Source: Pontiella desulfatans (GTDB taxonomy: Bacteria; Verrucomicrobiota; Kiritimatiellia; Kiritimatiellales; Pontiellaceae). Taken from it: DNA of 64,000 bases. Both the position numbers and the translations under genes were made by a program. Of this stretch, positions 1 to 64,000 are shown piece after piece. The notes beneath the pieces were generated by a model. The model had not been told where the DNA came from. It worked only from the letters and a program-made list of their open reading frames with translations, and did no database searches. The stretch is taken from positions 3,658,001 to 3,722,000 of the forward strand of contig NZ_CAAHFG010000001.1 in NCBI RefSeq assembly GCF_900890425.1. Direction: 5' to 3'. Within the stretch, counting starts at the first letter, position 1. Every line of letters starts with the position of its first letter.

Positions 1-803
1 GCCGCCAGCTTTTTATCGCCACCAAAGACATGATAGATGTTCACATACAGCGCAATGGCCCCCGAGGTCAGCAGTCCCGTAATAATGATGATGTAACCGC
101 TCAGCAGCAGCCGGAAGGGTTTGTCCTTGATCGTTTCCAGGATCGCCTTCCCAAGTTTTATTTTCGGCTGCGGTTTCGCAATGACCTTTTCACGGCAAAG
201 CAGCGCCGGCAGACAACCGGTGATCAGCACGGAAAGGCCGACCAGGGTGGTGACCCAGCGCGCGCCCGTCAGAATGTCGCCGCCGAAGAAATCGCTCTGA
301 CACCAGACATAGAGGTTCGGAATGCACAGCCCGGCAATCAGGCCGATATACATACGCCAGCTCATCACTTTGGTGCGCTCGTCATAATCATCCGTCAGCT
401 CAAAACCAAGTGCGGTATACGGGACCACAAACATCGTATAGGTCAGCGCATAGATGGTGCTGATGACGCCGAAATAAATAATAATTGCGACCTTATCCGA
501 AAACGGAGGCATCCAGAGCAAGGGCAATAGAATGGCCGAAACCAGCGCACCGATAAAAATCCACGGGCGACGACGCCCCCATTTGCTGCGGGTGTTATCG
601 GAAATATTGCCCATCAGCGGGTCAGTAATCGCATCAAACAGGCGCGGAACCATCAGCGCAACGCCGACCCAGACCGGATCAATGCCCAGCTCGATATTGT
701 AAATCGGCAGCGCGAGGATGATGAGCACCTGGAAGATAAAATTATCCGCCCAGCCGCCCACACCCCACGCCACGCGTACCTTTAATGGAACCGTCCTCTC
801 CAT
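1..803 (-). CDS. GPH-family sugar:cation symporter (3' end outside window)
   Basis: Partial gene; 267 codons are visible and it runs off the left edge. The translation begins MERTVPLKVRVAWGVGGWAD and shows repeated hydrophobic segments. It has the hallmark MFS_2/GPH loop: DAITDPLMGNISDNT followed by SKWGRRRP at about residues 52-76. This loop is typical of MelB, XynP and glucuronide symporters, which take up oligosaccharides or uronides with Na+ or H+ across the inner membrane. The ATG lies one base after the stop of the upstream sulfatase, so the two are almost certainly co-transcribed and translationally coupled. The role is inferred as uptake of the sugar released by the operon's secreted enzymes; the sequence does not tell the exact substrate. 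Confidence 0.9.
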   Translation of the reverse strand, partial: MERTVPLKVRVAWGVGGWADNFIFQVLIILALPIYNIELGIDPVWVGVALMVPRLFDAITDPLMGNISDNTRSKWGRRRPWIFIGALVSAILLPLLWMPPFSDKVAIIIYFGVISTIYALTYTMFVVPYTALGFELTDDYDERTKVMSWRMYIGLIAGLCIPNLYVWCQSDFFGGDILTGARWVTTLVGLSVLITGCLPALLCREKVIAKPQPKIKLGKAILETIKDKPFRLLLSGYIIIITGLLTSGAIALYVNIYHVFGGDKKLA

Positions 804-804
804 T

Positions 805-2226
805 CTACTCGACTCCAAAGTAGTGCTTGTACCACGGGGCTTCCCGCCCGAACGTTTCGACAAAGCCCGGGCGCTGCTGCGCATCGCGCCAGATTGCCAA
901 CTTCTTCTGAAGGCGGTCGGCCAGCTCCGGATGCTGATCAATCACATTCCGGTTTTCCTGCGCATCCGTTTCCATATCAAAAAGCATGCGCACGCCGTTT
1001 TCCAACTCATGGAACTTCCATTTCCCTTCACGAATGGCCGACTGTCCCCAGAAGCGCCAATAGAGCGCTTCATGAGGATCGTCTTTTTGCCCGTTCGCCA
1101 GATACGGCATCAGATTGACCCCATCAATTACGCCGGGCTTCGTTTTCACACCGGCCAGCGCCAACGCCGTGGCCCCGGCATCGAGGGAAATCACCGGGCG
1201 GTCATAGACCTGCGCCGGAATTTTATTTTTCCAATAGACCAGGTACGGCACTCGGATCCCGCCATCGGACAACATGCCCTTTTCGCCGACCATCGGCCCG
1301 TTAAGCGAACCATCCCAACCGGGTTTATCGAACGGATCATCCTTCATATGAATCTTGAGCGGTGCTCCGTTATCACCGAAATAGAAAATGATCGTGTCGT
1401 CTTCGATGCCGTACTTGCGTAAAGATTCAACGATCGCGCCGACGCCGTCATCAATGGCCGCAATGGAGGCCAGAGCCCAGCGGCGGCGTTCGGCCATTTC
1501 GCCGGGGAAACGGTCAAAATGTTTCTTTACAACTTCCATCGGCACATGCGGGGCAAAGTAAGCCAGGTGCAGGAAAAAGGGCTCATCTTTATGGCGCTTG
1601 ATGAACGCCAGCGCGGCTTCGCTTTGTTTGTCGACCCGGAAGGTTTTCTGATCCACCTCGCGCTCGTGCGGAATGTCGTTTCCATCCAGATCATAGTTGC
1701 GCAAATAGACGTTCATCGTGCCGTCGTAATAATCCGCGAACCCGCGGTTCATCGGCAGGTAGGGTTTGATCAACTCATCCGGCACCCGTGGGTTCTTCTG
1801 CTCCAGCCCTTCCGGCCAGGCACCTTCCATCCAGTGGCGGCTGTTGCGATTCGGTTCCAGATGCCATTTACCCACAAACCCCGTGGCATACCCGACATCG
1901 CGCAGGCGTTCGGCAATCGTGGTTTCGTTGATATCCATCGGCGCATAGTAATTTCCATCCAGCCCGAAGCGAGTCTGGTAGCGCCCGGTCACAACACCCG
2001 CCCGCGACGGGATGCACTGCGGGGCCGTCACATAGCCATGCGTCATCAACGCGCCATTCGCGGCAAGCTTATCCAGATGCGGCGTGCGGATATCGTCCGA
2101 CAGCCCATAGGCCCCGAAATCGGCATACCCATGATCATCGGTTACGATGACAATGACGTTAGGTTGCTTCGCGCCATGCACCACGGCTGTTAAAACCATC
2201 AAGAACCCAACCATCCACATTTTCAT
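805..2226 (-). CDS. secreted S1-family sulfatase
   Basis: 473 aa from the chosen ATG. It has a signal peptide (MKMWMVGFLMVLTAVVHG), then the metal-binding N-terminal strand VIVIVTDDHG and the sulfatase signature with C71 in CIPSR, followed by VVTGR. C71 is the residue converted to formylglycine in this family. A longer frame opens at 2406, overlapping the upstream sulfatase stop. Its first 60 codons run through an array of hairpin repeats and contain no signal peptide. The ATG at 2226 is preceded by GGGGCGAG and starts directly with the signal peptide, so I prefer it. The enzyme should desulfate a polysaccharide or oligosaccharide in the periplasm or at the cell surface. It lies between another sulfatase and a GPH symporter. 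Confidence 0.9.
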   Translation of the reverse strand: MKMWMVGFLMVLTAVVHGAKQPNVIVIVTDDHGYADFGAYGLSDDIRTPHLDKLAANGALMTHGYVTAPQCIPSRAGVVTGRYQTRFGLDGNYYAPMDINETTIAERLRDVGYATGFVGKWHLEPNRNSRHWMEGAWPEGLEQKNPRVPDELIKPYLPMNRGFADYYDGTMNVYLRNYDLDGNDIPHEREVDQKTFRVDKQSEAALAFIKRHKDEPFFLHLAYFAPHVPMEVVKKHFDRFPGEMAERRRWALASIAAIDDGVGAIVESLRKYGIEDDTIIFYFGDNGAPLKIHMKDDPFDKPGWDGSLNGPMVGEKGMLSDGGIRVPYLVYWKNKIPAQVYDRPVISLDAGATALALAGVKTKPGVIDGVNLMPYLANGQKDDPHEALYWRFWGQSAIREGKWKFHELENGVRMLFDMETDAQENRNVIDQHPELADRLQKKLAIWRDAQQRPGFVETFGREAPWYKHYFGVE

Positions 2227-2270
2227 AGTACTCGCCCCGCGGTTTAAGCATACGCCAATCTCTTCAGGAA

Positions 2271-2377
2271 GCAGGCGAGCCGCCTGCGATACGTTCCGTA
2301 CCGCCGCAATCTTTGCGGCTTTCGGAGCCCGCAGGATGCGGGCGATACGGCAATAGTACCGCAGGCCGCTGGCCTGC
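2271..2377. repeat. array of four 7-bp stem / 3-nt loop hairpins
   Basis: Four perfect inverted repeats, each 17 bp, stand in a row in the gap between two sulfatase genes. They are GCAGGCG-AGC-CGCCTGC (2271-2287), GCCGCAA-TCT-TTGCGGC (2303-2319), GCCCGCA-GGA-TGCGGGC (2327-2343) and GCAGGCC-GCT-GGCCTGC (2361-2377). The first and last spacers share GATACG at one end and GTACC at the other. The stems differ in sequence but keep the same 7-3-7 geometry. It may act as an mRNA-stabilising or attenuating element between the two sulfatases, or be a dispersed repeat. The array stays open in the frame of the downstream gene. Confidence 0.85.
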
Positions 2378-2402
2378 CCATACGATATTTTCAACCTTTT
2401 CA

Positions 2403-4034
2403 TCATTTCTCCACTCTCGATATCCGGCCCGTCGGCCAGTCCATGTTATGTTGTTCAAAAATATTTTTAAACGGCCGCGCCTCGGCATGGTTTGGATCGT
2501 AGCGGCTGTTGGTCTTCGGGATGTAGCGGCTCTCGACCGTTGCATTCAGCCAGCCGACCAATTCCTTAAACAGGGCCTGCGTCCGCTCGGGTTCTTTTGC
2601 GGAGAGCTCGGAGGTCTCCGAAATATCCTTGCGGATATTATATAGTTCCAGACCGCCTTCCCAGTCGAGGATCAGCTTCCAGTCGCCTTTCCGGATCGCG
2701 GAGCGCGGAGCGGTGAGGTCGCCCTTTTTCAGACCGACGGACACATAGAATGGATAGTGCCAGAAAAAGGTGTCGCGGGAATATTGCTTCGCACTGTTCT
2801 TTGGGTCTCCCAGCAGCGGCACCAGCGATTGCCCGTCGCCGGACATCGCAGACTCGCCACCGATTTGCAGAAGGGTTGGATAGATATCGTTGCAGTCAAC
2901 CGGCACATCGCAAAGCGCGTGCTTAACCGATTTGGGATACCAGACCATCAGCGGAACACGGATACCGCCTTCGTAGACCAACGCCTTTTCACCTTTGAGC
3001 GGCGTATTGCAGCTGACGGCCGGTTTACCGTTTTCGTCGGGATGCTCAATACCGCCGTTGTCGGACATGAAAACGATCACGGTATTATCCGCCTGCCCGG
3101 TTTTTTCCAGGGCCTGGAACATGGCACCGATGGAGTCGTCCAGACTTCTAAGCATTGCGGCATAGGTCGGGTTGGCATGGTTGTTCCATCCCCGCGTTTT
3201 CTTTTGAGCAAAATGTTTAATATCGTCCGGCTTCGCACCGAACGGGGTATGCACGGCAAACTGGCAGAAATAGAGAAAGAACGGCTTGTCCGATTTTGCC
3301 TGCCGTTCAATATAGCGGCAGGCCTGCACGGACAGATCGTCGGTCAGGTATTCCTCGCCGGTTTCCTCACCGGCATTTCCTTGATGAAGTTCATCCTGCG
3401 CCATTCTCGGATGATCTTTCTTTTTCCGGTTCCAGCGGTCGCGCCAATCGAAATAGACCGATCCTCCGGAGTCAAACCACGCCAGTTCCTCGAAGCCCTG
3501 ATCGGATGGCGAGAAGCCTTCGGACCCATGCCCCCCCAGATGCCATTTCCCGATAAAGGCAGAGTTGTAGCCTTTCAGCGCTTCGGCAATCGTGGTTTCG
3601 CTCTGCGGCAGCGCAATGTTGGACATCCCCTGGGTCAGCGGCCAGGGAGCGCGATCGGTTTTGTTTTCCAGCCCATCCTGATCATAAAACCCGTCCGGCG
3701 TTTCCAGACCCTGGTTATAATAGGTTTCGTACCCGCCGGGTGTAGCGGTCATAAAGCCCTGGCTCGCGGCATATTTTCCCGTGATGAGACTGGAACGCGT
3801 CGGCGAACAGAGCGGACAGGCATAAGCCTGCGTGAACACCACCGCCTGATCTGCCAGCCGGTCGAGGTTCGGCGTTTCATAATAACATTCATCCCGATCC
3901 ACACCCCTGACGCGCGACGCATACGAGACCAGATCCATGTAGCCCAGATCGTCCGCCAAAACAAAAATGATGTTCGGTTGTTCGGCCATCACCGCAGTTG
4001 CCAGGGAAAATGCAAGTAAGAGTTGTTTGATCAT
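2403..4034 (-). CDS. secreted S1-family sulfatase
   Basis: 543 aa. The start at 4034 is supported by AAAGGA five bases upstream and by an immediate signal peptide (MIKQLLLAFSLATAVMA). The conserved strand PNIIFVLADDLGYMD follows. The active site is C76 in CSPTR, followed by SSLITGK. The C-terminal part carries the usual ELYNIRKDISE segment of S1 arylsulfatase-like enzymes. It sits 20 bp downstream of the 803-aa secreted protein gene. Its stop overlaps an alternative upstream start of the next sulfatase. Tandem sulfatases imply at least two sulfate positions on the operon's substrate; the sulfate position cannot be read from sequence. Confidence 0.92.
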   Translation of the reverse strand: MIKQLLLAFSLATAVMAEQPNIIFVLADDLGYMDLVSYASRVRGVDRDECYYETPNLDRLADQAVVFTQAYACPLCSPTRSSLITGKYAASQGFMTATPGGYETYYNQGLETPDGFYDQDGLENKTDRAPWPLTQGMSNIALPQSETTIAEALKGYNSAFIGKWHLGGHGSEGFSPSDQGFEELAWFDSGGSVYFDWRDRWNRKKKDHPRMAQDELHQGNAGEETGEEYLTDDLSVQACRYIERQAKSDKPFFLYFCQFAVHTPFGAKPDDIKHFAQKKTRGWNNHANPTYAAMLRSLDDSIGAMFQALEKTGQADNTVIVFMSDNGGIEHPDENGKPAVSCNTPLKGEKALVYEGGIRVPLMVWYPKSVKHALCDVPVDCNDIYPTLLQIGGESAMSGDGQSLVPLLGDPKNSAKQYSRDTFFWHYPFYVSVGLKKGDLTAPRSAIRKGDWKLILDWEGGLELYNIRKDISETSELSAKEPERTQALFKELVGWLNATVESRYIPKTNSRYDPNHAEARPFKNIFEQHNMDWPTGRISRVEK

Positions 4035-4054
4035 TAGTTCCTTTATCTGATGCA

Positions 4055-6466
4055 CTATCCGTGCGGGTGAAGGGTATGCAGCTCGTAGACTTTGCTGCGG
4101 ATTTCGGTGAGGTCACCACAGATCAGCCAGTAGCGGTAGATCAGGATATGGTGACGGTCCAGCTTAACCGTGGCGAGCGCCGCCATGTGCATGGTCGGCC
4201 CGCTGGTCGGTCCACCCGGCGGATTGCCGGCAGCGCCATACCACCAGAAGGTGTCGCCGATCGGACTGAAAAGCCCCACGCCCGTGTCCGTGGAGGGATC
4301 AACCATCGCCATCCAGAATTCGCTGGGGTCGGCGCGGAACCACGGCGGCCCCGGCGAATAGCTGAGTTCGCTTACCGCCCCGCCGGTCCATGGAACACTG
4401 TTGGTATAGGTGACCACCTTGGAAAGGTTCCGGATGAAATAGGTCGCAGGCAGTTCCTGGTGCTTCGGAATCGGATCGCCCCAGGCATCGCCCGCATCCC
4501 GGTTTACAATCAGCCGGCAGGTGACGCGAACCACGTTCGACATCCCCGGCTCAAACTCGTTCCACTGATCCATCACGCACTGCGCCTTCTCGCCGGTGGT
4601 CATGTCCCAAAAGAGCGGCACCGTGCGGGTGAAAACGCCGCCGCCGAACTCGGCCGCACTCACTTCCAGCACTTCCGATGCCTTGCCGGACGCATCGCCG
4701 CCCTGGATCGGGTTCCACGGCCATGGACTCCAGCTCGGGCTCTGTCCCTCAGCCGTGCGGTCGAGGTTCTGTCCGGCATAATAACTCTGCTGAATCAGGC
4801 GACCCTGATCGTGAATATTGATGAGGTTGTCGCCCGACGGGCCGGAAAAATGGGTGAACGAACAGCCGTTGGCAAAGGCCGACTCCAACCGCAGCGTTCC
4901 ATTATCGAGAATCCCGTTCTCCGTCGCTCCCGTTTCAGCGGCAGGTCTTCCATCCAGATAAGAAACGGGTGCATCCATGAAACCACGGACGCGTGTGCGG
5001 CAGAGCAGTTGCTCCTCATCCTCCGGCAGGGTCCATGCAACGTGCTGATTCGTCGTTAAATGAAACACCGACCCATTTTCACTCCAGCCTTCCGAAGTCA
5101 GGTTGCTCGTAACTTGCAGTGCGTAGGAACGACCCGCTTTTCCGGTGGTGCCGACCTCTGGCATTGAGAGCGAAATAAACGGATAATCCGCGGCATTACT
5201 GACAGACGTTCCGGCAATGATCTCCTGAACATCCCCGGCCCCATCCCCATCCGAATCAAAGCCGGATTCGACTGCCGCATACGGATCCCACCCAAGCTCC
5301 GTTTCCTGCGCATCGGAAACGCCGTTTCCATCGCTGTCCGGATCTTCAAAGTTGGCCAGCCCGTCACTGTCCGGGTCGCCGGTTCCCTCGGCGGCATCAC
5401 TGAGGCCGTCGCGGTCATAATCGCCGTCCGAAGTGCGGATCCAGTCGATCTCAAACGGAACGTCGGACGGGAAATCCGTATCCAGCCGCAGGCGGGTAAT
5501 CACATAGCCCTTCCATTCCGAGGCGGAGGTGAGATCAAAATAAACGGTCTGCGGCGCTCCGCCGCTTGCTGGCACCGACTGGCTGAGTAGTCTCGAACCG
5601 CTAAACGAGTCGGCGCCCGAACGACCCCAATAGAGCTTCAGACTCCCGGCCTGCGGTGTGCAGAGGCGAATGGCCAGTCCATCGAACAGTCCCGACTGAA
5701 GATACGTTGCGGTTCTTATCATTTTCGGGTCCGAACCGTTGACCGCGGCAGTAACCGTTCCGTTGGTATGGGACTGAATATCCAGGCTCGCAGTGCTCCA
5801 CCCTTCCAGATCACCGGCGGTTTCAAAATCAAAGTGCATGGCACCCGGCGGGTTGTCGATCGAACGCATCCAGGCATCAGAAGTGCCGTCGTTGTTGCGG
5901 TCGGGGTCCTCCAGGTTGAGCAGGCCGTCGCCGTCGTCATCGCCTGCGCCCTCCACATGATCGCGCCAGCCATCGTTGTCGTAGTCCCACGACAGCACCC
6001 GAATCCAGTCGATGTCGAAAAACGCGCCCGCGCCGCCGGGCGGGTCGAGCCGCAGACGGGTAATGGTCTGCTCGTCCCATTGATCATGGCCGGCGGCTTC
6101 AAAAAAGACCGTTTGGAATTCGCCGCTTCCGGAATAACCTACATTGATGCGCCGGTCAGCCGCATAGCCGTCTGCACCGACCCGGCCCCAGAACAGATCC
6201 ACCCCTCCGCTCACCGAGGAACGCAGACGAACCAGCACTCCGCTCGATGCACTTCCCGGGAAGGAAAATCCCGCCTTGAAAACCTGGGGATCCCCCGCCG
6301 TCGCAGAGCCGGAAAACAGGCCTGCTGCCGAGCTGATGGCGGCGTTGTTGGCTGCCCAGCCTTCCGTATTGCCGGCAACGTCAAACTCAAAGCCCCGCCG
6401 ATAATTCGGGGTGCCGTTCGCGGCAAGGCCGCCGAGCAAACAAACTGTTACAAAAGCCTTCTTCAC
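4055..6466 (-). CDS. secreted protein with duplicated beta domain and TSP3-type calcium repeats, unknown C-terminal domain
   Basis: 803 aa with signal peptide MKKAFVTVCLLGGLAANG. Two homologous units (about residues 22-165 and 205-345) share FxFxxAGxxEGW at the start, LxWGRxGADxxxxxR in the middle and ITRLRLD...F(D/E)IDWIR at the end; they look like carbohydrate-binding beta-sandwiches. Each is followed by aspartate-rich DxDxDGxxD runs of the thrombospondin type 3 / EF-hand kind. The last 300 residues (from about YLDGRPAAETG) are rich in Trp and Pro and form a separate domain I do not recognise. The start codon overlaps the stop of the 885-aa gene by 4 bp (ATGA), so both are translated together. 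A role in binding or cleaving polysaccharide is inferred from context only. Confidence 0.75.
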   Translation of the reverse strand: MKKAFVTVCLLGGLAANGTPNYRRGFEFDVAGNTEGWAANNAAISSAAGLFSGSATAGDPQVFKAGFSFPGSASSGVLVRLRSSVSGGVDLFWGRVGADGYAADRRINVGYSGSGEFQTVFFEAAGHDQWDEQTITRLRLDPPGGAGAFFDIDWIRVLSWDYDNDGWRDHVEGAGDDDGDGLLNLEDPDRNNDGTSDAWMRSIDNPPGAMHFDFETAGDLEGWSTASLDIQSHTNGTVTAAVNGSDPKMIRTATYLQSGLFDGLAIRLCTPQAGSLKLYWGRSGADSFSGSRLLSQSVPASGGAPQTVYFDLTSASEWKGYVITRLRLDTDFPSDVPFEIDWIRTSDGDYDRDGLSDAAEGTGDPDSDGLANFEDPDSDGNGVSDAQETELGWDPYAAVESGFDSDGDGAGDVQEIIAGTSVSNAADYPFISLSMPEVGTTGKAGRSYALQVTSNLTSEGWSENGSVFHLTTNQHVAWTLPEDEEQLLCRTRVRGFMDAPVSYLDGRPAAETGATENGILDNGTLRLESAFANGCSFTHFSGPSGDNLINIHDQGRLIQQSYYAGQNLDRTAEGQSPSWSPWPWNPIQGGDASGKASEVLEVSAAEFGGGVFTRTVPLFWDMTTGEKAQCVMDQWNEFEPGMSNVVRVTCRLIVNRDAGDAWGDPIPKHQELPATYFIRNLSKVVTYTNSVPWTGGAVSELSYSPGPPWFRADPSEFWMAMVDPSTDTGVGLFSPIGDTFWWYGAAGNPPGGPTSGPTMHMAALATVKLDRHHILIYRYWLICGDLTEIRSKVYELHTLHPHG

Positions 6467-9120
6467 GGTTTCACAGCTTCCAGTTTATAGAAAACAGTTC
6501 GGTTCGTCATGACCGTTTCATTCGTATAGCTGTTTTGGGGATAGCTCATTCCGCCTCTCACCAACTCAAAACCGGAGAGTAGATTGGTTGCGGCGTACAG
6601 GTTATATTCACGCCCGGTTAGCGCGTCCCACTGAAATACAGGTTTCGCGGCTTCAAAGTCCGCAACGAGTTTAAGCGGCTGGTCTGAGTCAACGGAGACT
6701 GACACCGATTCGGGTGATCCAACAAATCCGTGCTCACTGAGTTTTTCATCCATTAAGAGGAAAGTGCCCAGCATGGTTGATCCGTTTGGATTCAATGCCG
6801 GATCCGTTTCATCGGGCGCGGTATAAACCGGATGCGGGTACCAGGCCGCAAGTGTGATGCGTTCCGGAGCAGCTCCGGCGACAAGGTATTGATCCAGTCC
6901 GAAAATCACATCGGAGCGCCACAGCTCATCGCTGGTCTGCCCGCCACGGGAACTGGTGAGATACAGGCCCGATTTCCAGCCCAGCGCAAAGCGCGCGAAA
7001 TGCTCCGCCTCGACCATCTCTTCATAGGTACGCGAACCGGTAATGGCAAAGTCGATGGGAAAATCCTGCTCGATAAAGTCGAGCGTGTACCCAGCCTCTT
7101 CCACGGCATTTTTCAACGCCGAATAGTGGCTCTTATACTCCCACCCTTTGGCCGGCATGGCATCGATCACCCCGTATTCCAGGTCGGGGAAATGCGGCTT
7201 TACCTGTTTGATGTATTCCACGATATCGAGGATACGCCAGCTCATGTCGTAGGGTCCGTCCCGCCAGGGTTTGGAAAGAACACTCTGCATGCCCACTGCA
7301 CACAGATTCCAACCGTGATGTTCAAGATCCTGCAGCGCATCGATCGACTTTTGATAGCTCGGCGTATTGTAATTATATTTGGCATGCCCCCACGTGGCCT
7401 CCGTATCATCCAGCGCCACCTTGATCCCGTACTGGTTGAACACCTCCGCCATCCGGGTCTTCATCACCGAATTCGTTTTCAACCAGTCCCGGTAGGTGGC
7501 ATAGCGGAGATAATAGACCTCCATGGTTTCGAGTGAATTGGTCCAGGAAGCCACGTTCGCGGCATCATAGCGTGAGAAGAAGTCCGGCGGAATCCCGCCG
7601 TTGGTTCCCATATTACTGTCTTCAAACCAGCATCCGATGGCCTGGGATACCGCCGAAAGCTTCAGGCTGCGAATAAAGGTTTCACCTGCTCCCGCTCCTC
7701 CCAGCGTAAGGCTCAGCGGTTCATCACTGATTCCGACCTTATCCGCATCAACAATCAGAGCGCAGTCAACATATTCCGTACCGACTACAAGGTTGGTCGA
7801 AAAGGATCCGGCTGAGACGACTACAGGCGATGGTCCGCGCGTCTGGAATGCGATTTCATAAGAGGTTCCGATTCGGAAGGTATCGTCCGCGGATGTAACA
7901 GACAGCGATTCCGTGCCCCCGAGCACATAGCAGTTTGAACCGGCATCCTGGTCAAAGCGTCCTGTTCCGGAAAACGCCATATCCCGAATATAATCGGAGG
8001 CCACCAGTCCGGAACCATTTGTCTCGAAAGAGGTTTGGTAAAGGTGCGCGACTCCGGCACTCAACGATTCGGCCGACACCTCGAGGTTGTAGATCCGGTA
8101 TTGATTGACCGAGTTGGTCACCGTGGCCCCTTCAGGCACAAATTCAATGGTGAAGCTGTTTCCGGCCAGGGCGAGCTCATCCGCATTGACCGTAAAAGAA
8201 TAAAAGTTCGCCGCCGTGCTGATCGTCAGCGTATTTGTACAGGTATCGCCAAGAATGATGTTGATCTCATTCTGCGATAGGTCGTTCTCAATCATTTTCC
8301 GGGCAAGGAAGCTCAAGCGATAGGTGGTCTCTGCCTGGAACAATTCCCCGGCCGCCTCCAGCTCGAAACGGTTGCGGGCTCCTTCCGCATTCAGGTTCAG
8401 TCGAAAATAGCTGTCCGCGGCATTGGTAACCACCAGCTCTGCCCCCGCGGCAACCGCCATCCCCACAGGATTGGCTGTTGTAATCAATCCTCCTGCATCC
8501 ATTTCAAATTCGGTTTCAAACAATGTGCCCGTTGCGGCATGGCCGGATGGCAGCTCGCTGTTGAATCCGGCATGGGAGGTCAGCGTCGCCCGGAGATTCG
8601 AGTCGCCGTCCGCCCGGAAGCGCGACTGGCTCCCTTCACTGCTCAGGCGCAATCCGACGGTCTGGCCGATCAACGGATCGCCGGTTTCGATCGTACGATA
8701 GCCGAAAATCGAATTCCGATTATCAGAACCGAATATTCCCAAAACATTCGGCCCGGAAACACGGCTCGCGGCAACCGGAGCGCCATCGGCCAGCAGCGTG
8801 ACCACCTGATTGGTAATCATGTTTTCCTGTGCGGCGGCGGCCGACGCTTTGTAGCTGTACGTGTAGCCGGCGGTATAAACCAGTGCGGGAGCCTGCATAT
8901 CCAGGGTCTGTGTTTCCGCATTTACATTGAACGATGCCCCGCCCCATTGACTGAACGTCCCTCCGTTATGCGAGTTGGTCTGCATGCCGTTATTCGACAT
9001 ACTATTGATGCCATTGGTGCTCCAGGCACCATCCGATGAAACCAGCACCGCCGCCTGCACACTGCCCGCCAAAAAGGCTAAACCAATGGATTTGAATATA
9101 TTCACTATCCGACTTCTCAC
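6463..9120 (-). CDS. secreted multidomain protein with possible glycoside-hydrolase barrel
   Basis: 885 aa with GTG start, AGAGAG upstream and N-terminal signal peptide (IFKSIGLAFLAGSVQA). The first 500 residues are beta-rich, Asn/Thr/Ser-rich and partly repetitive, as in carbohydrate-binding modules. From about residue 505 (GCWFEDSNMGTNGG) a 290-residue segment resembles a TIM barrel. It has acidic residues in motifs such as KVALDDTEATWGHAKYN, YGVIDAMPAKGW and FIEQDFPIDFA, and conserved Trp. I cannot assign it to a known GH family. The end (YNLYAATNLLSGFE...PQNSYTNE...FYKLEAV) is a C-terminal module that recurs in several proteins and relics of this window. First gene of the operon 9120-1. 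Confidence 0.7.
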   Translation of the reverse strand: MRSRIVNIFKSIGLAFLAGSVQAAVLVSSDGAWSTNGINSMSNNGMQTNSHNGGTFSQWGGASFNVNAETQTLDMQAPALVYTAGYTYSYKASAAAAQENMITNQVVTLLADGAPVAASRVSGPNVLGIFGSDNRNSIFGYRTIETGDPLIGQTVGLRLSSEGSQSRFRADGDSNLRATLTSHAGFNSELPSGHAATGTLFETEFEMDAGGLITTANPVGMAVAAGAELVVTNAADSYFRLNLNAEGARNRFELEAAGELFQAETTYRLSFLARKMIENDLSQNEINIILGDTCTNTLTISTAANFYSFTVNADELALAGNSFTIEFVPEGATVTNSVNQYRIYNLEVSAESLSAGVAHLYQTSFETNGSGLVASDYIRDMAFSGTGRFDQDAGSNCYVLGGTESLSVTSADDTFRIGTSYEIAFQTRGPSPVVVSAGSFSTNLVVGTEYVDCALIVDADKVGISDEPLSLTLGGAGAGETFIRSLKLSAVSQAIGCWFEDSNMGTNGGIPPDFFSRYDAANVASWTNSLETMEVYYLRYATYRDWLKTNSVMKTRMAEVFNQYGIKVALDDTEATWGHAKYNYNTPSYQKSIDALQDLEHHGWNLCAVGMQSVLSKPWRDGPYDMSWRILDIVEYIKQVKPHFPDLEYGVIDAMPAKGWEYKSHYSALKNAVEEAGYTLDFIEQDFPIDFAITGSRTYEEMVEAEHFARFALGWKSGLYLTSSRGGQTSDELWRSDVIFGLDQYLVAGAAPERITLAAWYPHPVYTAPDETDPALNPNGSTMLGTFLLMDEKLSEHGFVGSPESVSVSVDSDQPLKLVADFEAAKPVFQWDALTGREYNLYAATNLLSGFELVRGGMSYPQNSYTNETVMTNRTVFYKLEAVKP

Positions 9121-9135
9121 GCTCTCTTTTCTAAC

Positions 9136-9165
9136 AAAAACCCGCCTCCCTTTAAAGAGACGGGT
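9136..9165 (-). terminator. rho-independent terminator
   Basis: On the minus strand, ACCCGTCTC pairs with GAGGCGGGT (one G-T pair) across an 8-nt loop, followed by a T-tract (TTTTTG). It lies just after the stop of the gene ending at 9188 and before the start of the gene at 9120, separating the two transcription units. Confidence 0.8.
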
Positions 9166-9187
9166 CGCGCATTTTATCTTTTTCCTC

Positions 9188-11800
9188 TTAGTCTGTTACG
9201 CGATAGAAGGCTGAACCTGAAGGTGCATTCGTATCGGTCAGCGTGGCGGAACCGCTTCCGGCTAGGACACTGTCAGCCACATCATCAAATACCGGGGCAA
9301 CCGTCAGGCTGGCGTCACGCATCAGGTAGTACACCTTGCCAGCATATAACCCGGAAGCCTCGACCACAATGTTGCCCTGCGCGTCTGAAGAAATTCCGGT
9401 GATCACGATATCCTCATCGCCCAGCAGAGATTGAAGAACCGCGACATCGGCCGCATCATAATAGCCGTTGCCGTCGAAATCGAATTCCGTCAGGTTCAGG
9501 TAAATCAGGGCATCTTCTCCCACGATGCCGATATCCGCCAGATCCTGCTGGCGGGTGGCTGCATCGTCGCCGCCATCACCAGTCAGGTAGGTGTTGGCCA
9601 GGTCCACATCGGCGGGACTCAAAATGCCATCCTTGTTCAGGTCACCCTCGGGAACGATTACGCTCAGCGAGATCTCGCCGATCCGAACCTGGGAAACCTG
9701 GTCTGGATCCATCGGATTGGGAGTTCCGTTCGGATAGTCGACGATGGCCTCTGTATTAATCTGTTCAAAGACCACGTCAACCGAACCCCCGCCCTGAGCG
9801 GCCAGCAGATCGACGCCGCTGATGACATTCGTCTGAAGCGTGCCGGCCGCACTCGGCAGATTGGTCGCCGTTGTGGAGAACAGAGATCCGGCCACGGCGG
9901 AAGCCGTATTGGTGAAATCGGTGGTCAACGCCGCAGTAAACGTGGCCTGGGACTGATCCGTGCCAGGGTTGGATTGCCAGGCATCGACCAGGAACTGGTA
10001 CGTAGCAGCAGGATTGATGGTTGCTCCGCTGAGCACATCCGTCTGAACCAACCCGTTTCTATAGTCCATCGACGAATTCAGGGTCACCCAGCTGCTGTCC
10101 GCGTCGATCAGCGTGTCCAGATAGAACGTGCCATCGAGGATGTCCGCGCCGAAATCGTTGGAGTGCACATTGCCGATACGTGTTCTCAGATTATTCGGGT
10201 CGTCGTAATAAGGCGACCAGCCAATGACCTCGGCTGTTCGTCCCCAGTAGGCGGAGAAGTCGCCGAAGCTTCCAATAACATTAAAGCCGCCGGTACCGCT
10301 CGGAGTTTCATTCGTAATCTGAGTAAACCCGCCGTTAGCAATCAAATCCACGGTCGGGATGGCATCAAAGGGTTCCACCTCGATCGTGATTTCGGGAATG
10401 GAAATTTTAAGGTTGTCAATAAAACCCGCATATTTGGTTCCCTCGCCGAACGTGAGGTAGCGGTTATCCGCCTCAAAATCGAGGCCGGCTGCCTCCGCGA
10501 CCTCCAGACCATTAACAAAGATGGTGGCCTTGCCCAACGGCTCATTAAAGCGCACCCGGATATTGTAGACGGTTGCCCGGTCGGGGAACACATTGGCAAC
10601 GTGATTCGAATCAGCTCCTGCATCATCATCCGTGTCGTACCGCAGGCCGACCCCGAAGTTTCCGACCCCGAAGTCATAGTTTGCATCATCATAGGTTTTC
10701 AGCGTCCCATTTCTGGTAATATCGCTGAGGCCAAGGTTCAGCGGCTGGCTGTTACCGGTCAGGATATCATATTCCAGATCCCACACTTTTCCGCCCACAT
10801 AGGGGAACCAGCTGAAATGACCGGAATTCGTTGAAGAAGCAAAGCGGAACAGCTGTTGCCCGTTCGCAACCGGCTGTTCGTTTAACACGTCTTTATCGCC
10901 GTTGGCATCCCAGTTCAGGACGCCATCAACAACCACATCATTGGTGTCGGTCACCCAGCCGTATTTAACCAAATGAGCCACCGTTCCGGTCGCGCGCCCT
11001 GCCGGATCATACAGGCTGGTTCCGTTGGCGGCATCAAAGTCATCAAAGAAGAGAACCTCTTCGCCGCCCTCGTCCGGGGGATTGACCAGTTCAGCGATTT
11101 CCACGGCACTCAGTGCCGTGTCATAAATCTGAATGTTATCGTACAGCCCGTTCGCTCCCCGAATTCCCGCCGTATTCCAAGCCCCGAGGGTCAAATGGGT
11201 TGTCGTGGCCGGCGTGTAGACCGCTCCGGGATTGGAGGCTTCCGCAAAACCGTCGATGTAGTAGACCAGGTTGCTGGTGCTTGAATCATAGGTAAAGGCC
11301 ACGTGGTGCCACTGCCCATCCGTGAGATCCACAACCGGCGCTCCATCGCGAGCAATATTACCTGCTGCGGGAATAAAATCGGTGCCGGTACCCGCCTGGG
11401 TGGCAATACGGGTCAGACGGAAACCGGTCGAGGGCGTCTGTTTAGAGAATACCGTGTTCCACTGGTTATCCGCTGCATCCCAGGCATCAATCTTAACCCA
11501 TGCGGCATAGGTCATATTGGAGGGTTCCGCCCAGCCGGTGCCGTCGTTGCCGGTCACGACCAGACAGTGATCCAGATCCGTGCTTAAATCCAGAGCAAAG
11601 CCGCTTCCCGTCGGCGTGTCATTGGTATAGGCCGCCGGCGTGTTAGCTGTGGTTCCGGACCGGTGACTTAACCTCCGGGTCACACCACTCAGCGTTTCAT
11701 TGAGTGTTTCATCATCAAAATTCCACTCGGCAACCAGAGCCCCCTGCGCCGCCATGCCGCTGACCACTGACAAGCCGATACTGTACAACCATCTTTTCAT
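9188..11800 (-). CDS. large secreted LamG-type protein with dockerin-like EF-hands
   Basis: 870 aa, signal peptide MKRWLYSIGLSVVSGMAAQGA, Shine-Dalgarno GGAGAGGA. Residues about 20-235 form a LamG/concanavalin-like domain: AEWNFDD, YAAWVKIDAW, GQWHHVAFTYD, YIDG, YDNIQIYDTALS. A second lectin-like domain follows (about 250-480). A domain with GSFGDFSAYWGRTAEVIGW and LNSSMDYRNGLVQTD comes next. Two dockerin-like calcium loops (DLNKDGILSPADVDLA and DFDGNGYYDAADVAVL) are separated by about 35 residues, and the protein ends in a small C-terminal module (SAFYRVTD). The last two parts are shared with the 938-aa protein at 17166-19976, so the two are paralogues. It faces the GntR-type regulator gene across a GGGACA-containing intergenic region. 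Probably a surface binding or adhesion protein; no catalytic motif seen. Confidence 0.75.
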   Translation of the reverse strand: MKRWLYSIGLSVVSGMAAQGALVAEWNFDDETLNETLSGVTRRLSHRSGTTANTPAAYTNDTPTGSGFALDLSTDLDHCLVVTGNDGTGWAEPSNMTYAAWVKIDAWDAADNQWNTVFSKQTPSTGFRLTRIATQAGTGTDFIPAAGNIARDGAPVVDLTDGQWHHVAFTYDSSTSNLVYYIDGFAEASNPGAVYTPATTTHLTLGAWNTAGIRGANGLYDNIQIYDTALSAVEIAELVNPPDEGGEEVLFFDDFDAANGTSLYDPAGRATGTVAHLVKYGWVTDTNDVVVDGVLNWDANGDKDVLNEQPVANGQQLFRFASSTNSGHFSWFPYVGGKVWDLEYDILTGNSQPLNLGLSDITRNGTLKTYDDANYDFGVGNFGVGLRYDTDDDAGADSNHVANVFPDRATVYNIRVRFNEPLGKATIFVNGLEVAEAAGLDFEADNRYLTFGEGTKYAGFIDNLKISIPEITIEVEPFDAIPTVDLIANGGFTQITNETPSGTGGFNVIGSFGDFSAYWGRTAEVIGWSPYYDDPNNLRTRIGNVHSNDFGADILDGTFYLDTLIDADSSWVTLNSSMDYRNGLVQTDVLSGATINPAATYQFLVDAWQSNPGTDQSQATFTAALTTDFTNTASAVAGSLFSTTATNLPSAAGTLQTNVISGVDLLAAQGGGSVDVVFEQINTEAIVDYPNGTPNPMDPDQVSQVRIGEISLSVIVPEGDLNKDGILSPADVDLANTYLTGDGGDDAATRQQDLADIGIVGEDALIYLNLTEFDFDGNGYYDAADVAVLQSLLGDEDIVITGISSDAQGNIVVEASGLYAGKVYYLMRDASLTVAPVFDDVADSVLAGSGSATLTDTNAPSGSAFYRVTD

Positions 11801-11893
11801 GATTCGTCCTCTCCGTTTTTATCACCCAAGGGCCGGAACCTATTCCCGACCGATGAGCACACCCTACTCTAATATGACGACCCGTCAACTGTT

Positions 11894-11959
11894 TTGTCCC
11901 ATTTTGTCTCTTTATATCATTTGACATTGATGGGACATCATGTCTAGGGTTTGGGACAA
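11894..11959. promoter_or_regulatory. candidate operator: GGGACA half-sites
   Basis: The divergent region between the LamG-type gene and the GntR-type regulator gene holds TTGTCCCA (11894-11901), its inverse TGGGACAT (11931-11938) and TGGGACAA (11952-11959). The last two lie in the same orientation 21 bp apart, and the last directly abuts the regulator's ATG. Placement suggests autoregulation by the adjacent regulator plus control of the divergent gene. This is inferred from pattern and position only. Confidence 0.55.
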
Positions 11960-13042
11960 ATGAACGATACCCCCATAAAAACAACGCTGACCCAGACGGA
12001 TGCCGTCTGCGAAATCCTCCGAAAAAAAATCCGATCCGGAGAACTTTCCAATGACGGGAAGATTCCCGCGGTGCGGAAACTGGTCGATCTAACCGGCTAT
12101 CCGCGCAATACCGTTTGGCGTGCCCTGCTCCAGCTTAAGGAAGAGCGCTTCGTAAGCACGACACCGACCGGACGTTACCTGGTACATCCGCGCTTCCGCC
12201 TGAACCACGAAGGGTATAAACCCCTGAAGCTCGCCTTTGTCGGTCATGGAAACATGGCACTGGCCAACCCCTTCCTTCAACGAATCTACAGCTACCTTGT
12301 GACAAACAGGGACGGATTTAACATCGAACTCGACCTGCTGCTGGGCACCGAAAATAAAAAACTGAAGGCGACCGACCTGAACCCCTACAAAGCCGTCATT
12401 CTGGCCGCGTCCTGGAGCTTCCCCTTTTTCAAGACGCTCAAAAAACAAGGAACATTCGTCACCGCCCTGGCCGCCCCATTGAACTACCACCTGCCCAACG
12501 GCGTGCGTATCGACAACTTCCATGGCGGAGAAGTGGCCGGACAGGCTTTTTGCAAACGCAAGCCGAAGAAAATCGTCCTGCTCGGGGAGAGCCAGTATTA
12601 TCCGGATGCATGGCATGAAATCTTTGAACTGCGCACCCTGGGTTTCAAACGTACCTGGTTGCAGCACGGGAACCTTTCGAGCGATATTTCCGAACACCCC
12701 CTGCCCGAGGATCTCCTGCCGCGCATGCGGGAAATTGAAAAAATCGTTGCCGCTCAGGAAGAATCCACCGGCTACTTTGCCCTTTCCGACCCGACTGCGA
12801 TGATGCTGCTCAGCGCCCTGCATGACCGCGGCCTGCGTATTCCGCAGGACACCCGGGTCATCGGATTCGACGACAGCCCCGAAGCCGCCGAGGCTGATCC
12901 ACCACTGGCCAGCCTCTGCCCCGACCCCCAGACCATGGCCGAACAGTTGATTCTGCAATTACGCACGATGGAGGCCGAACCTGATTACAACAACATCACC
13001 TATGTCCAGCCCCGTCTCATCGAACGGGCTTCGCTTGGGTGA
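11960..13042 (+). CDS. GntR-type transcriptional regulator with LacI-like sensor domain
   Basis: 360 aa. The N-terminal 75 residues form a GntR winged helix: CEILRKKIRSGELSNDGKIP, then AVRKLVDLTGYPRNTVWRAL and GRYLVHP. The remaining part resembles a periplasmic-binding-protein/LacI sugar sensor (LAFVGHGNMALANPFLQR, VDIMLL-type strands, YFALSDPTAMMLLSALHDRGLRIPQDTRVIGFDDSPEA). Such regulators (Pfam GntR plus Peripla_BP_3) respond to sugars. The ATG at 11960 is chosen over a TTG three codons upstream. The gene is divergent from the large LamG-type gene and convergent with a sulfatase, with 8 bp between the stops. Likely controls its divergent neighbour. Confidence 0.88.
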   Translation: MNDTPIKTTLTQTDAVCEILRKKIRSGELSNDGKIPAVRKLVDLTGYPRNTVWRALLQLKEERFVSTTPTGRYLVHPRFRLNHEGYKPLKLAFVGHGNMALANPFLQRIYSYLVTNRDGFNIELDLLLGTENKKLKATDLNPYKAVILAASWSFPFFKTLKKQGTFVTALAAPLNYHLPNGVRIDNFHGGEVAGQAFCKRKPKKIVLLGESQYYPDAWHEIFELRTLGFKRTWLQHGNLSSDISEHPLPEDLLPRMREIEKIVAAQEESTGYFALSDPTAMMLLSALHDRGLRIPQDTRVIGFDDSPEAAEADPPLASLCPDPQTMAEQLILQLRTMEAEPDYNNITYVQPRLIERASLG

Positions 13043-13050
13043 CCTGACCA

Positions 13051-14457
13051 TCACTGACGCTGGCCCGTCAGATAGCGGGCGTTCCACAGACCGGTCACCA
13101 GCGGGTCGTGAAGCTCAGCGAAGACCTCGTAAACTTTTTTCCGGTAATGGCGGCAGAGATCGGAATCCTCGTTTTCGGCGGCTAGGTTTTTCATCTCGAA
13201 GGGATCGTTTTCGAGGTCATAGAACTCATCCACCGCGGTGGCGTTCCATACATATTTATATTTATCATCACGGATCATACGCTGACAGTATAAGCCAAAC
13301 TGCTGGCCGTTATAGGATGAAAAAGCAAAATTGCGGCGCGACGGATTTTTCTCCCCCCGCATCATCGGCAGCAAGGAGTGTCCCTGATAGGTTCCAGGCA
13401 CTGGAAGACCAACCAGATCCAGCAGGGTTACCGGCAGATCGAGATAGTGGCTGACAAAGTCATCGCAGGAGGATCCCGGTGTAGTCACGCCGTCCCAGCG
13501 GATAAAGAGCGGCACATGGGTTTCCTCTTCATACATGACATAGTGCTTGTCAATCTGCCTGTGACTGCCGGCGGCATCGCCATGGTCGGTGGTAAAGATA
13601 ATGACGGTATTCTCCATCATCCCCTTTTCTTCGAGGTGATCCAGCACCTCTCCGATCGCATCGTCCAACTGGGAAATGATGCCGTAGTAGCCGGACATGT
13701 AGACCGACCACTCTTTCCAGCTCCAGTTTTCAAGACACCAGTTTTTCAACTGCTGCTTCTGGATATAGGGTTTCCCTTCAAAATTTTCGTCAAAGTTTTC
13801 CCAGGGCGGAATGGTTTCGGGCGGATACATCGAAGCATACGGCTCCGCCGGGACACAGGGCAGGTGCGGCTCGGAATGATCCAGCCGGATATGCCAGGGC
13901 GCATCTTCCCCGCTCAGTTCATCAATCTTCGAGATGCAACGCCGGGCCAGCGTATGCGTATGACACGCTTCCACCGGCAGCGTTTCATAATGACCGATCG
14001 GAAATTCCGGCCAGGGATTATCCACCGGATATTTTTCCGCCTTGTGCGGCGTGTCATAATTATCATTCGGCTCGTCATTGTAGGTTTCAAACCCGTAATG
14101 CGTCGGATCGAGTTCCGGATGCACATGCCATTTCCCGATGTAGGCCGTGCGGTATCCCGCATCGCGCAGGCGCGGCACCCAGCCATCGCCATTCGGTTTG
14201 ACCTCCGGAACCGGCAGCGATCCGCCCCCGCCAAAGTTCCAGATCCCGGAATGCCGCTCGGGAATTTTACCGGTCATTAAAGACTGACGTGCCGGGCAAC
14301 AGCTCGGCAAAGGCGTATAGGCCCGGGTAAAAGAAAGTCCCTGCTTTGCAATGCGGTCAATATTCGGTGTTTTTATAATGGGGTTTCCCGTCGCGCCGAG
14401 TGCGTCGTAGCGGAGCTGGTCGACATTTATAAATAAAAAATTGGGTCTTCTTTTCAT
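13051..14457 (-). CDS. sulfatase without signal peptide
   Basis: 468 aa starting MKRRPNFLFINVDQLRYD, with no hydrophobic leader. The catalytic motif is CCPAR with C53 as the position normally modified, then QSLMTGK. The motif deviates from CxPSR (Ala for Ser), which is allowed in some S1 subfamilies. HGDAAGSHRQIDKHYVMYEEETHVP and the metal-binding FTTDHGD are conserved, as in choline- or heparan-type sulfatases. Without a leader it is probably cytoplasmic and would act on imported mono- or oligosaccharides. The other sulfatases in the window all have export signals. It is followed 148 bp upstream by the WbsX gene on the same strand, with an interspersed repeat between them. Confidence 0.88.
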   Translation of the reverse strand: MKRRPNFLFINVDQLRYDALGATGNPIIKTPNIDRIAKQGLSFTRAYTPLPSCCPARQSLMTGKIPERHSGIWNFGGGGSLPVPEVKPNGDGWVPRLRDAGYRTAYIGKWHVHPELDPTHYGFETYNDEPNDNYDTPHKAEKYPVDNPWPEFPIGHYETLPVEACHTHTLARRCISKIDELSGEDAPWHIRLDHSEPHLPCVPAEPYASMYPPETIPPWENFDENFEGKPYIQKQQLKNWCLENWSWKEWSVYMSGYYGIISQLDDAIGEVLDHLEEKGMMENTVIIFTTDHGDAAGSHRQIDKHYVMYEEETHVPLFIRWDGVTTPGSSCDDFVSHYLDLPVTLLDLVGLPVPGTYQGHSLLPMMRGEKNPSRRNFAFSSYNGQQFGLYCQRMIRDDKYKYVWNATAVDEFYDLENDPFEMKNLAAENEDSDLCRHYRKKVYEVFAELHDPLVTGLWNARYLTGQRQ

Positions 14458-14486
14458 AAAGCAGGCTCTTCCTACGAGATTCTATC

Positions 14487-14558
14487 AACGCAAAGACGCT
14501 AAGAACCCAAAGTTTCGCAAAGCTTTGCGGGACTCCGTGACCTTCGCAACTTTGCGTT
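14487..14558. repeat. interspersed palindromic repeat element
   Basis: A 72-bp element is bounded by AACGCAAAG (14487-14495) and its inverse CTTTGCGTT (14550-14558), with a perfect 14-bp palindrome CGCAAAGCTTTGCG (14516-14529) inside. It fills most of the gap between a sulfatase gene and the WbsX gene. It looks like a dispersed non-coding repeat that can fold on both strands. Confidence 0.65.
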
Positions 14559-14605
14559 TATTTCTCAATCTGCACGGTATAATTTGTGGCCATGTCTCTT
14601 CCACA

Positions 14606-15781
14606 TTAGTGAGCAAGGGATTTTTCCGCAGGTTTCTTATTCACCCCAAACACATCGCGGATGGCTTCAAGATACCCCATCCCGCGCTCCTGATCCCGGT
14701 CCGGTTCCAGATAACTGCCCTCGGTCCATTCATTCCATGCATTAATGGTGACAAACGGATGCGGCACCGGCCGGGCATCCAGTCGATCCTTCACCATTTG
14801 AAGGGCCGTTTTAAAGTTTTCCGGCGTATTGTTATCAATCGTATACATAAACGGATAACCGCGGTTTTCATAGGAATCCGACTGCACCGTCCTCGGCGAG
14901 GCATCCCACCCCATCGTCACATTCGGATAATAAGGTTGGTCATACTTCTTTTCCGCTTCCGCCCAATATTCCATGTAGGCATCGCGAATATCATTGTATT
15001 CAACCTTTGGAAACTCGTCCGGCGCATAGTGATGAATCCAGACATAGGACGTTACGCTGTCAAAGCCCAGTTCATCGGCCAGCTGTTTTGAATCGGTCGG
15101 CGCAGTTTCCCCCGGAAGAATCGGATTATTCCAGAAAACGGCATTCAAATGCAGATCTTTGAATCCAGCGGCTTTGACCTTTTCACGGAACAGATCAAAC
15201 AGTTCCCGCGCTTTTTCAACGCTGCCGAATCCCTCGATCAACTTGGTCATTTCATAAACCGAGAAATACGGGCATCCGTCGATCAGCCAATACGAGTCAT
15301 GCTTGAAGTAGCGCTCAATGCAGTGGTTCATGATCGTTTCAAACGTTTCCGGCGTTACCGCTCCCGGATAGAGCAGCGTGGCATTTTCCAGTGCATCATC
15401 GCAGGCCTTCATCGGGTGAATATCCAGCCAGTCGTGGTTGGCCCACATCAGCGCAAATTTCATGCGGTCATTGTTCGGCGCATTCAGAAACCCTTCATCC
15501 AGTCCGCGCTCCAGAAACGGTCCATCGTTGTAATGGTACCAGTCAAAAATAAAGGTATCCATCCCATGATCCGCCGCTGCATTGATTTTTTCGGCCATAA
15601 TCGCCGGATCGGCTTCATCGGTCTCACCCCAGGCCGGCAGGCGCGGTTGGATATGGCCTTCAAAACGCGGTTCGGCACGACGCACCAACTCCCACTCCGT
15701 CCAATGCGCACCATGCTGTTTTCGGTTTCGCGCATCCGAGTGATAGTTCGGAAAATAATATACTGCAACATCCGGCTTCAT
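14606..15781 (-). CDS. WbsX / GH99-like protein
   Basis: 391 aa from the ATG at 15781, which is preceded by AGAAGGA. The N-terminus VAVYYFPNYHSDARN, then GAHWTEWELVRRAEPRF, FIFDWYHYND, FALMWANHDW and the C-terminal PFVTINAWNEWTEGSYLEPD are the diagnostic blocks of the WbsX family (glycosyltransferase-WbsX, structurally like GH99 endo-mannosidases). No signal peptide. In polysaccharide-degrading bacteria such proteins are often found beside sulfatases; whether this one hydrolyses or transfers sugar is not known. Divergent from the AraC regulator gene at 15960. Confidence 0.88.
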   Translation of the reverse strand: MKPDVAVYYFPNYHSDARNRKQHGAHWTEWELVRRAEPRFEGHIQPRLPAWGETDEADPAIMAEKINAAADHGMDTFIFDWYHYNDGPFLERGLDEGFLNAPNNDRMKFALMWANHDWLDIHPMKACDDALENATLLYPGAVTPETFETIMNHCIERYFKHDSYWLIDGCPYFSVYEMTKLIEGFGSVEKARELFDLFREKVKAAGFKDLHLNAVFWNNPILPGETAPTDSKQLADELGFDSVTSYVWIHHYAPDEFPKVEYNDIRDAYMEYWAEAEKKYDQPYYPNVTMGWDASPRTVQSDSYENRGYPFMYTIDNNTPENFKTALQMVKDRLDARPVPHPFVTINAWNEWTEGSYLEPDRDQERGMGYLEAIRDVFGVNKKPAEKSLAH

Positions 15782-15959
15782 AACTGATCCTTCTTTAGGT
15801 CCAGGTAAGAGTGTGCAATAACTCACGAATCATCTCTTGTACTTCCCTGACAAGGATTGTGACGATTCCGCCAACTCATACACACCCAGGAAAAAGCACG
15901 ATTATAACAATCCTGCCACAAATTATGGCATCACGGAATCGATCGTGTATAGTGCTCGC

Positions 15960-16847
15960 ATGAAATACAGCACGTTTAATATCCGCACCGGAAACCTGAG
16001 CAAGGAAAACTATTTCGATGATGCCTTTGTCGGCATCGGCATCCGCGATGTGCCCGAACACCCGGACTATCCGGAACACTCCCACGAATTCACCGAACTG
16101 GTCATTGTCTATGAAGGCAACGGCATCAACATCGTCGAAGGATTTGAATACCCTATTGTCGCCGGTGATGTATTTGTGCTCAATCCGGGACAGAAACATG
16201 CCTATAAAGACACCAACCATCTTCATCTGTGCAATGTGCTGTTCGATGCCGACATCATGGGACTCAACAGCCTCGATATGACCCACCTGCCCGGCTTCCA
16301 TGCTCTGTTCCGACTCGAGCCGAACCTTCGCAAGAAAAACTTCAACAGCCGGTTGCACCTGCACGACAAAGAGCTCTTGAAAGCCCGTAATATTATTGAG
16401 GAAATGGAGCGCGAAATGGAGGCTCAGAATCCGGGTTTCCGCCTCATCTCCAAAAGCCTCCTGCTCCTGCTGATTGGCAAGCTCGGCCGTTGGTACGAAC
16501 ATGTATCGCGAGAAGATTCCACCAAACTGATGCAGATCGCCAAATCCATTGCTCACATGGAACAAACGCTGTACGAACCGCTTTCCGTTTCGGAACTGGC
16601 TAAAATGGCCAACATGTCCGAACGCGCTTTCTATCGCGTTTTCCAGAAAGCCACCGGCGTGTCGCCCAACCAATACCTCACCAACCTGCGCCTTACCCAG
16701 GCCTGCGAGCTGCTCAAACACTCCAAAATGTCCATCACAGACATCGCCTACGAATGCGGTTTCCAGGACAACTCCTACATGACCCGCCAGTTTAAAAAAC
16801 ACCTCGGCCACACCCCCAGCGCCTACCGTAAAATCAATCAAGAGTAG
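15960..16847 (+). CDS. AraC-family transcriptional regulator
   Basis: 295 aa. An N-terminal cupin-like sensor (PEHPDYPEHSHEFTELVIVYEGNG, VAGDVFVLNPGQKH) is followed by a C-terminal double helix-turn-helix: LSVSELAKMANMSERAFYRVF, then MSITDIAYECGFQDNSYMTRQF, GHTPSAYRK. The open frame extends to 15837, but sequence upstream of the ATG at 15960 does not look protein-like. No clear Shine-Dalgarno precedes the ATG. It is divergent from the WbsX gene, so it probably controls that gene and the following sulfatase. The stop codon is directly followed by tandem non-coding repeats. Confidence 0.88.
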   Translation: MKYSTFNIRTGNLSKENYFDDAFVGIGIRDVPEHPDYPEHSHEFTELVIVYEGNGINIVEGFEYPIVAGDVFVLNPGQKHAYKDTNHLHLCNVLFDADIMGLNSLDMTHLPGFHALFRLEPNLRKKNFNSRLHLHDKELLKARNIIEEMEREMEAQNPGFRLISKSLLLLLIGKLGRWYEHVSREDSTKLMQIAKSIAHMEQTLYEPLSVSELAKMANMSERAFYRVFQKATGVSPNQYLTNLRLTQACELLKHSKMSITDIAYECGFQDNSYMTRQFKKHLGHTPSAYRKINQE

Positions 16848-16850
16848 AGT

Positions 16851-17037
16851 CGTAGCGTGGAACTCCGATTCCGCGTATCTGCACGAGCGGAAACCCGAGC
16901 GACGGGAACTCGCAATTGGAATTACGAACTACGGCTCTGAGCAGGAACGGCGTAGCGTGGAATTCCGATTCCGCGTATCCGCACGAACGGAAACCCCAGC
17001 GATCGGGAACTCGCAATTGGAATTACGAGCTACGGCT
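16851..17037. repeat. two tandem copies of an about 87-bp palindromic repeat
   Basis: Copy 1 is about 16851-16936 and copy 2 about 16951-17037. Both begin CGTAGCGTGGAA and end GGAATTACGA(A/G)CTACGG, so each is an imperfect inverted repeat that can fold as a long hairpin. The copies differ at a handful of positions and are separated by about 14 bp. They lie between the AraC stop codon and the terminators of the opposite-strand gene, and they encode nothing convincing. Confidence 0.8.
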
Positions 17038-17085
17038 CGGCAGACGGGCGGACGGCTGAGGACAGCCCTCCCTACCCAACAGAAA

Positions 17086-17143
17086 AGCCCCGACGGATGG
17101 CCGGGGCTATTGGTTAAAGCCGGAAGGGTTTTTCAACCCTTCC
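17086..17143 (-). terminator. double hairpin terminator
   Basis: Minus-strand transcripts of the gene ending at 17166 first meet GGAAGGGTT-GAAA-AACCCTTCC (17122-17143; 9-bp stem with a GAAA tetraloop). They then meet AGCCCCG...CGGGGCT (17086-17108) followed by TTTTC. The second hairpin is a standard rho-independent terminator; the first may protect the mRNA 3' end. Confidence 0.8.
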
Positions 17144-17165
17144 ACTTGTGAGCAAAGAAGCTCGA

Positions 17166-19976
17166 TTAGGGGGTTGTAATAATCGTACCCCTTACATAAT
17201 CAATCCAGGTATCCTGGCCATAGCCATCCAGCTCAATGTTCAGCATACCACCGGTCACGACCGTATGGGTGTTCGTGTAGTGATACCATCCACTACTCGG
17301 ATAAGGCGGCTCCATTGCAACGGTGCTTACCGGATTTCCATCAATATTCAGGATTAAATTAACGCCTGTCGTGAGCGGGGTGCCCCCAGCGGACCCTCTA
17401 TAGGCCGCAGAGCAAATCACCTCAAGCTGGTCGCCCGTCTTAACCGTTTGAATATCCTGATTCATTTCATAGACCTGATTGGCCTTGAAGCGGAGCCTGA
17501 TATTACCGTCATAAGATGCAGTATTGCTATTAATGGCGGCCGTGCCCAGCGGTGTGGCACCATTGTCTCTGGTTGCATTCCAGTCGCTCACAAAATTCAC
17601 CGTATCCTCAAAGCTTCCATTCACAATGCTCAGCACGTTTGTCTGCAACCCGATCAGAACCGGCTCATGCTCAATCACGCTGAAGAACATTGAAGGATCA
17701 GCCCCAACAATCACCACCTCATTCGTTTTATCGGAGAGATCGGCATCGATGTTTTCATGACCCTGATAAACCGGCCAGTTGCTGACAGCTCCACCGATAA
17801 CCAGATTATTGGTAGCCACCAGGTCATACTGCCAGTTTTTGTTGCTGTTCCATTTGATGACCAGGTTGGTACCTGAAGCATCCGGCTCAACCGTCACAGA
17901 AGGAAGGGTATACAGGCTGTCCTCCAGAGCGGTCACATCGTCTGCATTGAAGGATCCGTCGCCGTTGAAATCGAACTCGGTCAGGTTCAGGTATTCCAGC
18001 GCTTCAGCTTCGGTCATGCCCTGCAGCATCAGGTTGGCGATGCGGGTCTCTGCGGTGAGTCCACCGTCAACCGATCCATCCAAATGAGCTTGAGTAAAAG
18101 CCACATCGGCTTCATCCACCTCACCATCGTGGTTCAGGTCACCCAATTCCGGGGTAATCTGTACATAGAGCGCCGCCAAGAAAACCCTTGCCTGCGCTAC
18201 TACAGCCCCACTATTATTCACGGGAGCAACCGGATACCCGGGAATATCGTTGGTGCAAACCTGATCGAAGGAGACATTGACCTGCCCCGCGGCAATAAGA
18301 TCAGTTCCGCTGACACTGGCGATTGCATGAGTCTGGCCTTCCCCCCAAAGGTCGATCACATCCGTACGTATCGCTCCGGAAATCGGTACGCCGGAACCGT
18401 CTGTCAATGCGGCTGTCAGGAAGCCGGAAGCCGTATCGGTAGTGTCGAACTCAGGTAGGCCAGCGCCAACCACAAACTGATAGATCTTGCCGGAATCAAT
18501 GCTTACCCCATCCAGCGCATTCGACTGTACCAGTCCGTTGCGGTAGTCCATCGCGGAGTTGAGCGTAACTTCGGAAATATTCGTACTGATCGTGGTATCC
18601 AGATAGAACGTACCGTCCAAAACCGGCACGCCACCATCATCCGCGTGAGGCGTACCTACATTGGTACTCAGCCCGTTCGGATCATCCTGAAAAGGTGTCC
18701 AACCAACCAGATCGGCCGTGGAACCCCAGAAAGGATTAAAATCACCGAATGAACCGTTCAGGTTGAACGTTTCAGTACTCGCACCAACAACGATGTTCGA
18801 TACCTGATCAAACTCACCATTCGGAATCAGGTTGTTGCCGTCATTCTGGTATGGAGTCTCCGCGAAAGGAACAACCGTGTCGATTTCCGCCGTTACGAGC
18901 CAGTTGTCGGCAATCAGCTCCACCGAGTCGGCTGAAGTGTTGCGATCCGCAATATTAACCCGAAGCTGAAGAGACCCACCCACATCATCTTCATCCGTGG
19001 TATAGCTGAAGGTTATGGTCTGAAGAGTGTTCGAAGGAATACTGCTGATTTCCAATGCGCTAACGCTTCCCTGACCATTGAATCCTGACTGACCGGTATG
19101 GAAAAACAAATCCGCCACCGCGTTTGAAGATCCGTTGCGCCAGCCGAGCTCGCCCGTAAAGGTATACTTAATCCCAGCAGCTTCAACCGTGGGAAGGTTG
19201 GCATAGCTGCGATGATCAATCGAGGTCGCACCAATAGTGGTGCTGTCAGCCAGCTTTACAGCAAAAGCATCGCCTTCAAACCCAGCGGTTCCCGCATTGG
19301 TGATGCCGGGAGCAGCCACACCAAATCCGATGGAATTATACGTATCCCACTGCGATGAAAAATCCGAGTTAAAGCCTTCATAAAACACGGATTTGGTCAC
19401 ATTCCAGTCATCCGCGAGCAGTTCTACAACCGAGTTGGTAAAATCCTTGTCGGCAAGATTGATCTTCAAAGTCAGCATCGCGCCCACATCGGCTTCAACG
19501 GTGGTGTAGCTGAAACTGACCGTTTGCAGCGTATTGGAAGGAATGCTGCCAATTTCAAAATTGGTTGGCACATCTCCATTACCATTGAATCCACTCTGGC
19601 CAGAATGAATAAACACATCATTAATCGCATTGGTCGAACCATTGCGCCAACCGAAGTCACCGGTAAAGGTATAGGTTACCCCGGCAAGCTGAACCACTTC
19701 GAGATCAACATGGTTCCACTGAGTCACATTAACGGCTCCATCCGTATCCGCCCGGTCCCAGTTAATCACGGCAAATCCATCGCCTTCAAACCCAGCCGTA
19801 CCCGAATTGGTAATCCCGGGAGCCGCATTACCGAACGCAGATGAAATATTAGCCGTCCATTGGGACGAATAGTCCGAGTTAAAGCCCTCCGTAAATATAA
19901 CGGGCTCAGCCGCCGAAGCCGCCCCCGCCGCCAAAACCATCGCGGCTGTTGAAAATTTGAATAACCTCTTCTTCAT
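17166..19976 (-). CDS. large secreted protein with duplicated domains and dockerin-like EF-hands
   Basis: 936 aa from the ATG at 19976, which has AGGAG eight bases upstream (another ATG two codons earlier is too close). Signal peptide MKKRLFKFSTAAMVLAAGAASA. Two tandem copies of an about 165-residue unit (about 24-190 and 192-355) share EGFNSDxSSQW, GxAAPGITNxGTAGFEGDxFAV, FTGxxGWRNGS, HSGQSGFNG and IPSNTLQT(V/I)(S/T)FSYTT. Next comes a domain with GSFGDFNPFWGSTADLVGW and LNSAMDYRNGLVQS, also found in the 9188-11800 protein. Dockerin-like loops follow (DLNHDGEVDEADVAFTQ, DFNGDGSFNADDVTAL), then a C-terminal beta domain ending WIDYVRG. No catalytic residues are apparent; it is most likely a surface carbohydrate-binding or adhesive protein. 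Confidence 0.72.
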   Translation of the reverse strand: MKKRLFKFSTAAMVLAAGAASAAEPVIFTEGFNSDYSSQWTANISSAFGNAAPGITNSGTAGFEGDGFAVINWDRADTDGAVNVTQWNHVDLEVVQLAGVTYTFTGDFGWRNGSTNAINDVFIHSGQSGFNGNGDVPTNFEIGSIPSNTLQTVSFSYTTVEADVGAMLTLKINLADKDFTNSVVELLADDWNVTKSVFYEGFNSDFSSQWDTYNSIGFGVAAPGITNAGTAGFEGDAFAVKLADSTTIGATSIDHRSYANLPTVEAAGIKYTFTGELGWRNGSSNAVADLFFHTGQSGFNGQGSVSALEISSIPSNTLQTITFSYTTDEDDVGGSLQLRVNIADRNTSADSVELIADNWLVTAEIDTVVPFAETPYQNDGNNLIPNGEFDQVSNIVVGASTETFNLNGSFGDFNPFWGSTADLVGWTPFQDDPNGLSTNVGTPHADDGGVPVLDGTFYLDTTISTNISEVTLNSAMDYRNGLVQSNALDGVSIDSGKIYQFVVGAGLPEFDTTDTASGFLTAALTDGSGVPISGAIRTDVIDLWGEGQTHAIASVSGTDLIAAGQVNVSFDQVCTNDIPGYPVAPVNNSGAVVAQARVFLAALYVQITPELGDLNHDGEVDEADVAFTQAHLDGSVDGGLTAETRIANLMLQGMTEAEALEYLNLTEFDFNGDGSFNADDVTALEDSLYTLPSVTVEPDASGTNLVIKWNSNKNWQYDLVATNNLVIGGAVSNWPVYQGHENIDADLSDKTNEVVIVGADPSMFFSVIEHEPVLIGLQTNVLSIVNGSFEDTVNFVSDWNATRDNGATPLGTAAINSNTASYDGNIRLRFKANQVYEMNQDIQTVKTGDQLEVICSAAYRGSAGGTPLTTGVNLILNIDGNPVSTVAMEPPYPSSGWYHYTNTHTVVTGGMLNIELDGYGQDTWIDYVRGTIITTP

Positions 19977-19982
19977 ATCCAT

Positions 19983-20541
19983 CTCCTATTTGGTTTATCC
20001 CGCCAAGGACGAGCACAGCCCTTGTTTGCGTTATAACCAATAAATCAAACCTGGAAATATTTAGATTGCACATCCCTGCCAAAATTTTGGACATTCCCGC
20101 CACACGCTGAATACATCTATAGGTACTCATAATATACACGACAACACCCCTATTATTTCTACTGCAGGTTTCACTAGGTAAAATGTCCTGAGACAGTATG
20201 GATTCGCGTCAGGCATGGTGCAGATCTCCAAAACAAAAACCCTCTTAAAACGGAGTTACCCGCTCAGGATGAACTGGCGTTGAGGGGAAGATTGGAGGGA
20301 AATAGGAGTTCGCTTTACCATATCGAAAGGTAACCGATTATGATGTTACTGGGGTTTAACTTTGTGGAGAACGGAGAGCCATCGGAGAATATGCCGCTAT
20401 GCGGCGGTGTTAAGTAGCAAGTTTTAGGTGTTAAGTGGGGATGGAGAATCCGGAAAAGCCGTTTTATTGGGAAACATAGGCGTAAAATGAAAAAGGCGAA
20501 TCCGCAAGGAGTTCGCCGTATGAAAAGTTGGTCGGGGCAGT
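19983..20541. other. intergenic stretch with no recognised gene
   Basis: I see no protein family here. Small inverted repeats are present: GCCGC-TAT-GCGGC near 20391, and GGCGAA/TTCGCC near 20495-20517. The latter resembles a terminator stem just before the insertion-sequence remnants begin. Confidence 0.5.
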
Positions 20542-20665
20542 TGGATGGCAATGTGAACCGTTTCTCCGCCCGTTTTATAAATCAGGTATCCTTGCTGGAT
20601 GGCAATGTGAAAAGCGAAAGTTTGTTTCGCACCCCTATCGGTACCGAGCTGGATGGCAATGTGAA
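20542..20665 (+). repeat. three 16-bp repeats at exact 54-bp period
   Basis: TGGATGGCAATGTGAA occurs at 20542-20557, 20596-20611 and 20650-20665. Successive starts are 54 bp apart, and the 38 bp between repeats are unrelated to each other. The array lies about 230 bp before the transposase gene. Candidate explanations are repeated transposase-binding sites in the left end of the element or left ends of nested copies. Confidence 0.75.
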
Positions 20666-20895
20666 CTTTTTCGCATAAAGTTCGTAATCCGATCAGGTAG
20701 TCCTGAAATTCGTGGCGAACTTAAGCCCTCCGAAAACCCCAGTTGGAACGCGACGAATTCGAGCCAATTTTCGTCAACAATTTCTCGCTTTGGGGTGGCT
20801 CGACATCCTCCACTTCGGTAGATTTCCAAACTCCTTGATTTCATAGGGGTGCGGAAAGGTATCGCCTCCCGCAAATGATTTAACAGCAGAAGGTT

Positions 20896-22069
20896 TTGAG
20901 GTTTCTTATTTTGGAGAAGGCAGACGGTAGTTCCTGGTTTTTGCAGGTGGTTTTCATTCTTGTTTCGCGGTTTTTCATGCCGCGGTACGACGCGCGTCTT
21001 CAGATATTGAAGTACCAGATCCAAATGCTTTGTGATCGGATTGATGACCCTCGACTCATTACGAAGGAAGAGGAGCGGGCGGAGTTGATGCGGTTGGGGG
21101 CATTGATCGACCATGACATCTCCGATGTCATGTTGGTTGTGAAACCAAAGACCTACCGTGGCTGGCTTCGGAAAAAGGCGGGCAAGAAACCTAAGCGAAA
21201 AGGCGGACGTCCGGAAACGGATGAGGGAATCATCCAATTGATTATTAGACTCGCCACCGAAAACCTTGGATGGGGATATAAGCGAATCTTTGGAGAACTG
21301 AACATTACGGCTTGCGAAGCAAACGGAAAGCAAACCTATGGTTTGTCCCGAAGGGATGCCACTGCGAAGCAGGGCACAACTTGGGCATTAAGATCGGCCT
21401 GACAACAATCCGCGACATTATGAAACGCAACGGCCTCAACCCGGTTCCGGATAAGGCTATGAAGAACCCGGACAGCACATAGTCGAAATTCATCAAATCC
21501 CATATTGAAACGCTCGTCGCGATCGACTTTTTCTCCAAGCCGGTTTACACGTTCAAGGGAAAAATCGATGCCTACGTACTTGTGTTTATCCACCTGGGAA
21601 GTCGGAAGGTTTTCATGAGCCTCCCGACTATTCATCCATGTGATGAGTGGGTTCTTCAGCAGGCTCGTAATGCCACCATGTGGTTGGACGATATCGGCGT
21701 TAAGGCGACCGGATTGATTCGTGATCGCGACACAAAATTTACGACACGTTTCGATGTCATTTGGAAAAGCGAAGGTGCGAAAGTCCATAAGACTCCGGTG
21801 CGCTCGCCTATGGCAAATTCTTTCGCAGAATGCTATATTGGTAAAATTAAATCTGAATATTTGAATCTCTTTTATTGCTTTAGCCTGGATCATCTTGATT
21901 ACATTAATCGAGAATGGTTGAAGTACTACCACAACCAACGTCCTCATCAGGGAATTGACATTAATAACAACGTTCTTGATGTTGATTTCAAACCGACCGA
22001 TCAGGGCGAAGTCAAACGGGAACAACGACTCGCGGAGTCATTTCGTGGTACTACCGCGACGCTGCGTAG
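20896..22069 (+). pseudogene. integrase-core (rve) transposase, broken
   Basis: The protein can be followed across three lesions. A helix-turn-helix-like N-terminal part (KTYRGWLRKKAGKKPKRKGG ... GWGYKRIFGELN) is interrupted by a 74-bp hairpin insertion at 21304-21377 that shifts the frame. The reading then resumes as LGIKIGLTTIRDIMKRNGL and hits a TAG at 21480, where a Trp is expected (ST-stop-SKF). The catalytic core retains the D, D and E residues (VAIDFFSK, LIRDRDTKF, SFAECYIGKIKSEYL) and YYHNQRPHQG. A one-base deletion near 22033 moves the canonical WYYRDAA end out of frame. An initiator is plausible at 20896 or, more typically for the family, at MPRYDARL (20977). The enzyme would have cut and joined the element's ends; it is now inactive. 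Confidence 0.85.
21304..21377. repeat. 74-bp hairpin-cluster insertion inside a transposase gene
   Basis: Relative to the expected GELN-LGIKIG peptide, 74 bp are extra here, with AAC on both sides (possible 3-bp duplication). The insert consists almost wholly of short stems closed by 3-nt loops: TTGC-GAA-GCAA, CAAACC-TAT-GGTTTG, TCCC-GAA-GGGA and CTGC-GAA-GCAG. The architecture recalls the array at 2271-2377. The length is not a multiple of three, so it frameshifts the gene. Confidence 0.75.
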
Positions 22070-24290
22070 TTCCCTGAACACAATCATTAGAAAAAGTCCC
22101 CTCCCCGTTCAGACTGAACGGAGGATTCACCGTGCCTTGATTGCGTAAATTTGACTGTTTTACCGACTTTCATCTACTTGATTTACTACCTTCGCCTCTC
22201 CAACCGATATAATTTTAGGTCAAAACCAATCGATTCTAACTGATTTCATTACTCAAAACCGCTGTGACTAATTTCCGGACAGGTCACTTTCATACTATAA
22301 TCACCATCGACCTCATCAAGGAACAGACATCGGAAACAAAGTCCTGGATGCAAATTTCAGACCTACTTCTTCCGGCGAAGTTAAACGCGAAGAACGACTC
22401 GGCGGCATAATCTCTTGGTATTACCGAGAAGCCGCTTAGTTCCACGTTCCTCATCATTAGCAAGACTCCCCTTTCCGTTCTGACTGAACGGAAAGTTCAA
22501 CGCGCCCTGACTCCGTAAATTTGATTATTTTTCCAACTTTCATCCGTAGACTTTACTATTTTTCGGTCATTCACCGATTCAATTCTTGCTCCAAACTACT
22601 TCATTTCATCCGATCTCATTGCTCTAACTTGCTGTGACTAATATTCAGACAGTGCATTCGTAGTCCTACCATTGCCAACATCAAAACCCACCTCCCCATT
22701 CAAACTGAACGGTTGTTTTCGTGCGCCTTGATTTCAGCGATTTTTCTTTCTGGTTTCCCATCGTTTCGTGTTGCTAACTTTTCCGTTCCGTTTCCCAGAT
22801 TTTCAGCTCAATATCGCTCGTTTCGCATCTGTTTTTATTATCGATTTTAGTGCGATACTTTTCCGCACCCATCATAATTTCCGAACAGGTCAGCCATAGT
22901 TAATCCGATCCTCAAACATGCGTTCGCGATACCAAGGGTCATTTGACTCTTTCAGCCAGCGGCCCAGTTCACCAAGGATAAAGTCCGCATCGGCTTGGGG
23001 AATGTCCGCAACGGCGAGCGAGTTCATTTGATACGGATCCTTTTCATTGTCGAAAAGTAACTGCTCTCCTGCATCATCGATCTGGAACGTATAACGATCA
23101 GTGCGTACGCCTTTAAACTTGTTGTTGTAGCCGAGAAACAGAGCCGATTTTGGTTTGGGCTGTGTCGACCAGACGCCCGTAATGATTTCGTGCGAATAGT
23201 TTTTCCCCTCCACCGTTTCGGGAATCCGGCTCTTCAGCCCCATCATACCGAGCATCGTCGGCATGATATCAACCGGTCCTAACATCAGATCCTCTAGCCG
23301 GTGTTTTGTGAGACCCGGATATTTAATCATGAAAGGCACACAGAACGACTCTTCATAAATGACCAGCTTGCCGAACTTATTATGGCTACCCATCATTTCG
23401 CCGTGATCGGCTGTGAACACCACAATCGTATTGTCGGCCTCACCAGAGGCTTCCAGCGCTTGAAGAACTCGGCCGAACTGTTTATCCACACCTGTGACAT
23501 TGGCCAAATAGAACGGCATACTTTTTTTTGCTCTGGCGAGATTCTCTGCATCCGACTCAGCAATATTCGGACGGTTCAGCAACTCGTCCGAAGAATTGTC
23601 TTTATAGTGCTCACGATAGGCCATCTCATCGCAATCCTTCTCGGAGCCGTACGGGCTATGCGGCGGATTGGGTGCCCAGATCGCGCAGAATGGTTTTGAG
23701 GTGTCGCGTTTGCCCTTTGTATTTTTAAGGTAGTCAATCAGCACATCGGCTTCGAGCAACGGAGAATAGATTTTAGGGCGATGCTGCTCGCCATCCTTCT
23801 TCCCATCGATGCGCAACGGATCGTTGGAATAGACGCGAGGATCCTTATGCACATCTTTCACACAGGTGAACCAATAATCGTTGCCATGTCGTCCGCGCCC
23901 TGGCGGAATGTAGGTATCATATGGATTAAACCGATTTCCGCCCGGAGCGGAGGTCGAGCCAACATAGTTCTCGTTAATATCAAACAGCGCATCATTGCGC
24001 TCCCAATGGGTCTTGCCCACATAGGCTGTTTCATAACCCGCCGAACAAAGCACATCCGTGAAGCATTGGATGTCGTGCCGCAAACTGTCCTGCCGGGTCT
24101 CGTGGCAGTTATTAACGACTCCATTTTGCCAGGGATACATGCCCGACATCAGCATGGCGCGGTATGGACTGCAGACCGGGCATGTGCTTACGGCTTGCGT
24201 AAAGACAATGCTCTCTTCGGCCAGCTTATCGAGTGCAGGGGTAACGACCGGATCGGTCTTGGTGCGCAGGACATTCTTATATTTATCCTT

Positions 24291-25304
24291 TAGGGGTATT
24301 CACTTCGATGGACTAGACCCACATGTTGTGGTACACACGTTTCATGGAAGCGTATCCAAAGGATCTGGAAGAATTGGAACTGAACTTTTCAAGTGAAGAA
24401 GCATGTCGCGACTATCTTGCATCATTGCGATGGCCGAACGGCTTCCTTTGCCCGGCCTGTGGCCATGGGGAGTCGTGGCGACTGTCAGACGGCCTTTTCA
24501 AGTGCAAGACGTGCAGTCGTTAAACATCTGTAACCTCGGGTACGATCTTTGAGGGCACCCGCAAACCGCTGGCGTCCTGGTTCAGGGCGATCTGGTGGGT
24601 GACAAGCCAGAAGAACGGAGCCAGCGCCTTGGGACTGATGCGCGTTCTCGGCCTCGGAAGCTACAAGACCGCATGGACGTGGCTGCACAAGCTCCGCCGG
24701 GCGATGGTACGTCCGGGACGGGAAAGACTGGCCGGAACCGTGCAGGTGGATGAAACCTTCATAGGCGGCACAAGGCCCGGGAAACGGGGGCGCGGAGCCG
24801 AAGGCAAGACCCTTGTGCTGATCGTGGCGCAGGAGAATGGTAAGGCCGTCGGTCGCATTCGCCTTGTAAAAATACCCGATGCCTCATCCAAAAGCCTTGA
24901 AGGGGCCATCCGAGAAACGGTTGATCCGGGTACGCAGGTGAAGACGGACGGGTGGAAGGGGTACAATGGTTTGGGAGCTTTGGGCTACGACCATAAAGTC
25001 GTTCGGAAATCCGAGGATGTTGGCGCGAACCTGCTCCCCCTTTGCCATCGAGTCGCCAGTTTGCTTAAGCGGTGGCTTGGCGGAACACATCAGGGCGCAG
25101 TAAGTCACGAGCATTTGGCATACTATCTCGACGAATACACGTTCCGCTTCAACCGGCGCACTTCCCGCTCGCGGGGAATGCTGCTTTACCGTCTGCTACA
25201 AAATGCAGTCGCTATGGAACCCGTTCGGTTCAAGGAAATATCCCTGTCGGTCAGGGGAAGAAACCACAAGATACAGACTTAGTCCAGCGAAGTGAATACC
25301 CCTA
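24291..25304 (+). mobile_element. IS1595-type insertion sequence, 1014 bp
   Basis: Terminal inverted repeats: TAGGGGTATTCACTTCG at 24291, continuing with one mismatch to TGGACTA, and the inverse ending at 25304. Flanked by a perfect 8-bp target duplication TTATCCTT (24283-24290 and 25305-25312), the length known for the IS1595 family. Contains one transposase gene with a single nonsense codon. It is inserted in the 5' part of a sulfatase gene, in the opposite orientation. The intact ends and duplication argue for a fairly recent insertion. Confidence 0.93.
24323..25282 (+). pseudogene. IS1595-family transposase with one in-frame stop
   Basis: An N-terminal zinc ribbon (CPACGHGESW ... CKTC) is followed by TSVTSGTIFEGTRKPL, the catalytic VDETFIGG, VKTDGWKGYNGL, and the terminal HEHLAYYLDEYTFRFNRR of the ISXO2-like/IS1595 family. 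A TAA at 24521-24523 interrupts the frame between CSR and TSVT. CAA (Gln) is usual there in relatives, so this is a single C-to-T change. Both halves are otherwise in the same frame and undamaged. The element may be immobile unless the stop is read through or the protein is supplied by another copy. Confidence 0.88.
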
Positions 25305-25494
25305 TTATCCTTTTGCCAGAACCCCATCGCCTCGCGACGCATTTGGTCGGGAAAGACAAAGAGCAGGTTGGGCTGTTTTGTTTTTTTTGCAGCATGTGTG
25401 CTGTTTCCCAACATGGCCAAACCAACACCAACGGTTTTTAAATAATCACGACGTTCCATAACCATTCCTTATTATTATACAATTACCAAATACG

Positions 25495-27375
25495 TTAAAA
25501 CCAATCGGGACGATCGGCGGGACCGGGACGCGGCGGACCAACGCGATTTAACTCCTTGTCGAAGTGTTTTCCAACAGGGATTTTTATCAGCTTATCCAAA
25601 TCTTCGAACAACCACTCGTGCGAAGTTTTATGCTGGATGATTCTACCGCGTTCATCGGTAAGGGTAACCAGAAAGCCTCCATATTTTGTTCCGCGCAAGG
25701 GAGCAGAAGCACGCACGGCAACTTGCCCGATCCGCACTTCTTCACCTGAGAAAGAATGGGTTTCCTTGTTTTCGGGCGATGGTACAAACGAACTGGCCTG
25801 GTGATCCACCAGCTTATAGTTATCGCCATCTACCTCCTCGGCAAAGGCATAATAATCGACGGACAGTTCGTACTTGTAAACGCTTGTACCTTTTTTCCGA
25901 ACACTTGCTTCAAAGATAAAATCGAACATCTGATAAGGTCGTTCCCCAGCGTTAAGTGGAGATTGTGCGGGAGGCATGACCTGTTCGGTTGTCTTGGAAA
26001 ATTTAATATCAAAGTCGGGCGGGTCGGCGAGACCGATAAAGGTTCGGTCCTCCGAAGAAAGCTGCTCCACCGGCACTTTCACCTGCTTGCCTTTTGAATT
26101 ACTGAGCAATGCCTGCCCGGCAACACGCGCCACAAACTTACCCTCAATGGTTTTTCCGGAGGAACTCGTCCAGATGCGCATTCCGTTATTGGATTCCGAA
26201 ACCTCTTCCAGTTCCGGCTCCAAAGGCGATGAACCAGCGGCGCTGTTCGCTACTTGCTTTGGTGCATAATCACGAAAAACCGGACCGTTTGTGACGGTTG
26301 CATCTCCGGGGTAGAGGTCGCTATGGATTTTGTCCACAAGATCCTCCGAAAGCGTTTCCGTTTTAAAGATCGGCAATGTTGGCCCGTTAAGCATGTCATT
26401 CCGTGGATACTCCACCCCCTCGACTTCGACACAGAGCATGGCCTGAAACAGCCCTCCGGGAGTCTCACCAATCAACACTTCCATCGGAAGTGCTTCTCCG
26501 GCCTTTAGCTCAATCCAGTCGCCGACCACGGAATAGTGATCGCCCAGCCAATACTTCCGGGAATCATTGTCGTTGCTGTCCCAGATCGATGTAAATATTT
26601 GTGCATCTTCACTTGGATAGTTGGCGATGAGCACCTCTTTTCCATCCACCCGAATAGCCATGATGTCGTCGCCCAAGCCCCAGAACCGGAACTTGATATC
26701 TTCATAATGAACCAGTTGCCCCTTGTAGTGCGCTGCCCAGAGATAGCCGATCGTGTCCTCTTCACCAAACGCAGCCGGGGCCAATGAAGAATGAACCGGA
26801 GGAACTGCAAACGCGGTGGCGTAGAGCTTTCGGGGAGAGCGGTAGTAACGGGCAAGCTGAGACGTTTTCCACCCTTTGCGAATAAACTCCTTGAGTTCCT
26901 GAACAAAACCCTCGCGACCCGTTGGAACAGGACTCCCCCGGCGATCGCGCTTGAAATCATAAAAGGTGCCTTTGAAGTCATTGCCGATGGTTTGACCGCC
27001 GCCGAACAACGTGACCTGTTCGAGATCCGGTATGATTTCAAACCCGCCAATGCCGCCGACGATCCCATCTGTCATGCCGCTCATTTCCGGCAATTGAATA
27101 TCGGGCATGCTGGCACGTTTTACCTTGGTGACAATTCGCGTCGTCGACTTGGGTTTCGCGGTTTTCTTAACTTTCACCTTCGGTTTCTTGAGCTTCATTT
27201 TTGGCCGCTCAACCGGCTTCGGTGGAACAAATTTTTTCTCCTCCTTCTGATGAACCGTGAAAACCACCAACATGCCGGCCAGCAAGAAGGCGGCGGCATG
27301 AACCATCAGGCTGATCACAAAACCGCTTGGCGCACCCTTGACCACTCCCTTTGTCTTTTTGATCAATCTTTTCAT
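25495..27375 (-). CDS. TonB-like membrane-anchored PA14/SHD1 protein
   Basis: 626 aa. An N-terminal cytoplasmic stretch (MKRLIKKTKG) precedes one membrane segment (about 19-40, FVISLMVHAAAFLLAGMLVVF) and a Pro/Lys-rich linker (FVPPKPVERPKMKLKKPKVK) like that of TonB or ExbD-coupled proteins. No TonB C-terminal domain follows. Instead there is a PA14-like domain (about 175-300; YLWAAHYKGQLVHYED, FRFWGLGDDIMAIRVDG). Then comes an SHD1 domain (about 405-455; RIWTSSSGKTIEGKFVA, KVPVEQLSSEDRTFI), and then a beta-rich tail ending in a Pro-rich stretch. It is presumably anchored in the inner membrane with the rest in the periplasm; a structural or sensing role in glycan handling is inferred. It carries the 22-bp-spaced operator in its promoter and is followed by the split Tat sulfatase. 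Confidence 0.8.
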   Translation of the reverse strand: MKRLIKKTKGVVKGAPSGFVISLMVHAAAFLLAGMLVVFTVHQKEEKKFVPPKPVERPKMKLKKPKVKVKKTAKPKSTTRIVTKVKRASMPDIQLPEMSGMTDGIVGGIGGFEIIPDLEQVTLFGGGQTIGNDFKGTFYDFKRDRRGSPVPTGREGFVQELKEFIRKGWKTSQLARYYRSPRKLYATAFAVPPVHSSLAPAAFGEEDTIGYLWAAHYKGQLVHYEDIKFRFWGLGDDIMAIRVDGKEVLIANYPSEDAQIFTSIWDSNDNDSRKYWLGDHYSVVGDWIELKAGEALPMEVLIGETPGGLFQAMLCVEVEGVEYPRNDMLNGPTLPIFKTETLSEDLVDKIHSDLYPGDATVTNGPVFRDYAPKQVANSAAGSSPLEPELEEVSESNNGMRIWTSSSGKTIEGKFVARVAGQALLSNSKGKQVKVPVEQLSSEDRTFIGLADPPDFDIKFSKTTEQVMPPAQSPLNAGERPYQMFDFIFEASVRKKGTSVYKYELSVDYYAFAEEVDGDNYKLVDHQASSFVPSPENKETHSFSGEEVRIGQVAVRASAPLRGTKYGGFLVTLTDERGRIIQHKTSHEWLFEDLDKLIKIPVGKHFDKELNRVGPPRPGPADRPDWF

Positions 27376-27447
27376 CGGTTAAATCCCTTCACATACGTGA
27401 CTAGGGTATAATCTTTGCACAGCATAAAAACATGCCCTCGGGTGGTT

Positions 27448-27823
27448 TCATCTGATGTAACAATAATCCAAACGGGTTAAAATGACACTGATATATTGCG
27501 CAATCCAGACCGATGATTTGCGTAACCGAAGGGTCTCATTTAATTGGAATTCGACAAACAGGCTATGGAGCCAGCTTAACGTCACCTTGTAGAAACCTGC
27601 ACTTTCAGCAACGTGCGTTGTGTCGGTATAGCTGGTTTGCGGAGACCGTATGCCGCTTTGCAGATTGGTGAATAAATCGGCCAACGTCCCCACAGTGCCA
27701 GATGCCACACGAACGATTTGAGACGGTATTCCAGAAATTAACAAAGCCGGCAGAATCCATGCTATTGATTGCGGCATAAAACGCCTCCGAATGAAGGGGT
27801 CGTATCCCACAATGGAACGTCAT
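27448..27823 (-). pseudogene. relic of a secreted protein: C-terminal module only
   Basis: Two overlapping frames together give the recurring C-terminal module. One frame reads FWNTVSNRSCGIWHCGDVG and the other, after a frameshift, GTLADLFTNLQSGIRSPQT followed by SYTDTTH and GFYKVTL. The same pattern ends the protein relic at 55971-56407 (WNAVSNREYGVWQTGTLTNS, then PQNSYTDTTH and GFYRVRL). Nothing remains of the main body. The relic lies downstream of the DUF1961 gene. Confidence 0.7.
27460..27525 (-). promoter_or_regulatory. operator/promoter A (TonB-like operon)
   Basis: Minus-strand order: half-site TTACGCAA (27525-27518), half-site TTGCGCAA (27503-27496) with starts 22 bp apart, -35 region TGTCAT 16 bp after the second half-site start, then a 16-bp spacer and -10 TATTGT (27465-27460). 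The start codon of the TonB-like gene is 85 bp further. Geometry matches the other sites of the set. Confidence 0.7.
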
Positions 27824-28602
27824 TTTTTGGTGTATATTTTGATATTTTTATAGCAACTACTTCGCGCCCACATATGGCGGAAGCCGATTCGGCCTTCGGT
27901 GACCGGCGGAAAGGAAGAGCAATCCCAGTCGAACGAATGAATTTTCCCATCGCGTTCTGCGGAGAAAACCAACCGTCTCCCCTCTTTCACTGCGGTGATA
28001 TGGCAGGTCTCACTCGGCTGGAACAGATCGATGTTTTCATAGATGGGCTGGATCTGGGTTTCCTTCTGGAAATGCGTTAAATCCGCCGCTGGATATCGGC
28101 GTGCCGCGACATAGTGCGAGCGCTTCGGCCCGGTGGTGGAATAGGAAATATGCAACGTATTCATGTTTAGAAAATAAGATTTCATCCACGGCACTTCGCG
28201 TTGCTGAGTCGACTTAAAAATATCGTTTGGCAGTTCCTCAGCACCCAACCCCGTCGCTTGGACATAGAGAATGTTAACCGCCGTTTCATTGGTCATCGAA
28301 TCAAGTCGGGTGTAATCGTATTCAATTTTGATATCACCCGAAAAACTTTGCTTCGTCCACAACACGGCGTGGCTCGCTTGCTCCAACGGCACCGGGCCCG
28401 AAGAAAAGGTCATCCCCGTTTCGCCATTCACTACGCTAGCCTTAGCGCCTTCAAGAAACCAACCTTCCTGCCATTTCTCAGAACCGGAATCGCTAAACGC
28501 GAGTTTCCATTCGGAGGAAGCTGATGAGGCACAACCGGACAACAACAGCACTGTCAGAATACTAATTCCAGCCAGTTTCCATTTTACATCGTGAACGAAC
28601 AT
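27820..28602 (-). CDS. DUF1961-like lipoprotein
   Basis: 260 aa. A lipoprotein signal with lipobox SGCASS (Cys24) is followed by a single domain of concanavalin-like type: HAVLWTKQSFSGDIKIEYDYTR, LNMNTLHISYSTTG, HFQKETQIQPIYENIDLFQP, IGFRHMWARSS. These blocks match what I know of DUF1961 proteins, which occur beside polysaccharide lyases and sulfatases; their activity is not settled here. Outer- or inner-membrane anchored. The start is supported by AGGA eight bases upstream. It begins 9 bp after the stop of the sulfatase gene, so it is the last complete gene of the operon headed by the sulfatase at 34195. Confidence 0.75.
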   Translation of the reverse strand: MFVHDVKWKLAGISILTVLLLSGCASSASSEWKLAFSDSGSEKWQEGWFLEGAKASVVNGETGMTFSSGPVPLEQASHAVLWTKQSFSGDIKIEYDYTRLDSMTNETAVNILYVQATGLGAEELPNDIFKSTQQREVPWMKSYFLNMNTLHISYSTTGPKRSHYVAARRYPAADLTHFQKETQIQPIYENIDLFQPSETCHITAVKEGRRLVFSAERDGKIHSFDWDCSSFPPVTEGRIGFRHMWARSSCYKNIKIYTKK

Positions 28603-28611
28603 AGCAGCATC

Positions 28612-30054
28612 CTATTTTTGAACTTCAGGAGATTTTCCGGTAAAATAATCGTTGCAGCGCAGATAGGTATGCTGCGACCAAGGTGTATTTATCTTCGGGA
28701 GCGATTTAGCCAACTCCTTTTTAATTTCCTCGTACTCCAAATTATCTGCAAGATTCTTCCACTCATTGGGATCCTTCAGGCAATCATATAGTTCCTCGCT
28801 GCCATCCTCATAGCGGATATAACGATAGCGCTGCGACCGCACGGCGTGGTTGTTTTCGCCATAGGTGGTTATGGCATTGTGATTCCATTTTGCCTTCGGA
28901 TCACGCATCAGGGGAACCAGACTAACCCCCTCGTTCTTTGGATTTGCCGGTAGGCCGCACAACTCCAGCAACGTAGGATATAGATCCATCAGCGAAGCAG
29001 GCCCATCCGTCGATTGTCCGCCCTTAAATTCAGGCGCCGTAAAGATCATTGGCATACGGGTCGCCCGTTCCCAAAGCGACTGTTTGGCAAACCGGTTCTT
29101 TTCGCCCAAATGATAGCCGTGGTCCGACCAGAGCACGACCACCGTATTTTCCGCATACCCGCTGCGCTCCAATTCATCGAGCACCATGCCCACGCAATGA
29201 TCAACCATCGACACGGTGGCAAGGTAAGCCTGAACAATGTGCTTCCACTCCCCACTTTCTTTTGCCCAGTCCGCCGTTGGCATATGTAGCATCTCGGCAA
29301 TTTTACGAGCCATTGGAGGTACATCGTCCTGATCGCCCTTCAGATAGGGCGGTGTTTCTATTTCTTCAAGGGGGTGCAAATCGAACCATTTCTGCGGCGC
29401 ATACCACGGTACATGCGGCAGCACAAAACCAACCGCCATAAAAAAGGGTTCATCATGCTTTTGTTTCAAACGTTCAACCGCCCATTCTGCCGTTTTAAAG
29501 TCCGGCAGGTCTTCATCGCGTTCGGGATAAACACCCCAGTCCGTGCCTGTTCCTATTGTATCCCACGTAAAGCGCTTCTCCGGCTTGGGCCCAAAACGTG
29601 GTGCCTCGCGTGTGCCATCAAATTCCTGAAAGGCTCCTTCCGGCGCCCAGTGGTGGAAGATCTTACCTTTACCCATGGTTTTATAACCGTTGTTTTCAAA
29701 CCAGTTGCTCAGATAAATGCCTTGTCCCGCCGGAGTCTTCTCCAAGTCCTCATCAAAAACATGTGCGTATATTCCGGTCGTCGATGGACGCAATCCACTC
29801 ATCAGTGCCGTGCGCGACGGCCCGCAATGCGGCGCTGCCGTATGGGCATTCATGAATATAGTACCCTGAGCGGCCAAGCGATCCATGTGAGGGGTTTTTG
29901 TATTCGGATGCCCGTCCATGAACCCGACCCAATCATTCAAATCATCAATCGCAATCATTAATACATTGGGTTTTGAATTCACTTTCATGGACGATCCCGC
30001 CCAAGCGGGGATTGCCAATAAACCAACACAACTAATCAATCCAATATAGTTCAT
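28612..30054 (-). CDS. secreted iduronate-2-sulfatase-like sulfatase
   Basis: 480 aa from the third of three consecutive ATGs, the only one with proper spacing (6 bp) from AAGGA. Signal peptide MNYIGLISCVGLLAIPAWA. NVLMIAIDDLNDW, HMDRLAAQG and the active-site C77 in CGPSR, then TALMSG, fit the iduronate-2-sulfatase-type subfamily; WSDHGYHLGEKNRFAKQSLWE is also typical of it. The subfamily includes enzymes removing 2-O-sulfate from uronic acids, but other specificities exist. It lies in the operon between a gene relic and the DUF1961 lipoprotein. Confidence 0.9.
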   Translation of the reverse strand: MNYIGLISCVGLLAIPAWAGSSMKVNSKPNVLMIAIDDLNDWVGFMDGHPNTKTPHMDRLAAQGTIFMNAHTAAPHCGPSRTALMSGLRPSTTGIYAHVFDEDLEKTPAGQGIYLSNWFENNGYKTMGKGKIFHHWAPEGAFQEFDGTREAPRFGPKPEKRFTWDTIGTGTDWGVYPERDEDLPDFKTAEWAVERLKQKHDEPFFMAVGFVLPHVPWYAPQKWFDLHPLEEIETPPYLKGDQDDVPPMARKIAEMLHMPTADWAKESGEWKHIVQAYLATVSMVDHCVGMVLDELERSGYAENTVVVLWSDHGYHLGEKNRFAKQSLWERATRMPMIFTAPEFKGGQSTDGPASLMDLYPTLLELCGLPANPKNEGVSLVPLMRDPKAKWNHNAITTYGENNHAVRSQRYRYIRYEDGSEELYDCLKDPNEWKNLADNLEYEEIKKELAKSLPKINTPWSQHTYLRCNDYFTGKSPEVQK

Positions 30055-30077
30055 CATCATTCCTTAGTTGCCCTATT

Positions 30078-30512
30078 CTACTTTCGTTAAAATCAACTTC
30101 CGTACTTTAACAGACGCCGAACGGAAATCATCCTTCAATCCAAATACCAGTGAACACTCCGGTGAATACATGGTTACTTTACCCAGTCGTTTAATTTTAA
30201 ATTCTCCGCCCGTGTAACATCAAACACCTTCCAGTCGACCGTTGGAATCGATTTTTCACCTCTGTGGTAACCCGCATAGGAAAAGTCAGCCAACTCCGGT
30301 TCTTCTCCCGACTGCCGCGCCCCCCTGAACTGCTTCTAAAGGCTGGATATATTCGACGGATCCTCCGGCATAGATTCCTTCGCACCAACATCCGGGGCTT
30401 CCTCAACCGTGGCGAGCATGGGAGCCTTTTCCCCGACGCGCGGTGAAGGAACCTCATCCGTACAGCCGTATAAGCCGAGTGCGATAATAAAACAACTCAC
30501 GATTCTGTTCAT
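30078..30512 (-). pseudogene. relic of a pectate-lyase-like lipoprotein (both ends, middle lost)
   Basis: A good ribosome site (GAGGGAG) and lipoprotein signal (MNRIVSCFIIALGLYGC) open a frame that stops after 58 codons at a TAG. The same frame continues behind the stop with EEPELADFSYAGYHRGEKSI, then VFDVT. This block is typical of the N-terminus of DUF4955/pectate-lyase-like beta-helix enzymes, where VFDVTDFGA and several hundred residues should follow. Here a stop comes 12 codons later. About 60 codons at the end (GLKDDFRSASVKVRKLILTK) look like the tail of a protein. I infer an internal deletion plus a nonsense mutation. It lies between the SSS symporter and the iduronate-type sulfatase in the same operon. 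Confidence 0.6.
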
Positions 30513-30559
30513 CGGCTCCCTCTGCAACCGTTTCTGGCCAGCATTCTTCGTCAACAAGC

Positions 30560-32329
30560 CTAGCTCTCTGCTTTGATTTTCTTTCGGTAAATGGAGAGCA
30601 GGATTCCGCCGACGCCAGCCACCGCACCCCCACAATAGATAAAGACCATCCGTTCGCTGAAGCTGTTGGGAATAAGGAAGCCGCACATCAGCAAACTGCC
30701 CAGAATCAGGTTGAGCGATCCCACAATATGGTACTGGGTGGCATCGCTGTTTTCAGAGTGCTCTGCCACATGGTCGATCGGGGTGCGCATGTCCGAGAAC
30801 AGCGCTTCGATCGATTCCTTGTGCTCGGGCGTTACACGCTTGTAGAACAACGACGTAAAGAAGAACCAGGAAATGCTGCAAACCAGCGTGACCGCCGTAA
30901 TCACCATGAAGGTAACGTCCCCGCTTTCGAGGGAGTTCATTGGGCGGTCGCCAAATCCAAATACATATTTTCCGGCGGCATCGGTCGAGACATAGGTCTT
31001 GGTGAGAAAGGCTGCGGCGAAGCCAACAATGACCGTACTCCACCCGGTCCAGACCGGGGTCTTTTTGTAGACGAAGCCAAATACGGCCGGCACCACCATC
31101 GGCGGGATGACCAACGAGAAGACCAGGTTGGAAAATTCGAACAGCCCGATCGTGCGGTTATTCGCCAGCGTGGTTGCAAGGGTGATCAGTACGACTGCAA
31201 GAATAACGGTGAAGACGCGTCCCATCAGCAATTGCTCCTTTTCATCGGCATCCGGACGGATAAATTCCTTATAGAAGTTCTTCACACAGAATCCGGCATT
31301 GCGGTTCAAGGCGGTATCCATGCTCGAGATCGATGCCGCGAACATGGCACAGACAATCAGCCCCACCATGCCGCGCGGCAAGACGTGCGCGGCAATGGCC
31401 ATATAGGCCCCCTCGGTCGGGTTTTCCATCTTCGGGAAAAGCTCCGACAGATCCGGATAAACAAACGAACACACCATCACCGGAACAAATGCAATGATCG
31501 GCACAAGAAAGTATCCACACGTAAGCATGGCTGCCGATTTCCTGGCCTCGCGCCCGTCCTTGACGGAAAGAAACTTGGCTCCTTCCTGCGAAAGATCGGA
31601 GGCCTGCATGATGCGCATGACCATGCTCAGCAGGAGAAACGCGATCCAGATACTGGGCGATTCCACCGACGAAAAATTGGTAAAACCTTCCGGAATCTGT
31701 TCCATGAATCCATCAACGCCACCGACCGACGGCAAGGTGATGGACCGAATCAGCACCGTCGTTGCACCGACAATGATAATGGTCATCTGAACAAAGTCGG
31801 AGGCAATAACCGACCAGGCGCCCGCGCCGAGAGAAACGCAGGTTACTACAATCCCGAGAATCAGAATGCACAGGTTAAGCGGCACGCCGACCGCCGCGCT
31901 CATGAAGATGGAAACGGTCATCAGCCACATCGCGCCAATCATCATGTTGGCCGGAATCTGAACCCAGATCCAGAACTGCTCGGTAAAGCGGCCGTAGCGT
32001 CGCTTGATTCCATCGGCCACGGTGATGATGCGCATCTGGCGGTAGCGATTGGCCAGAAAGAAAAAGATAATCAAATAGGCCGGCACCCACAGCCAATAGA
32101 GAACGATCATGAAAAACCCCATATCGTAAACCCGGGTCGCCGCCGCCGTGAAGGTCCAGGCCGACAGCCCCGAAGCAAGGCCCGACATACCCGTCATCCA
32201 CCACAGCATATTGCCGCCGCCGCGGAAAAAGTCGGACGAGTTTTTGGCCACCTTGCGGCACACCATTCCGATCGACATCGTAAATAGCAGATACAGTGCG
32301 ATAACGAGATAATCCCAATTTCCTAACAT
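30560..32329 (-). CDS. sodium:solute symporter (SSS family)
   Basis: 589 aa with about 13-14 hydrophobic segments. The start at 32329 is chosen from AAGGAAG eight bases upstream. Family blocks: GNWDYLVIALYLLFTMSIG, SSDFFRGGGNMLWWMTGMS, LASGLSAWTF, VWVQIPANM-type segments, SLGAGAWSVIASDFVQ, and MFAASISSMDTALNRNAGF, which matches the second sodium-site helix. SSS transporters import sugars, sialic acid or other solutes with Na+. In this operon the likely cargo is an (unsaturated) uronic acid or amino sugar released outside the cytoplasm; this is inferred from neighbours. Confidence 0.93.
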   Translation of the reverse strand: MLGNWDYLVIALYLLFTMSIGMVCRKVAKNSSDFFRGGGNMLWWMTGMSGLASGLSAWTFTAAATRVYDMGFFMIVLYWLWVPAYLIIFFFLANRYRQMRIITVADGIKRRYGRFTEQFWIWVQIPANMMIGAMWLMTVSIFMSAAVGVPLNLCILILGIVVTCVSLGAGAWSVIASDFVQMTIIIVGATTVLIRSITLPSVGGVDGFMEQIPEGFTNFSSVESPSIWIAFLLLSMVMRIMQASDLSQEGAKFLSVKDGREARKSAAMLTCGYFLVPIIAFVPVMVCSFVYPDLSELFPKMENPTEGAYMAIAAHVLPRGMVGLIVCAMFAASISSMDTALNRNAGFCVKNFYKEFIRPDADEKEQLLMGRVFTVILAVVLITLATTLANNRTIGLFEFSNLVFSLVIPPMVVPAVFGFVYKKTPVWTGWSTVIVGFAAAFLTKTYVSTDAAGKYVFGFGDRPMNSLESGDVTFMVITAVTLVCSISWFFFTSLFYKRVTPEHKESIEALFSDMRTPIDHVAEHSENSDATQYHIVGSLNLILGSLLMCGFLIPNSFSERMVFIYCGGAVAGVGGILLSIYRKKIKAES

Positions 32330-32359
32330 AATGAGCACTTCCTTTTTATACATTAAAAA

Positions 32360-32497
32360 TCAATCGAGGGGAACGGCCACCTGTTTCCCCGGCGTGAAGC
32401 CGTTGGCGAAATCGCCGGGCTCCAGCTCGCGGGCAAAGTTCCAGATGCCATTCAATTCAAAGAGATCGCGGGTGCGGGTACGTTGGGGGTAGATCAT
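32360..32497 (-). pseudogene. 5' stump of a GH2 beta-glucuronidase-like gene
   Basis: An ATG with AAAGGA nine bases upstream opens a 45-codon frame beginning MIYPQRTRTRDLFELNGIWN, then F and later QVAVP before the stop. The pattern YP....TR...L.G.W.F......VAVP is the start of family GH2 beta-glucuronidases (about 600 aa), where VAVPASxND would follow. The frame ends right after VAVP. The rest of the gene is missing, and the SSS gene begins 31 bp downstream. Position in the operon suggests the cluster once encoded a beta-glucuronidase here. Confidence 0.65.
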
Positions 32498-32533
32498 GGT
32501 TAAATCCTTTCATGAGTCGTGATTAATCAAAAT

Positions 32534-34195
32534 TTATTCAGGTTCAACCACCTTGGGTTTTCTTTTCGGATATTTTCCAGAGTTTGGAACGAGCTCTTCC
32601 CAGCGCTTGCGATCCCAGCCATGCGGAGGTGGCAGCGTTTCGGCATATTGGTTGTAGCTCGCCTTCATGCGCTCCGCGACTTCCGGATTCGTTGCATATA
32701 AATCGTTCTGTTCCAACGGATCGCCTTTCATGTTGTAGAGCGAAAAGAACGCTTCGCGCCCATCAGGAAACTCCTGCTCCAACTCGGGATCAAGCGTGCC
32801 TACATAGCGCAGGATATAGTCGCCTTCAACGATTGCCCATGCGCCATGCCACAGGTCGCGTTTTTGTTGCGCATTAACAAGCGTCTTCTTGCCTGCAAAA
32901 CCCCAGGCCGGAGCATGGATACCGGCAAAGTAGAGTTGCTTATGCTGAACCAACTCTTTTCCTTCAATGATTGGAAGAAGACTGCGCCCATCGATGTTGT
33001 CCGGGATATCTGCACCGGCGGCATCAAGTGCAGTCGGCATCACATCCATCAATGAAACGGCTTGCTCAACGTGGATCGGCTTTTTGATTTTGTCCGGCCA
33101 AATCATCATGAGCGGCACGCGCGTGCCGCCGAGATAATATTGCCCTTTGTGTCCGCGATACTGACCGTTGCCGGGAACGAGGCTGAGATCACCGTCGCCC
33201 ACCTTGCAGGTGGCACCATTGTCGGACATGAAGAACAGAATGGTGTTATCCCACTCGCCGCGTTCCTTAAGCATATCGACAATGCGTTTAATCGACTGGT
33301 CGACGCCGTAGATATGGGAATAAAACCGGTCGATCGATTGGTAGCCGGTGTTGAATCGCTTCGCATAATTGGCGGGCGCATCGACGTCTAATGGAATATG
33401 CACGGCGTGTAGCGCCAGCTCCATGAAGAACGGCTTGCCTTCGTCCAAACTTAGACCCATGAAATCCATCGCCTGGCGGGTAAACTGGTCGGTGTTGTAT
33501 TCCGACTGCTTGCCTGTGTATTTTCGGTTTTCCCAAATCAGCTTGGAGTTGTAAAACTCGCACTCCCAGCGATTGTAGAAAAAGGCATAGTCAAAACCGT
33601 TGTTGAGCGGATGATCGCGCTCGCAGACTGAGCCCCAGTAACCGGCATCGATCACCTCTTCATCAGAACCTCCATTTGCGAGAATCTTTTCTTGGATGGA
33701 GTGGTCGCGGGCACCCACATGCCACTTGCCGACATAACCGGTGTTGTAGTCCACGGCTTGGAAACGATCCACCAGGCAGCGCCCCTTCGGTAAGCCGCAC
33801 ACGTTGATATCAATATTTCGGTACGCCCCCCACTGCGTCGGGTTAGTACCGGTAAGAATCCCTTGGCGCGACGGAGCACACAGACTGCTGGCGGCAAATG
33901 CACGGCTAAAGACTGCTCCCTGCTCCGCCAACGTTTCCATAAACGGCATGGCACGACGTGCCGCGTCCAACGCTACTTCCTTATCGTAGGTTTCGCCCAG
34001 CCCATCGGTGTAGGCCTTGAAATCAGGGTCGACCTCATCCAATTCAAGCTGCTTAGCCACCGGCGCAAAATGGCCGGTGCCGAAATCATCCAGCACCACA
34101 ATCAGAATATTCGGTTTATCCGCAGCAGTCTGCAGCGAAAAAGCCAAGACGAATACAGCTGTCAGCTGCATAAACGTGTTTTTACTCAACACCAT
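32534..34195 (-). CDS. secreted S1-family sulfatase
   Basis: 553 aa with signal peptide ending near LQTAA (residue 25). NILIVVLDDFGTGHFAPVAK provides the first metal ligands. There is a long insertion (about 45-85) before FMETLAEQGAVFSRAFAASS, and the catalytic motif has C106 in CAPSR, then QGILTG. MSDNGATCKVGDG and the C-terminal SLYNMKGDPLEQNDLYA are also typical. It is the first gene of an operon that continues with the GH2 stump, the SSS symporter, the lyase relic, another sulfatase and the DUF1961 protein. Its promoter carries the 22-bp operator. Confidence 0.92.
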   Translation of the reverse strand: MVLSKNTFMQLTAVFVLAFSLQTAADKPNILIVVLDDFGTGHFAPVAKQLELDEVDPDFKAYTDGLGETYDKEVALDAARRAMPFMETLAEQGAVFSRAFAASSLCAPSRQGILTGTNPTQWGAYRNIDINVCGLPKGRCLVDRFQAVDYNTGYVGKWHVGARDHSIQEKILANGGSDEEVIDAGYWGSVCERDHPLNNGFDYAFFYNRWECEFYNSKLIWENRKYTGKQSEYNTDQFTRQAMDFMGLSLDEGKPFFMELALHAVHIPLDVDAPANYAKRFNTGYQSIDRFYSHIYGVDQSIKRIVDMLKERGEWDNTILFFMSDNGATCKVGDGDLSLVPGNGQYRGHKGQYYLGGTRVPLMMIWPDKIKKPIHVEQAVSLMDVMPTALDAAGADIPDNIDGRSLLPIIEGKELVQHKQLYFAGIHAPAWGFAGKKTLVNAQQKRDLWHGAWAIVEGDYILRYVGTLDPELEQEFPDGREAFFSLYNMKGDPLEQNDLYATNPEVAERMKASYNQYAETLPPPHGWDRKRWEELVPNSGKYPKRKPKVVEPE

Positions 34196-34241
34196 CAGTA
34201 AACCTTCCTTGCGTTAGTCCATACGAATCCAAACCATTGAA

Positions 34242-34308
34242 AAGATAAACAACCGACGAAATACGAGCAATTCTCATTATGCGCAATCTATCTCCACTAT
34301 TTGCGCAA
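34242..34308 (-). promoter_or_regulatory. operator/promoter B (sulfatase-SSS operon)
   Basis: Minus strand: TTGCGCAA (34308-34301), then TTGCGCAT (34286-34279; starts 22 bp apart), -35 TTGCTC (34270-34265), 17-bp spacer, -10 TATCTT (34247-34242). The sulfatase ATG is at 34195. One of the clearest members of the set. Confidence 0.8.
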
Positions 34309-34323
34309 TAGTTTAATGTTTTT

Positions 34324-34418
34324 TTAAGGTTTGACCTGTTGCTTGCGGTATTCGGTAGCGCTTTTTCGAGCAGTTTCTGAAAGGCTAACTCGAAGCGCTC
34401 GGTGTTGTGGTTTCCCAT
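34324..34418 (-). pseudogene. relic of an AraC/XylR regulator C-terminus
   Basis: One frame reads NTERFELAFQKLLEK and the neighbouring frame continues as KSATEYRKQQVKP and stop. Together they match the last helix of AraC-type domains; compare NSTNRFEDTFRKETGLSATG in the regulator at 45867-47027. A frameshift and the lack of any upstream part make it a remnant. It sits beside operator B. Confidence 0.5.
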
Positions 34419-34419
34419 C

Positions 34420-34502
34420 GGTCTGAAGGTCGAAGGTTCCGGAAATCCGACTTGCGACCTTAGACCTTCAGACTTTCGACCTTAAGACCGCGACGAAGTC
34501 GC
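34420..34502. repeat. inverted-repeat region after the DUF2264 gene
   Basis: GGTCTGAAGGTCGAAGGT near 34420 is partly mirrored by ACCTTAGACCTTCAGAC near 34457-34473. A perfect GCGAC-GAA-GTCGC hairpin (34490-34502) touches the stop codon of the DUF2264 gene. Possibly a 3' mRNA structure; no T-tract follows. Confidence 0.5.
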
Positions 34503-36577
34503 TAAATGATTCTTCGCCCGTCGACATTGCCATAGTCGATGAGGTATTCGCGGCCGTCCTTCAGCGCAAGCTTTACACCGCACGCAGTGCCAGAGGGTGC
34601 CCACGGCAGGACTTCCATTGTCTGGATGGGATTGAGTTCATCGTCCGTCCAGTCGCCGCCATCGAGGCGATGCAGCAGCACGGTCACAAAAACCTCCATG
34701 CCGGAATAGTCCTTTTCGCGGATGCGTTCGGTATAGATCACCGTGCTTTCATCGGCTTCCGGGTTCAGCCCCTTGTGCACTTCCGTTTTAATACTGTCCC
34801 AGCCATGTACAGGAATCATGGCCAACTTACGGCCATCGGCAATTGAAGCCATCAGACCAGCGCCCACCTTCTCGAAGATGGCAGCGTTGCCGTTGAGGTG
34901 CGGTAATGCAAAGTGGCCAAGCTGCAGTTCGTAGCGGTATGGAACACGCACGCGATCAACCCGGATGATTCCGCTAGGAATTGGAATATCTGCTAGGTCA
35001 ATGCGTTCGGGGCCACGGCTAACGCCGCCTTTGTTCGGATCGCCCAGGCCGACCGGCTGCGTGTTCTGCAGACGATAGAGAATGCCGTCTTCAATCTTGT
35101 TGAATGCATAGTCGAGAGGAATGCGAAAGTCTTGGCCCATATCCTTTTCGCGGATCGAATAGCTGGCCGCGTTGGAACCGCCTGGTGTTTCAGTCTCCAG
35201 AGGGAAGTCCGGGTTAAACTGCAATTGATTATAATAGGTTTCATGCAGCTTCACCTTGCCGGTTCTGAGTTCGGTGGTTCCAGTCTTTCCGTGATTGACT
35301 ACCTGCATGCCGGGTCCTGGGAGTTCGACGGTTTCGGTGCGGTCGCCCAGCTCCGGCCAGAAGCCTTCATTTTCTTCCGCCGTCCAGAAGGGCGAATCCT
35401 CGGGAAGTGAAAGCGCCACAAAGCACTTGGCCAGCCAGAACGGGCTGGCAGCGCAACTGTAAAACTGGATCAACGGCTCGAATGGACCATAATAGCCGAG
35501 GCATGGCATACCGTTGACGAATAGATCTTCGCGCGATAAAAACTGAAGCATGTTGCCCGAAGCAATGCGCCGCGCAAATCCGGGATCCAGCACCGGGTCG
35601 TTTGTCAGGAAATGTGCGCCGAATGCGGTGGAGGCGGCAAAGCGGTAGATGATGCTCCTGCCCCACATGAGCTGTTTGCCGTCGCGCGCAAAGAAGCGCG
35701 GCCAGTTAACGATAAACTCCTTATTTCGTTTTTCGATGATCGCGGCCAGTTCGGGCGCGTGTTCATAGCCGTACCATTTGCACCAGAGCGGGCCGTAAAA
35801 ATGAAAGCCCCATGGATTGTAAAAATCATAGTTGGTGTCGTCGATATACCAGCCGTCGCCGACATAGTTGCTCATGAGATGCTGTAGATGATCGGTCAAG
35901 GTCGACTCGTCAATCGCATAGCCATTCACCTTCAGGAAGGTCAGCATCAGCACGTTGAAAAAGCGCCAGTTGTGGCCGATCGTCAGGCTGTGGGCATAGT
36001 CCGACAACAGATCTGCAATCTGCTGTTTTTCCGCATCAGAATACCGATCCCAAATCTGCTCGCGCGTCGCCATGAGATTAATGGCCAGTGCGGCACCCTC
36101 GACCGTTTGCTGATACTGCATACGGCCATATTCTTTTTGAAAGTCAGAATTGCGTCCCCAGAAGCGCGGGGACTTTGGATCGGTCGCCTGCAAAATCTGA
36201 TTGGCATAATAATCACGGATATTAATCCCGTTACAGATGGTATCGGGATTATCCACAATCACCGGCCCGGCCGCCATCATGGTACGGGCAATGCCTTCAA
36301 ATTCCGCCGCCTGGAAACGATGCCTGGGGTCATCGGGCTGGGGATAGCTTATTTTGTTTTGCTTCGGCAGAATGATAGGATCGTCGATATTATTCACATG
36401 CTGGAACACCCCTTCGATCAGGAATTTTGCAGCGTCCAGCCAATGCCGGCGTGTCATTCCCGTAAAGGGGCTATTTTCGAAATCCGGATTTTCCACTTTA
36501 AACGCATATGGATTCCCATTTAACCAAGTGGAATCCAGTCCATCCACGGTTTCAGAATTTTTTAAATCTAATGACAT
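34502..36577 (-). CDS. DUF2264 family protein (putative glycoside hydrolase)
   Basis: 691 aa, GGAGAG upstream of the ATG, no obvious signal peptide, so probably cytoplasmic. An N-terminal alpha/alpha-barrel (NSPFTGMTRRHWLDAAKFLI, FEGIARTMMAAGP, YDFYNPWGFHFYGPLWCKWYGY, RFFARDGKQLMWGRSIIYRFA) is followed by a C-terminal beta domain, the DUF2264 layout. From memory, a DUF2264-type enzyme founded a CAZy beta-glucuronidase family (GH154). Given the lyases and sulfatases nearby, removal of a uronic acid from imported oligosaccharides is plausible but inferred. Expressed from its own promoter with operator C. Confidence 0.85.
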   Translation of the reverse strand: MSLDLKNSETVDGLDSTWLNGNPYAFKVENPDFENSPFTGMTRRHWLDAAKFLIEGVFQHVNNIDDPIILPKQNKISYPQPDDPRHRFQAAEFEGIARTMMAAGPVIVDNPDTICNGINIRDYYANQILQATDPKSPRFWGRNSDFQKEYGRMQYQQTVEGAALAINLMATREQIWDRYSDAEKQQIADLLSDYAHSLTIGHNWRFFNVLMLTFLKVNGYAIDESTLTDHLQHLMSNYVGDGWYIDDTNYDFYNPWGFHFYGPLWCKWYGYEHAPELAAIIEKRNKEFIVNWPRFFARDGKQLMWGRSIIYRFAASTAFGAHFLTNDPVLDPGFARRIASGNMLQFLSREDLFVNGMPCLGYYGPFEPLIQFYSCAASPFWLAKCFVALSLPEDSPFWTAEENEGFWPELGDRTETVELPGPGMQVVNHGKTGTTELRTGKVKLHETYYNQLQFNPDFPLETETPGGSNAASYSIREKDMGQDFRIPLDYAFNKIEDGILYRLQNTQPVGLGDPNKGGVSRGPERIDLADIPIPSGIIRVDRVRVPYRYELQLGHFALPHLNGNAAIFEKVGAGLMASIADGRKLAMIPVHGWDSIKTEVHKGLNPEADESTVIYTERIREKDYSGMEVFVTVLLHRLDGGDWTDDELNPIQTMEVLPWAPSGTACGVKLALKDGREYLIDYGNVDGRRII

Positions 36578-36618
36578 AGTCTCTCTCCAGAATGATCACA
36601 TGAACGGTTGCTGGTATA

Positions 36619-36685
36619 AGACAATCGTATCAGGCTTGATGTCGCAACGAACATTTTGCGCAATGCAAGCAGGTGATTTGCGCAA
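36619..36685 (-). promoter_or_regulatory. operator/promoter C (DUF2264 gene)
   Basis: Minus strand: two perfect TTGCGCAA octamers at 36685-36678 and 36663-36656 (22 bp apart), then -35 TTGCGA (36647-36642). The -10 position (TTGTCT, 36624-36619) is poor, so this promoter may depend strongly on an activator. The gene starts at 36577. Confidence 0.75.
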
Positions 36686-36716
36686 CTATAATTTCAAAGT
36701 GTTATATATGTCCGCC

Positions 36717-37319
36717 TCAGGGAAGCAGCACAAGTCGGCCATATTCATCCGTCAAATGATAATCCGTCGTTGATAGTGCCGGCACCATGGTCAGCTCAGG
36801 GTTTAACAGATCTTCGGAGTTATAGTTATAGCGCCCGCATAACACCGTCCATTCTGTTCCATCGCCCCACCCGCTTCCTAATGCCGTGAGCTGTGAAGCG
36901 GGAACAAACATGCGCACCTTCCAACCGGTCTCCGTAATTTCAGAAACAACATTTAGTTCCCGATATTCATGATTCTCTAAGGCCTCCTGCGGTGATAAAG
37001 GTGTTGGCCATGTCGGGAAAAACAACGTTGATTTGTTTCCAAAGGGCGTCGCATACATTTCCCATTTATGGAGTGCGTTTGTGGGTTTCAGGAAAAGTTC
37101 AAATACATCACCGCTTTCATAGTGCAGTTGTTCATCATCCCGGTTGAGAGCAATCAAAGAAGAATCCTCCAGCACCGCATCAAGGTGCAACCCCTGTTTG
37201 TCCCAGGCAAACCGAACCGTTCCGCCTTCAACCGGACTGCCATCACGGTCGGTGCTGTAAGCCATGGCAGACGGCGTTCCATACGCTGGATACCGCGCGG
37301 CCTCAAGAACAAGACTCAT
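36717..37319 (-). CDS. CBM9-like carbohydrate-binding protein
   Basis: 200 aa from the ATG at 37319, which follows a strong GGAGG. No signal peptide. The domain reads TVRFAWDKQGLHLDAVLEDSS, then YESGDVFELFLKP, YATPFGNKSTLFFP, TETGWKVRMFVPASQL, LCGRYNYNS. It matches the family-9 carbohydrate-binding-like fold found as a domain of secreted enzymes, here standing alone. The start overlaps the last 17 bp of the PL8 gene, so it is translated with it. A cytoplasmic binding role would be unusual; a leaderless or misassigned protein is also possible. Confidence 0.75.
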   Translation of the reverse strand: MSLVLEAARYPAYGTPSAMAYSTDRDGSPVEGGTVRFAWDKQGLHLDAVLEDSSLIALNRDDEQLHYESGDVFELFLKPTNALHKWEMYATPFGNKSTLFFPTWPTPLSPQEALENHEYRELNVVSEITETGWKVRMFVPASQLTALGSGWGDGTEWTVLCGRYNYNSEDLLNPELTMVPALSTTDYHLTDEYGRLVLLP

Positions 37320-40239
37320 AAAACACCTCCATATAGTTACGGAATAATTCCGGGAGCGCAGGGTTCGAGGCTCTGGAACCGGTCGACTTATTCTGCTGCG
37401 CTTCCCGTAACCGTTTCGAAGCATGGTTCTCTTCGAGCTCAACTTTGATGGATGCTCCATCCCTGCATTTCACGGTCAGCAGGGTCGAATCGCCCTCGGC
37501 GACCGTCCAGGCCTCGGCAGAGCTTTCCAGCTTCCAGTGACCTTTCAACCGCAGGGTCGTAAACCGAGTCGGCGAAGGGTGCAGCGCATGATGCTTCACC
37601 GCTTCAACAAGCTGCTGCAGGTCGGGGTTTGAAACGGCCACTTTCAGGGTATCGCCATCCTGAATCATCACGTGGCACGGATCGGAGACCGACTCCAGCA
37701 GGCCGGCATCAACAGCCCCCTTTTCGAAGCAGGCATAGGCTGCGGTTCTGGTTTCGGGATCCGCAACCACATGTGCCTGATTATCCTGCCGCAGGACTTC
37801 AAGAACCGGAAAAACCTGCTGGTGGTTAAACAGCGGTACAATCAGATAAGCGTAGGATGCGTCTTTGGGAGCCGGGCCGTGATCAAGCCACGCCTTCGCA
37901 AACAGACCTTTCGCATCAGGTTTTGTGCCTGTTTTCCCAATGCCCTGCCGCAGGGAATATTTATTATTGGGCGAAACCTGCTCGCCCACGGTAATGACCG
38001 GCTCTGCACCATCGAGTATTTTATAGCCGGTGCCGATCGGATCGACCAGCCACTCACCTTCGTGCCGCACTGCACCGTTGGTGCTGGTGATACCGTTTTG
38101 GAACAGGGTGGTATGAACCGGTTCCTCTCCATCCGCCTCAATACCTGAACCGAGGCAGAGCAGTTGTCCGCCGAAACAAAAAACCGACTTACGAGCCTGA
38201 AGCCTGTTCGGAAACGCCATTTTTTCCGCGCCCGGATCAATGGTAAACCCATCGCCCTCATTGAGCTTCATGGCCCAGATCCCGTTACCGCCGAGGGTGC
38301 AGCCTCCTGCAAAGATTTCTTCTGACTTGAACATGACCACCGGTTCCTCCGGCTCCAGCTCCTCGAAAGGCAGCACCACGGTGGTGCCCCCCGGCGGATG
38401 GTTCCAGTCCCAGCCGTCTTCAACATAGCCCGCCGCTTCCTGTGACATGTTCGGCAGAACCTGCACGGTACCATTGGACTGATAGCGACCATAGCGGTTG
38501 TCCAGGCCGTAGAGCTCTGAAGCCCAGACATATCGGTTATAGCCCTTGATATTGACCGACCAGTCGGCGCGGCGGTGCACATTGAGCGCGGCATAGGGAA
38601 AGGTCCAATGACCGTTCGGCGGTGCCGTGTTGATTTCCACACCCTGAAAAACATGACCGGGCGGATTCCCCCAAAGGCGGACGTAGGCCGAAGCAACCTC
38701 CGGATCAATCGGCTGCCTGCCGTCGGGTGTTCCGCTCAGCGCCAGCGCGAGGAAGGCCTCTTTGAGGCTCATGATGCTGCCGCCAAGCGGGTGGCGGCCG
38801 GAAAGGCCCAGTCCCCAATAGTGCGGGTTGCTGTAGACCGTCGAAGCCATGATCGCTCGTTTAAAATTGGCGTGACCGGATTCTCCGATGCGGAACGCTG
38901 TACCTGAAAGCGCCTTCAGGCTGACGGGTATGCGGTCGAATGCGCCGGTTGCGTAAGCCGGATAGTGCCCCCAATGATGCCATGCCGTTCCATCGGGGCG
39001 GAAGCCCTGAGAGTTGGTCATGGCCAGAATGGCGGTCAGGTGATCGGAATAGAGCCGCAGGCAGGCCGCCTGCCACGAAGGATCATCCGCAAGAAAAGCG
39101 GACATCATCCGATAGACCGACTGCGTGTTGTAATAGTCGAGATTGGATTCATGCTGTGCGGCATCAAGCATTTCGGCGAAGTTGAGCTGCCAGCGAACCG
39201 CATCGCCTATGGCATCAAGCAACCCTTTTTCACGAAGCACATTCTTCATCAGGAAAAAGGACGTCTGCAGTTCGCGGGTGCTGTAGCCGATGTGATGAAT
39301 CGTTCCCTGCGAACTGCCCGCGCCCCACCCCTGGTCAAGATAGTAGCGCGCGCCGTCAGCGAAAAGCTGCTCTAATTCAGTCTCTCCGGTTGCTCCGTAT
39401 TCCCGGGCCACCTTGAGCATCCATTGCCCGAAATCGCGCAGGTCGTTGTATTCCGCGTCAATGTAACGGATCGGGGAAACCTGCATACCCATTTTCAGCG
39501 GCAGATCGAACAACATCGATGTACGATAATCTTCCGCTCCGGCGGGCGTCAGATCCGTCGTCTCATAGGCCGCGCGCAGGCGCGCTTCAACTGTCTCAAG
39601 GTCGGCGAGAATCCCGGCCGTAACCGGCTCCACCTCCATGGAGACGAGTTGTTCAAACGCACCGATTTCCGGGATCCAGTGATCCCACGCCCGCAGGCCG
39701 CCCTCTTTAATGAACGGCACTTCAAACCCGGGATACGGGTGACGATCGTCGATATACTGGCTGAAAATGATGTCATCAATCCATAACGGCCCGGCAGACG
39801 GCGGCGCAATCATGCGCGCCGATTCCAGCGTATCAAGCATACCGTCCATTTCGGAGAACGGCACCCAGACGGTGCGCCATCCTTGAAAATTCAGATGAAG
39901 CTCAAAATGGGTCGTGCCGTTGAACTCCACGCGCAGCTTTTCGTCCACCGGCGAGTCGTTATAAATCGACATCACAAACGTTGGACTGAGCGAAAAATGC
40001 GAACCGAATGCTGCACCGCTCTCTTCCGGGGACAACGGACGGATCTTTGAAAACGCCAGCGTACTGCCGCTCCATTTCAACGAAGTTGATCCGAACTGCG
40101 AACGGGAGCCGTCCAGCTCAAAACCTTCGCCGGAAACATGCTCCAGGACAGACTTTTCCTCAAAGGAGGTTCCTGCCATTAAACGTTCGGCGTAGCACGG
40201 AACCGCGGCCATCAATAAGACTATGCAAATCCACTTCAT
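37303..40239 (-). CDS. PL8 chondroitinase-ABC-like polysaccharide lyase
   Basis: 978 aa, signal peptide MKWICIVLLMAAVPCYA. An N-terminal galactose-binding-like domain (to about 180) is followed by an alpha/alpha toroid and a C-terminal super-beta-sandwich. The catalytic residues of Proteus chondroitinase ABC I (H501, Y508, R560, E653) can be matched. H422 and Y429 lie in HWGHYPAYATGAF, R482 in LSGRHPLGG (60 residues after the His versus 59) and E575 in YVWASELYG, 93 residues after the Arg as in the Proteus enzyme. It should cleave uronic-acid-containing polysaccharide by beta-elimination in the periplasm or outside. The ATG overlaps the sulfatase stop (TGATGA), indicating tight coupling; the CBM9-like gene overlaps the 3' end. 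Confidence 0.9.
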   Translation of the reverse strand: MKWICIVLLMAAVPCYAERLMAGTSFEEKSVLEHVSGEGFELDGSRSQFGSTSLKWSGSTLAFSKIRPLSPEESGAAFGSHFSLSPTFVMSIYNDSPVDEKLRVEFNGTTHFELHLNFQGWRTVWVPFSEMDGMLDTLESARMIAPPSAGPLWIDDIIFSQYIDDRHPYPGFEVPFIKEGGLRAWDHWIPEIGAFEQLVSMEVEPVTAGILADLETVEARLRAAYETTDLTPAGAEDYRTSMLFDLPLKMGMQVSPIRYIDAEYNDLRDFGQWMLKVAREYGATGETELEQLFADGARYYLDQGWGAGSSQGTIHHIGYSTRELQTSFFLMKNVLREKGLLDAIGDAVRWQLNFAEMLDAAQHESNLDYYNTQSVYRMMSAFLADDPSWQAACLRLYSDHLTAILAMTNSQGFRPDGTAWHHWGHYPAYATGAFDRIPVSLKALSGTAFRIGESGHANFKRAIMASTVYSNPHYWGLGLSGRHPLGGSIMSLKEAFLALALSGTPDGRQPIDPEVASAYVRLWGNPPGHVFQGVEINTAPPNGHWTFPYAALNVHRRADWSVNIKGYNRYVWASELYGLDNRYGRYQSNGTVQVLPNMSQEAAGYVEDGWDWNHPPGGTTVVLPFEELEPEEPVVMFKSEEIFAGGCTLGGNGIWAMKLNEGDGFTIDPGAEKMAFPNRLQARKSVFCFGGQLLCLGSGIEADGEEPVHTTLFQNGITSTNGAVRHEGEWLVDPIGTGYKILDGAEPVITVGEQVSPNNKYSLRQGIGKTGTKPDAKGLFAKAWLDHGPAPKDASYAYLIVPLFNHQQVFPVLEVLRQDNQAHVVADPETRTAAYACFEKGAVDAGLLESVSDPCHVMIQDGDTLKVAVSNPDLQQLVEAVKHHALHPSPTRFTTLRLKGHWKLESSAEAWTVAEGDSTLLTVKCRDGASIKVELEENHASKRLREAQQNKSTGSRASNPALPELFRNYMEVFYESCS

Positions 40240-41783
40240 CACTTCATCAACCGCCTGTATTCTTCCATGCTCCACAGCAGCGGCTCCTGAAGACCGGCAG
40301 CCCATTCCCTGTAATCCTTCGTTAAGCGTTCAACCACTTCAGGATGCCGGGCGGACAGTTCAGATCGCGCTCCTGGATCCTCGTCCAGATCAAACAGCTC
40401 CGTCGTTCCGGTCACTTCGTTCCGGCGCAGCAACCATTTGCCTTTCTGCACGGCCCACGAGGCCTCGCCGGCCATGAGCGAGCTCCTGGGCAAATCGTCG
40501 GAGCGCTCGGAGAGATACTCGTTATAGTCGTGCCAGAATGCCGCATTGACAAAATCCCAGTGCATGATTTCGGGTCCGGCCCAATAAAGGGCTTCGTGCG
40601 GCTCGGTGTTGCTTTCGATATGCGGCAGCAGATCCACGCCATCCAGGTTGGGCGGCAGCCCGATGCCCGCCGCGGCCAATGCCGTGGGCAGCACATCCAG
40701 GGCGGAAACACGCGGCTCGAACCGTACCGGCTTCAGCCCGGCCGGCCAGTGGGCAATCATCGGCACGTGCATGCCGCCGTGATGGAAACTGCCCTTGTTG
40801 CCACGGAACGGCCCGTTCATCGGCTGGGGCGATTCCACCACGGCACCGTTATCGCTGAGGTAGAAGATCAATGTATTTTTCAACTCCCCCTCGGTCTCCA
40901 GTGTGGAAACAATTTTTCCGAGCCCGTCGTCGATGGCGGCGATGTAGGCGTAATAGTTGTCAACCTCGCTGTTGCCGGTATCAAAGCGCTGGTATTGTTT
41001 GGGGGCCGGATCTTCCAGCGGGATGTGCGGCGCGCTGTAGGCGAGGTAGATAAAGAACGGTTCGCCGCCAGCGTGCTCGATGAAACGTACGGCATCATCG
41101 GTAAATTCGTCGGTTAAATATCCCTCGGCCTTGACGTGCTCCGTCCCGCGGAAAAGGCTCGGCGAATTGTAGTAGGTGGTACCGGACGAATTAAATCCGA
41201 AATAATGATCGAACCCGCGGTTGATCGGATTGTGCTCAGGTGCGCAACCAGCAATAGCGTTCCTGTGATAATCATGGGTCTGCACCGGCAACGGAGTCTT
41301 GATGGTCCTGCCCAGATGCCACTTACCGATCATCGCCGTGCGGTAGCCCGCTTTCTGGAAAAGCTCAGGCAGCATCGTTTCCGAAAGAGGCACGCCCATC
41401 TTCGACACGTCCCAGTTGTCGTAGGCGCCAAAACGCTGCTGGTAGCGGCCGGTCATCAGTGCCGCACGGGATGGCCCGCACACCGGCGAGGTCACGTGTG
41501 CATTCATGAAGGTAACGCCATTTGCCGCAAGCTTGTTCAGGTGGGGCATGCATGCCTTGGCCGCAACCATCGCCTTCTGTTCGTCGCACGCATAGCGCTC
41601 CGTATTTTTTGTCAGAAACAGCATTTCGTCGGGATAGTCGGCCGAATAGACCGGAAGCTGCCCGAAGCCTTGGTCATCAGCCAATACAACAATCACGTTT
41701 GGCCGCTCTTTCTGAGCTGCTGTCGAGCACATAGCCGCCAGGAAGCACAGTATACACCGCATGATTAAAGATCTATTGTCCAT
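40239..41783 (-). CDS. secreted S1-family sulfatase
   Basis: 514 aa. The ATG at 41783 has GGGAG just upstream, and the leader is MDNRSLIMRCILCFLAAMCS. NVIVVLADDQGFG gives the metal site, and a 35-residue insertion precedes CMPHLNKLAANGVTFMNAHV. The catalytic motif has C102 in CGPSR, then AALMTGRYQQRFGAYDN. LSDNGAVVES and HWPAGLKP follow. It is the second gene of a four-gene operon (PL8, sulfatase, PL8, CBM9-like), so it likely desulfates the products or substrate of these lyases. The stop codon overlaps the next start. Confidence 0.93.
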   Translation of the reverse strand: MDNRSLIMRCILCFLAAMCSTAAQKERPNVIVVLADDQGFGQLPVYSADYPDEMLFLTKNTERYACDEQKAMVAAKACMPHLNKLAANGVTFMNAHVTSPVCGPSRAALMTGRYQQRFGAYDNWDVSKMGVPLSETMLPELFQKAGYRTAMIGKWHLGRTIKTPLPVQTHDYHRNAIAGCAPEHNPINRGFDHYFGFNSSGTTYYNSPSLFRGTEHVKAEGYLTDEFTDDAVRFIEHAGGEPFFIYLAYSAPHIPLEDPAPKQYQRFDTGNSEVDNYYAYIAAIDDGLGKIVSTLETEGELKNTLIFYLSDNGAVVESPQPMNGPFRGNKGSFHHGGMHVPMIAHWPAGLKPVRFEPRVSALDVLPTALAAAGIGLPPNLDGVDLLPHIESNTEPHEALYWAGPEIMHWDFVNAAFWHDYNEYLSERSDDLPRSSLMAGEASWAVQKGKWLLRRNEVTGTTELFDLDEDPGARSELSARHPEVVERLTKDYREWAAGLQEPLLWSMEEYRRLMK

Positions 41784-41837
41784 TTTCTCCCACCCATTCA
41801 GTGATTAACATCATGCATCCGCCTGATTCCTGCCGTT

Positions 41838-44792
41838 TCAATTTGCCCCTGTAAACTTGAGCTGCACGGGTATGGCGTGGCGGATATTATTGACCACAAC
41901 GCGCGTTCTACCTCCGGAAACCTTGGTTTTCACATCGGCATTTTCCTTGACCAGCCGCCATTTGCCTCGCAGGACAATCTCGGCATAACCGGGACGCGCT
42001 TCCTCGTCATTGGTATAACTATCCCCCATTGCCGGGATGCGCAGGTCGGCATTGCCGATACTCAGCGCCAGGTTTTTTCCCCATGATTTGGCCATGACCA
42101 GACAAGGTTGATCAGCCGCTTGGAGCAGATCATCCTCGTCCCCTTGGTACGCATCAAACAGGGCATAGCCGACGACGCCGCTTTCCCGGTCATATACGAT
42201 CTGCGCCTGGGCATCATTCCGGAGGACACGATACGACGGATCGCTCGCAAAGGCCGCGATGCTCTGATGCGTTCCATCGAGCAGAACCACATATTCATAG
42301 GTTGCTTCCTTCGGGGCTTTGCCATGGTCGATCCATGCGGACGCAAAGGTTCCTTCCGTGGGCTCTTTGGTTTTATTGTGACGGGAACCCTGTTTCTTAA
42401 CGGCCAGCTTCACCTGGTTTCCAGCCGGCACATAATACCCGTTCCCATGAGAATCCACCAACCAGCTTCCGCGGTTCGACTCCTGCGATACAGGGTTGCT
42501 TTCCAGCGGTTCGGAGGCATTCATCCAGACCCTGGAACTCCCTTCATTCCACGTGTGTTGAAACAAAACAGTTTCAGTTGGGTATTCCGAGGTCCCGTTC
42601 GAAATTCCGGCGCCCAGGCAAATGATGCGATTATCAAAACAGAACATGGATTTGCGGGCGTTGAAGTCCGGATCAAAGTTTTCCATATCCGGCTCAAACA
42701 GATCGGTGGCAAAAATCCCATAGCGGTTTCCTAAATTTGAGCTGCCGCCGAATCGAATATCGGAGCGCACCATCAACGTTCCCTCCAGTGGATTTTCAAG
42801 CACATCAAGCGGCCGGTGAATCATCGTGGTTCCGGGATTTCGATTCCAGTCCCACCCTTCCTGCTCAAACCCGCTGGCGGCGCGCCCCTCTGCGGTATAG
42901 ATCTGCAGGCTTCCGTTGGACTGATAGCGCCCATAGCGATTGTCCATAGTGTAGATTTCCGACGACCAGACATAGTGGTTAAACCCTTTAAGGGTGACCA
43001 TTTTTCCGCCCCACCGGTGAATCCCGAAACACCCGTAATTAAATGACCAATGACCGGACGGCATCCGGTTCCGATCCAACGCTACGGGATAACCGCAGAT
43101 TTCAAGATCCTGATAAACCGGTTCGAGGGATTCAATGGATGACTCGCCGAATGGGTGACGGCCACTAAGGGCCATGCCTGTTTCAGGACTGCTGTAAAGG
43201 GTGGCCGCCGTTAATGCCGCACTAAAATTCTCCAGCGCGGCCGGCCTAATTGCAAACGCCGTGTCATTGAGCGCACGGCATAGAAAACCCGCCGAGATAA
43301 AGGCCGGAAATGAATAGCCAGGATAGTTTCCGCCGTGATGGAAGGCCGTACCATCCACCTTGATTCCCCCCATGGTTCCCGGTGTGTCGGCCGCCAGCAT
43401 AGCTGAAAAATAATCCCGGAACTGCGTCACCAGGGCCACTTTAACCGCCTCGTCCGGAATGGCCAGCATGGTCAGTAAATGCGACTTCGCAATCGTGTTG
43501 ATATAATCAAGATCGGCTCCCTGGTTGCGGTCGAATTCCATGGCGGCAAAATCGACCTTTTCACGCATGAACCAAATCAGCGCCCGGACCGTTGAATCCA
43601 GCATGCCGGCGGTGCCCAGCTCGTCAGCCATCAGGAACGTGGAAATATACCAGCCTCGCGATGCATAGCCGTAATGGTGCGTGCTGAAAAGTGCACTTCC
43701 ATCCTGCCATCCCTGATCCAGCAGATGGCGGTTCATCTGCAAATACATCTCCCGCAGCCGGGCGGCGGCCGGGTCGGATGTTTCCAGAGCGCGATAGCAC
43801 TGAGCCATTTCCTGCATCAGTTCCGTGTAGTCCCGGAACTCGGTATACCGGCTCATTAAATGTTCATCCTGTGCCGTCATTCTGCGGGGATAAACGGAGT
43901 CCTGACGATCGTGGAGCGCGCGGCGCATCATTAAAACATGCCGCCCTGATATGATGCCCTCTTCTTCCCGGATCTCCAGGGTCTCAAACTGCTGCTCCAA
44001 CGCAGCCACCTTTTCCAGGGATGCCGGCGCTGCAGGAAGAAAGCTCTGCACGATATGGTTATTTATCCGGTCGAGATCTGCACGATGCCGATCAGAAATG
44101 TGGTCCGCATTCACTCGGGGCAGCGGCGTCAGCTCCACCGGAGCGGCTTTGGTTCCCTTGACAAAAGGGACCTGTGGATCTGCCCACTGATAGCGGATAT
44201 CATCGATATTAGCCAAAATGATGCGATCAATAAACAGTTCCCCGGAAGCGACCTGCGAGGGGGCCGTGATGCGGAGGCCGCGCATCCCCTTCTGCGGGAT
44301 GCCCTCCATATCGCGATCGAACGCGACCGAACATGTACGCCAGCCCGTAAAACCGAGACCAAAATCAAATCCGCAGTCATTGCGGCCGAAATCTATCCGC
44401 AAGCGGGCCCCGGGCAGCGCCTTTTCGCTGTAGACCCAGAATGAAAAAATACAGACAGCTCCGCGTGCCAGTTCATCAGTTGCTTCCTGGCCTGTCACAT
44501 AAGGAATGACCCGGTCGAAATAGAGATTCGACGGCTCTTTCCAACTCCAGCGCAACGATTGGGAACCGTTAATAAAATGCTTTCCACTCAGCTCTACTTC
44601 GGCTCCCTGAACCGATAACGATGCCGGCAGTGCCCCTGACTCGAAAGATAGCATCGGAGAAGCGGGATCTTCCGCCACATAGGGAAAGTCCATCGCGCCG
44701 CATGAGATTCCGGCCAACAGGTGCAGTATGCAAACTATCCTCATATAGGGATGCCTGAAGTGGGATAGGATGAAACGATGGGCTTTCTGCAT
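41838..44792 (-). CDS. PL8 chondroitinase-ABC-like polysaccharide lyase
   Basis: 984 aa. The leader is likely MRIVCILHLLAGISCG after a short N-terminal extension. It has the same domain order as the neighbouring PL8. Catalytic His and Tyr are H486 and Y493 in HHGGNYPGYSFPAF, which is closer to the Proteus motif HEGNYPGY than the other copies. R545 lies in LSGRHPFGE, exactly 59 residues after the His as in the Proteus enzyme. E612 lies in YVWSSEIY. RYGRYQSNGSLQI and EGWDWNRNPGTT follow. It is the first gene of the four-gene operon under operator D. The two PL8 proteins are clearly diverged, suggesting different sulfation or epimer preferences. Confidence 0.9.
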   Translation of the reverse strand: MQKAHRFILSHFRHPYMRIVCILHLLAGISCGAMDFPYVAEDPASPMLSFESGALPASLSVQGAEVELSGKHFINGSQSLRWSWKEPSNLYFDRVIPYVTGQEATDELARGAVCIFSFWVYSEKALPGARLRIDFGRNDCGFDFGLGFTGWRTCSVAFDRDMEGIPQKGMRGLRITAPSQVASGELFIDRIILANIDDIRYQWADPQVPFVKGTKAAPVELTPLPRVNADHISDRHRADLDRINNHIVQSFLPAAPASLEKVAALEQQFETLEIREEEGIISGRHVLMMRRALHDRQDSVYPRRMTAQDEHLMSRYTEFRDYTELMQEMAQCYRALETSDPAAARLREMYLQMNRHLLDQGWQDGSALFSTHHYGYASRGWYISTFLMADELGTAGMLDSTVRALIWFMREKVDFAAMEFDRNQGADLDYINTIAKSHLLTMLAIPDEAVKVALVTQFRDYFSAMLAADTPGTMGGIKVDGTAFHHGGNYPGYSFPAFISAGFLCRALNDTAFAIRPAALENFSAALTAATLYSSPETGMALSGRHPFGESSIESLEPVYQDLEICGYPVALDRNRMPSGHWSFNYGCFGIHRWGGKMVTLKGFNHYVWSSEIYTMDNRYGRYQSNGSLQIYTAEGRAASGFEQEGWDWNRNPGTTMIHRPLDVLENPLEGTLMVRSDIRFGGSSNLGNRYGIFATDLFEPDMENFDPDFNARKSMFCFDNRIICLGAGISNGTSEYPTETVLFQHTWNEGSSRVWMNASEPLESNPVSQESNRGSWLVDSHGNGYYVPAGNQVKLAVKKQGSRHNKTKEPTEGTFASAWIDHGKAPKEATYEYVVLLDGTHQSIAAFASDPSYRVLRNDAQAQIVYDRESGVVGYALFDAYQGDEDDLLQAADQPCLVMAKSWGKNLALSIGNADLRIPAMGDSYTNDEEARPGYAEIVLRGKWRLVKENADVKTKVSGGRTRVVVNNIRHAIPVQLKFTGAN

Positions 44793-44868
44793 TAAGGTCT
44801 CCGGCTTCGGTTTGAATGCCAGCTATATTCCACGACCTTCCCGCATTTTCAAAGAGAGTAATTACGCA

Positions 44869-44935
44869 TTTATACACATTGAAATGCGACAGATAGATCG
44901 TATAATGACGCATATTGACAGGAAATTATGCGCAA
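44869..44935 (-). promoter_or_regulatory. operator/promoter D (PL8 operon)
   Basis: Minus strand: TTGCGCAT (44935-44928), ATGCGTCA (44913-44906), and a third degenerate copy TGTCGCAT (44891-44884), all spaced 22 bp. The -35 position TCTATC (44897-44892) is poor, but after exactly 17 bp comes a strong -10 TATAAA (44874-44869). The lyase start is at 44792. Confidence 0.75.
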
Positions 44936-45020
44936 TTATCTGCATTTGGCTCGGGATGGCAAAGGGGTAAGTTAGTGGTCGCACTGCGTGCGCAGCGGCT
45001 TAAACCACAGGAAGTAAAAT

Positions 45021-45821
45021 ATGAAAATGAACAACATCTCATGGCTGACGATCGGGATTCTCGCGGCAGCCGCAGTTCCGAACGCCCAGAGCCGGATACA
45101 GGTTTATGACGGGTTTTCCGCAACCTACCCCATAGGCATGAGCCTGAACGGAAAAACGGGAGGCACCGGTTTTTCAGGACCATGGGTGATCGACACCTCT
45201 GACAATACGGATAATACTCAGCGATTCCTCGCCCAAAGTTATTCGCCTGCTTATACCGATGCGAAGAACAGGGTGCTGAAGACCGAAGACGGTTCGCTGG
45301 GTCTGCGAGCCATCGGTTCCGGAAATACTACACTAAACCGCGAATTCGAGAATGAGTTGACCGGCACCTTCTGGATTTCCTTTCTGACCCAAATGGATAA
45401 GCAGGTCGGTTATGGCTGGGACATCATGTTTCTGGATGCCGCCGGTGAAATGCAGTTTAAGTTTATGAATGGAAGGGCCGAACAGAACCGCTGGCGGATC
45501 CAGTCCATGAAAACCGGAAACGGGCTGCCCCGGGACGGGCTGTTCAAGAGTAAGCCCGGAAGTACGCCCACCGATTTAACCCTCGTCATATTGAAAGTGG
45601 TCAATGCCGGGTCCGGCGAAGCCGACGGAAAAATCCTCGCCTACCTGAACCCGACCGATCTGCGCGATGCGGAGATTGCCGTCCAGGCCTCCCTCAAAAT
45701 TTCAGGGCTTCAACTGAACCCTGTCCGGAAATTCAGTTTCAAAAAAAACACGATCGCCACCGGCTGCTTTGACGAATTGCGCATGGGAACCGACCTCGAG
45801 GATGTGCTTCCACAACGATAG
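45021..45821 (+). CDS. secreted protein of unknown function, lectin-like fold
   Basis: 266 aa, signal peptide MKMNNISWLTIGILAAAAVPNAQS, AGGAAG upstream. One beta-rich domain (VYDGFSATYPIGMSLNGKTG, GFSGPWVIDT, FWISFLTQMDKQVGYGWDI, TLVILKVVNAGSGEADGKIL, AYLNPTDLRD, CFDELRMGT). The pattern of VILKxN...LxxxLNPTxL...xDELRxG recurs within the 776-aa protein at 59002-61332, so both share a fold, probably a concanavalin-like sandwich. The gene lies 45 bp before the XylR-type regulator gene and divergent from the PL8 operon. Function unknown; glycan binding is a guess. Confidence 0.75.
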   Translation: MKMNNISWLTIGILAAAAVPNAQSRIQVYDGFSATYPIGMSLNGKTGGTGFSGPWVIDTSDNTDNTQRFLAQSYSPAYTDAKNRVLKTEDGSLGLRAIGSGNTTLNREFENELTGTFWISFLTQMDKQVGYGWDIMFLDAAGEMQFKFMNGRAEQNRWRIQSMKTGNGLPRDGLFKSKPGSTPTDLTLVILKVVNAGSGEADGKILAYLNPTDLRDAEIAVQASLKISGLQLNPVRKFSFKKNTIATGCFDELRMGTDLEDVLPQR

Positions 45822-45866
45822 GCATAAATAATCCATCACCGCCGATGGTGATGGGAAAGGAGCGAT

Positions 45867-47027
45867 ATGGCAAAACGGAAAAAAGTGGCCCTGCGGTTTT
45901 CTCTGACGTCAGGTTTTACGCGCAAGATGGTGCACGGAGTTATTGCCTACATGCGCAAGCATGGGTCGTGGGATATTGATATCCGAAGTGCTGAACCGAT
46001 CGCCCTGTCGACCTGGGAAGATCTACGATCCTGGGAGGGCGACGGCATCATTGCCCCGGTCTATCAGAAAGCCCATATTGCAATGCTTAAGAAAAGGGGC
46101 GTACCGGTGATTAACACTGCCGCCGCACTCGAAAACATCCCCTTCCCGACGATCACCTTTGACAATGAGGCCATCGGCGAAATGGCGGCCAACCATCTCC
46201 TCGAACACAATCTGGATCACTTTGCCTATATCGGCCCCAAAGACTGGGCCTACAGTATTCTGCGGTGTAACAGCTTTACTCAGACGCTCGCCAAACAGAA
46301 TGCACCCTGTACGAAATGCTGGATTCTTCCGGCGTCCTCTACCGAACAGCTTGATACCAACTGGGTTGAATCCAGCTATTACCTTGCTGCACTCCAACAA
46401 CTGCAGCCACCGGTCGGCCTGCTGGCCTCCAACGACCGGGTGGCCTACGGCATTCTCCAGGCCTGCGATAAACTGGGACTGCGGGTGCCCGAAGACATTT
46501 GCCTGATCAGTGTGGATAATGATGAAATTCTCTGCAATCTGGCCCATCCCAATATTTCCAGCATTTCCATGTGTGGTGAAGAATTCGGATATCAGGCCGC
46601 AGCCATGCTCGACACCCTGATGCAGGGCAGGCCGCTCGAAAGCAATCACGTCAAGATCCTGCCGGAACGAGTGGTGCTGCGCAACTCGTCGGATTTTCTT
46701 ACCGTTGATGATCGCTATGTCGCCGACGCACTGCGGTATATCCGCAACCATGCTTCCCGTTTCATCGATGTTTCCGATGTTATGAGCGTAATGCCCATTT
46801 CCCGGCGTTCACTGGAGCGGCGGTTTCAGGATATTGTAGGGCACGGCGTCTATAAGGAAATCAGCCGTTGTCATGTCGAGCGGGCAAAAGAACTGTTGGA
46901 ACAAACGGATTGGCCGGTCTCCCGCATCGCAAAAGAATCGGGATTCAACAGCACCAACCGATTCGAAGATACCTTCCGCAAAGAAACCGGCTTGTCCGCA
47001 ACTGGCTTTCGTAAAAAGATCTCGTAA
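45867..47027 (+). CDS. XylR-type transcriptional regulator (sugar-sensor plus AraC HTH)
   Basis: 386 aa, AAGGAG upstream. The N-terminal two-thirds is a LacI-like periplasmic-binding fold (VALRFSLTSGFTRKMVHGVI, PTITFDNEAIGEMAANHLLE, GLLASNDRVAYGILQACDKL, RVPEDICLISVDNDEI). The C-terminal 100 residues are an AraC double helix-turn-helix (YIRNHASRFIDVSDVMSVMP, ISRRSLERRFQ, WPVSRIAKESGFNSTNRFED). E. coli XylR has the same architecture and activates from tandem direct repeats next to -35. The window's repeated TTGCGCAA sites have exactly this character. This gene lies centrally among them, so it is the best candidate for their binding protein. Confidence 0.9.
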   Translation: MAKRKKVALRFSLTSGFTRKMVHGVIAYMRKHGSWDIDIRSAEPIALSTWEDLRSWEGDGIIAPVYQKAHIAMLKKRGVPVINTAAALENIPFPTITFDNEAIGEMAANHLLEHNLDHFAYIGPKDWAYSILRCNSFTQTLAKQNAPCTKCWILPASSTEQLDTNWVESSYYLAALQQLQPPVGLLASNDRVAYGILQACDKLGLRVPEDICLISVDNDEILCNLAHPNISSISMCGEEFGYQAAAMLDTLMQGRPLESNHVKILPERVVLRNSSDFLTVDDRYVADALRYIRNHASRFIDVSDVMSVMPISRRSLERRFQDIVGHGVYKEISRCHVERAKELLEQTDWPVSRIAKESGFNSTNRFEDTFRKETGLSATGFRKKIS

Positions 47028-47032
47028 CTATT

Positions 47033-47099
47033 TGACGCAATTAATCCCATCTTATTGCGCATATATAAAATTGCGGCGATCGAGGTCTACCTACATAAT
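47033..47099 (+). promoter_or_regulatory. operator/promoter E (GH-like gene)
   Basis: TGACGCAA (47033-47040), TTGCGCAT (47055-47062; 22 bp apart), -35 TTGCGG (47071-47076), 17-bp spacer, -10 CATAAT (47094-47099), then AGAAGGA and ATG at 47127. The -35 begins 16 bp after the second octamer begins, as in the other sites. Confidence 0.8.
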
Positions 47100-47126
47100 T
47101 TTCGTTCAATTAGAGAAGGAAATACC

Positions 47127-49247
47127 ATGACCAGTAATAAACCATTTAAGATCATCCTCCGCTATGGCCTCGACCCGTTTAACGGCCTTGAAGAAAACCT
47201 TAAGCAGCTCGAAACCTTTATTCAGGAATCGACCATTAACGAAGTCATGTTCCTGCTGATGCCCGAAGAGCGCAGCTCCGGACATCCGACGGCTGAACGT
47301 TCCGATCCGTGGATCGAAGCGATCGGAAAAGCCCAGGAAATCTTTAAAAAATATGGCGTGGAAACCAGCCTCAATCCGTGGACGACTACGTACCACTGTT
47401 CACGCGGCCGCACGCCTCACGAAGGACAGAATTTCCGGTTGATGGTGGGGGAAACCGGAGCAGACAACGGGATCACCGCCTGCCCGCTCTGTGAAAACTG
47501 GCAGCAATACCTTTGCGAGTATTTTGTTCATCTCTGCAACGGCATCGATCCGGTGGCCCTTTGGGTCGAAGATGACTGGCGCCTGCACAACCATGGCGGC
47601 GAAATGGGCTATGGCGGTTGCTTCTGCCAGCACTGCCTCGACCGCTTTGCCAACATGGTCGGAGAGGAAAGTGTTTCACGTGAACAGGTGGTTGCGGCCA
47701 TTACCGCACCCGGCGAACCGCATCCCTGGCGGGAAAAATGGCTCGAACTCGCATGGGCCGCATTGAGCGAACCGGCACAGACCCTCACCGACGCCCTCAA
47801 AGCCGCTAAGCCGGACATGAGGATCGGCCTGATGTCTTCTATACCCGACGTGCAGAGCATTGAAAGCCGCGACTGGAACGGCCTCATGGATATCTTTACG
47901 GAAGACGATGAAAACTATCTCATCCGGCCGCATATGCCGCCCTACACCGAAGAGCCGCCCATCACGACCACCCCGTGCTACTCGCGCCAAACGGTCGCCG
48001 AGCTCGACCGCGACGCCGACATCTACCCCGAGCTCGAAAACTCCCCGCGTTGCGGCCCCTACTCCGGTTCGCACAACTATTCCATTTGGGAAATGACCAA
48101 CGGCATCCTCTACGGCTCCCGCGGCATCACCATCAACCACTTTGACAACATGGGCATGAACACCTATGCCGACCGCGCCTTCGGCAAAGCCCTCGGCAAA
48201 CAGCGCGCGCTGTTTGACGCCCTCATGGGCCTGAAGCTCGACGACCGCAATGCGCGCGGCGTTAAGGTTCTCTTCAGCCCCGACATTGCTGAACACAAAC
48301 AGACCGGTGCCGGAGCTTCCGGCGGCGGCGCAAAAATGTACACCGGCGAGGACCTCTCCAAGTTCGATACCGGCGGCGGCTCGCTAAACGACCTTCAAGG
48401 CAACTCTACCGAATGGAGTAAAGTATTCTACATCCTCGGCATCAGCCACTCCTTCACACGCGACCTTGAAGGCGAACCCGGGGACATTTTTGCGGTTTCC
48501 GACCAGACGCTGCGCTGCTACTCCGATGACGAAATCAAAACCCTGCTCAGCCAGAACATCATCCTCGACCTGCCCAGCATTGAAGTGCTCGTCGAGCGCG
48601 GCTTCGGCGGACACATCGGCGTCAGCAACGTCTCGCGCGTCAAGCTCGACGACTCCGCCTACTCGCTCGAAGAAGTCGAAGAATCCCTCTTCGGAAAAAT
48701 GGAAGGCGATGTAAAGCCGCGCATGTGCGCCCAGCGCTGCGCCGACCCGATCGGCGTGCTCGAATTCACCAGCGACGTCGAAACACTCTCCACAATCAAA
48801 GGTGCCGAGTTCGACGCAAAGTTCCCCGGATCCGGATTGTTCTCCAACGAGCTCGGCGGCACCGTCTACACCACCGCCTATCCCCTCGGAACCGGCCAGT
48901 TCTACATGGCCTACTTCAACCGCGTACGCCAGGAATACTGGACAAAAGTGCTCTTTAAAATGGGCGGCCCCGGCCAAACCATCGCCTGCGGTCACCCCTT
49001 CCACGTGCATGCGCACAACATCGAAGGCGGCATCTCCATCGCCTGCACCAACGTCATCTACGACACCTCCGAAAACGTCATCCTCCAACTGCCCGCCAAC
49101 GAAATCGACGGCAAAAGTTTCCAATGTTTGGAAAACGCCAAGTGGGTCGATGCGCAGCCGGACGTTGAAATCGAAAACGGCGTTGCCACCCTGTCATTCG
49201 ACCTGCAGGTGCCGACGCTAAAAACCGCCTTCATCACCGCGCGCTGA
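47127..49247 (+). CDS. putative glycoside hydrolase with GH42-like barrel, family unassigned
   Basis: 706 aa, AGAAGGA upstream, no signal peptide, so cytoplasmic. The N-terminal half resembles a TIM barrel: IILRYGLDPFNGLEENL, EVMFLLMPEE, GVETSLNPWTTTYHC, DPVALWVEDDWRLHNHGG, GCFCQHCLDRFANMVG, MRIGLMSSIPDVQ, and SIWEMTNGILYGSRGITINHFD. Paired acidic residues (EDDWR) and a CxxC lie near the expected active site. The second half contains a beta-rich C-terminal domain. The layout recalls GH42-type enzymes, but I cannot assign a CAZy family. It has its own promoter with operator E, so it belongs to the same regulon and probably trims imported oligosaccharides. Confidence 0.65.
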   Translation: MTSNKPFKIILRYGLDPFNGLEENLKQLETFIQESTINEVMFLLMPEERSSGHPTAERSDPWIEAIGKAQEIFKKYGVETSLNPWTTTYHCSRGRTPHEGQNFRLMVGETGADNGITACPLCENWQQYLCEYFVHLCNGIDPVALWVEDDWRLHNHGGEMGYGGCFCQHCLDRFANMVGEESVSREQVVAAITAPGEPHPWREKWLELAWAALSEPAQTLTDALKAAKPDMRIGLMSSIPDVQSIESRDWNGLMDIFTEDDENYLIRPHMPPYTEEPPITTTPCYSRQTVAELDRDADIYPELENSPRCGPYSGSHNYSIWEMTNGILYGSRGITINHFDNMGMNTYADRAFGKALGKQRALFDALMGLKLDDRNARGVKVLFSPDIAEHKQTGAGASGGGAKMYTGEDLSKFDTGGGSLNDLQGNSTEWSKVFYILGISHSFTRDLEGEPGDIFAVSDQTLRCYSDDEIKTLLSQNIILDLPSIEVLVERGFGGHIGVSNVSRVKLDDSAYSLEEVEESLFGKMEGDVKPRMCAQRCADPIGVLEFTSDVETLSTIKGAEFDAKFPGSGLFSNELGGTVYTTAYPLGTGQFYMAYFNRVRQEYWTKVLFKMGGPGQTIACGHPFHVHAHNIEGGISIACTNVIYDTSENVILQLPANEIDGKSFQCLENAKWVDAQPDVEIENGVATLSFDLQVPTLKTAFITAR

Positions 49248-49249
49248 CC

Positions 49250-49279
49250 ACGCGGCCTCTGCGGAGCAGAGAACCGCGT
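49250..49279. repeat. 30-bp hairpin repeat, copy 1
   Basis: ACGCGG-c-CTCTGC-GGA-GCAGAG-aa-CCGCGT: a nested perfect stem closed by a 3-nt loop, two bases after the stop of the GH-like gene. The same element in the same orientation lies at 49913-49942, so the pair brackets the PL8 relic. Homology seems to extend a little beyond the stem (CCTGCAAcG versus CCTACAAtG). Confidence 0.8.
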
Positions 49280-49372
49280 CCTGCAACGTAGGATGAACAA
49301 CAAAACACTTCACAACAAACACAACGTGTAGGACGTGCCTCCCGAGGAACGAGGGGGCGCATTGCCCGTTAG

Positions 49373-49875
49373 CTACCGCGCCCGCAATGTGAAGGCGGAG
49401 GGCATGCCTTCGGCGCATCGAACAACAACCTCGGTTCCTCCGCCGGTCGTTGGATTCGCCGATACCCCGGCGACGGCTTGGGCCGGTTCATAGCTGCCCT
49501 TGACTTCCAGAACCACGTCCACCGGCGGCGCAGTAGTGGTGCCGGTCAGTTCCAGGCGCGGATCGGAAACGCTGACCCGGAGATCGCCGTTATCCTGTTG
49601 TTTCAGCAAAACGAGGCATGGCTGGCTTATGGAAAGAAAGGGGCCGAGCGGCTCTTCCAAGGACTGAAAGTTTACAAGCGCCCAGACCTTTTGTCCGGGA
49701 ACGACGATGGCGTGGGTGGCGCATGTACGGGCGGGCGGACAACCGGTGTATTTATTTTCACAACAGATACAGGCGTCTTTTTCTCGATAGCAGACGACGA
49801 AACCGGATCGATCTCTTCCGGTGCACATCCAGTCAGGACACCTGCAATCAGCACAACCACCCACTTTTTCAACAT
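49373..49875 (-). pseudogene. relic: lipoprotein leader joined to a PL8 C-terminal domain
   Basis: One frame starts with a lipoprotein signal (MLKKWVVVLIAGVLTGC) and runs about 67 codons. An overlapping frame carries WALVNFQSLEEPLGPF, QPCLVLLKQQDNGDLRVSVS, VVLEVKGSYEP and VVVRCAEGMPSAFTLRAR. These blocks align with the last 90 residues of the PL8 lyases in this window (for example DQPCLVMAKSWGKNLALSIG). So the ends of a lipoprotein-type PL8 lyase remain, with the whole catalytic part deleted and a frameshift at the junction. Identical hairpin repeats lie on both sides. Confidence 0.65.
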
Positions 49876-49912
49876 ATCATTCCCCTTCCTTCATCTTCCC
49901 TGCTCCACCGAA

Positions 49913-49942
49913 ACGCGGCCTCTGCTTCGCAGAGAACCGCGT
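49913..49942. repeat. 30-bp hairpin repeat, copy 2
   Basis: ACGCGG-c-CTCTGC-TTC-GCAGAG-aa-CCGCGT, same orientation as copy 1 at 49250-49279; only the loop differs. Confidence 0.8.
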
Positions 49943-50013
49943 CCTACAATGCGGAGCGAACCAATCTGCATAGCTGAAGAACGTCACTCACTGCAAAGTT
50001 AACGAGCGTATAT

Positions 50014-50250
50014 TCAATGTTTGGCCTTTACGCGGTAGAAGCAGTTATCGAGGTTGTTGATATCAGCCACTGCGATAACGGATCCGTTCCCGGCCTGACT
50101 TTCAGCCATTGGAAACCATGATCCGGAAACAAGATTGGTTGAATACTCAGCCGTATAGATGCGATTCGATTTCTTCCTGCGGCGGCTGTAAACCTGGTTC
50201 CACACATCGTCTTCAACATCAACAATCGCGTCTTTCTTCACTAAATGCAT
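50014..50250 (-). pseudogene. relic: promoter plus C-terminal module of a secreted protein
   Basis: The frame is 78 codons and starts abruptly without a signal peptide. The last 48 residues (IYTAEYSTNLVSGSWFPMA ... GNGSVIAVADINNLDNCFYR) match the C-terminal module of the 56416-58710 protein (YTVDLSTNLVEGHWVPMV ... NAFYRTRV). A weak operator-like pair lies upstream at 50286-50315 with -10-like TAGTAT overlapping the first codon, so normal translation is unlikely. I infer that promoter and tail remain after deletion of the body. Confidence 0.55.
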
Positions 50251-50425
50251 ACTACTTCCAGGCCCCGAAAACGCGAAGTGAAAATTAGCACAATATTGAC
50301 CCTTTATTTACGCAACGCTTCACTTAGCACCGAACATGGGCTACATTCTCCCTGTCTATTGAGTTGGACGGGGTTGTGCACTGAAACGCTGAGTATCATC
50401 AGTGCGTCAAACTGGCCAAGAGGCA

Positions 50426-50492
50426 TGGCGCAAATCAGTAGGTCGTATTACGCACATTGCCACTATGTTTTTGCAGGAACCTGAATTAAACT
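50426..50492 (+). promoter_or_regulatory. operator/promoter F
   Basis: TGGCGCAA (50426-50433), TTACGCAC (50448-50455; 22 bp apart), -35 position TATGTT (50464-50469), 17-bp spacer, -10 TAAACT (50487-50492). The segment is strikingly similar to site G2 at 58846-58912 (GCAAATCAG.AGG, CGCACATTGCC.CTATG). The next real gene on this strand starts only at 50736, leaving a leader of about 240 nt. Confidence 0.65.
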
Positions 50493-50735
50493 TATACACA
50501 TCGGACGAAGGTGGTGTGCATGATGTGGATACCGCCGCATCTTCAGAATCCATAACAGTATCAGGCGGGAAAACCCTCTGATGAAAAACAAAAACGGAAA
50601 ACATCACCCAGGCCGTGTTGCCGCTGCGGTCTCCACCGACAGTTGACTTAACCCAAATCCCAACTTAAAACATGGACTCGCTGGTGGGGGCACGTCAGCC
50701 CACTGTGTGACTTCCATATAAAACAGCGAGAACCT

Positions 50736-52856
50736 ATGAAGAGAACCATCATTTTTTCCAGAAGTCGCATGGCATTCGGCATCAAGTTTCTGTTGGCGGC
50801 GCTGGTTTGCATGCACGCCAGGACTTCGACTGGTGCAGCCCTTACAATCCAGGACGTCGTGCAGATCAGCTACAGTACGCCGGCTAAGCAACAACGCGTC
50901 GTCCGTTTTGCTGCAGAGGAGTTGCAATCCTATCTGAATCAAATGGGCGGAGCGGTGAAGGCCATCGGGCAGATTGATGCCGATGCAGCCCCCGCCCGGA
51001 TTCATCTGCAATTGAACCCCGCGAGTGAATTGCGATGGGACGGATATCGCATCACAACCGACCGTGGGCGCATCATCATCGAAGCCGCCCAGGCACGTGG
51101 GGTGCTTTATGGCGTGTACGAATTGCTGGAACGATGTGGCTGCAGCTTCTTCTATCCTGAAGAGGCGTGGCACATTGTTCCGACGATCAAGGCCCTTCCC
51201 GAAATCAACCTGACCCACGAGCCGCAGGTGGAGTGGCGCGGGCTGGCGCTTTATGGCGTGCGCTCGGATGAATTGCCCATCTGCCAGGCCACCCTCGACT
51301 GGATGGCCAAGCAACGCTTTAATTATGTGCTGCTCTCCCAGGATCGTCCGGCTCACAGACCCGGTCTGGCTCAGGAAGTCTTCTTTGCGGGAAAGACCCG
51401 CGAGGCGTTGCTTCCGGAAATCATGGATCGTGGATTCATCATCAACCTGGGCGAACACAACACCCATGAGTACCTGGACCGCAACGCGCTCTTTGAAGTC
51501 CACCCCGACTGGTTTGCCGAAATCCAAGGCAGGCGGGTCAAGGGGCAGATTTGCTACAGCAACCAAGAGGCGATGAAATACTATGCGGAAGCGCTTGTGG
51601 CGTATGTCAAAAATAACACCTGGATTGATATCGTCGGAACATGGCCTTTGGATGGTGGGGGATATTGCAAATGCGAACCCTGCAGCAACAACCCCTATGC
51701 GGTGTACGAGGGCATTAAGCTGGTGGCGCAGGAAGTTGCGAAGGCTCGCCCAAACCTGATGGTGGAACACCTCGCTTATACGCCGGAGACACTGACTCCG
51801 CCCGAACAGCCCATCCCGTCCAACATGACGGTTCTGTATTGTCCGAATCTCGAAAGCAAAAAAGAATTGGAGCGCGGTTGGATTGAAAACAAAACCTCCA
51901 GCGGGATCTATCAATTTGAATATCTTCTGGCGGACAACTGGCGGGCGCGGGGATGGTTCTGGCTCCGCCCTGATTTTGCGAATTGGACGGGAAGCTATCT
52001 GGCTCAAAACGGGTTTCGTGGAACCGTATCACTCTATCTTCCGATTCAGGTTTGGTGGAAGGGGGCGTTTAACTACCATTTCCTGCGCCAGTCGCTTTGG
52101 CACAAACAGTACGATGTGCAACAGGGACTCGCGGCTTATATCAAGGCGTATTATCCGGGATACGAAAAACAGGTTGGCTCGATTTTCCAGCAACTTCTGG
52201 AGCAGGTTCAGGCGGGCGGATACAAACGAATGCGTTCGCAGGAGGCGCCCCCGGCCGTGCTACTGCAGGTCCGCGATCAGGCAGAGGCATTGCGAAAGGA
52301 GACCCTTGCACTGCAAAAGACAGTCAAAGAGGCGGAGATCGCTTTGCGTATCCAGCGCATTGCAGACTACCTCGAGGGCATGGTGCTCTACTACCAGTAC
52401 ATGGCTCGGCGGGAAGCCCAGGATCTGGAAACGCTCCTGGCGTTTTCGGCGCATCATGAACAACAACGCACGGGCATCAGCGTCCAGCACCAATACCTCC
52501 AGTGGCGAATGGGCTATTTCAAACCGGTCAAGCGGGATGCGGAGCACGGGGTTCTGCTGGGGATGTGCCGTAACGGGACGCCTACTGCATTACTGGATGC
52601 CGGCAATGCCGTTACCACCGCCGGGAAGTTTCAGATCACACTGGTTGCATCAGACAAGGAGTCCGAGCTGTCACTGAAGACGGTCGAACTTCTCGAGGAT
52701 GGGCGTGTGGTTGCGCATGCACAGCCCAAAGGGAAGACGGCCATCCTTCATCTCGAAACACATTTCGACATGGGACGCTATCAACTACGGTGCGTTTTAA
52801 CGGGACAGGGTGCGGCAGAAGTCTACGTTAAAAAAATCCCCGCAGACGAAACCTGA
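50736..52856 (+). CDS. secreted DUF4838 family protein (putative glycosidase)
   Basis: 706 aa with a long leader (MKRTIIFSRSRMAFGIKFLL, then AALVCMHARTSTGAA). The N-terminal domain (FAAEELQSYLNQMGG, IIIEAAQARGVLYGVYELLE, CSFFYPEE) is the GH20b/alpha-glucuronidase-like N-domain that precedes DUF4838. The central barrel has DWMAKQRFNYVLL, NLGEHNTHEYL, EVHPDWFAEIQG, ICYSNQEAMKYY and TWPLDGGGYCKCEPCS with a paired Cys motif. A helical segment and a small beta tail end the protein. DUF4838 proteins are suspected glycoside hydrolases; the substrate is not known. The gene lies downstream of operator F and convergent with a sulfatase. Confidence 0.82.
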   Translation: MKRTIIFSRSRMAFGIKFLLAALVCMHARTSTGAALTIQDVVQISYSTPAKQQRVVRFAAEELQSYLNQMGGAVKAIGQIDADAAPARIHLQLNPASELRWDGYRITTDRGRIIIEAAQARGVLYGVYELLERCGCSFFYPEEAWHIVPTIKALPEINLTHEPQVEWRGLALYGVRSDELPICQATLDWMAKQRFNYVLLSQDRPAHRPGLAQEVFFAGKTREALLPEIMDRGFIINLGEHNTHEYLDRNALFEVHPDWFAEIQGRRVKGQICYSNQEAMKYYAEALVAYVKNNTWIDIVGTWPLDGGGYCKCEPCSNNPYAVYEGIKLVAQEVAKARPNLMVEHLAYTPETLTPPEQPIPSNMTVLYCPNLESKKELERGWIENKTSSGIYQFEYLLADNWRARGWFWLRPDFANWTGSYLAQNGFRGTVSLYLPIQVWWKGAFNYHFLRQSLWHKQYDVQQGLAAYIKAYYPGYEKQVGSIFQQLLEQVQAGGYKRMRSQEAPPAVLLQVRDQAEALRKETLALQKTVKEAEIALRIQRIADYLEGMVLYYQYMARREAQDLETLLAFSAHHEQQRTGISVQHQYLQWRMGYFKPVKRDAEHGVLLGMCRNGTPTALLDAGNAVTTAGKFQITLVASDKESELSLKTVELLEDGRVVAHAQPKGKTAILHLETHFDMGRYQLRCVLTGQGAAEVYVKKIPADET

Positions 52857-52939
52857 ACATTGAAGGGGTTCATGCCTCTTGAGTGATCATTACGCGGGAT
52901 TCAGCATTGATCGCAGCAAGTAATGATGCTCAACCCGCT

Positions 52940-52954
52940 GGCGGGCTTCCCGCC
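52940..52954. terminator. hairpin between convergent genes
   Basis: GGCGGG-CTT-CCCGCC, a perfect stem with 3-nt loop in the 106-bp gap between the convergent DUF4838 and sulfatase genes. There is no clear T-tract on either side, so it may be a weak bidirectional terminator or another of the 3-nt-loop hairpin repeats. Confidence 0.45.
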
Positions 52955-52962
52955 GGTGAAGC

Positions 52963-54495
52963 TCAGAGCAGTTCCGGTTTTAACTCGCGGTCTTTGGCAT
53001 CAACGGGGTAGAGCGCACCTTCGGCTTCGAGCTGCCTGACCATGGCGGCAAACATCTGTCCGAGCTTTTCAGGATTCTTCGATGCGAGGTTATTGTTTTC
53101 GAAGGGATCAGCCTTGAGATTGAATAATTCATGATGGGGTTTTCCCTTGCCCCCGGGATTGTAGTCGTAGACGAGCTTCCAATCGCCGGACCGATAGCTG
53201 GTGAAATAGGCACTATTGTGCGGCCCGTGCGGGAAGTGCATCAGAAAAACTTCGGGGCGGGAGGGGTTGGGTTTTCCGGCAAACTGCTTTGCAAGATCCA
53301 CGCCATCGACGACGTGGCCCGCCGGCGTTTCAACTCCGGCCAGAGCAAGGATGGTGGGATAAAGATCCATGACCGTCCCAAGCTGCGGCTGAAGCACGCC
53401 CTGTGCAATCGGAAGTTTTTTCTGCCACGGGTTCGCCGGGTTCGGCTTGGCCCAGGCCGCAATAAAGGGAACACGCATGCCCCCTTCATAATGCGTGCCC
53501 TTTTTGCCGCGCAACGGCGCCGACGAGGCGTGGTCGTGCTTGTCTCCGAGCGGCGCGTCCGACCCATTATCGCCGAGAAACAGCACCAGCGTATCCTCGG
53601 CCACGCCGAGCTTATCCAGCTGGTCAAGAATGTCGCCGAGCGATTTATCTATGCCTTCGATCAATGTGGCATAGGCCTTAGCCTGCTTTGATTTATTGGC
53701 CTCCGCATAGTTGGCGGCAAAGCGCGGGTCGGAGTTGAACGGCGAATGCACGGCATAGTGCGACATGTGCAGGAAAAACGGCTTCTTTTCGGCCACGGCC
53801 TTTTCAAGCTGTGCATTGGCTTCAAGTGTAAGTGCTTCGGTCAGGAACGTGTCGGTGTCATAGTATTTTTCGAGATGCGGCACATTGTGGGTCATCTTTT
53901 TCCCACCCTTGCTGTATTTGGGATGGTTTCCGTAATGCTCTGCCGCATAGTAGCTCTTCGGCCTTCCCCAGGATGTGCCGCCGACGTTGACATCGAATCC
54001 AACATTCAGAGGATCGCTTCCCTCGCCCTTCAAGGGACCAAAGTGCGCCTTGCCGACGTGGATGGTGCAGTAGCCATTGGCGGAAAGCACGCGTGGCAGG
54101 GTAACATCGCCCTTTTTCAAACCCGTCCAATTCCATTCGGGGGGACCGTTCTTGCCCTTGTTGTTGGAGTAAGGGCTGATCCAGGTGGTGGTACCATGGC
54201 GCGTCGCGTTCTGCCCGGTGAGAATGGATGCGCGGCTCGGCGAACAGACGCTCTGGGCGCAGAAGCTATTAAAGCGGATACCCTGGCCGGCGAGACGCTG
54301 CATGCCCGGCGTGCGATACCAGTCGTTCAACGGATAACGCTTCGGCTGCCCGTCAGCATCGGCCAGGAACGGTACCGAGGTATCCATCACCCCCATATCA
54401 TCGACCAGAAATACCACCACATTGGGTCCATCCGCCCGGGCGGACACCAGCATCGAAACCCATACCGCAACACTCCACATCCACATCTTCATCAT
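52963..54495 (-). CDS. secreted S1-family sulfatase
   Basis: 510 aa from the ATG at 54495, which follows GGAAGGA. The open frame reaches 54591, but the extra 32 residues are not leader-like. Signal peptide MMKMWMWSVAVWVSMLVSARA. NVVVFLVDDMGVMDTS, then the catalytic motif with C84 in CSPSR and ASILTGQNATRHG. FLGDNGSDAPLGD and LFNLKADPFENNNLA also conform to the arylsulfatase-like subfamily. The gene stands alone; an IS3 element inserted at 54668 lies immediately upstream and has probably separated it from earlier upstream sequence, so its present promoter is uncertain. Confidence 0.92.
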   Translation of the reverse strand: MMKMWMWSVAVWVSMLVSARADGPNVVVFLVDDMGVMDTSVPFLADADGQPKRYPLNDWYRTPGMQRLAGQGIRFNSFCAQSVCSPSRASILTGQNATRHGTTTWISPYSNNKGKNGPPEWNWTGLKKGDVTLPRVLSANGYCTIHVGKAHFGPLKGEGSDPLNVGFDVNVGGTSWGRPKSYYAAEHYGNHPKYSKGGKKMTHNVPHLEKYYDTDTFLTEALTLEANAQLEKAVAEKKPFFLHMSHYAVHSPFNSDPRFAANYAEANKSKQAKAYATLIEGIDKSLGDILDQLDKLGVAEDTLVLFLGDNGSDAPLGDKHDHASSAPLRGKKGTHYEGGMRVPFIAAWAKPNPANPWQKKLPIAQGVLQPQLGTVMDLYPTILALAGVETPAGHVVDGVDLAKQFAGKPNPSRPEVFLMHFPHGPHNSAYFTSYRSGDWKLVYDYNPGGKGKPHHELFNLKADPFENNNLASKNPEKLGQMFAAMVRQLEAEGALYPVDAKDRELKPELL

Positions 54496-54723
54496 CTGTT
54501 TCCTTCCTAGTTCAAATAGTAGCTGATCGTTTCGCGGGACTGGTATTCTTTTCACTAATATCTTCATTGGTTTACCAACATTGCGTTCCATCCTTATTTA
54601 ATCATTGAAATTGCACATCCACCCTGCGCCTACCCCCAATCTTAAACCACGGATCGGTGAACTTAAGGTGGAACCTGCGGTTCCCTGTTCCGTGTTCTGG
54701 CGGCCAACGAGCCGCCCTTCCAT

Positions 54724-54798
54724 GATGCCGTCGCGGAGCGGAGCCCGTCCCCGAAGGGGCGGCCCGGAGGGCCGAGGGCGGAGCGCAGCGACGGCATC
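54724..54798. repeat. 75-bp structured segment in the IS3 3' region
   Basis: An 11-bp perfect inverted repeat GATGCCGTCGC / GCGACGGCATC encloses two smaller hairpins with 3-nt loops, CCCC-GAA-GGGG and GGCCC-GGA-GGGCC. It lies between the orfB stop and the left end of the IS3 element. It is much more GC-rich than the rest of the element and looks like an inserted repeat of the type at 2271 and 21304. Confidence 0.7.
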
Positions 54799-54806
54799 AC
54801 TTGCGA

Positions 54807-55652
54807 TCATGTTCTGACTGCTCCTTCCATGAATACCTCGGCGGGGGTGCGTTTGTCCAGAGCGCTGTGCTTCCTCTCGTGGTTGTAATATTTAAAATAG
54901 CTGTCAAGGCCCCGATGCAACGCATGCCCGTCGGCATAGCATGCGGGATAGATTTTCTCATACTTCACCGACCACCACAGTCGTTCGATGAATACGTTGT
55001 CCAACGCCCGGCCTCGCCCGTCCATGCTGATGGTGATGTTCTCGTTTAACAGGACACCGGTGAAGGCGTTCGAGGTGAACTGGCTTCCTTGGTCGGTGTT
55101 GAATATCTCCGGATTCCCCTGCGTCAGCGCACGCTCCAGCGCATCAACGCAGAACGTGCTCTCCATGGTGCTTGAGAGCTCCCAGGCGAGCACATAGCGG
55201 CTGTACCAGTCGATTACGGCGGTCAGGTACATGTATCCATGCCGCATCGGGATGTAGGTGATGTCCGTACTCCAAACCTGGTTCACCCGTTCGATGTCCA
55301 CATTGCGCAGCAAATAAGGGTAGATCTTGTGCCTCGGGGCGGGCTTGCTCGTGTGCGGACCGGGCGTGATGGCCTGAATCCCCATCAGCTGCATGAGGCG
55401 GGCGACCCGCTTGTGATTGACATCATAGTCTTGATCACGCAACCAGTCCGTCATGCGTGGATAGCCGAACTCCGGATGCCGGAGATACTGCTCGTCGATC
55501 AAACGCATCAGAAGCAGGTTCTCCGGCGTTTCCGGGGCGGGGTCGTAGTAGAAGCCCGATCTGGGGACGCCTGCGAGCCTACACTGCCGCCGAACCGAAT
55601 AATCGGTGCCGGGCTCCACCCAGCTGCGGCGCGTTGAAAGCGGCAGGCTCAT
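54807..55652 (-). CDS. IS3-family transposase OrfB
   Basis: 281 aa from the ATG that overlaps the orfA stop (ATGA). An HTH_21-like segment (RLIDEQYLRHPEFGYPRMTD) is followed by the integrase core with DDE residues: WSTDITYIP, FNTDQGSQFTS, and DNVFIERLWWSVKYEKIY about 35 residues later. GHALHRGLDSYFKYYNHERK ends the domain. The gene is intact. It can be made as an OrfAB fusion by -1 slippage at the A7G run before the orfA stop, or separately by reinitiation. It acts in copying and joining the IS ends. Confidence 0.92.
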   Translation of the reverse strand: MSLPLSTRRSWVEPGTDYSVRRQCRLAGVPRSGFYYDPAPETPENLLLMRLIDEQYLRHPEFGYPRMTDWLRDQDYDVNHKRVARLMQLMGIQAITPGPHTSKPAPRHKIYPYLLRNVDIERVNQVWSTDITYIPMRHGYMYLTAVIDWYSRYVLAWELSSTMESTFCVDALERALTQGNPEIFNTDQGSQFTSNAFTGVLLNENITISMDGRGRALDNVFIERLWWSVKYEKIYPACYADGHALHRGLDSYFKYYNHERKHSALDKRTPAEVFMEGAVRT

Positions 55653-55933
55653 AGCTTTTTTTCGAGCCACTTCACGTCCATCTTCAGACGCCCGATCTCT
55701 TCGTAAAGTGGAGCCGTAAGCTCTTCTTCCGTTTGAGCCTGCTTCTTTTTCCCCGATGCAAAAAGATCCGGCGCATTCGAAAGCAACTGCTTCTTCCAAT
55801 CCGAAATCTGGTTCGGATGGACCTGATATTCCGATGCCAGCTCCGCCAATGTCTTCACGCCCTTGATGGCCTCAATCGCCACCTTGGCCTTGAACTTGTC
55901 CGTGAATGTTCTTCGTTTTCTTCCCATTTCCAT
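55649..55933 (-). CDS. IS3-family transposase OrfA
   Basis: 94 aa: MGRKRRTFTDKFKAKVAIEA, then LAELASEYQVHPNQISDWKK (helix-turn-helix), and a leucine-zipper-like C-terminus (EEIGRLKMDVKWLEKKL). It binds the element's ends. The last codons contain GAAAAAAAGC, a slippery run, just before the TGA that overlaps orfB's ATG. Confidence 0.92.
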   Translation of the reverse strand: MEMGRKRRTFTDKFKAKVAIEAIKGVKTLAELASEYQVHPNQISDWKKQLLSNAPDLFASGKKKQAQTEEELTAPLYEEIGRLKMDVKWLEKKL

Positions 55934-55970
55934 GCGTCCTTTTGTACCATGTTGAGGACGCAGGTTCCAC

Positions 55971-56407
55971 TTAAGCCGGTGGTCCGAAAATCGGGGTTAA
56001 GCGCACCCGATAGAAGCCGGCAGCCTCCGCATAGTGAGTGGTATCGGTGTAGCTGTTTTGCGGGAACTCAATTCCGCTGGCGAGACTGGTAAAGCTATTG
56101 GTTAGGGTTCCGGTCTGCCAGACGCCGTATTCGCGATTGGAGACAGCGTTCCAGGAAACAACAAATCCGGAAAGATCCTGCGCGGCAGATGCGGCAAAAA
56201 ATGAAGTCCCGTTCGTCGGGTCTGACCCGGAGATAAATCCGGACAGGTTATCGAAACCGTCGCCATCGGCATCGACCGAGGCCACGGCATTTGTGACGTG
56301 ACCGAAATGGTCGAATTCCCAGCCGTTGGGCAGGCCGTCGTCATCGAAGTCGCCGCCGCGGCCAAACCACAGCAGAGCGATAAAAGAATGCAGAGTAGAT
56401 TTTTCAT
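55971..56407 (-). pseudogene. frameshifted small secreted protein: leader, TSP3 repeats and C-terminal module
   Basis: A start with signal peptide (MKNLLCILLSLCCGLAAA) is out of frame with the rest. The second frame picks up as GGDFDDDGLPNGWEFDHFGH, then VDADGDGFDNLSGFISG (calcium-binding TSP3/EF-hand-like), and ends with VSWNAVSNREYGVWQTGTL, PQNSYTDTTH and GFYRVRL. A single indel at the leader/mature junction would restore one protein of about 145 aa. The main domain normally in front of such tails is absent. The open frame continuing to 56882 is only a shadow of the next gene. The stop codon lies in the IS3 target duplication. Confidence 0.6.
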
Positions 56408-56415
56408 AAGGGATG

Positions 56416-58710
56416 TTAGGGACGATTGACACGTGTGCGATAGAAAGCGTTCGGAAAAACATTAGTGTCTGTGACAAAAAAATCGGCTCCGGTGCCCGGC
56501 TCGTTTCCAACCATTGGAACCCAGTGACCCTCAACCAGATTGGTTGAAAGATCGACGGTGTAGAAACGGTTGCTGGACGTTTGGAATGAGACAGTTTTCC
56601 AATCATTGGAAAAGCTGAGATCCGTCGCAAAGCAGTCGCCGAAAACCAGCGGTTCGGTGCCGGCAATGTATTCGTCGCGATTGGCGCAGCCGTCACCGTC
56701 TGGATCGGCGTCGGGATCGCCGAGGCCGTCGTCGATCTGCTGTTGGGTGAATTGGGAATCACGCCACGTTTCGTATCCATCGAAACGGAAGGCGGTGACT
56801 TCGTACGGGGCGAACGTTTTGCTGAACGATCCGCCGGGTGTTGAGTTTTCCAAACCCTGGAAAAGGTCGGTACGCATCGCATCGGGCACGCCGCTGAAGG
56901 TTACGGTGACCGCCTGCGTGGCGGAGTTGACGGCAAAGAGATACTGCTGGCCGAGATATTCACGCAGGGTATAGGTGACCGGTGGATAGGTATTGGTGAC
57001 CCCTGCCGGATAAACCAACTCCAGTTCGGCCGGCCCGGCTGTAATGCTATAGGTTACGCCGGTCGCTTCAGTTCCATCCATGAAGACCGGCGCAAAATTT
57101 TTGTCCAGATTGAGGTCGGCGGCGACGGATAGATAGCCGTCGAAGTAGGCCTGAAAGTCGTTTGTCCAGCTGGAACGCGGCCGCCAACCGGACCAGATAC
57201 TGATCCCCTTGCCGCCCATGATCAGGCCCATGTAGGCGTCGTGCCGGCACCAGTCATTAATCCAATGCTCCTCGCCGTCCATGGCATCGACGGCCATCCA
57301 GAGCATGATCCACGGCACGGCGTTTGTGTTAGCTGCGGCAATGGCTCCAAGTTCCTGCTCCATCGACCAGCGTGCCCAGATGCGGTTGTGCCTGAACGGG
57401 CTGGTTGTGGAAATATAGGTTCCCGAAGCACAGATATCCTGATATGGAACCGTGACGGCCAGCGCGGTGGCGTTGCGGTGGTTGGGTTCATACATCATTA
57501 CAGGCCGCCCGTATGGGTCGGTTTGCCGAATCACCTCAGACACAATTTCAATAAAATTCATTTCATTGCTCCTCCAGTACCGCAGTTCCTCGGGCACCAG
57601 ATCCCACATGGAAATATTCGGATTATGCATTACGGCGCTGACAACCGCTTTGGTTTCTGCAATGAGCGTTTCATCGGATGGCCAGACAAAATTGGTGGCT
57701 TGGGCGGAAAACCCGATCATGGATGGCAGCTGCACCTTATAGCTGAAGCTTGCACCCAGCACATCGGCTTCAGCCAGCGGACCGGCCTGGCCTGCAATCC
57801 CGCCATAGTACGGCCCGATGCCGGAGGAACCATGTTCCACAGCATATTGAGAATCGTCTCCGATGGTGGAATAGAAGCTGAACCAGAATTTGTCGCCCCA
57901 CGGGTAGGTGGCGCGCGCCGGCTTTTCGGGGCGGCTGAATTCATAGGCCACGCCGCTGATGCGCACATCGTCGATGATGCCGTTCAGGCCGGTATAAAGA
58001 CTGACCGAGCGCTGGCCGAGCGCGAGTGTGCGGCCCGTATGGTCGATAATCGATTTGCCACTGAAAACCTTGGAAACGAGCTCTTCGCCATCGACGTACA
58101 AGCGGGCGGTGTCATCGCCTGCATTCCATGTGGAGGCGACATGGTGCCAAACGCCGGTCGATGGAAGCCACGAAACGGTCGTGATCATTTTGTTGGTGTC
58201 GGAATCGCCGAAAGCGCATTTCAAAGCGTTGTTGTCATACCAGAGGTCATATCCGCCCTTGCTGGACCAGGCGTTGCCCTTGGAGACAAGAAACTGTATG
58301 CCGGCAACGCTGTTAAATAACACCCGGCATTCCACCGTCAGGCTTGGATCGGTTGCTGCCGGAAAAATGTTTGATCCGTTCCGCGTTGAGCACTTGGAGG
58401 CGATATCTGAACCGCCGGGAACATGCAGGCCGAATCCCTGTCTTCCACCAGGGCCAAAGAAACAGGTGGCGGTGTTGGTACTGTAGAACGCATCCCAGGT
58501 TTTATCCGGCTGATCCGGCACAACAGCCGAATACAGGCTTGCTCCGTTGGCGTAAACGGTCGACTCATCGAACGAATAATAAGCAATCGTGTCAGCGCAG
58601 GTTCCGTCGTAACCGCTCCACCAGTCGGACTGCGCCGCGACACCGGTCGCCAGTGAAATCACAAGGCAGCACACTGTATTCTTTAGATTATTGAGCATGT
58701 ATATATTCAT
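56416..58710 (-). CDS. secreted LamG plus barrel protein with TSP3 and C-terminal module (putative glycosidase)
   Basis: About 764 aa. The start is placed at 58710 (or 58698), because longer frames would begin inside the promoter; leader MLNNLKNTVCCLVISLATGVAA. A LamG-type domain (about 30-240: TIAYYSFDES, GVWHHVASTWNAGDD, GLNGIIDDVRIS) is followed by a barrel-like domain of about 330 residues: GDKFWFSFYSTIGDD, NPNISMWDLVPEELRYWRSN, RPVMMYEPNHRN, PWIMLWMAVDAMDGEEHW, YMGLIMGGKGISIWSGWRP. Conserved Glu/Asp and Trp suggest a hydrolase, but the family is not recognised. A beta domain, a TSP3-like DPDADPDGDGCANRDEY and the recurring STNLVEGHW module end the protein. Its promoter has operator G1. 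Confidence 0.7.
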   Translation of the reverse strand: MNIYMLNNLKNTVCCLVISLATGVAAQSDWWSGYDGTCADTIAYYSFDESTVYANGASLYSAVVPDQPDKTWDAFYSTNTATCFFGPGGRQGFGLHVPGGSDIASKCSTRNGSNIFPAATDPSLTVECRVLFNSVAGIQFLVSKGNAWSSKGGYDLWYDNNALKCAFGDSDTNKMITTVSWLPSTGVWHHVASTWNAGDDTARLYVDGEELVSKVFSGKSIIDHTGRTLALGQRSVSLYTGLNGIIDDVRISGVAYEFSRPEKPARATYPWGDKFWFSFYSTIGDDSQYAVEHGSSGIGPYYGGIAGQAGPLAEADVLGASFSYKVQLPSMIGFSAQATNFVWPSDETLIAETKAVVSAVMHNPNISMWDLVPEELRYWRSNEMNFIEIVSEVIRQTDPYGRPVMMYEPNHRNATALAVTVPYQDICASGTYISTTSPFRHNRIWARWSMEQELGAIAAANTNAVPWIMLWMAVDAMDGEEHWINDWCRHDAYMGLIMGGKGISIWSGWRPRSSWTNDFQAYFDGYLSVAADLNLDKNFAPVFMDGTEATGVTYSITAGPAELELVYPAGVTNTYPPVTYTLREYLGQQYLFAVNSATQAVTVTFSGVPDAMRTDLFQGLENSTPGGSFSKTFAPYEVTAFRFDGYETWRDSQFTQQQIDDGLGDPDADPDGDGCANRDEYIAGTEPLVFGDCFATDLSFSNDWKTVSFQTSSNRFYTVDLSTNLVEGHWVPMVGNEPGTGADFFVTDTNVFPNAFYRTRVNRP

Positions 58711-58750
58711 ATAAATCAACCCGTGTTTCTTTTCCCTGTCACCACCTAAT

Positions 58751-58816
58751 AGAATACCACACATCAATCCGGAAGCTAATCCACATCAGCGCAATCACCA
58801 CCCACCATTTGCGTCA
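58751..58816 (-). promoter_or_regulatory. operator/promoter G1 (LamG-barrel gene)
   Basis: Minus strand: TGACGCAA (58816-58809), TTGCGCTG (58794-58787; 22 bp apart), -35 position TAGCTT (58778-58773), 16-bp spacer, -10 TATTCT (58756-58751). The -10 lies inside the longest possible reading frame, which supports the downstream start codon for the gene. Confidence 0.65.
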
Positions 58817-58845
58817 CGATCACGATCTAAATAGCGAATCATCCC

Positions 58846-58912
58846 TGTCGCAAATCAGGAGGAACTATTGCGCACATTGCCGCTATGGTTTTGATGACAC
58901 TCAGGGTTAAAT
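58846..58912 (+). promoter_or_regulatory. operator/promoter G2 (776-aa protein gene)
   Basis: TGTCGCAA (58846-58853), TTGCGCAC (58868-58875; 22 bp apart), -35 position TATGGT (58884-58889), 17-bp spacer, -10 TTAAAT (58907-58912). The gene starts at 59002 after AAAGGAG. G1 and G2 stand back to back, giving a divergent regulated pair. Confidence 0.7.
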
Positions 58913-59001
58913 AGTAGTTATCAGAGGGAAGAGACTGGCGGCTGATCACCATCACCCTTCCCAAGGCACCTTGAAAGCAACCACGACAAAGGAGCAATGA
59001 G

Positions 59002-61332
59002 ATGAAAATAGCGAATAGAAAATTAATCATGCTGGCAGGCGCATTGCTTGGCGCATCCAGCACAATGGCGGCCATTACACCGACAAGCGATGACTTCAGC
59101 AGCGACACCTCCGGCAGCTGGGTCAGCGTTGGAGCAACCAATACCGTCATCGGATATGACGGAACCAGCGCGGGAGATTACGATGACGGCGACCCGGCCA
59201 CCAAGCTCGCCTATACCGTCGGCATGACGCTCACGGGCGACGGCGTCAAGGATGACGGCGGCCTGCGACTCGACACCGTGGATGCAATCCCGGGCAACGA
59301 AGCCATTGGCCTGACGATTGCTGGAACCATGGATGAAGGGGCTCTGATTTCCTTTACCGGAAGCGCCTACAACGACAACGGAAGCTCGTCAGAATACATT
59401 GCCCAGCTCTGGAACCTGACCGACGACACCCTGCTGGCCGAAACAGCCTCCATTAATGTGAACGGCATTACCGGTGTCAACTATGTACCGAAAGATTTCG
59501 GGGTGGCATATCAAGTTAAAGCGGAAGATGCCGGCGACACCCTGCAAATCCGCTTTAAAGAAGACAACAACAACACCGCCCGCGACGTCTATGTCGATAA
59601 TTTCTCGGTAACCGTTGAGCCGGAAACACTGTATGCTTACGAAGGTTTTGACGGAGTAATGGGTGCCCGGGTGGATCTAACCGGGGCGACCGGATCCGGC
59701 TTCACCGTCACCAACACCAACTTTCGCATGATCTATAGAACCGGCCTGGAGTATACCGATGACCTCGGCAACACCCTGATTACATCCGGACAATCCGCCG
59801 GTATGACCAATGTCGTCGGCGGCACCCAGAATCTGCAGCTGGCGCTGGATGCACTCAGCTCCGGCACCGTTTATGCGAGTTATCTGCTGAAGCTCGACGC
59901 CGGAAGCAGTTGGGGATTAAAGACTGGACTGCAGACCGCGCCGGTCGGGAACAGCGCTGACCCGCTGTCCAGCCTCGCGGCCGGATTCCGTTCCACATCA
60001 AGTAATTTCGGTGCATGGAGCGCTCCCGGAGGAATTGATAAACGTACAGGACCAAGCTCAAACCCCTATGCCATCACCAATGTTCTGGTTATTCTGGAAG
60101 CAAATCTCGAAACCGATACACTGACGGTCTGGCTGAACCCAACCAACCTGAATAACATAGCGGACAGCGCCACACATACCATGTCAGGAACCGGAAGCGG
60201 CATTGGAAGCCTCTCCTCTGTTGTACTCAGTCTCGGTGGGCAAGCTGCCATTGATGAAATCCGCGTTGGAAATACACTCAATGTCGTTCTGCCGCTGGTC
60301 GATCCGTCCGTACAGACCCTGAAATGGAACTTCAACGATGACAGCGGCACCCTGTCGGCAAACACTCCCACCTACGACTACACCTCCGATACGGCACCCT
60401 ATGTCGGGTCGAATGCGGTGGCCAACACGCTGGCCATGAACGGTTTAAGCAGCGGATCCGACTTTATCATCGCCAACAAGGGCACAGGCCATGAAAAGTG
60501 CCTGTACCTCCAGGCGCTGAATCCGCAGGGAAACAACGCAGGCATCTACCTGCAGAAGCTCGACTTCCGGGTCGACAACATGAACCTGACGAACAAAACC
60601 CGCGTAAGCTGGTCCTTCGACATTCTCGGCACCGACCACGCGGGAATCGTCCCCTCCAATTGGACGGTACGGGTCAACTACGGCAACTACAGCGAAAACA
60701 TCAATGTCTCCGACGCGTGGTTTAACAACGACAGCTCAGCACTGGCCCAGACCTTCGACTTTGTCGACGACAATGCCACCTGGACCACCGTTACCGGCTC
60801 CTACGAAATCGCCGTTAACCAAGCCGGCTCGGCAGGCGGCATCCAGATCCGCCAACCGAACGGAGTTGGCGCTTATACCAGCGGAGATGGAGTCTGTATC
60901 GACAACATCGAAATCACGATTGAAAGCATTGAAATGTTCTACGACAGCGCGCTCGAAGCGTGGGCCGCCGGATTCGGACTGTTTGGCGACGATGCCCTGC
61001 CCGGAACCGACTATGAGCCGGACGGACTCGACAACCTGATGGAATACGCCCTCGGCGGCAACCCCACCGAAGACGACGCCGCGACCGTGGCCCCGGCCAC
61101 CTACGCGGACACCGGCTGGTTCTACCACGTCTATGACGAACGCACCGATGATCCGGCATTGACCTTCTCGCTCGGCTCAGACAGCGACCTGGTCAGCGTA
61201 CCGGCATGGGATACCAACGATGTGTTCCAGGTGGGCGAGACCGCGGAAACCAATGGATTCAAAACGGTAACCAACCGCACCGAGATGACCACCAACGCCA
61301 AATTCATCCGACTGGAAGTCCAACAGGACTAA
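59002..61332 (+). CDS. large secreted beta-rich protein of unknown function
   Basis: 776 aa, AAAGGAG upstream, signal peptide MKIANRKLIMLAGALLGASS, then TMAA. Three beta domains follow. The first (25-210) ends RDVYVDNFSVTVEP. The second (212-435; YEGFDGVMGARVDLTG, VYASYLLKLDAGS, VILEANLETDTLTVWLNPTN, IDEIRVGNTLNVVLP) shares its fold pattern with the 266-aa protein at 45021. The third (440-640) ends CIDNIEITIES. The tail has a TSP3-like loop and LMEYALGGNPTEDD, a spacer common in surface proteins of this group. No catalytic motif is visible; likely a glycan-binding surface protein under operator G2. Confidence 0.72.
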   Translation: MKIANRKLIMLAGALLGASSTMAAITPTSDDFSSDTSGSWVSVGATNTVIGYDGTSAGDYDDGDPATKLAYTVGMTLTGDGVKDDGGLRLDTVDAIPGNEAIGLTIAGTMDEGALISFTGSAYNDNGSSSEYIAQLWNLTDDTLLAETASINVNGITGVNYVPKDFGVAYQVKAEDAGDTLQIRFKEDNNNTARDVYVDNFSVTVEPETLYAYEGFDGVMGARVDLTGATGSGFTVTNTNFRMIYRTGLEYTDDLGNTLITSGQSAGMTNVVGGTQNLQLALDALSSGTVYASYLLKLDAGSSWGLKTGLQTAPVGNSADPLSSLAAGFRSTSSNFGAWSAPGGIDKRTGPSSNPYAITNVLVILEANLETDTLTVWLNPTNLNNIADSATHTMSGTGSGIGSLSSVVLSLGGQAAIDEIRVGNTLNVVLPLVDPSVQTLKWNFNDDSGTLSANTPTYDYTSDTAPYVGSNAVANTLAMNGLSSGSDFIIANKGTGHEKCLYLQALNPQGNNAGIYLQKLDFRVDNMNLTNKTRVSWSFDILGTDHAGIVPSNWTVRVNYGNYSENINVSDAWFNNDSSALAQTFDFVDDNATWTTVTGSYEIAVNQAGSAGGIQIRQPNGVGAYTSGDGVCIDNIEITIESIEMFYDSALEAWAAGFGLFGDDALPGTDYEPDGLDNLMEYALGGNPTEDDAATVAPATYADTGWFYHVYDERTDDPALTFSLGSDSDLVSVPAWDTNDVFQVGETAETNGFKTVTNRTEMTTNAKFIRLEVQQD

Positions 61333-61360
61333 CAAACAAATCAACCCGAACATGACAACA

Positions 61361-61386
61361 GCCCCGGTTCACGCCGGGGCTTTTTT
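61361..61386 (+). terminator. rho-independent terminator
   Basis: GCCCCGG-TTCACG-CCGGGGC followed by T6, 29 bp after the stop of the 776-aa protein gene on the plus strand. Confidence 0.92.
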
Positions 61387-61458
61387 AAATTCGTTTCAAA
61401 AGAAACCCTGCAATGGAACCCCTCAATGATTGAGGATAAAACAAAAAGGAACCCGGCG

Positions 61459-64000
61459 GTGAATCTTCGCTCTGTGTTAGATAAGTTGGTTTTAAGATCT
61501 TTTGTTAAACAGATCACCCGCAGCCTTTTGCCGGCCAGCCTGTTTGCTCTCTCCCTTCCTGTTGGGGCTGACGATGCATTGTCTAAACGCCATAATTTTG
61601 AAGACCGCGCTGTGCTGTCGCATTACCGCGTGACACAAGACGGAGCAATCTCCATCACGTCCGAAAAAAGCAAGTTTGGCCGCCATGCCTTACGGTGGGA
61701 TTGGGAAAACAGCAGCGCGTTGTCTGTAACGGGACTTAAACCGATGACGCTGGCCGAAAGCGGCTTGAAGTATATGGACACTTTCCCGGCCAGCCCGTCA
61801 TTTTTTACATGGATCTACAATGAGGCGAAGTCCGATCAGGCCCTGCGTTTTGAGTTTGGGGTGGAAGGTTCAGAGATTGGATTCGCCTTCCCCCTGAACT
61901 TTGAAGGGTGGTCGTTACTCAAGATGCCCTATTTTTCTATGGAAGCGTCCAATACAGGTGCGACAGACAGCGTGCCGACCAAGGGGCAGGCCATTGATTT
62001 CGAAACCTTCCGCATCATCAGCCCGAGCGGAACAGGACGCGTGTTTCTGGATAATCTGGCTCTGGCCTGCTATGAGGACAACCGTTTTTTAAAGGCACAC
62101 CAGAGGAAGCAAAATGAGGAAAAGGTCGCTTTCGAGCTGATGCAGCAATTGCCGGCAAGCCCCCTGTTCAATGAAAGCAATATTAAACAGATCACCCGCC
62201 TCGAATCGGAATACATCCGCCAATACTGCCCCGGTCAAAAACGAGGGCGCGACGGACTGGAAAATGCACTCATCAAGCTGGACGAACAGTTCCATGAAAC
62301 ATTCAGGATTGAGCGCCAAGCCGATGGTTCTGTTCGCGGGATCGCGCTGATCGCCGAGGGAAGAGCCTTCTACTATGAATCCTGCTGGGGTTTAAAAAAC
62401 GGAACAGATTTTGCCGGGCTCAATGCGTTTGGCCGTTTTTTCCTCAAGCTGGCGGAAACCTACAGCAACCGGAAGGATGTCCTGACCGCCGAGGAACGGG
62501 GCCGGCTGGAGGAACGGATCGTCGACTCGCTGACCTATCTGTTCGATCAGGGGTGGCGCGGAAAATCGCCGCTTTTTGTCGGGACGGTTTCGTATAGAAC
62601 GCGCGAATTATCGAAAGGCATGTTCCTGTGCCGCGAGTTTCTTGAACGGCAGGATCCGGCGCTGTTGTCCCGGGTCAGGGATTCGCTGTGCTGGCAGCAA
62701 AAGGCGTATTCCATGTTTTTCCCGGAAAAGGAAAGACCGTCCAATTTTGATTTCTTCCGCCTTCACATGAGTAATATTCCAGCCTGCATTTTCTCGTTTA
62801 CGGATGCAGGGAAGAAAGATGCCCTGTTACGGCGGTATTCGGAGTTTTTGTCAACCGCCATTGACTCGCAGGATAAGCGTGAAAATCCCCGGCACGACCA
62901 ATGGGGGTTTCGCATGGACGGAACCACGTTTCATCATTGGGGACATTACCCGGCTTATGCCAATGCCTCGTTCCAGACGATCCCGCCCCTGATCAAGCTG
63001 CTCAATGAAAGCGACTACCGTGTTTCGGAGGAGGCGCTGGCAAACTTCAGAAAAGCATTGTTGTCCGTTCGATTATACACGCAAAATCAGGAAACCGGGT
63101 TTGGAATGGCAGGCCGTCATCCGTTGACAGCCTCGTATGACCTGAAAGCCGCCTACCGGACCCTCTCATCGCTGACGGGAAGACCTTTGGATCGCGAGAT
63201 GGCTTCGGCCTATATGCGGTTGTGGGGCTATCCTGAGGAATCATCCTCGTTTCAGGATGCAGGTATTGAAGCAGAAGAGCTATCTGGTTTCTGGACGTTC
63301 CCCTATGGGGGTTTTGCGATTCATCGAAGAGATGGATGGATGATGACGTTCAAGGGCTACAACCGCTTCACGTGGGGAAGTGAAACCTACATTGTCGAAA
63401 ACCGTTATGCCCGATATCTCTCCGCCGGAACCGCGCAGGTGATGTATGGGGAGGGTGCACAAGCAAGCGGATATCAGAATGACGGGTGGGATTGGAATCG
63501 GGCCCCGGGAGCAACCATTGTCCCCCTGCCCTGGGAAGAGCTCGAATTTAAAGACGAAATCGCAATGTTGAAGTCGCTGGAAACATTCATGGGCGGAGTG
63601 CACCGGGAAAACCGGGATGGCGTGTTCGCAATGAAGGTGGATGAAAGCACCGCTTTTAATTTTGATCCCTCCTGCAAAAAGCTGGATGTCGTTGCACCGG
63701 TGAAGGCATTGAAATCCTATTTCTGCATGGGAGACCGCGTAATCTGTCTGGGCTCCGGAATATCTGCACAAAGCGGAGACGCCCCCGTTGAAACGGTTTT
63801 GTTCCAGAATCAGCTGCAAAAAAAAGACGATGCACTGTGGGTTGATCAAACGCAGGAAATAAAGGCCTTCCCTTACGAAAGGTCGTTTGCCGGACACAAA
63901 CCGCTCCGGATTCTCGATCCTTATGGAACGGGATATATTGTCTATTCCGGCGGAGAACTTACGGTTAAAAAAGCGCATCAAACAGCGCCGAAATATGACT
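61459..64000 (+). CDS. PL8 chondroitinase-ABC-like lyase (3' end outside window)
   Basis: 847 codons are visible and the frame runs off the right edge. GTG at 61459 has AAAAAGGA about eight bases upstream. An in-frame ATG at 61426 lies inside a small hairpin (CCTCAA-TGA-TTGAGG) without ribosome site, so I prefer GTG. An N-terminal leader with a basic stretch (KQITRSLLPASLFALSLPVG) precedes a galactose-binding-like domain (to about 205) and the alpha/alpha toroid. H493 and Y500 in HHWGHYPAY match the catalytic His/Tyr. AGRHPL carries the Arg and FTWGSETYI the Glu. NDGWDWNRAPGATIV is also typical of PL8. This third full-type copy follows a terminator, so it has its own promoter, for which I see no TTGCGCAA pair. 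Confidence 0.88.
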   Translation, partial: MNLRSVLDKLVLRSFVKQITRSLLPASLFALSLPVGADDALSKRHNFEDRAVLSHYRVTQDGAISITSEKSKFGRHALRWDWENSSALSVTGLKPMTLAESGLKYMDTFPASPSFFTWIYNEAKSDQALRFEFGVEGSEIGFAFPLNFEGWSLLKMPYFSMEASNTGATDSVPTKGQAIDFETFRIISPSGTGRVFLDNLALACYEDNRFLKAHQRKQNEEKVAFELMQQLPASPLFNESNIKQITRLESEYIRQYCPGQKRGRDGLENALIKLDEQFHETFRIERQADGSVRGIALIAEGRAFYYESCWGLKNGTDFAGLNAFGRFFLKLAETYSNRKDVLTAEERGRLEERIVDSLTYLFDQGWRGKSPLFVGTVSYRTRELSKGMFLCREFLERQDPALLSRVRDSLCWQQKAYSMFFPEKERPSNFDFFRLHMSNIPACIFSFTDAGKKDALLRRYSEFLSTAIDSQDKRENPRHDQWGFRMDGTTFHHWGHYPAYANASFQTIPPLIKLLNESDYRVSEEALANFRKALLSVRLYTQNQETGFGMAGRHPLTASYDLKAAYRTLSSLTGRPLDREMASAYMRLWGYPEESSSFQDAGIEAEELSGFWTFPYGGFAIHRRDGWMMTFKGYNRFTWGSETYIVENRYARYLSAGTAQVMYGEGAQASGYQNDGWDWNRAPGATIVPLPWEELEFKDEIAMLKSLETFMGGVHRENRDGVFAMKVDESTAFNFDPSCKKLDVVAPVKALKSYFCMGDRVICLGSGISAQSGDAPVETVLFQNQLQKKDDALWVDQTQEIKAFPYERSFAGHKPLRILDPYGTGYIVYSGGELTVKKAHQTAPKYD

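Follow-up and report, generated by a model that had tools for sequence, protein, structure and literature searches.

The window, i.e. the whole stretch of 64,000 nucleotides of the Pontiella desulfatans genome that was analysed, carries a gene for a predicted membrane-anchored protein in which a helix and a Lys/Pro-rich linker precede a PA14-like domain, an SHD1 domain and a beta-rich tail (Table 1). The genes upstream on this strand code for a DUF1961 protein, for a sulfatase and for a sodium:solute symporter. The sequence-only reading had the gene followed by a Tat sulfatase. A sulfatase gene which we take to be Tat-type from its RRDYL start is indeed located downstream, but it is split by an ISXO2/IS1595-type element. 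The same reading had put the gene under a locus operator. For this, searches for direct repeats, near-palindromes and common 16-mers yielded no convincing evidence: no near-palindrome or common 16-mer convincingly linked the upstream region to the other genes, and an exact second copy of the palindrome-like site at 27389-27400 is absent from the window. What is left of an insertion element of the integrase type (rve_3) lies at positions 20896-22148, and a XylR-like regulator with Peripla_BP_3 and AraC HTH domains, a candidate sensor of the glycan locus, is encoded at 45867-47027.

Table 1. Coordinates of the anchor-PA14-SHD1-tail gene, of its parts and of neighbouring genes (positions in the window).
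Feature	Position	Strand	Basis
Anchor-PA14-SHD1-tail protein, whole gene, 626 aa	25495..27375	-	ORF; 52 rows in alignment A2
Membrane helix, residues 17-36	27268..27327	-	AlphaFold2 model
Ser22-xxx-His26 of the TonB/TolA motor-binding motif	27298..27312	-	Alignment A2
Lys/Pro-rich linker, residues 42-118	27022..27252	-	Composition, identity, model; 77-118 predicted disordered
PA14-like domain, residues 120-375	26251..27018	-	VIA-align Z 11.4 to 6m8m
Asp236-Asp237, position of the PA14 Ca-binding DcisD pair	26665..26670	-	Sequence alignment
SHD1 domain, residues 397-452	26020..26187	-	Pfam, structure and sequence matches
C-terminal beta-rich tail, residues 454-597	25585..26016	-	AlphaFold2 model
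DUF1961 protein, upstream neighbour	27820..28602	-	
Sulfatase, upstream	28612..30060	-	
Sodium:solute symporter, upstream	30560..32353	-	PF00474
Tat-type sulfatase, 5' part, broken by insertion	25196..25465	-	
ISXO2/IS1595-type transposase gene between the sulfatase parts	24599..25282	+	PF12762, E 6.6e-31
Broken sulfatase, remaining part	22890..24155	-	PF00884 from profile position 55

SusC/SusD had been noted to be missing from this segment, which holds true: SusD had no match in the whole genome, and of four TonB-dependent receptor barrels encoded there none lies in the window. At the same time, at least 150 sulfatase matches were found (the number scored of 555 candidates). Such an inventory raises the question of how these bacteria take up large algal glycans.

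Structure prediction recovered the domain plan that had been proposed from the letters alone. An AlphaFold2 model based on 52 sequences (mean pLDDT 83, pTM 0.73) contains a single N-terminal helix at residues 17-36, a low-confidence linker which is poorest at residues 77-118, and two confident blocks at about residues 120-375 and 398-600, with PA14 and SHD1 folds and a beta-rich tail. About 16 residues precede the helix, and a cytoplasmic domain is absent from the model. The sole Pfam match of the protein was SHD1 (residues 397-447, E 1.4e-5, 25.3 bits compared to a cut-off of 23.7), and an NCBIfam scan assigned no family. Neither TonB_C (PF03544) nor a TolA C-terminal domain was among the Pfam matches; the two TonB_C matches of the genome are located at other sites. 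TonB proper was therefore rejected for this protein.

The PA14-like block aligned with the PA14 structure 6m8m (Z 11.4, rmsd 3.2, 162 residues aligned, 15% identity), and its top structural matches were PA14 domains with Z-scores of 10-11.4, which assigns the predicted model to this fold. By sequence, Pfam PA14 was not called in the window protein, and a paralogue scored E 0.0011, below the Pfam cut-off. A passage of PMC8092209 describes the DcisD Asp pair as the Ca-binding site of PA14 domains. Judged by sequence, the window protein carries both Asp residues. Of the 43 PA14 rows, 42 have the first Asp and 26 the complete pair; the second is missing in 17, and therefore sugar binding may not be general. 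The PA14 lectins of RTX adhesins (MpPA14, MhPA14) share the fold (Z 10.4-11.4) and the Asp-Asp Ca site, although identity to them is merely 10-15%. In contrast to these, the PA14 domain of the window protein is predicted to be periplasmic and membrane-anchored and is not part of a surface adhesin.

An anti-sigma-factor structure (6qe7, Z 10.5) also appeared among the structural matches, and response regulators, as read from sequence starts, are found close to some copies of the gene. Both would fit a glycan sensor that signals binding across the membrane in the manner of anti-sigma factors with PA14-like domains. This explanation is highly improbable, because only the short segment before the helix is available on the cytoplasmic side and homologues are located in motor operons; a sensor with a cytoplasmic domain was rejected, as the model contains no such domain.

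Residues 397-452 matched the structure of Sla1 homology domain 1 (2hbp; Z 8.7, rmsd 1.5, 56 residues). In a sequence search of solved structures SHD1 was matched with E 2e-5, and two other matches with E 0.45 and 0.62 were taken as chance. PF03983 above the cut-off together with the fold makes this domain a member of the SHD1 family. Yeast Sla1 is cytoplasmic, whereas the SHD1 domain of the window protein, alike in sequence and fold, is predicted to be periplasmic and joined to the beta tail. In the SHD1 literature we found only a remark concerning secreted bacterial proteins, in a passage of PMC5906684. The tail itself had no family match, and the structure search hardly probed it. In relatives and paralogues, SHD1 and tail occur together as a unit in proteins of their own, and at several loci a separate SHD1-tail protein, with a start resembling a signal peptide by eye, is encoded behind the PA14 gene. 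Separate there and fused in the window protein, PA14 and SHD1-tail may act jointly, as this arrangement suggests. Genes that overlap may be overlooked by the ORF calling used; next to the split copies L093 and L094, the SHD1-tail ORFs are L013 and L011 (L, G and C denote loci, genomes and contigs).

TonB and TolA dock on their motors via the SHLS motif, Ser-3X-His-6X-Leu-3X-Ser, according to PMC12905483. The corresponding positions of the window helix are Ser22, His26, Ala33 and Val37. Alignment A2 has 43 PA14 rows that carry an anchor; Ser, His and Ala are present in all of them and Val in 42. Paralogues with a vWA-like domain show the same positions, with Ser in 34 of 36 rows (2 Thr) and His, Ala and Val in 36 each. 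Since the Leu and the second Ser of the motif are replaced, we filed the window protein as one that works like SHLS-type force transducers, yet not as a canonical member.

The linker is rich in Lys and Pro as had been claimed, with 19 Lys/Arg and 9 Pro among its 77 residues. In 27 fused proteins it is the segment of highest mean pairwise identity (80%, length 76-79), followed by helix (76%), PA14 (50%), SHD1 (43%), tail (38%) and the PA14-SHD1 joint (16%). The vWA set gave 54% for the linker and 27% for the vWA part. Thus, the linker is no plain spacer, neither in the window protein nor throughout its relatives; it is the PA14-SHD1 joint that behaves like a real spacer. These values also bear on the idea of a plain tether, in which the anchor merely holds a periplasmic PA14/SHD1 binding protein and the TonB-like features are inherited, with energy use lost. 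The incomplete SHLS motif, the lack of a motor beside the window copy and the mostly scattered location of the copies are in line with such a tether. A disused linker should drift, however, and linker identity exceeded PA14 identity in 344 of 351 pairs, a figure that gene conversion among copies could raise within the genus and less so across families, and, when the window protein was compared with 14 motor-adjacent homologues, in 13 cases, once by a single point. Motor and payload furthermore co-occur across genomes (see below), and we regard the tether as unlikely.

ExbB and ExbD are not encoded in the window and hence not beside the gene. Their presence near homologues in relatives had been proposed as a check, and it turned out positive: for one type of motor, a PA14 homologue directly follows ExbB-ExbD-ExbD at 13 of the 35 loci read. 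These operons usually start with a TPR protein (~1000 aa) and a secreted-looking protein (~280 aa), followed by ExbB, ExbD, ExbD and the transducer; of these, Pfam confirmed the TPR, ExbB and ExbD parts at L125. In the first 24 ExbB-ExbD-ExbD loci (20 of relatives, 4 of the own genome) a PA14 transducer was directly behind the motor in 4 cases and a vWA transducer in 9; these proportions are no census because the loci were picked partly for a nearby anchor match or ExbD pair. In the ExbB tree the PA14-linked motors form one clade (100/97), which includes four motor-only loci, L034 of the own genome among them.

The 35 loci of this PA14-type motor comprise 27 loci plus L034, L111, L119, L122, L124, L125, L126 and L128, and include an ExbB of 61% identity (L246), partial ExbBs (L128, L254) and several motors at contig ends. 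Apart from the 13 PA14 cases, the motor is directly followed by a cut anchor once (L243) and by no anchor at 20 loci, some of them at contig ends; in the remaining case (G037, L129/L235) a vWA gene is located behind the motor and PA14 and SHD1-tail genes upstream. Five of the 13 belong to the genus of the window genome (L228, L229, L230, L231, L241). Fused proteins of the window type were found behind the motor at L228, L231 and L241 (genus) and at L111 (family), with 611-616 aa and 47-54% identity to the window protein. Motor-adjacent homologues share 33-62% identity with it over the aligned part, and the distance between transducer and preceding ExbD ranges from a small overlap up to 14 bases. 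The motif His is conserved in all 14 motor-adjacent homologues compared, and the Ser position is occupied by Ser in 12, Thr in one and Gly in one (L228). Three motors of the PA14 type, L248, L249 and L250, have one or two additional ExbD genes behind the usual pair.

The own-genome motor L034 maps to C1:4.280-4.282 Mb, ~0.6 Mb from the window gene, and has no anchor gene adjoining. An Asp at the start of the PLID/PMID helix of ExbD acts as proton carrier (PMC12204202), and it is present in all six printed ExbD copies of L034, L228 and L231. Docking of the window protein to the L034-type motor in trans is likely.

Co-occurrence was analyzed in the two nearest families, with 35 genomes that were at least 80% complete. 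Among the matches listed, ExbB of the PA14 type (at least 65% identity) was present in 24 of 25 PA14-positive and in 1 of 10 PA14-negative genomes, or in 2 of 10 if the 61% match in G039 is counted (Fisher 1.4e-6 and 1.6e-5, respectively, shared ancestry ignored). Of the PA14-negative genomes, only G026 clearly departs from this pattern, and it has the cut anchor behind its motor (L243). Conversely, G015 encodes a PA14 protein and showed no PA14-type motor among the matches listed. The idea that the protein belongs to envelope energisation is therefore supported by the motors of the relatives and by a linker that is more than a plain spacer.

The anchor is not confined to this gene. In the own genome of 8.66 Mb the window protein had 39 matches, and 26 strong anchor copies (E 1e-44 or better) and six weaker matches were recorded. 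As judged by context, PA14 is the payload of 9 of the strong anchors and a vWA-like domain that of 17, one of the latter being a broken remnant. The model of the vWA-like payload (pLDDT 78) matched vWA and integrin I domain structures; the window protein has no C-terminal vWA domain but the PA14 fold instead. Anchors were found in at least 40 of 58 genomes searched and PA14 proteins in at least 33 of 146. The 57 named loci belong to the Kiritimatiellales/Pontiellaceae throughout, except one labelled Verrucomicrobia UBA5540. A TonB-like start arising by chance was rejected in view of the 26 strong copies and the matches in at least 40 of 58 genomes.

In the PA14 tree, the motor-linked proteins of the other family (L125, L126, L128) are placed outside a group (99/97) of 34 copies that belong to the family of the window genome, and L111 groups with L093, an orphan copy of the window genome. 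The anchor-only tree (79 rows, with few columns and some long branches) takes three changes of the payload label; its well-supported branches force two, and a single change was allowed by no bootstrap tree. Six PA14 proteins bear an anchor of the vWA type in this tree. More than one payload change, together with two motor branches that match the two payloads, suggests a modular make-up of periplasmic force transducers, with a like anchor and linker bearing at least two unrelated payloads.

The vWA proteins of PVC bacteria have been predicted to be motor-driven force transducers of unknown function, and an operon of TPR, tolQ-like, two tolR-like and transducer genes was described from Tichowtungia (PMC12204202, Mol Biol Evol 2025). 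The vWA paralogues of the genome studied here fit this class. The window protein shares with it the membrane helix with the motor-docking His, a disordered Pro-rich linker, a globular C-terminal domain and, in relatives, the operon order. It differs by PA14, SHD1 and beta tail in place of vWA, by a motor branch of its own, by many orphan copies in glycan loci and by an SHD1-tail that can be a separate protein. No transducers of the PA14 type were found in the literature searched, and the main text of PMC12204202 does not contain the term PA14. Hence, the transducer class had already been predicted, and the present analysis adds to it PA14/SHD1 as a payload, a separate branch of motors, the exchange of payloads and the spread of copies into glycan loci. 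Compared to TonB, one N-terminal helix with Ser-3X-His, a Lys/Pro linker and, in relatives, the link to ExbB/ExbD are common features, whereas TonB_C is lacking, the linked motor has two ExbD genes and the window encodes no TonB-dependent receptor.

Among 70 same-strand neighbours of PA14 copies in the own and related genomes (of 89; the 19 omitted were mostly very long or short), Pfam identified 11 sulfatases, 3 fucosidases and 3 symporters, and GH88, GH95, GH115 and rhamnosidases also occurred. Sulfatase density was 0.89 per region at 27 anchor regions of the own genome and 0.15 at 20 control regions set at round-number positions; this difference is weak (Mann-Whitney p 0.03), and the sulfatase HMM is biased, being built from four sulfatases of the window, itself one of the 27 regions.

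A role in envelope stabilisation of the Tol type also has to be considered. Here, PA14 and SHD1 would bind the cell's own exopolymer or peptidoglycan-linked or outer-membrane parts, the motor would serve to hold the envelope together, and the position in glycan loci would be incidental. With TolA the window protein shares the plan of a motor-docked transducer spanning the periplasm; by contrast, no TolA C-terminal domain was reported, and the gene lies outside L035, which we take to be a Tol-like cluster from its gene order. The existence of this distinct cluster argues against such a role, as do the sulfatases and GH enzymes that adjoin the copies. In the 16 kb read at the split copies L093 and L094, however, no sulfatases are among the neighbouring genes, many relatives have SHD1-tail as a protein of its own, and the genus is reported in a passage of PMC7356697 to produce sulfated exopolymers. 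Overall, an envelope stabiliser is unlikely.

Taken together, the window protein probably is a periplasmic force transducer tethered to the inner membrane that is of the TonB/TolA working type, with PA14, SHD1 and tail replacing the TonB domain. It is best read as the PA14-payload version of the motor-driven periplasmic transducers, spread into loci for sulfated glycans. We infer, with good support, that it is coupled to a motor. By means of Ser-xxx-His, its helix would dock on a dedicated proton motor made of ExbB-ExbD-ExbD, at the edge of the latter, and the conserved 77-residue linker would cross the periplasm and pass the motor movement to the payload. PA14 would then grip a glycan or a glycan-bearing partner of the envelope, possibly in a Ca-dependent manner, and SHD1 and tail would contribute protein contact. 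The remote L034 motor may be common to several transducer copies in different sulfated-glycan loci, and the work done may be the holding, pulling or admitting of glycan. That the protein holds or passes glycans we infer from the PA14 fold, the first Asp of the Ca site and the neighbourhood of sulfatases and GH enzymes. Several observations count against a simple transducer story, namely the incomplete SHLS motif, the gaps at the second Asp, genome G015, the 20 motors without an adjoining transducer, the window locus without ExbB/ExbD, the L034 motor without an anchor gene and L228 without the Ser.

A wider reading is tentative and on balance doubtful. In the Kiritimatiellales, vWA and PA14 arms might each have a specialised ExbB-ExbD-ExbD motor, and these two motors might drive a distributed system of about 25 interchangeable periplasmic arms that are encoded singly at separate loci, of which many serve sulfated glycans. 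The PA14 arms themselves might grip and move glycan, by a powered route replacing import of the SusC/SusD type. Motor-linked arms with a fold of the sugar-binding type that are repeated in glycan loci, together with a named candidate motor, constitute a concrete and testable set of genes.

Some further loci of the anchor family deserve mention. L032:2996-4498 (G000:C4), located behind ExbB-ExbD-ExbD, codes for a protein of 500 aa that combines a Ser-xxx-His helix and a Glu-rich linker with a third type of payload, a squalene-hopene-cyclase-like domain (PF13243, E 1.8e-13). The broken remnant at L026/L007 (G000:C1:1375660-1377503) consists of a vWA-type anchor with a stop followed by PA14-SHD1 remains, as if two adjoining genes had collapsed. 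Transducer genes of both the vWA and the PA14 type are close together in one locus at L134, L135, L136 and L138, which suggests that they act jointly. The PA14-SHD1 copies L090 (G000:C1:1327355) and L092 (C3:1158164), located on different contigs, encode proteins identical over most of their length and represent a recent duplication.
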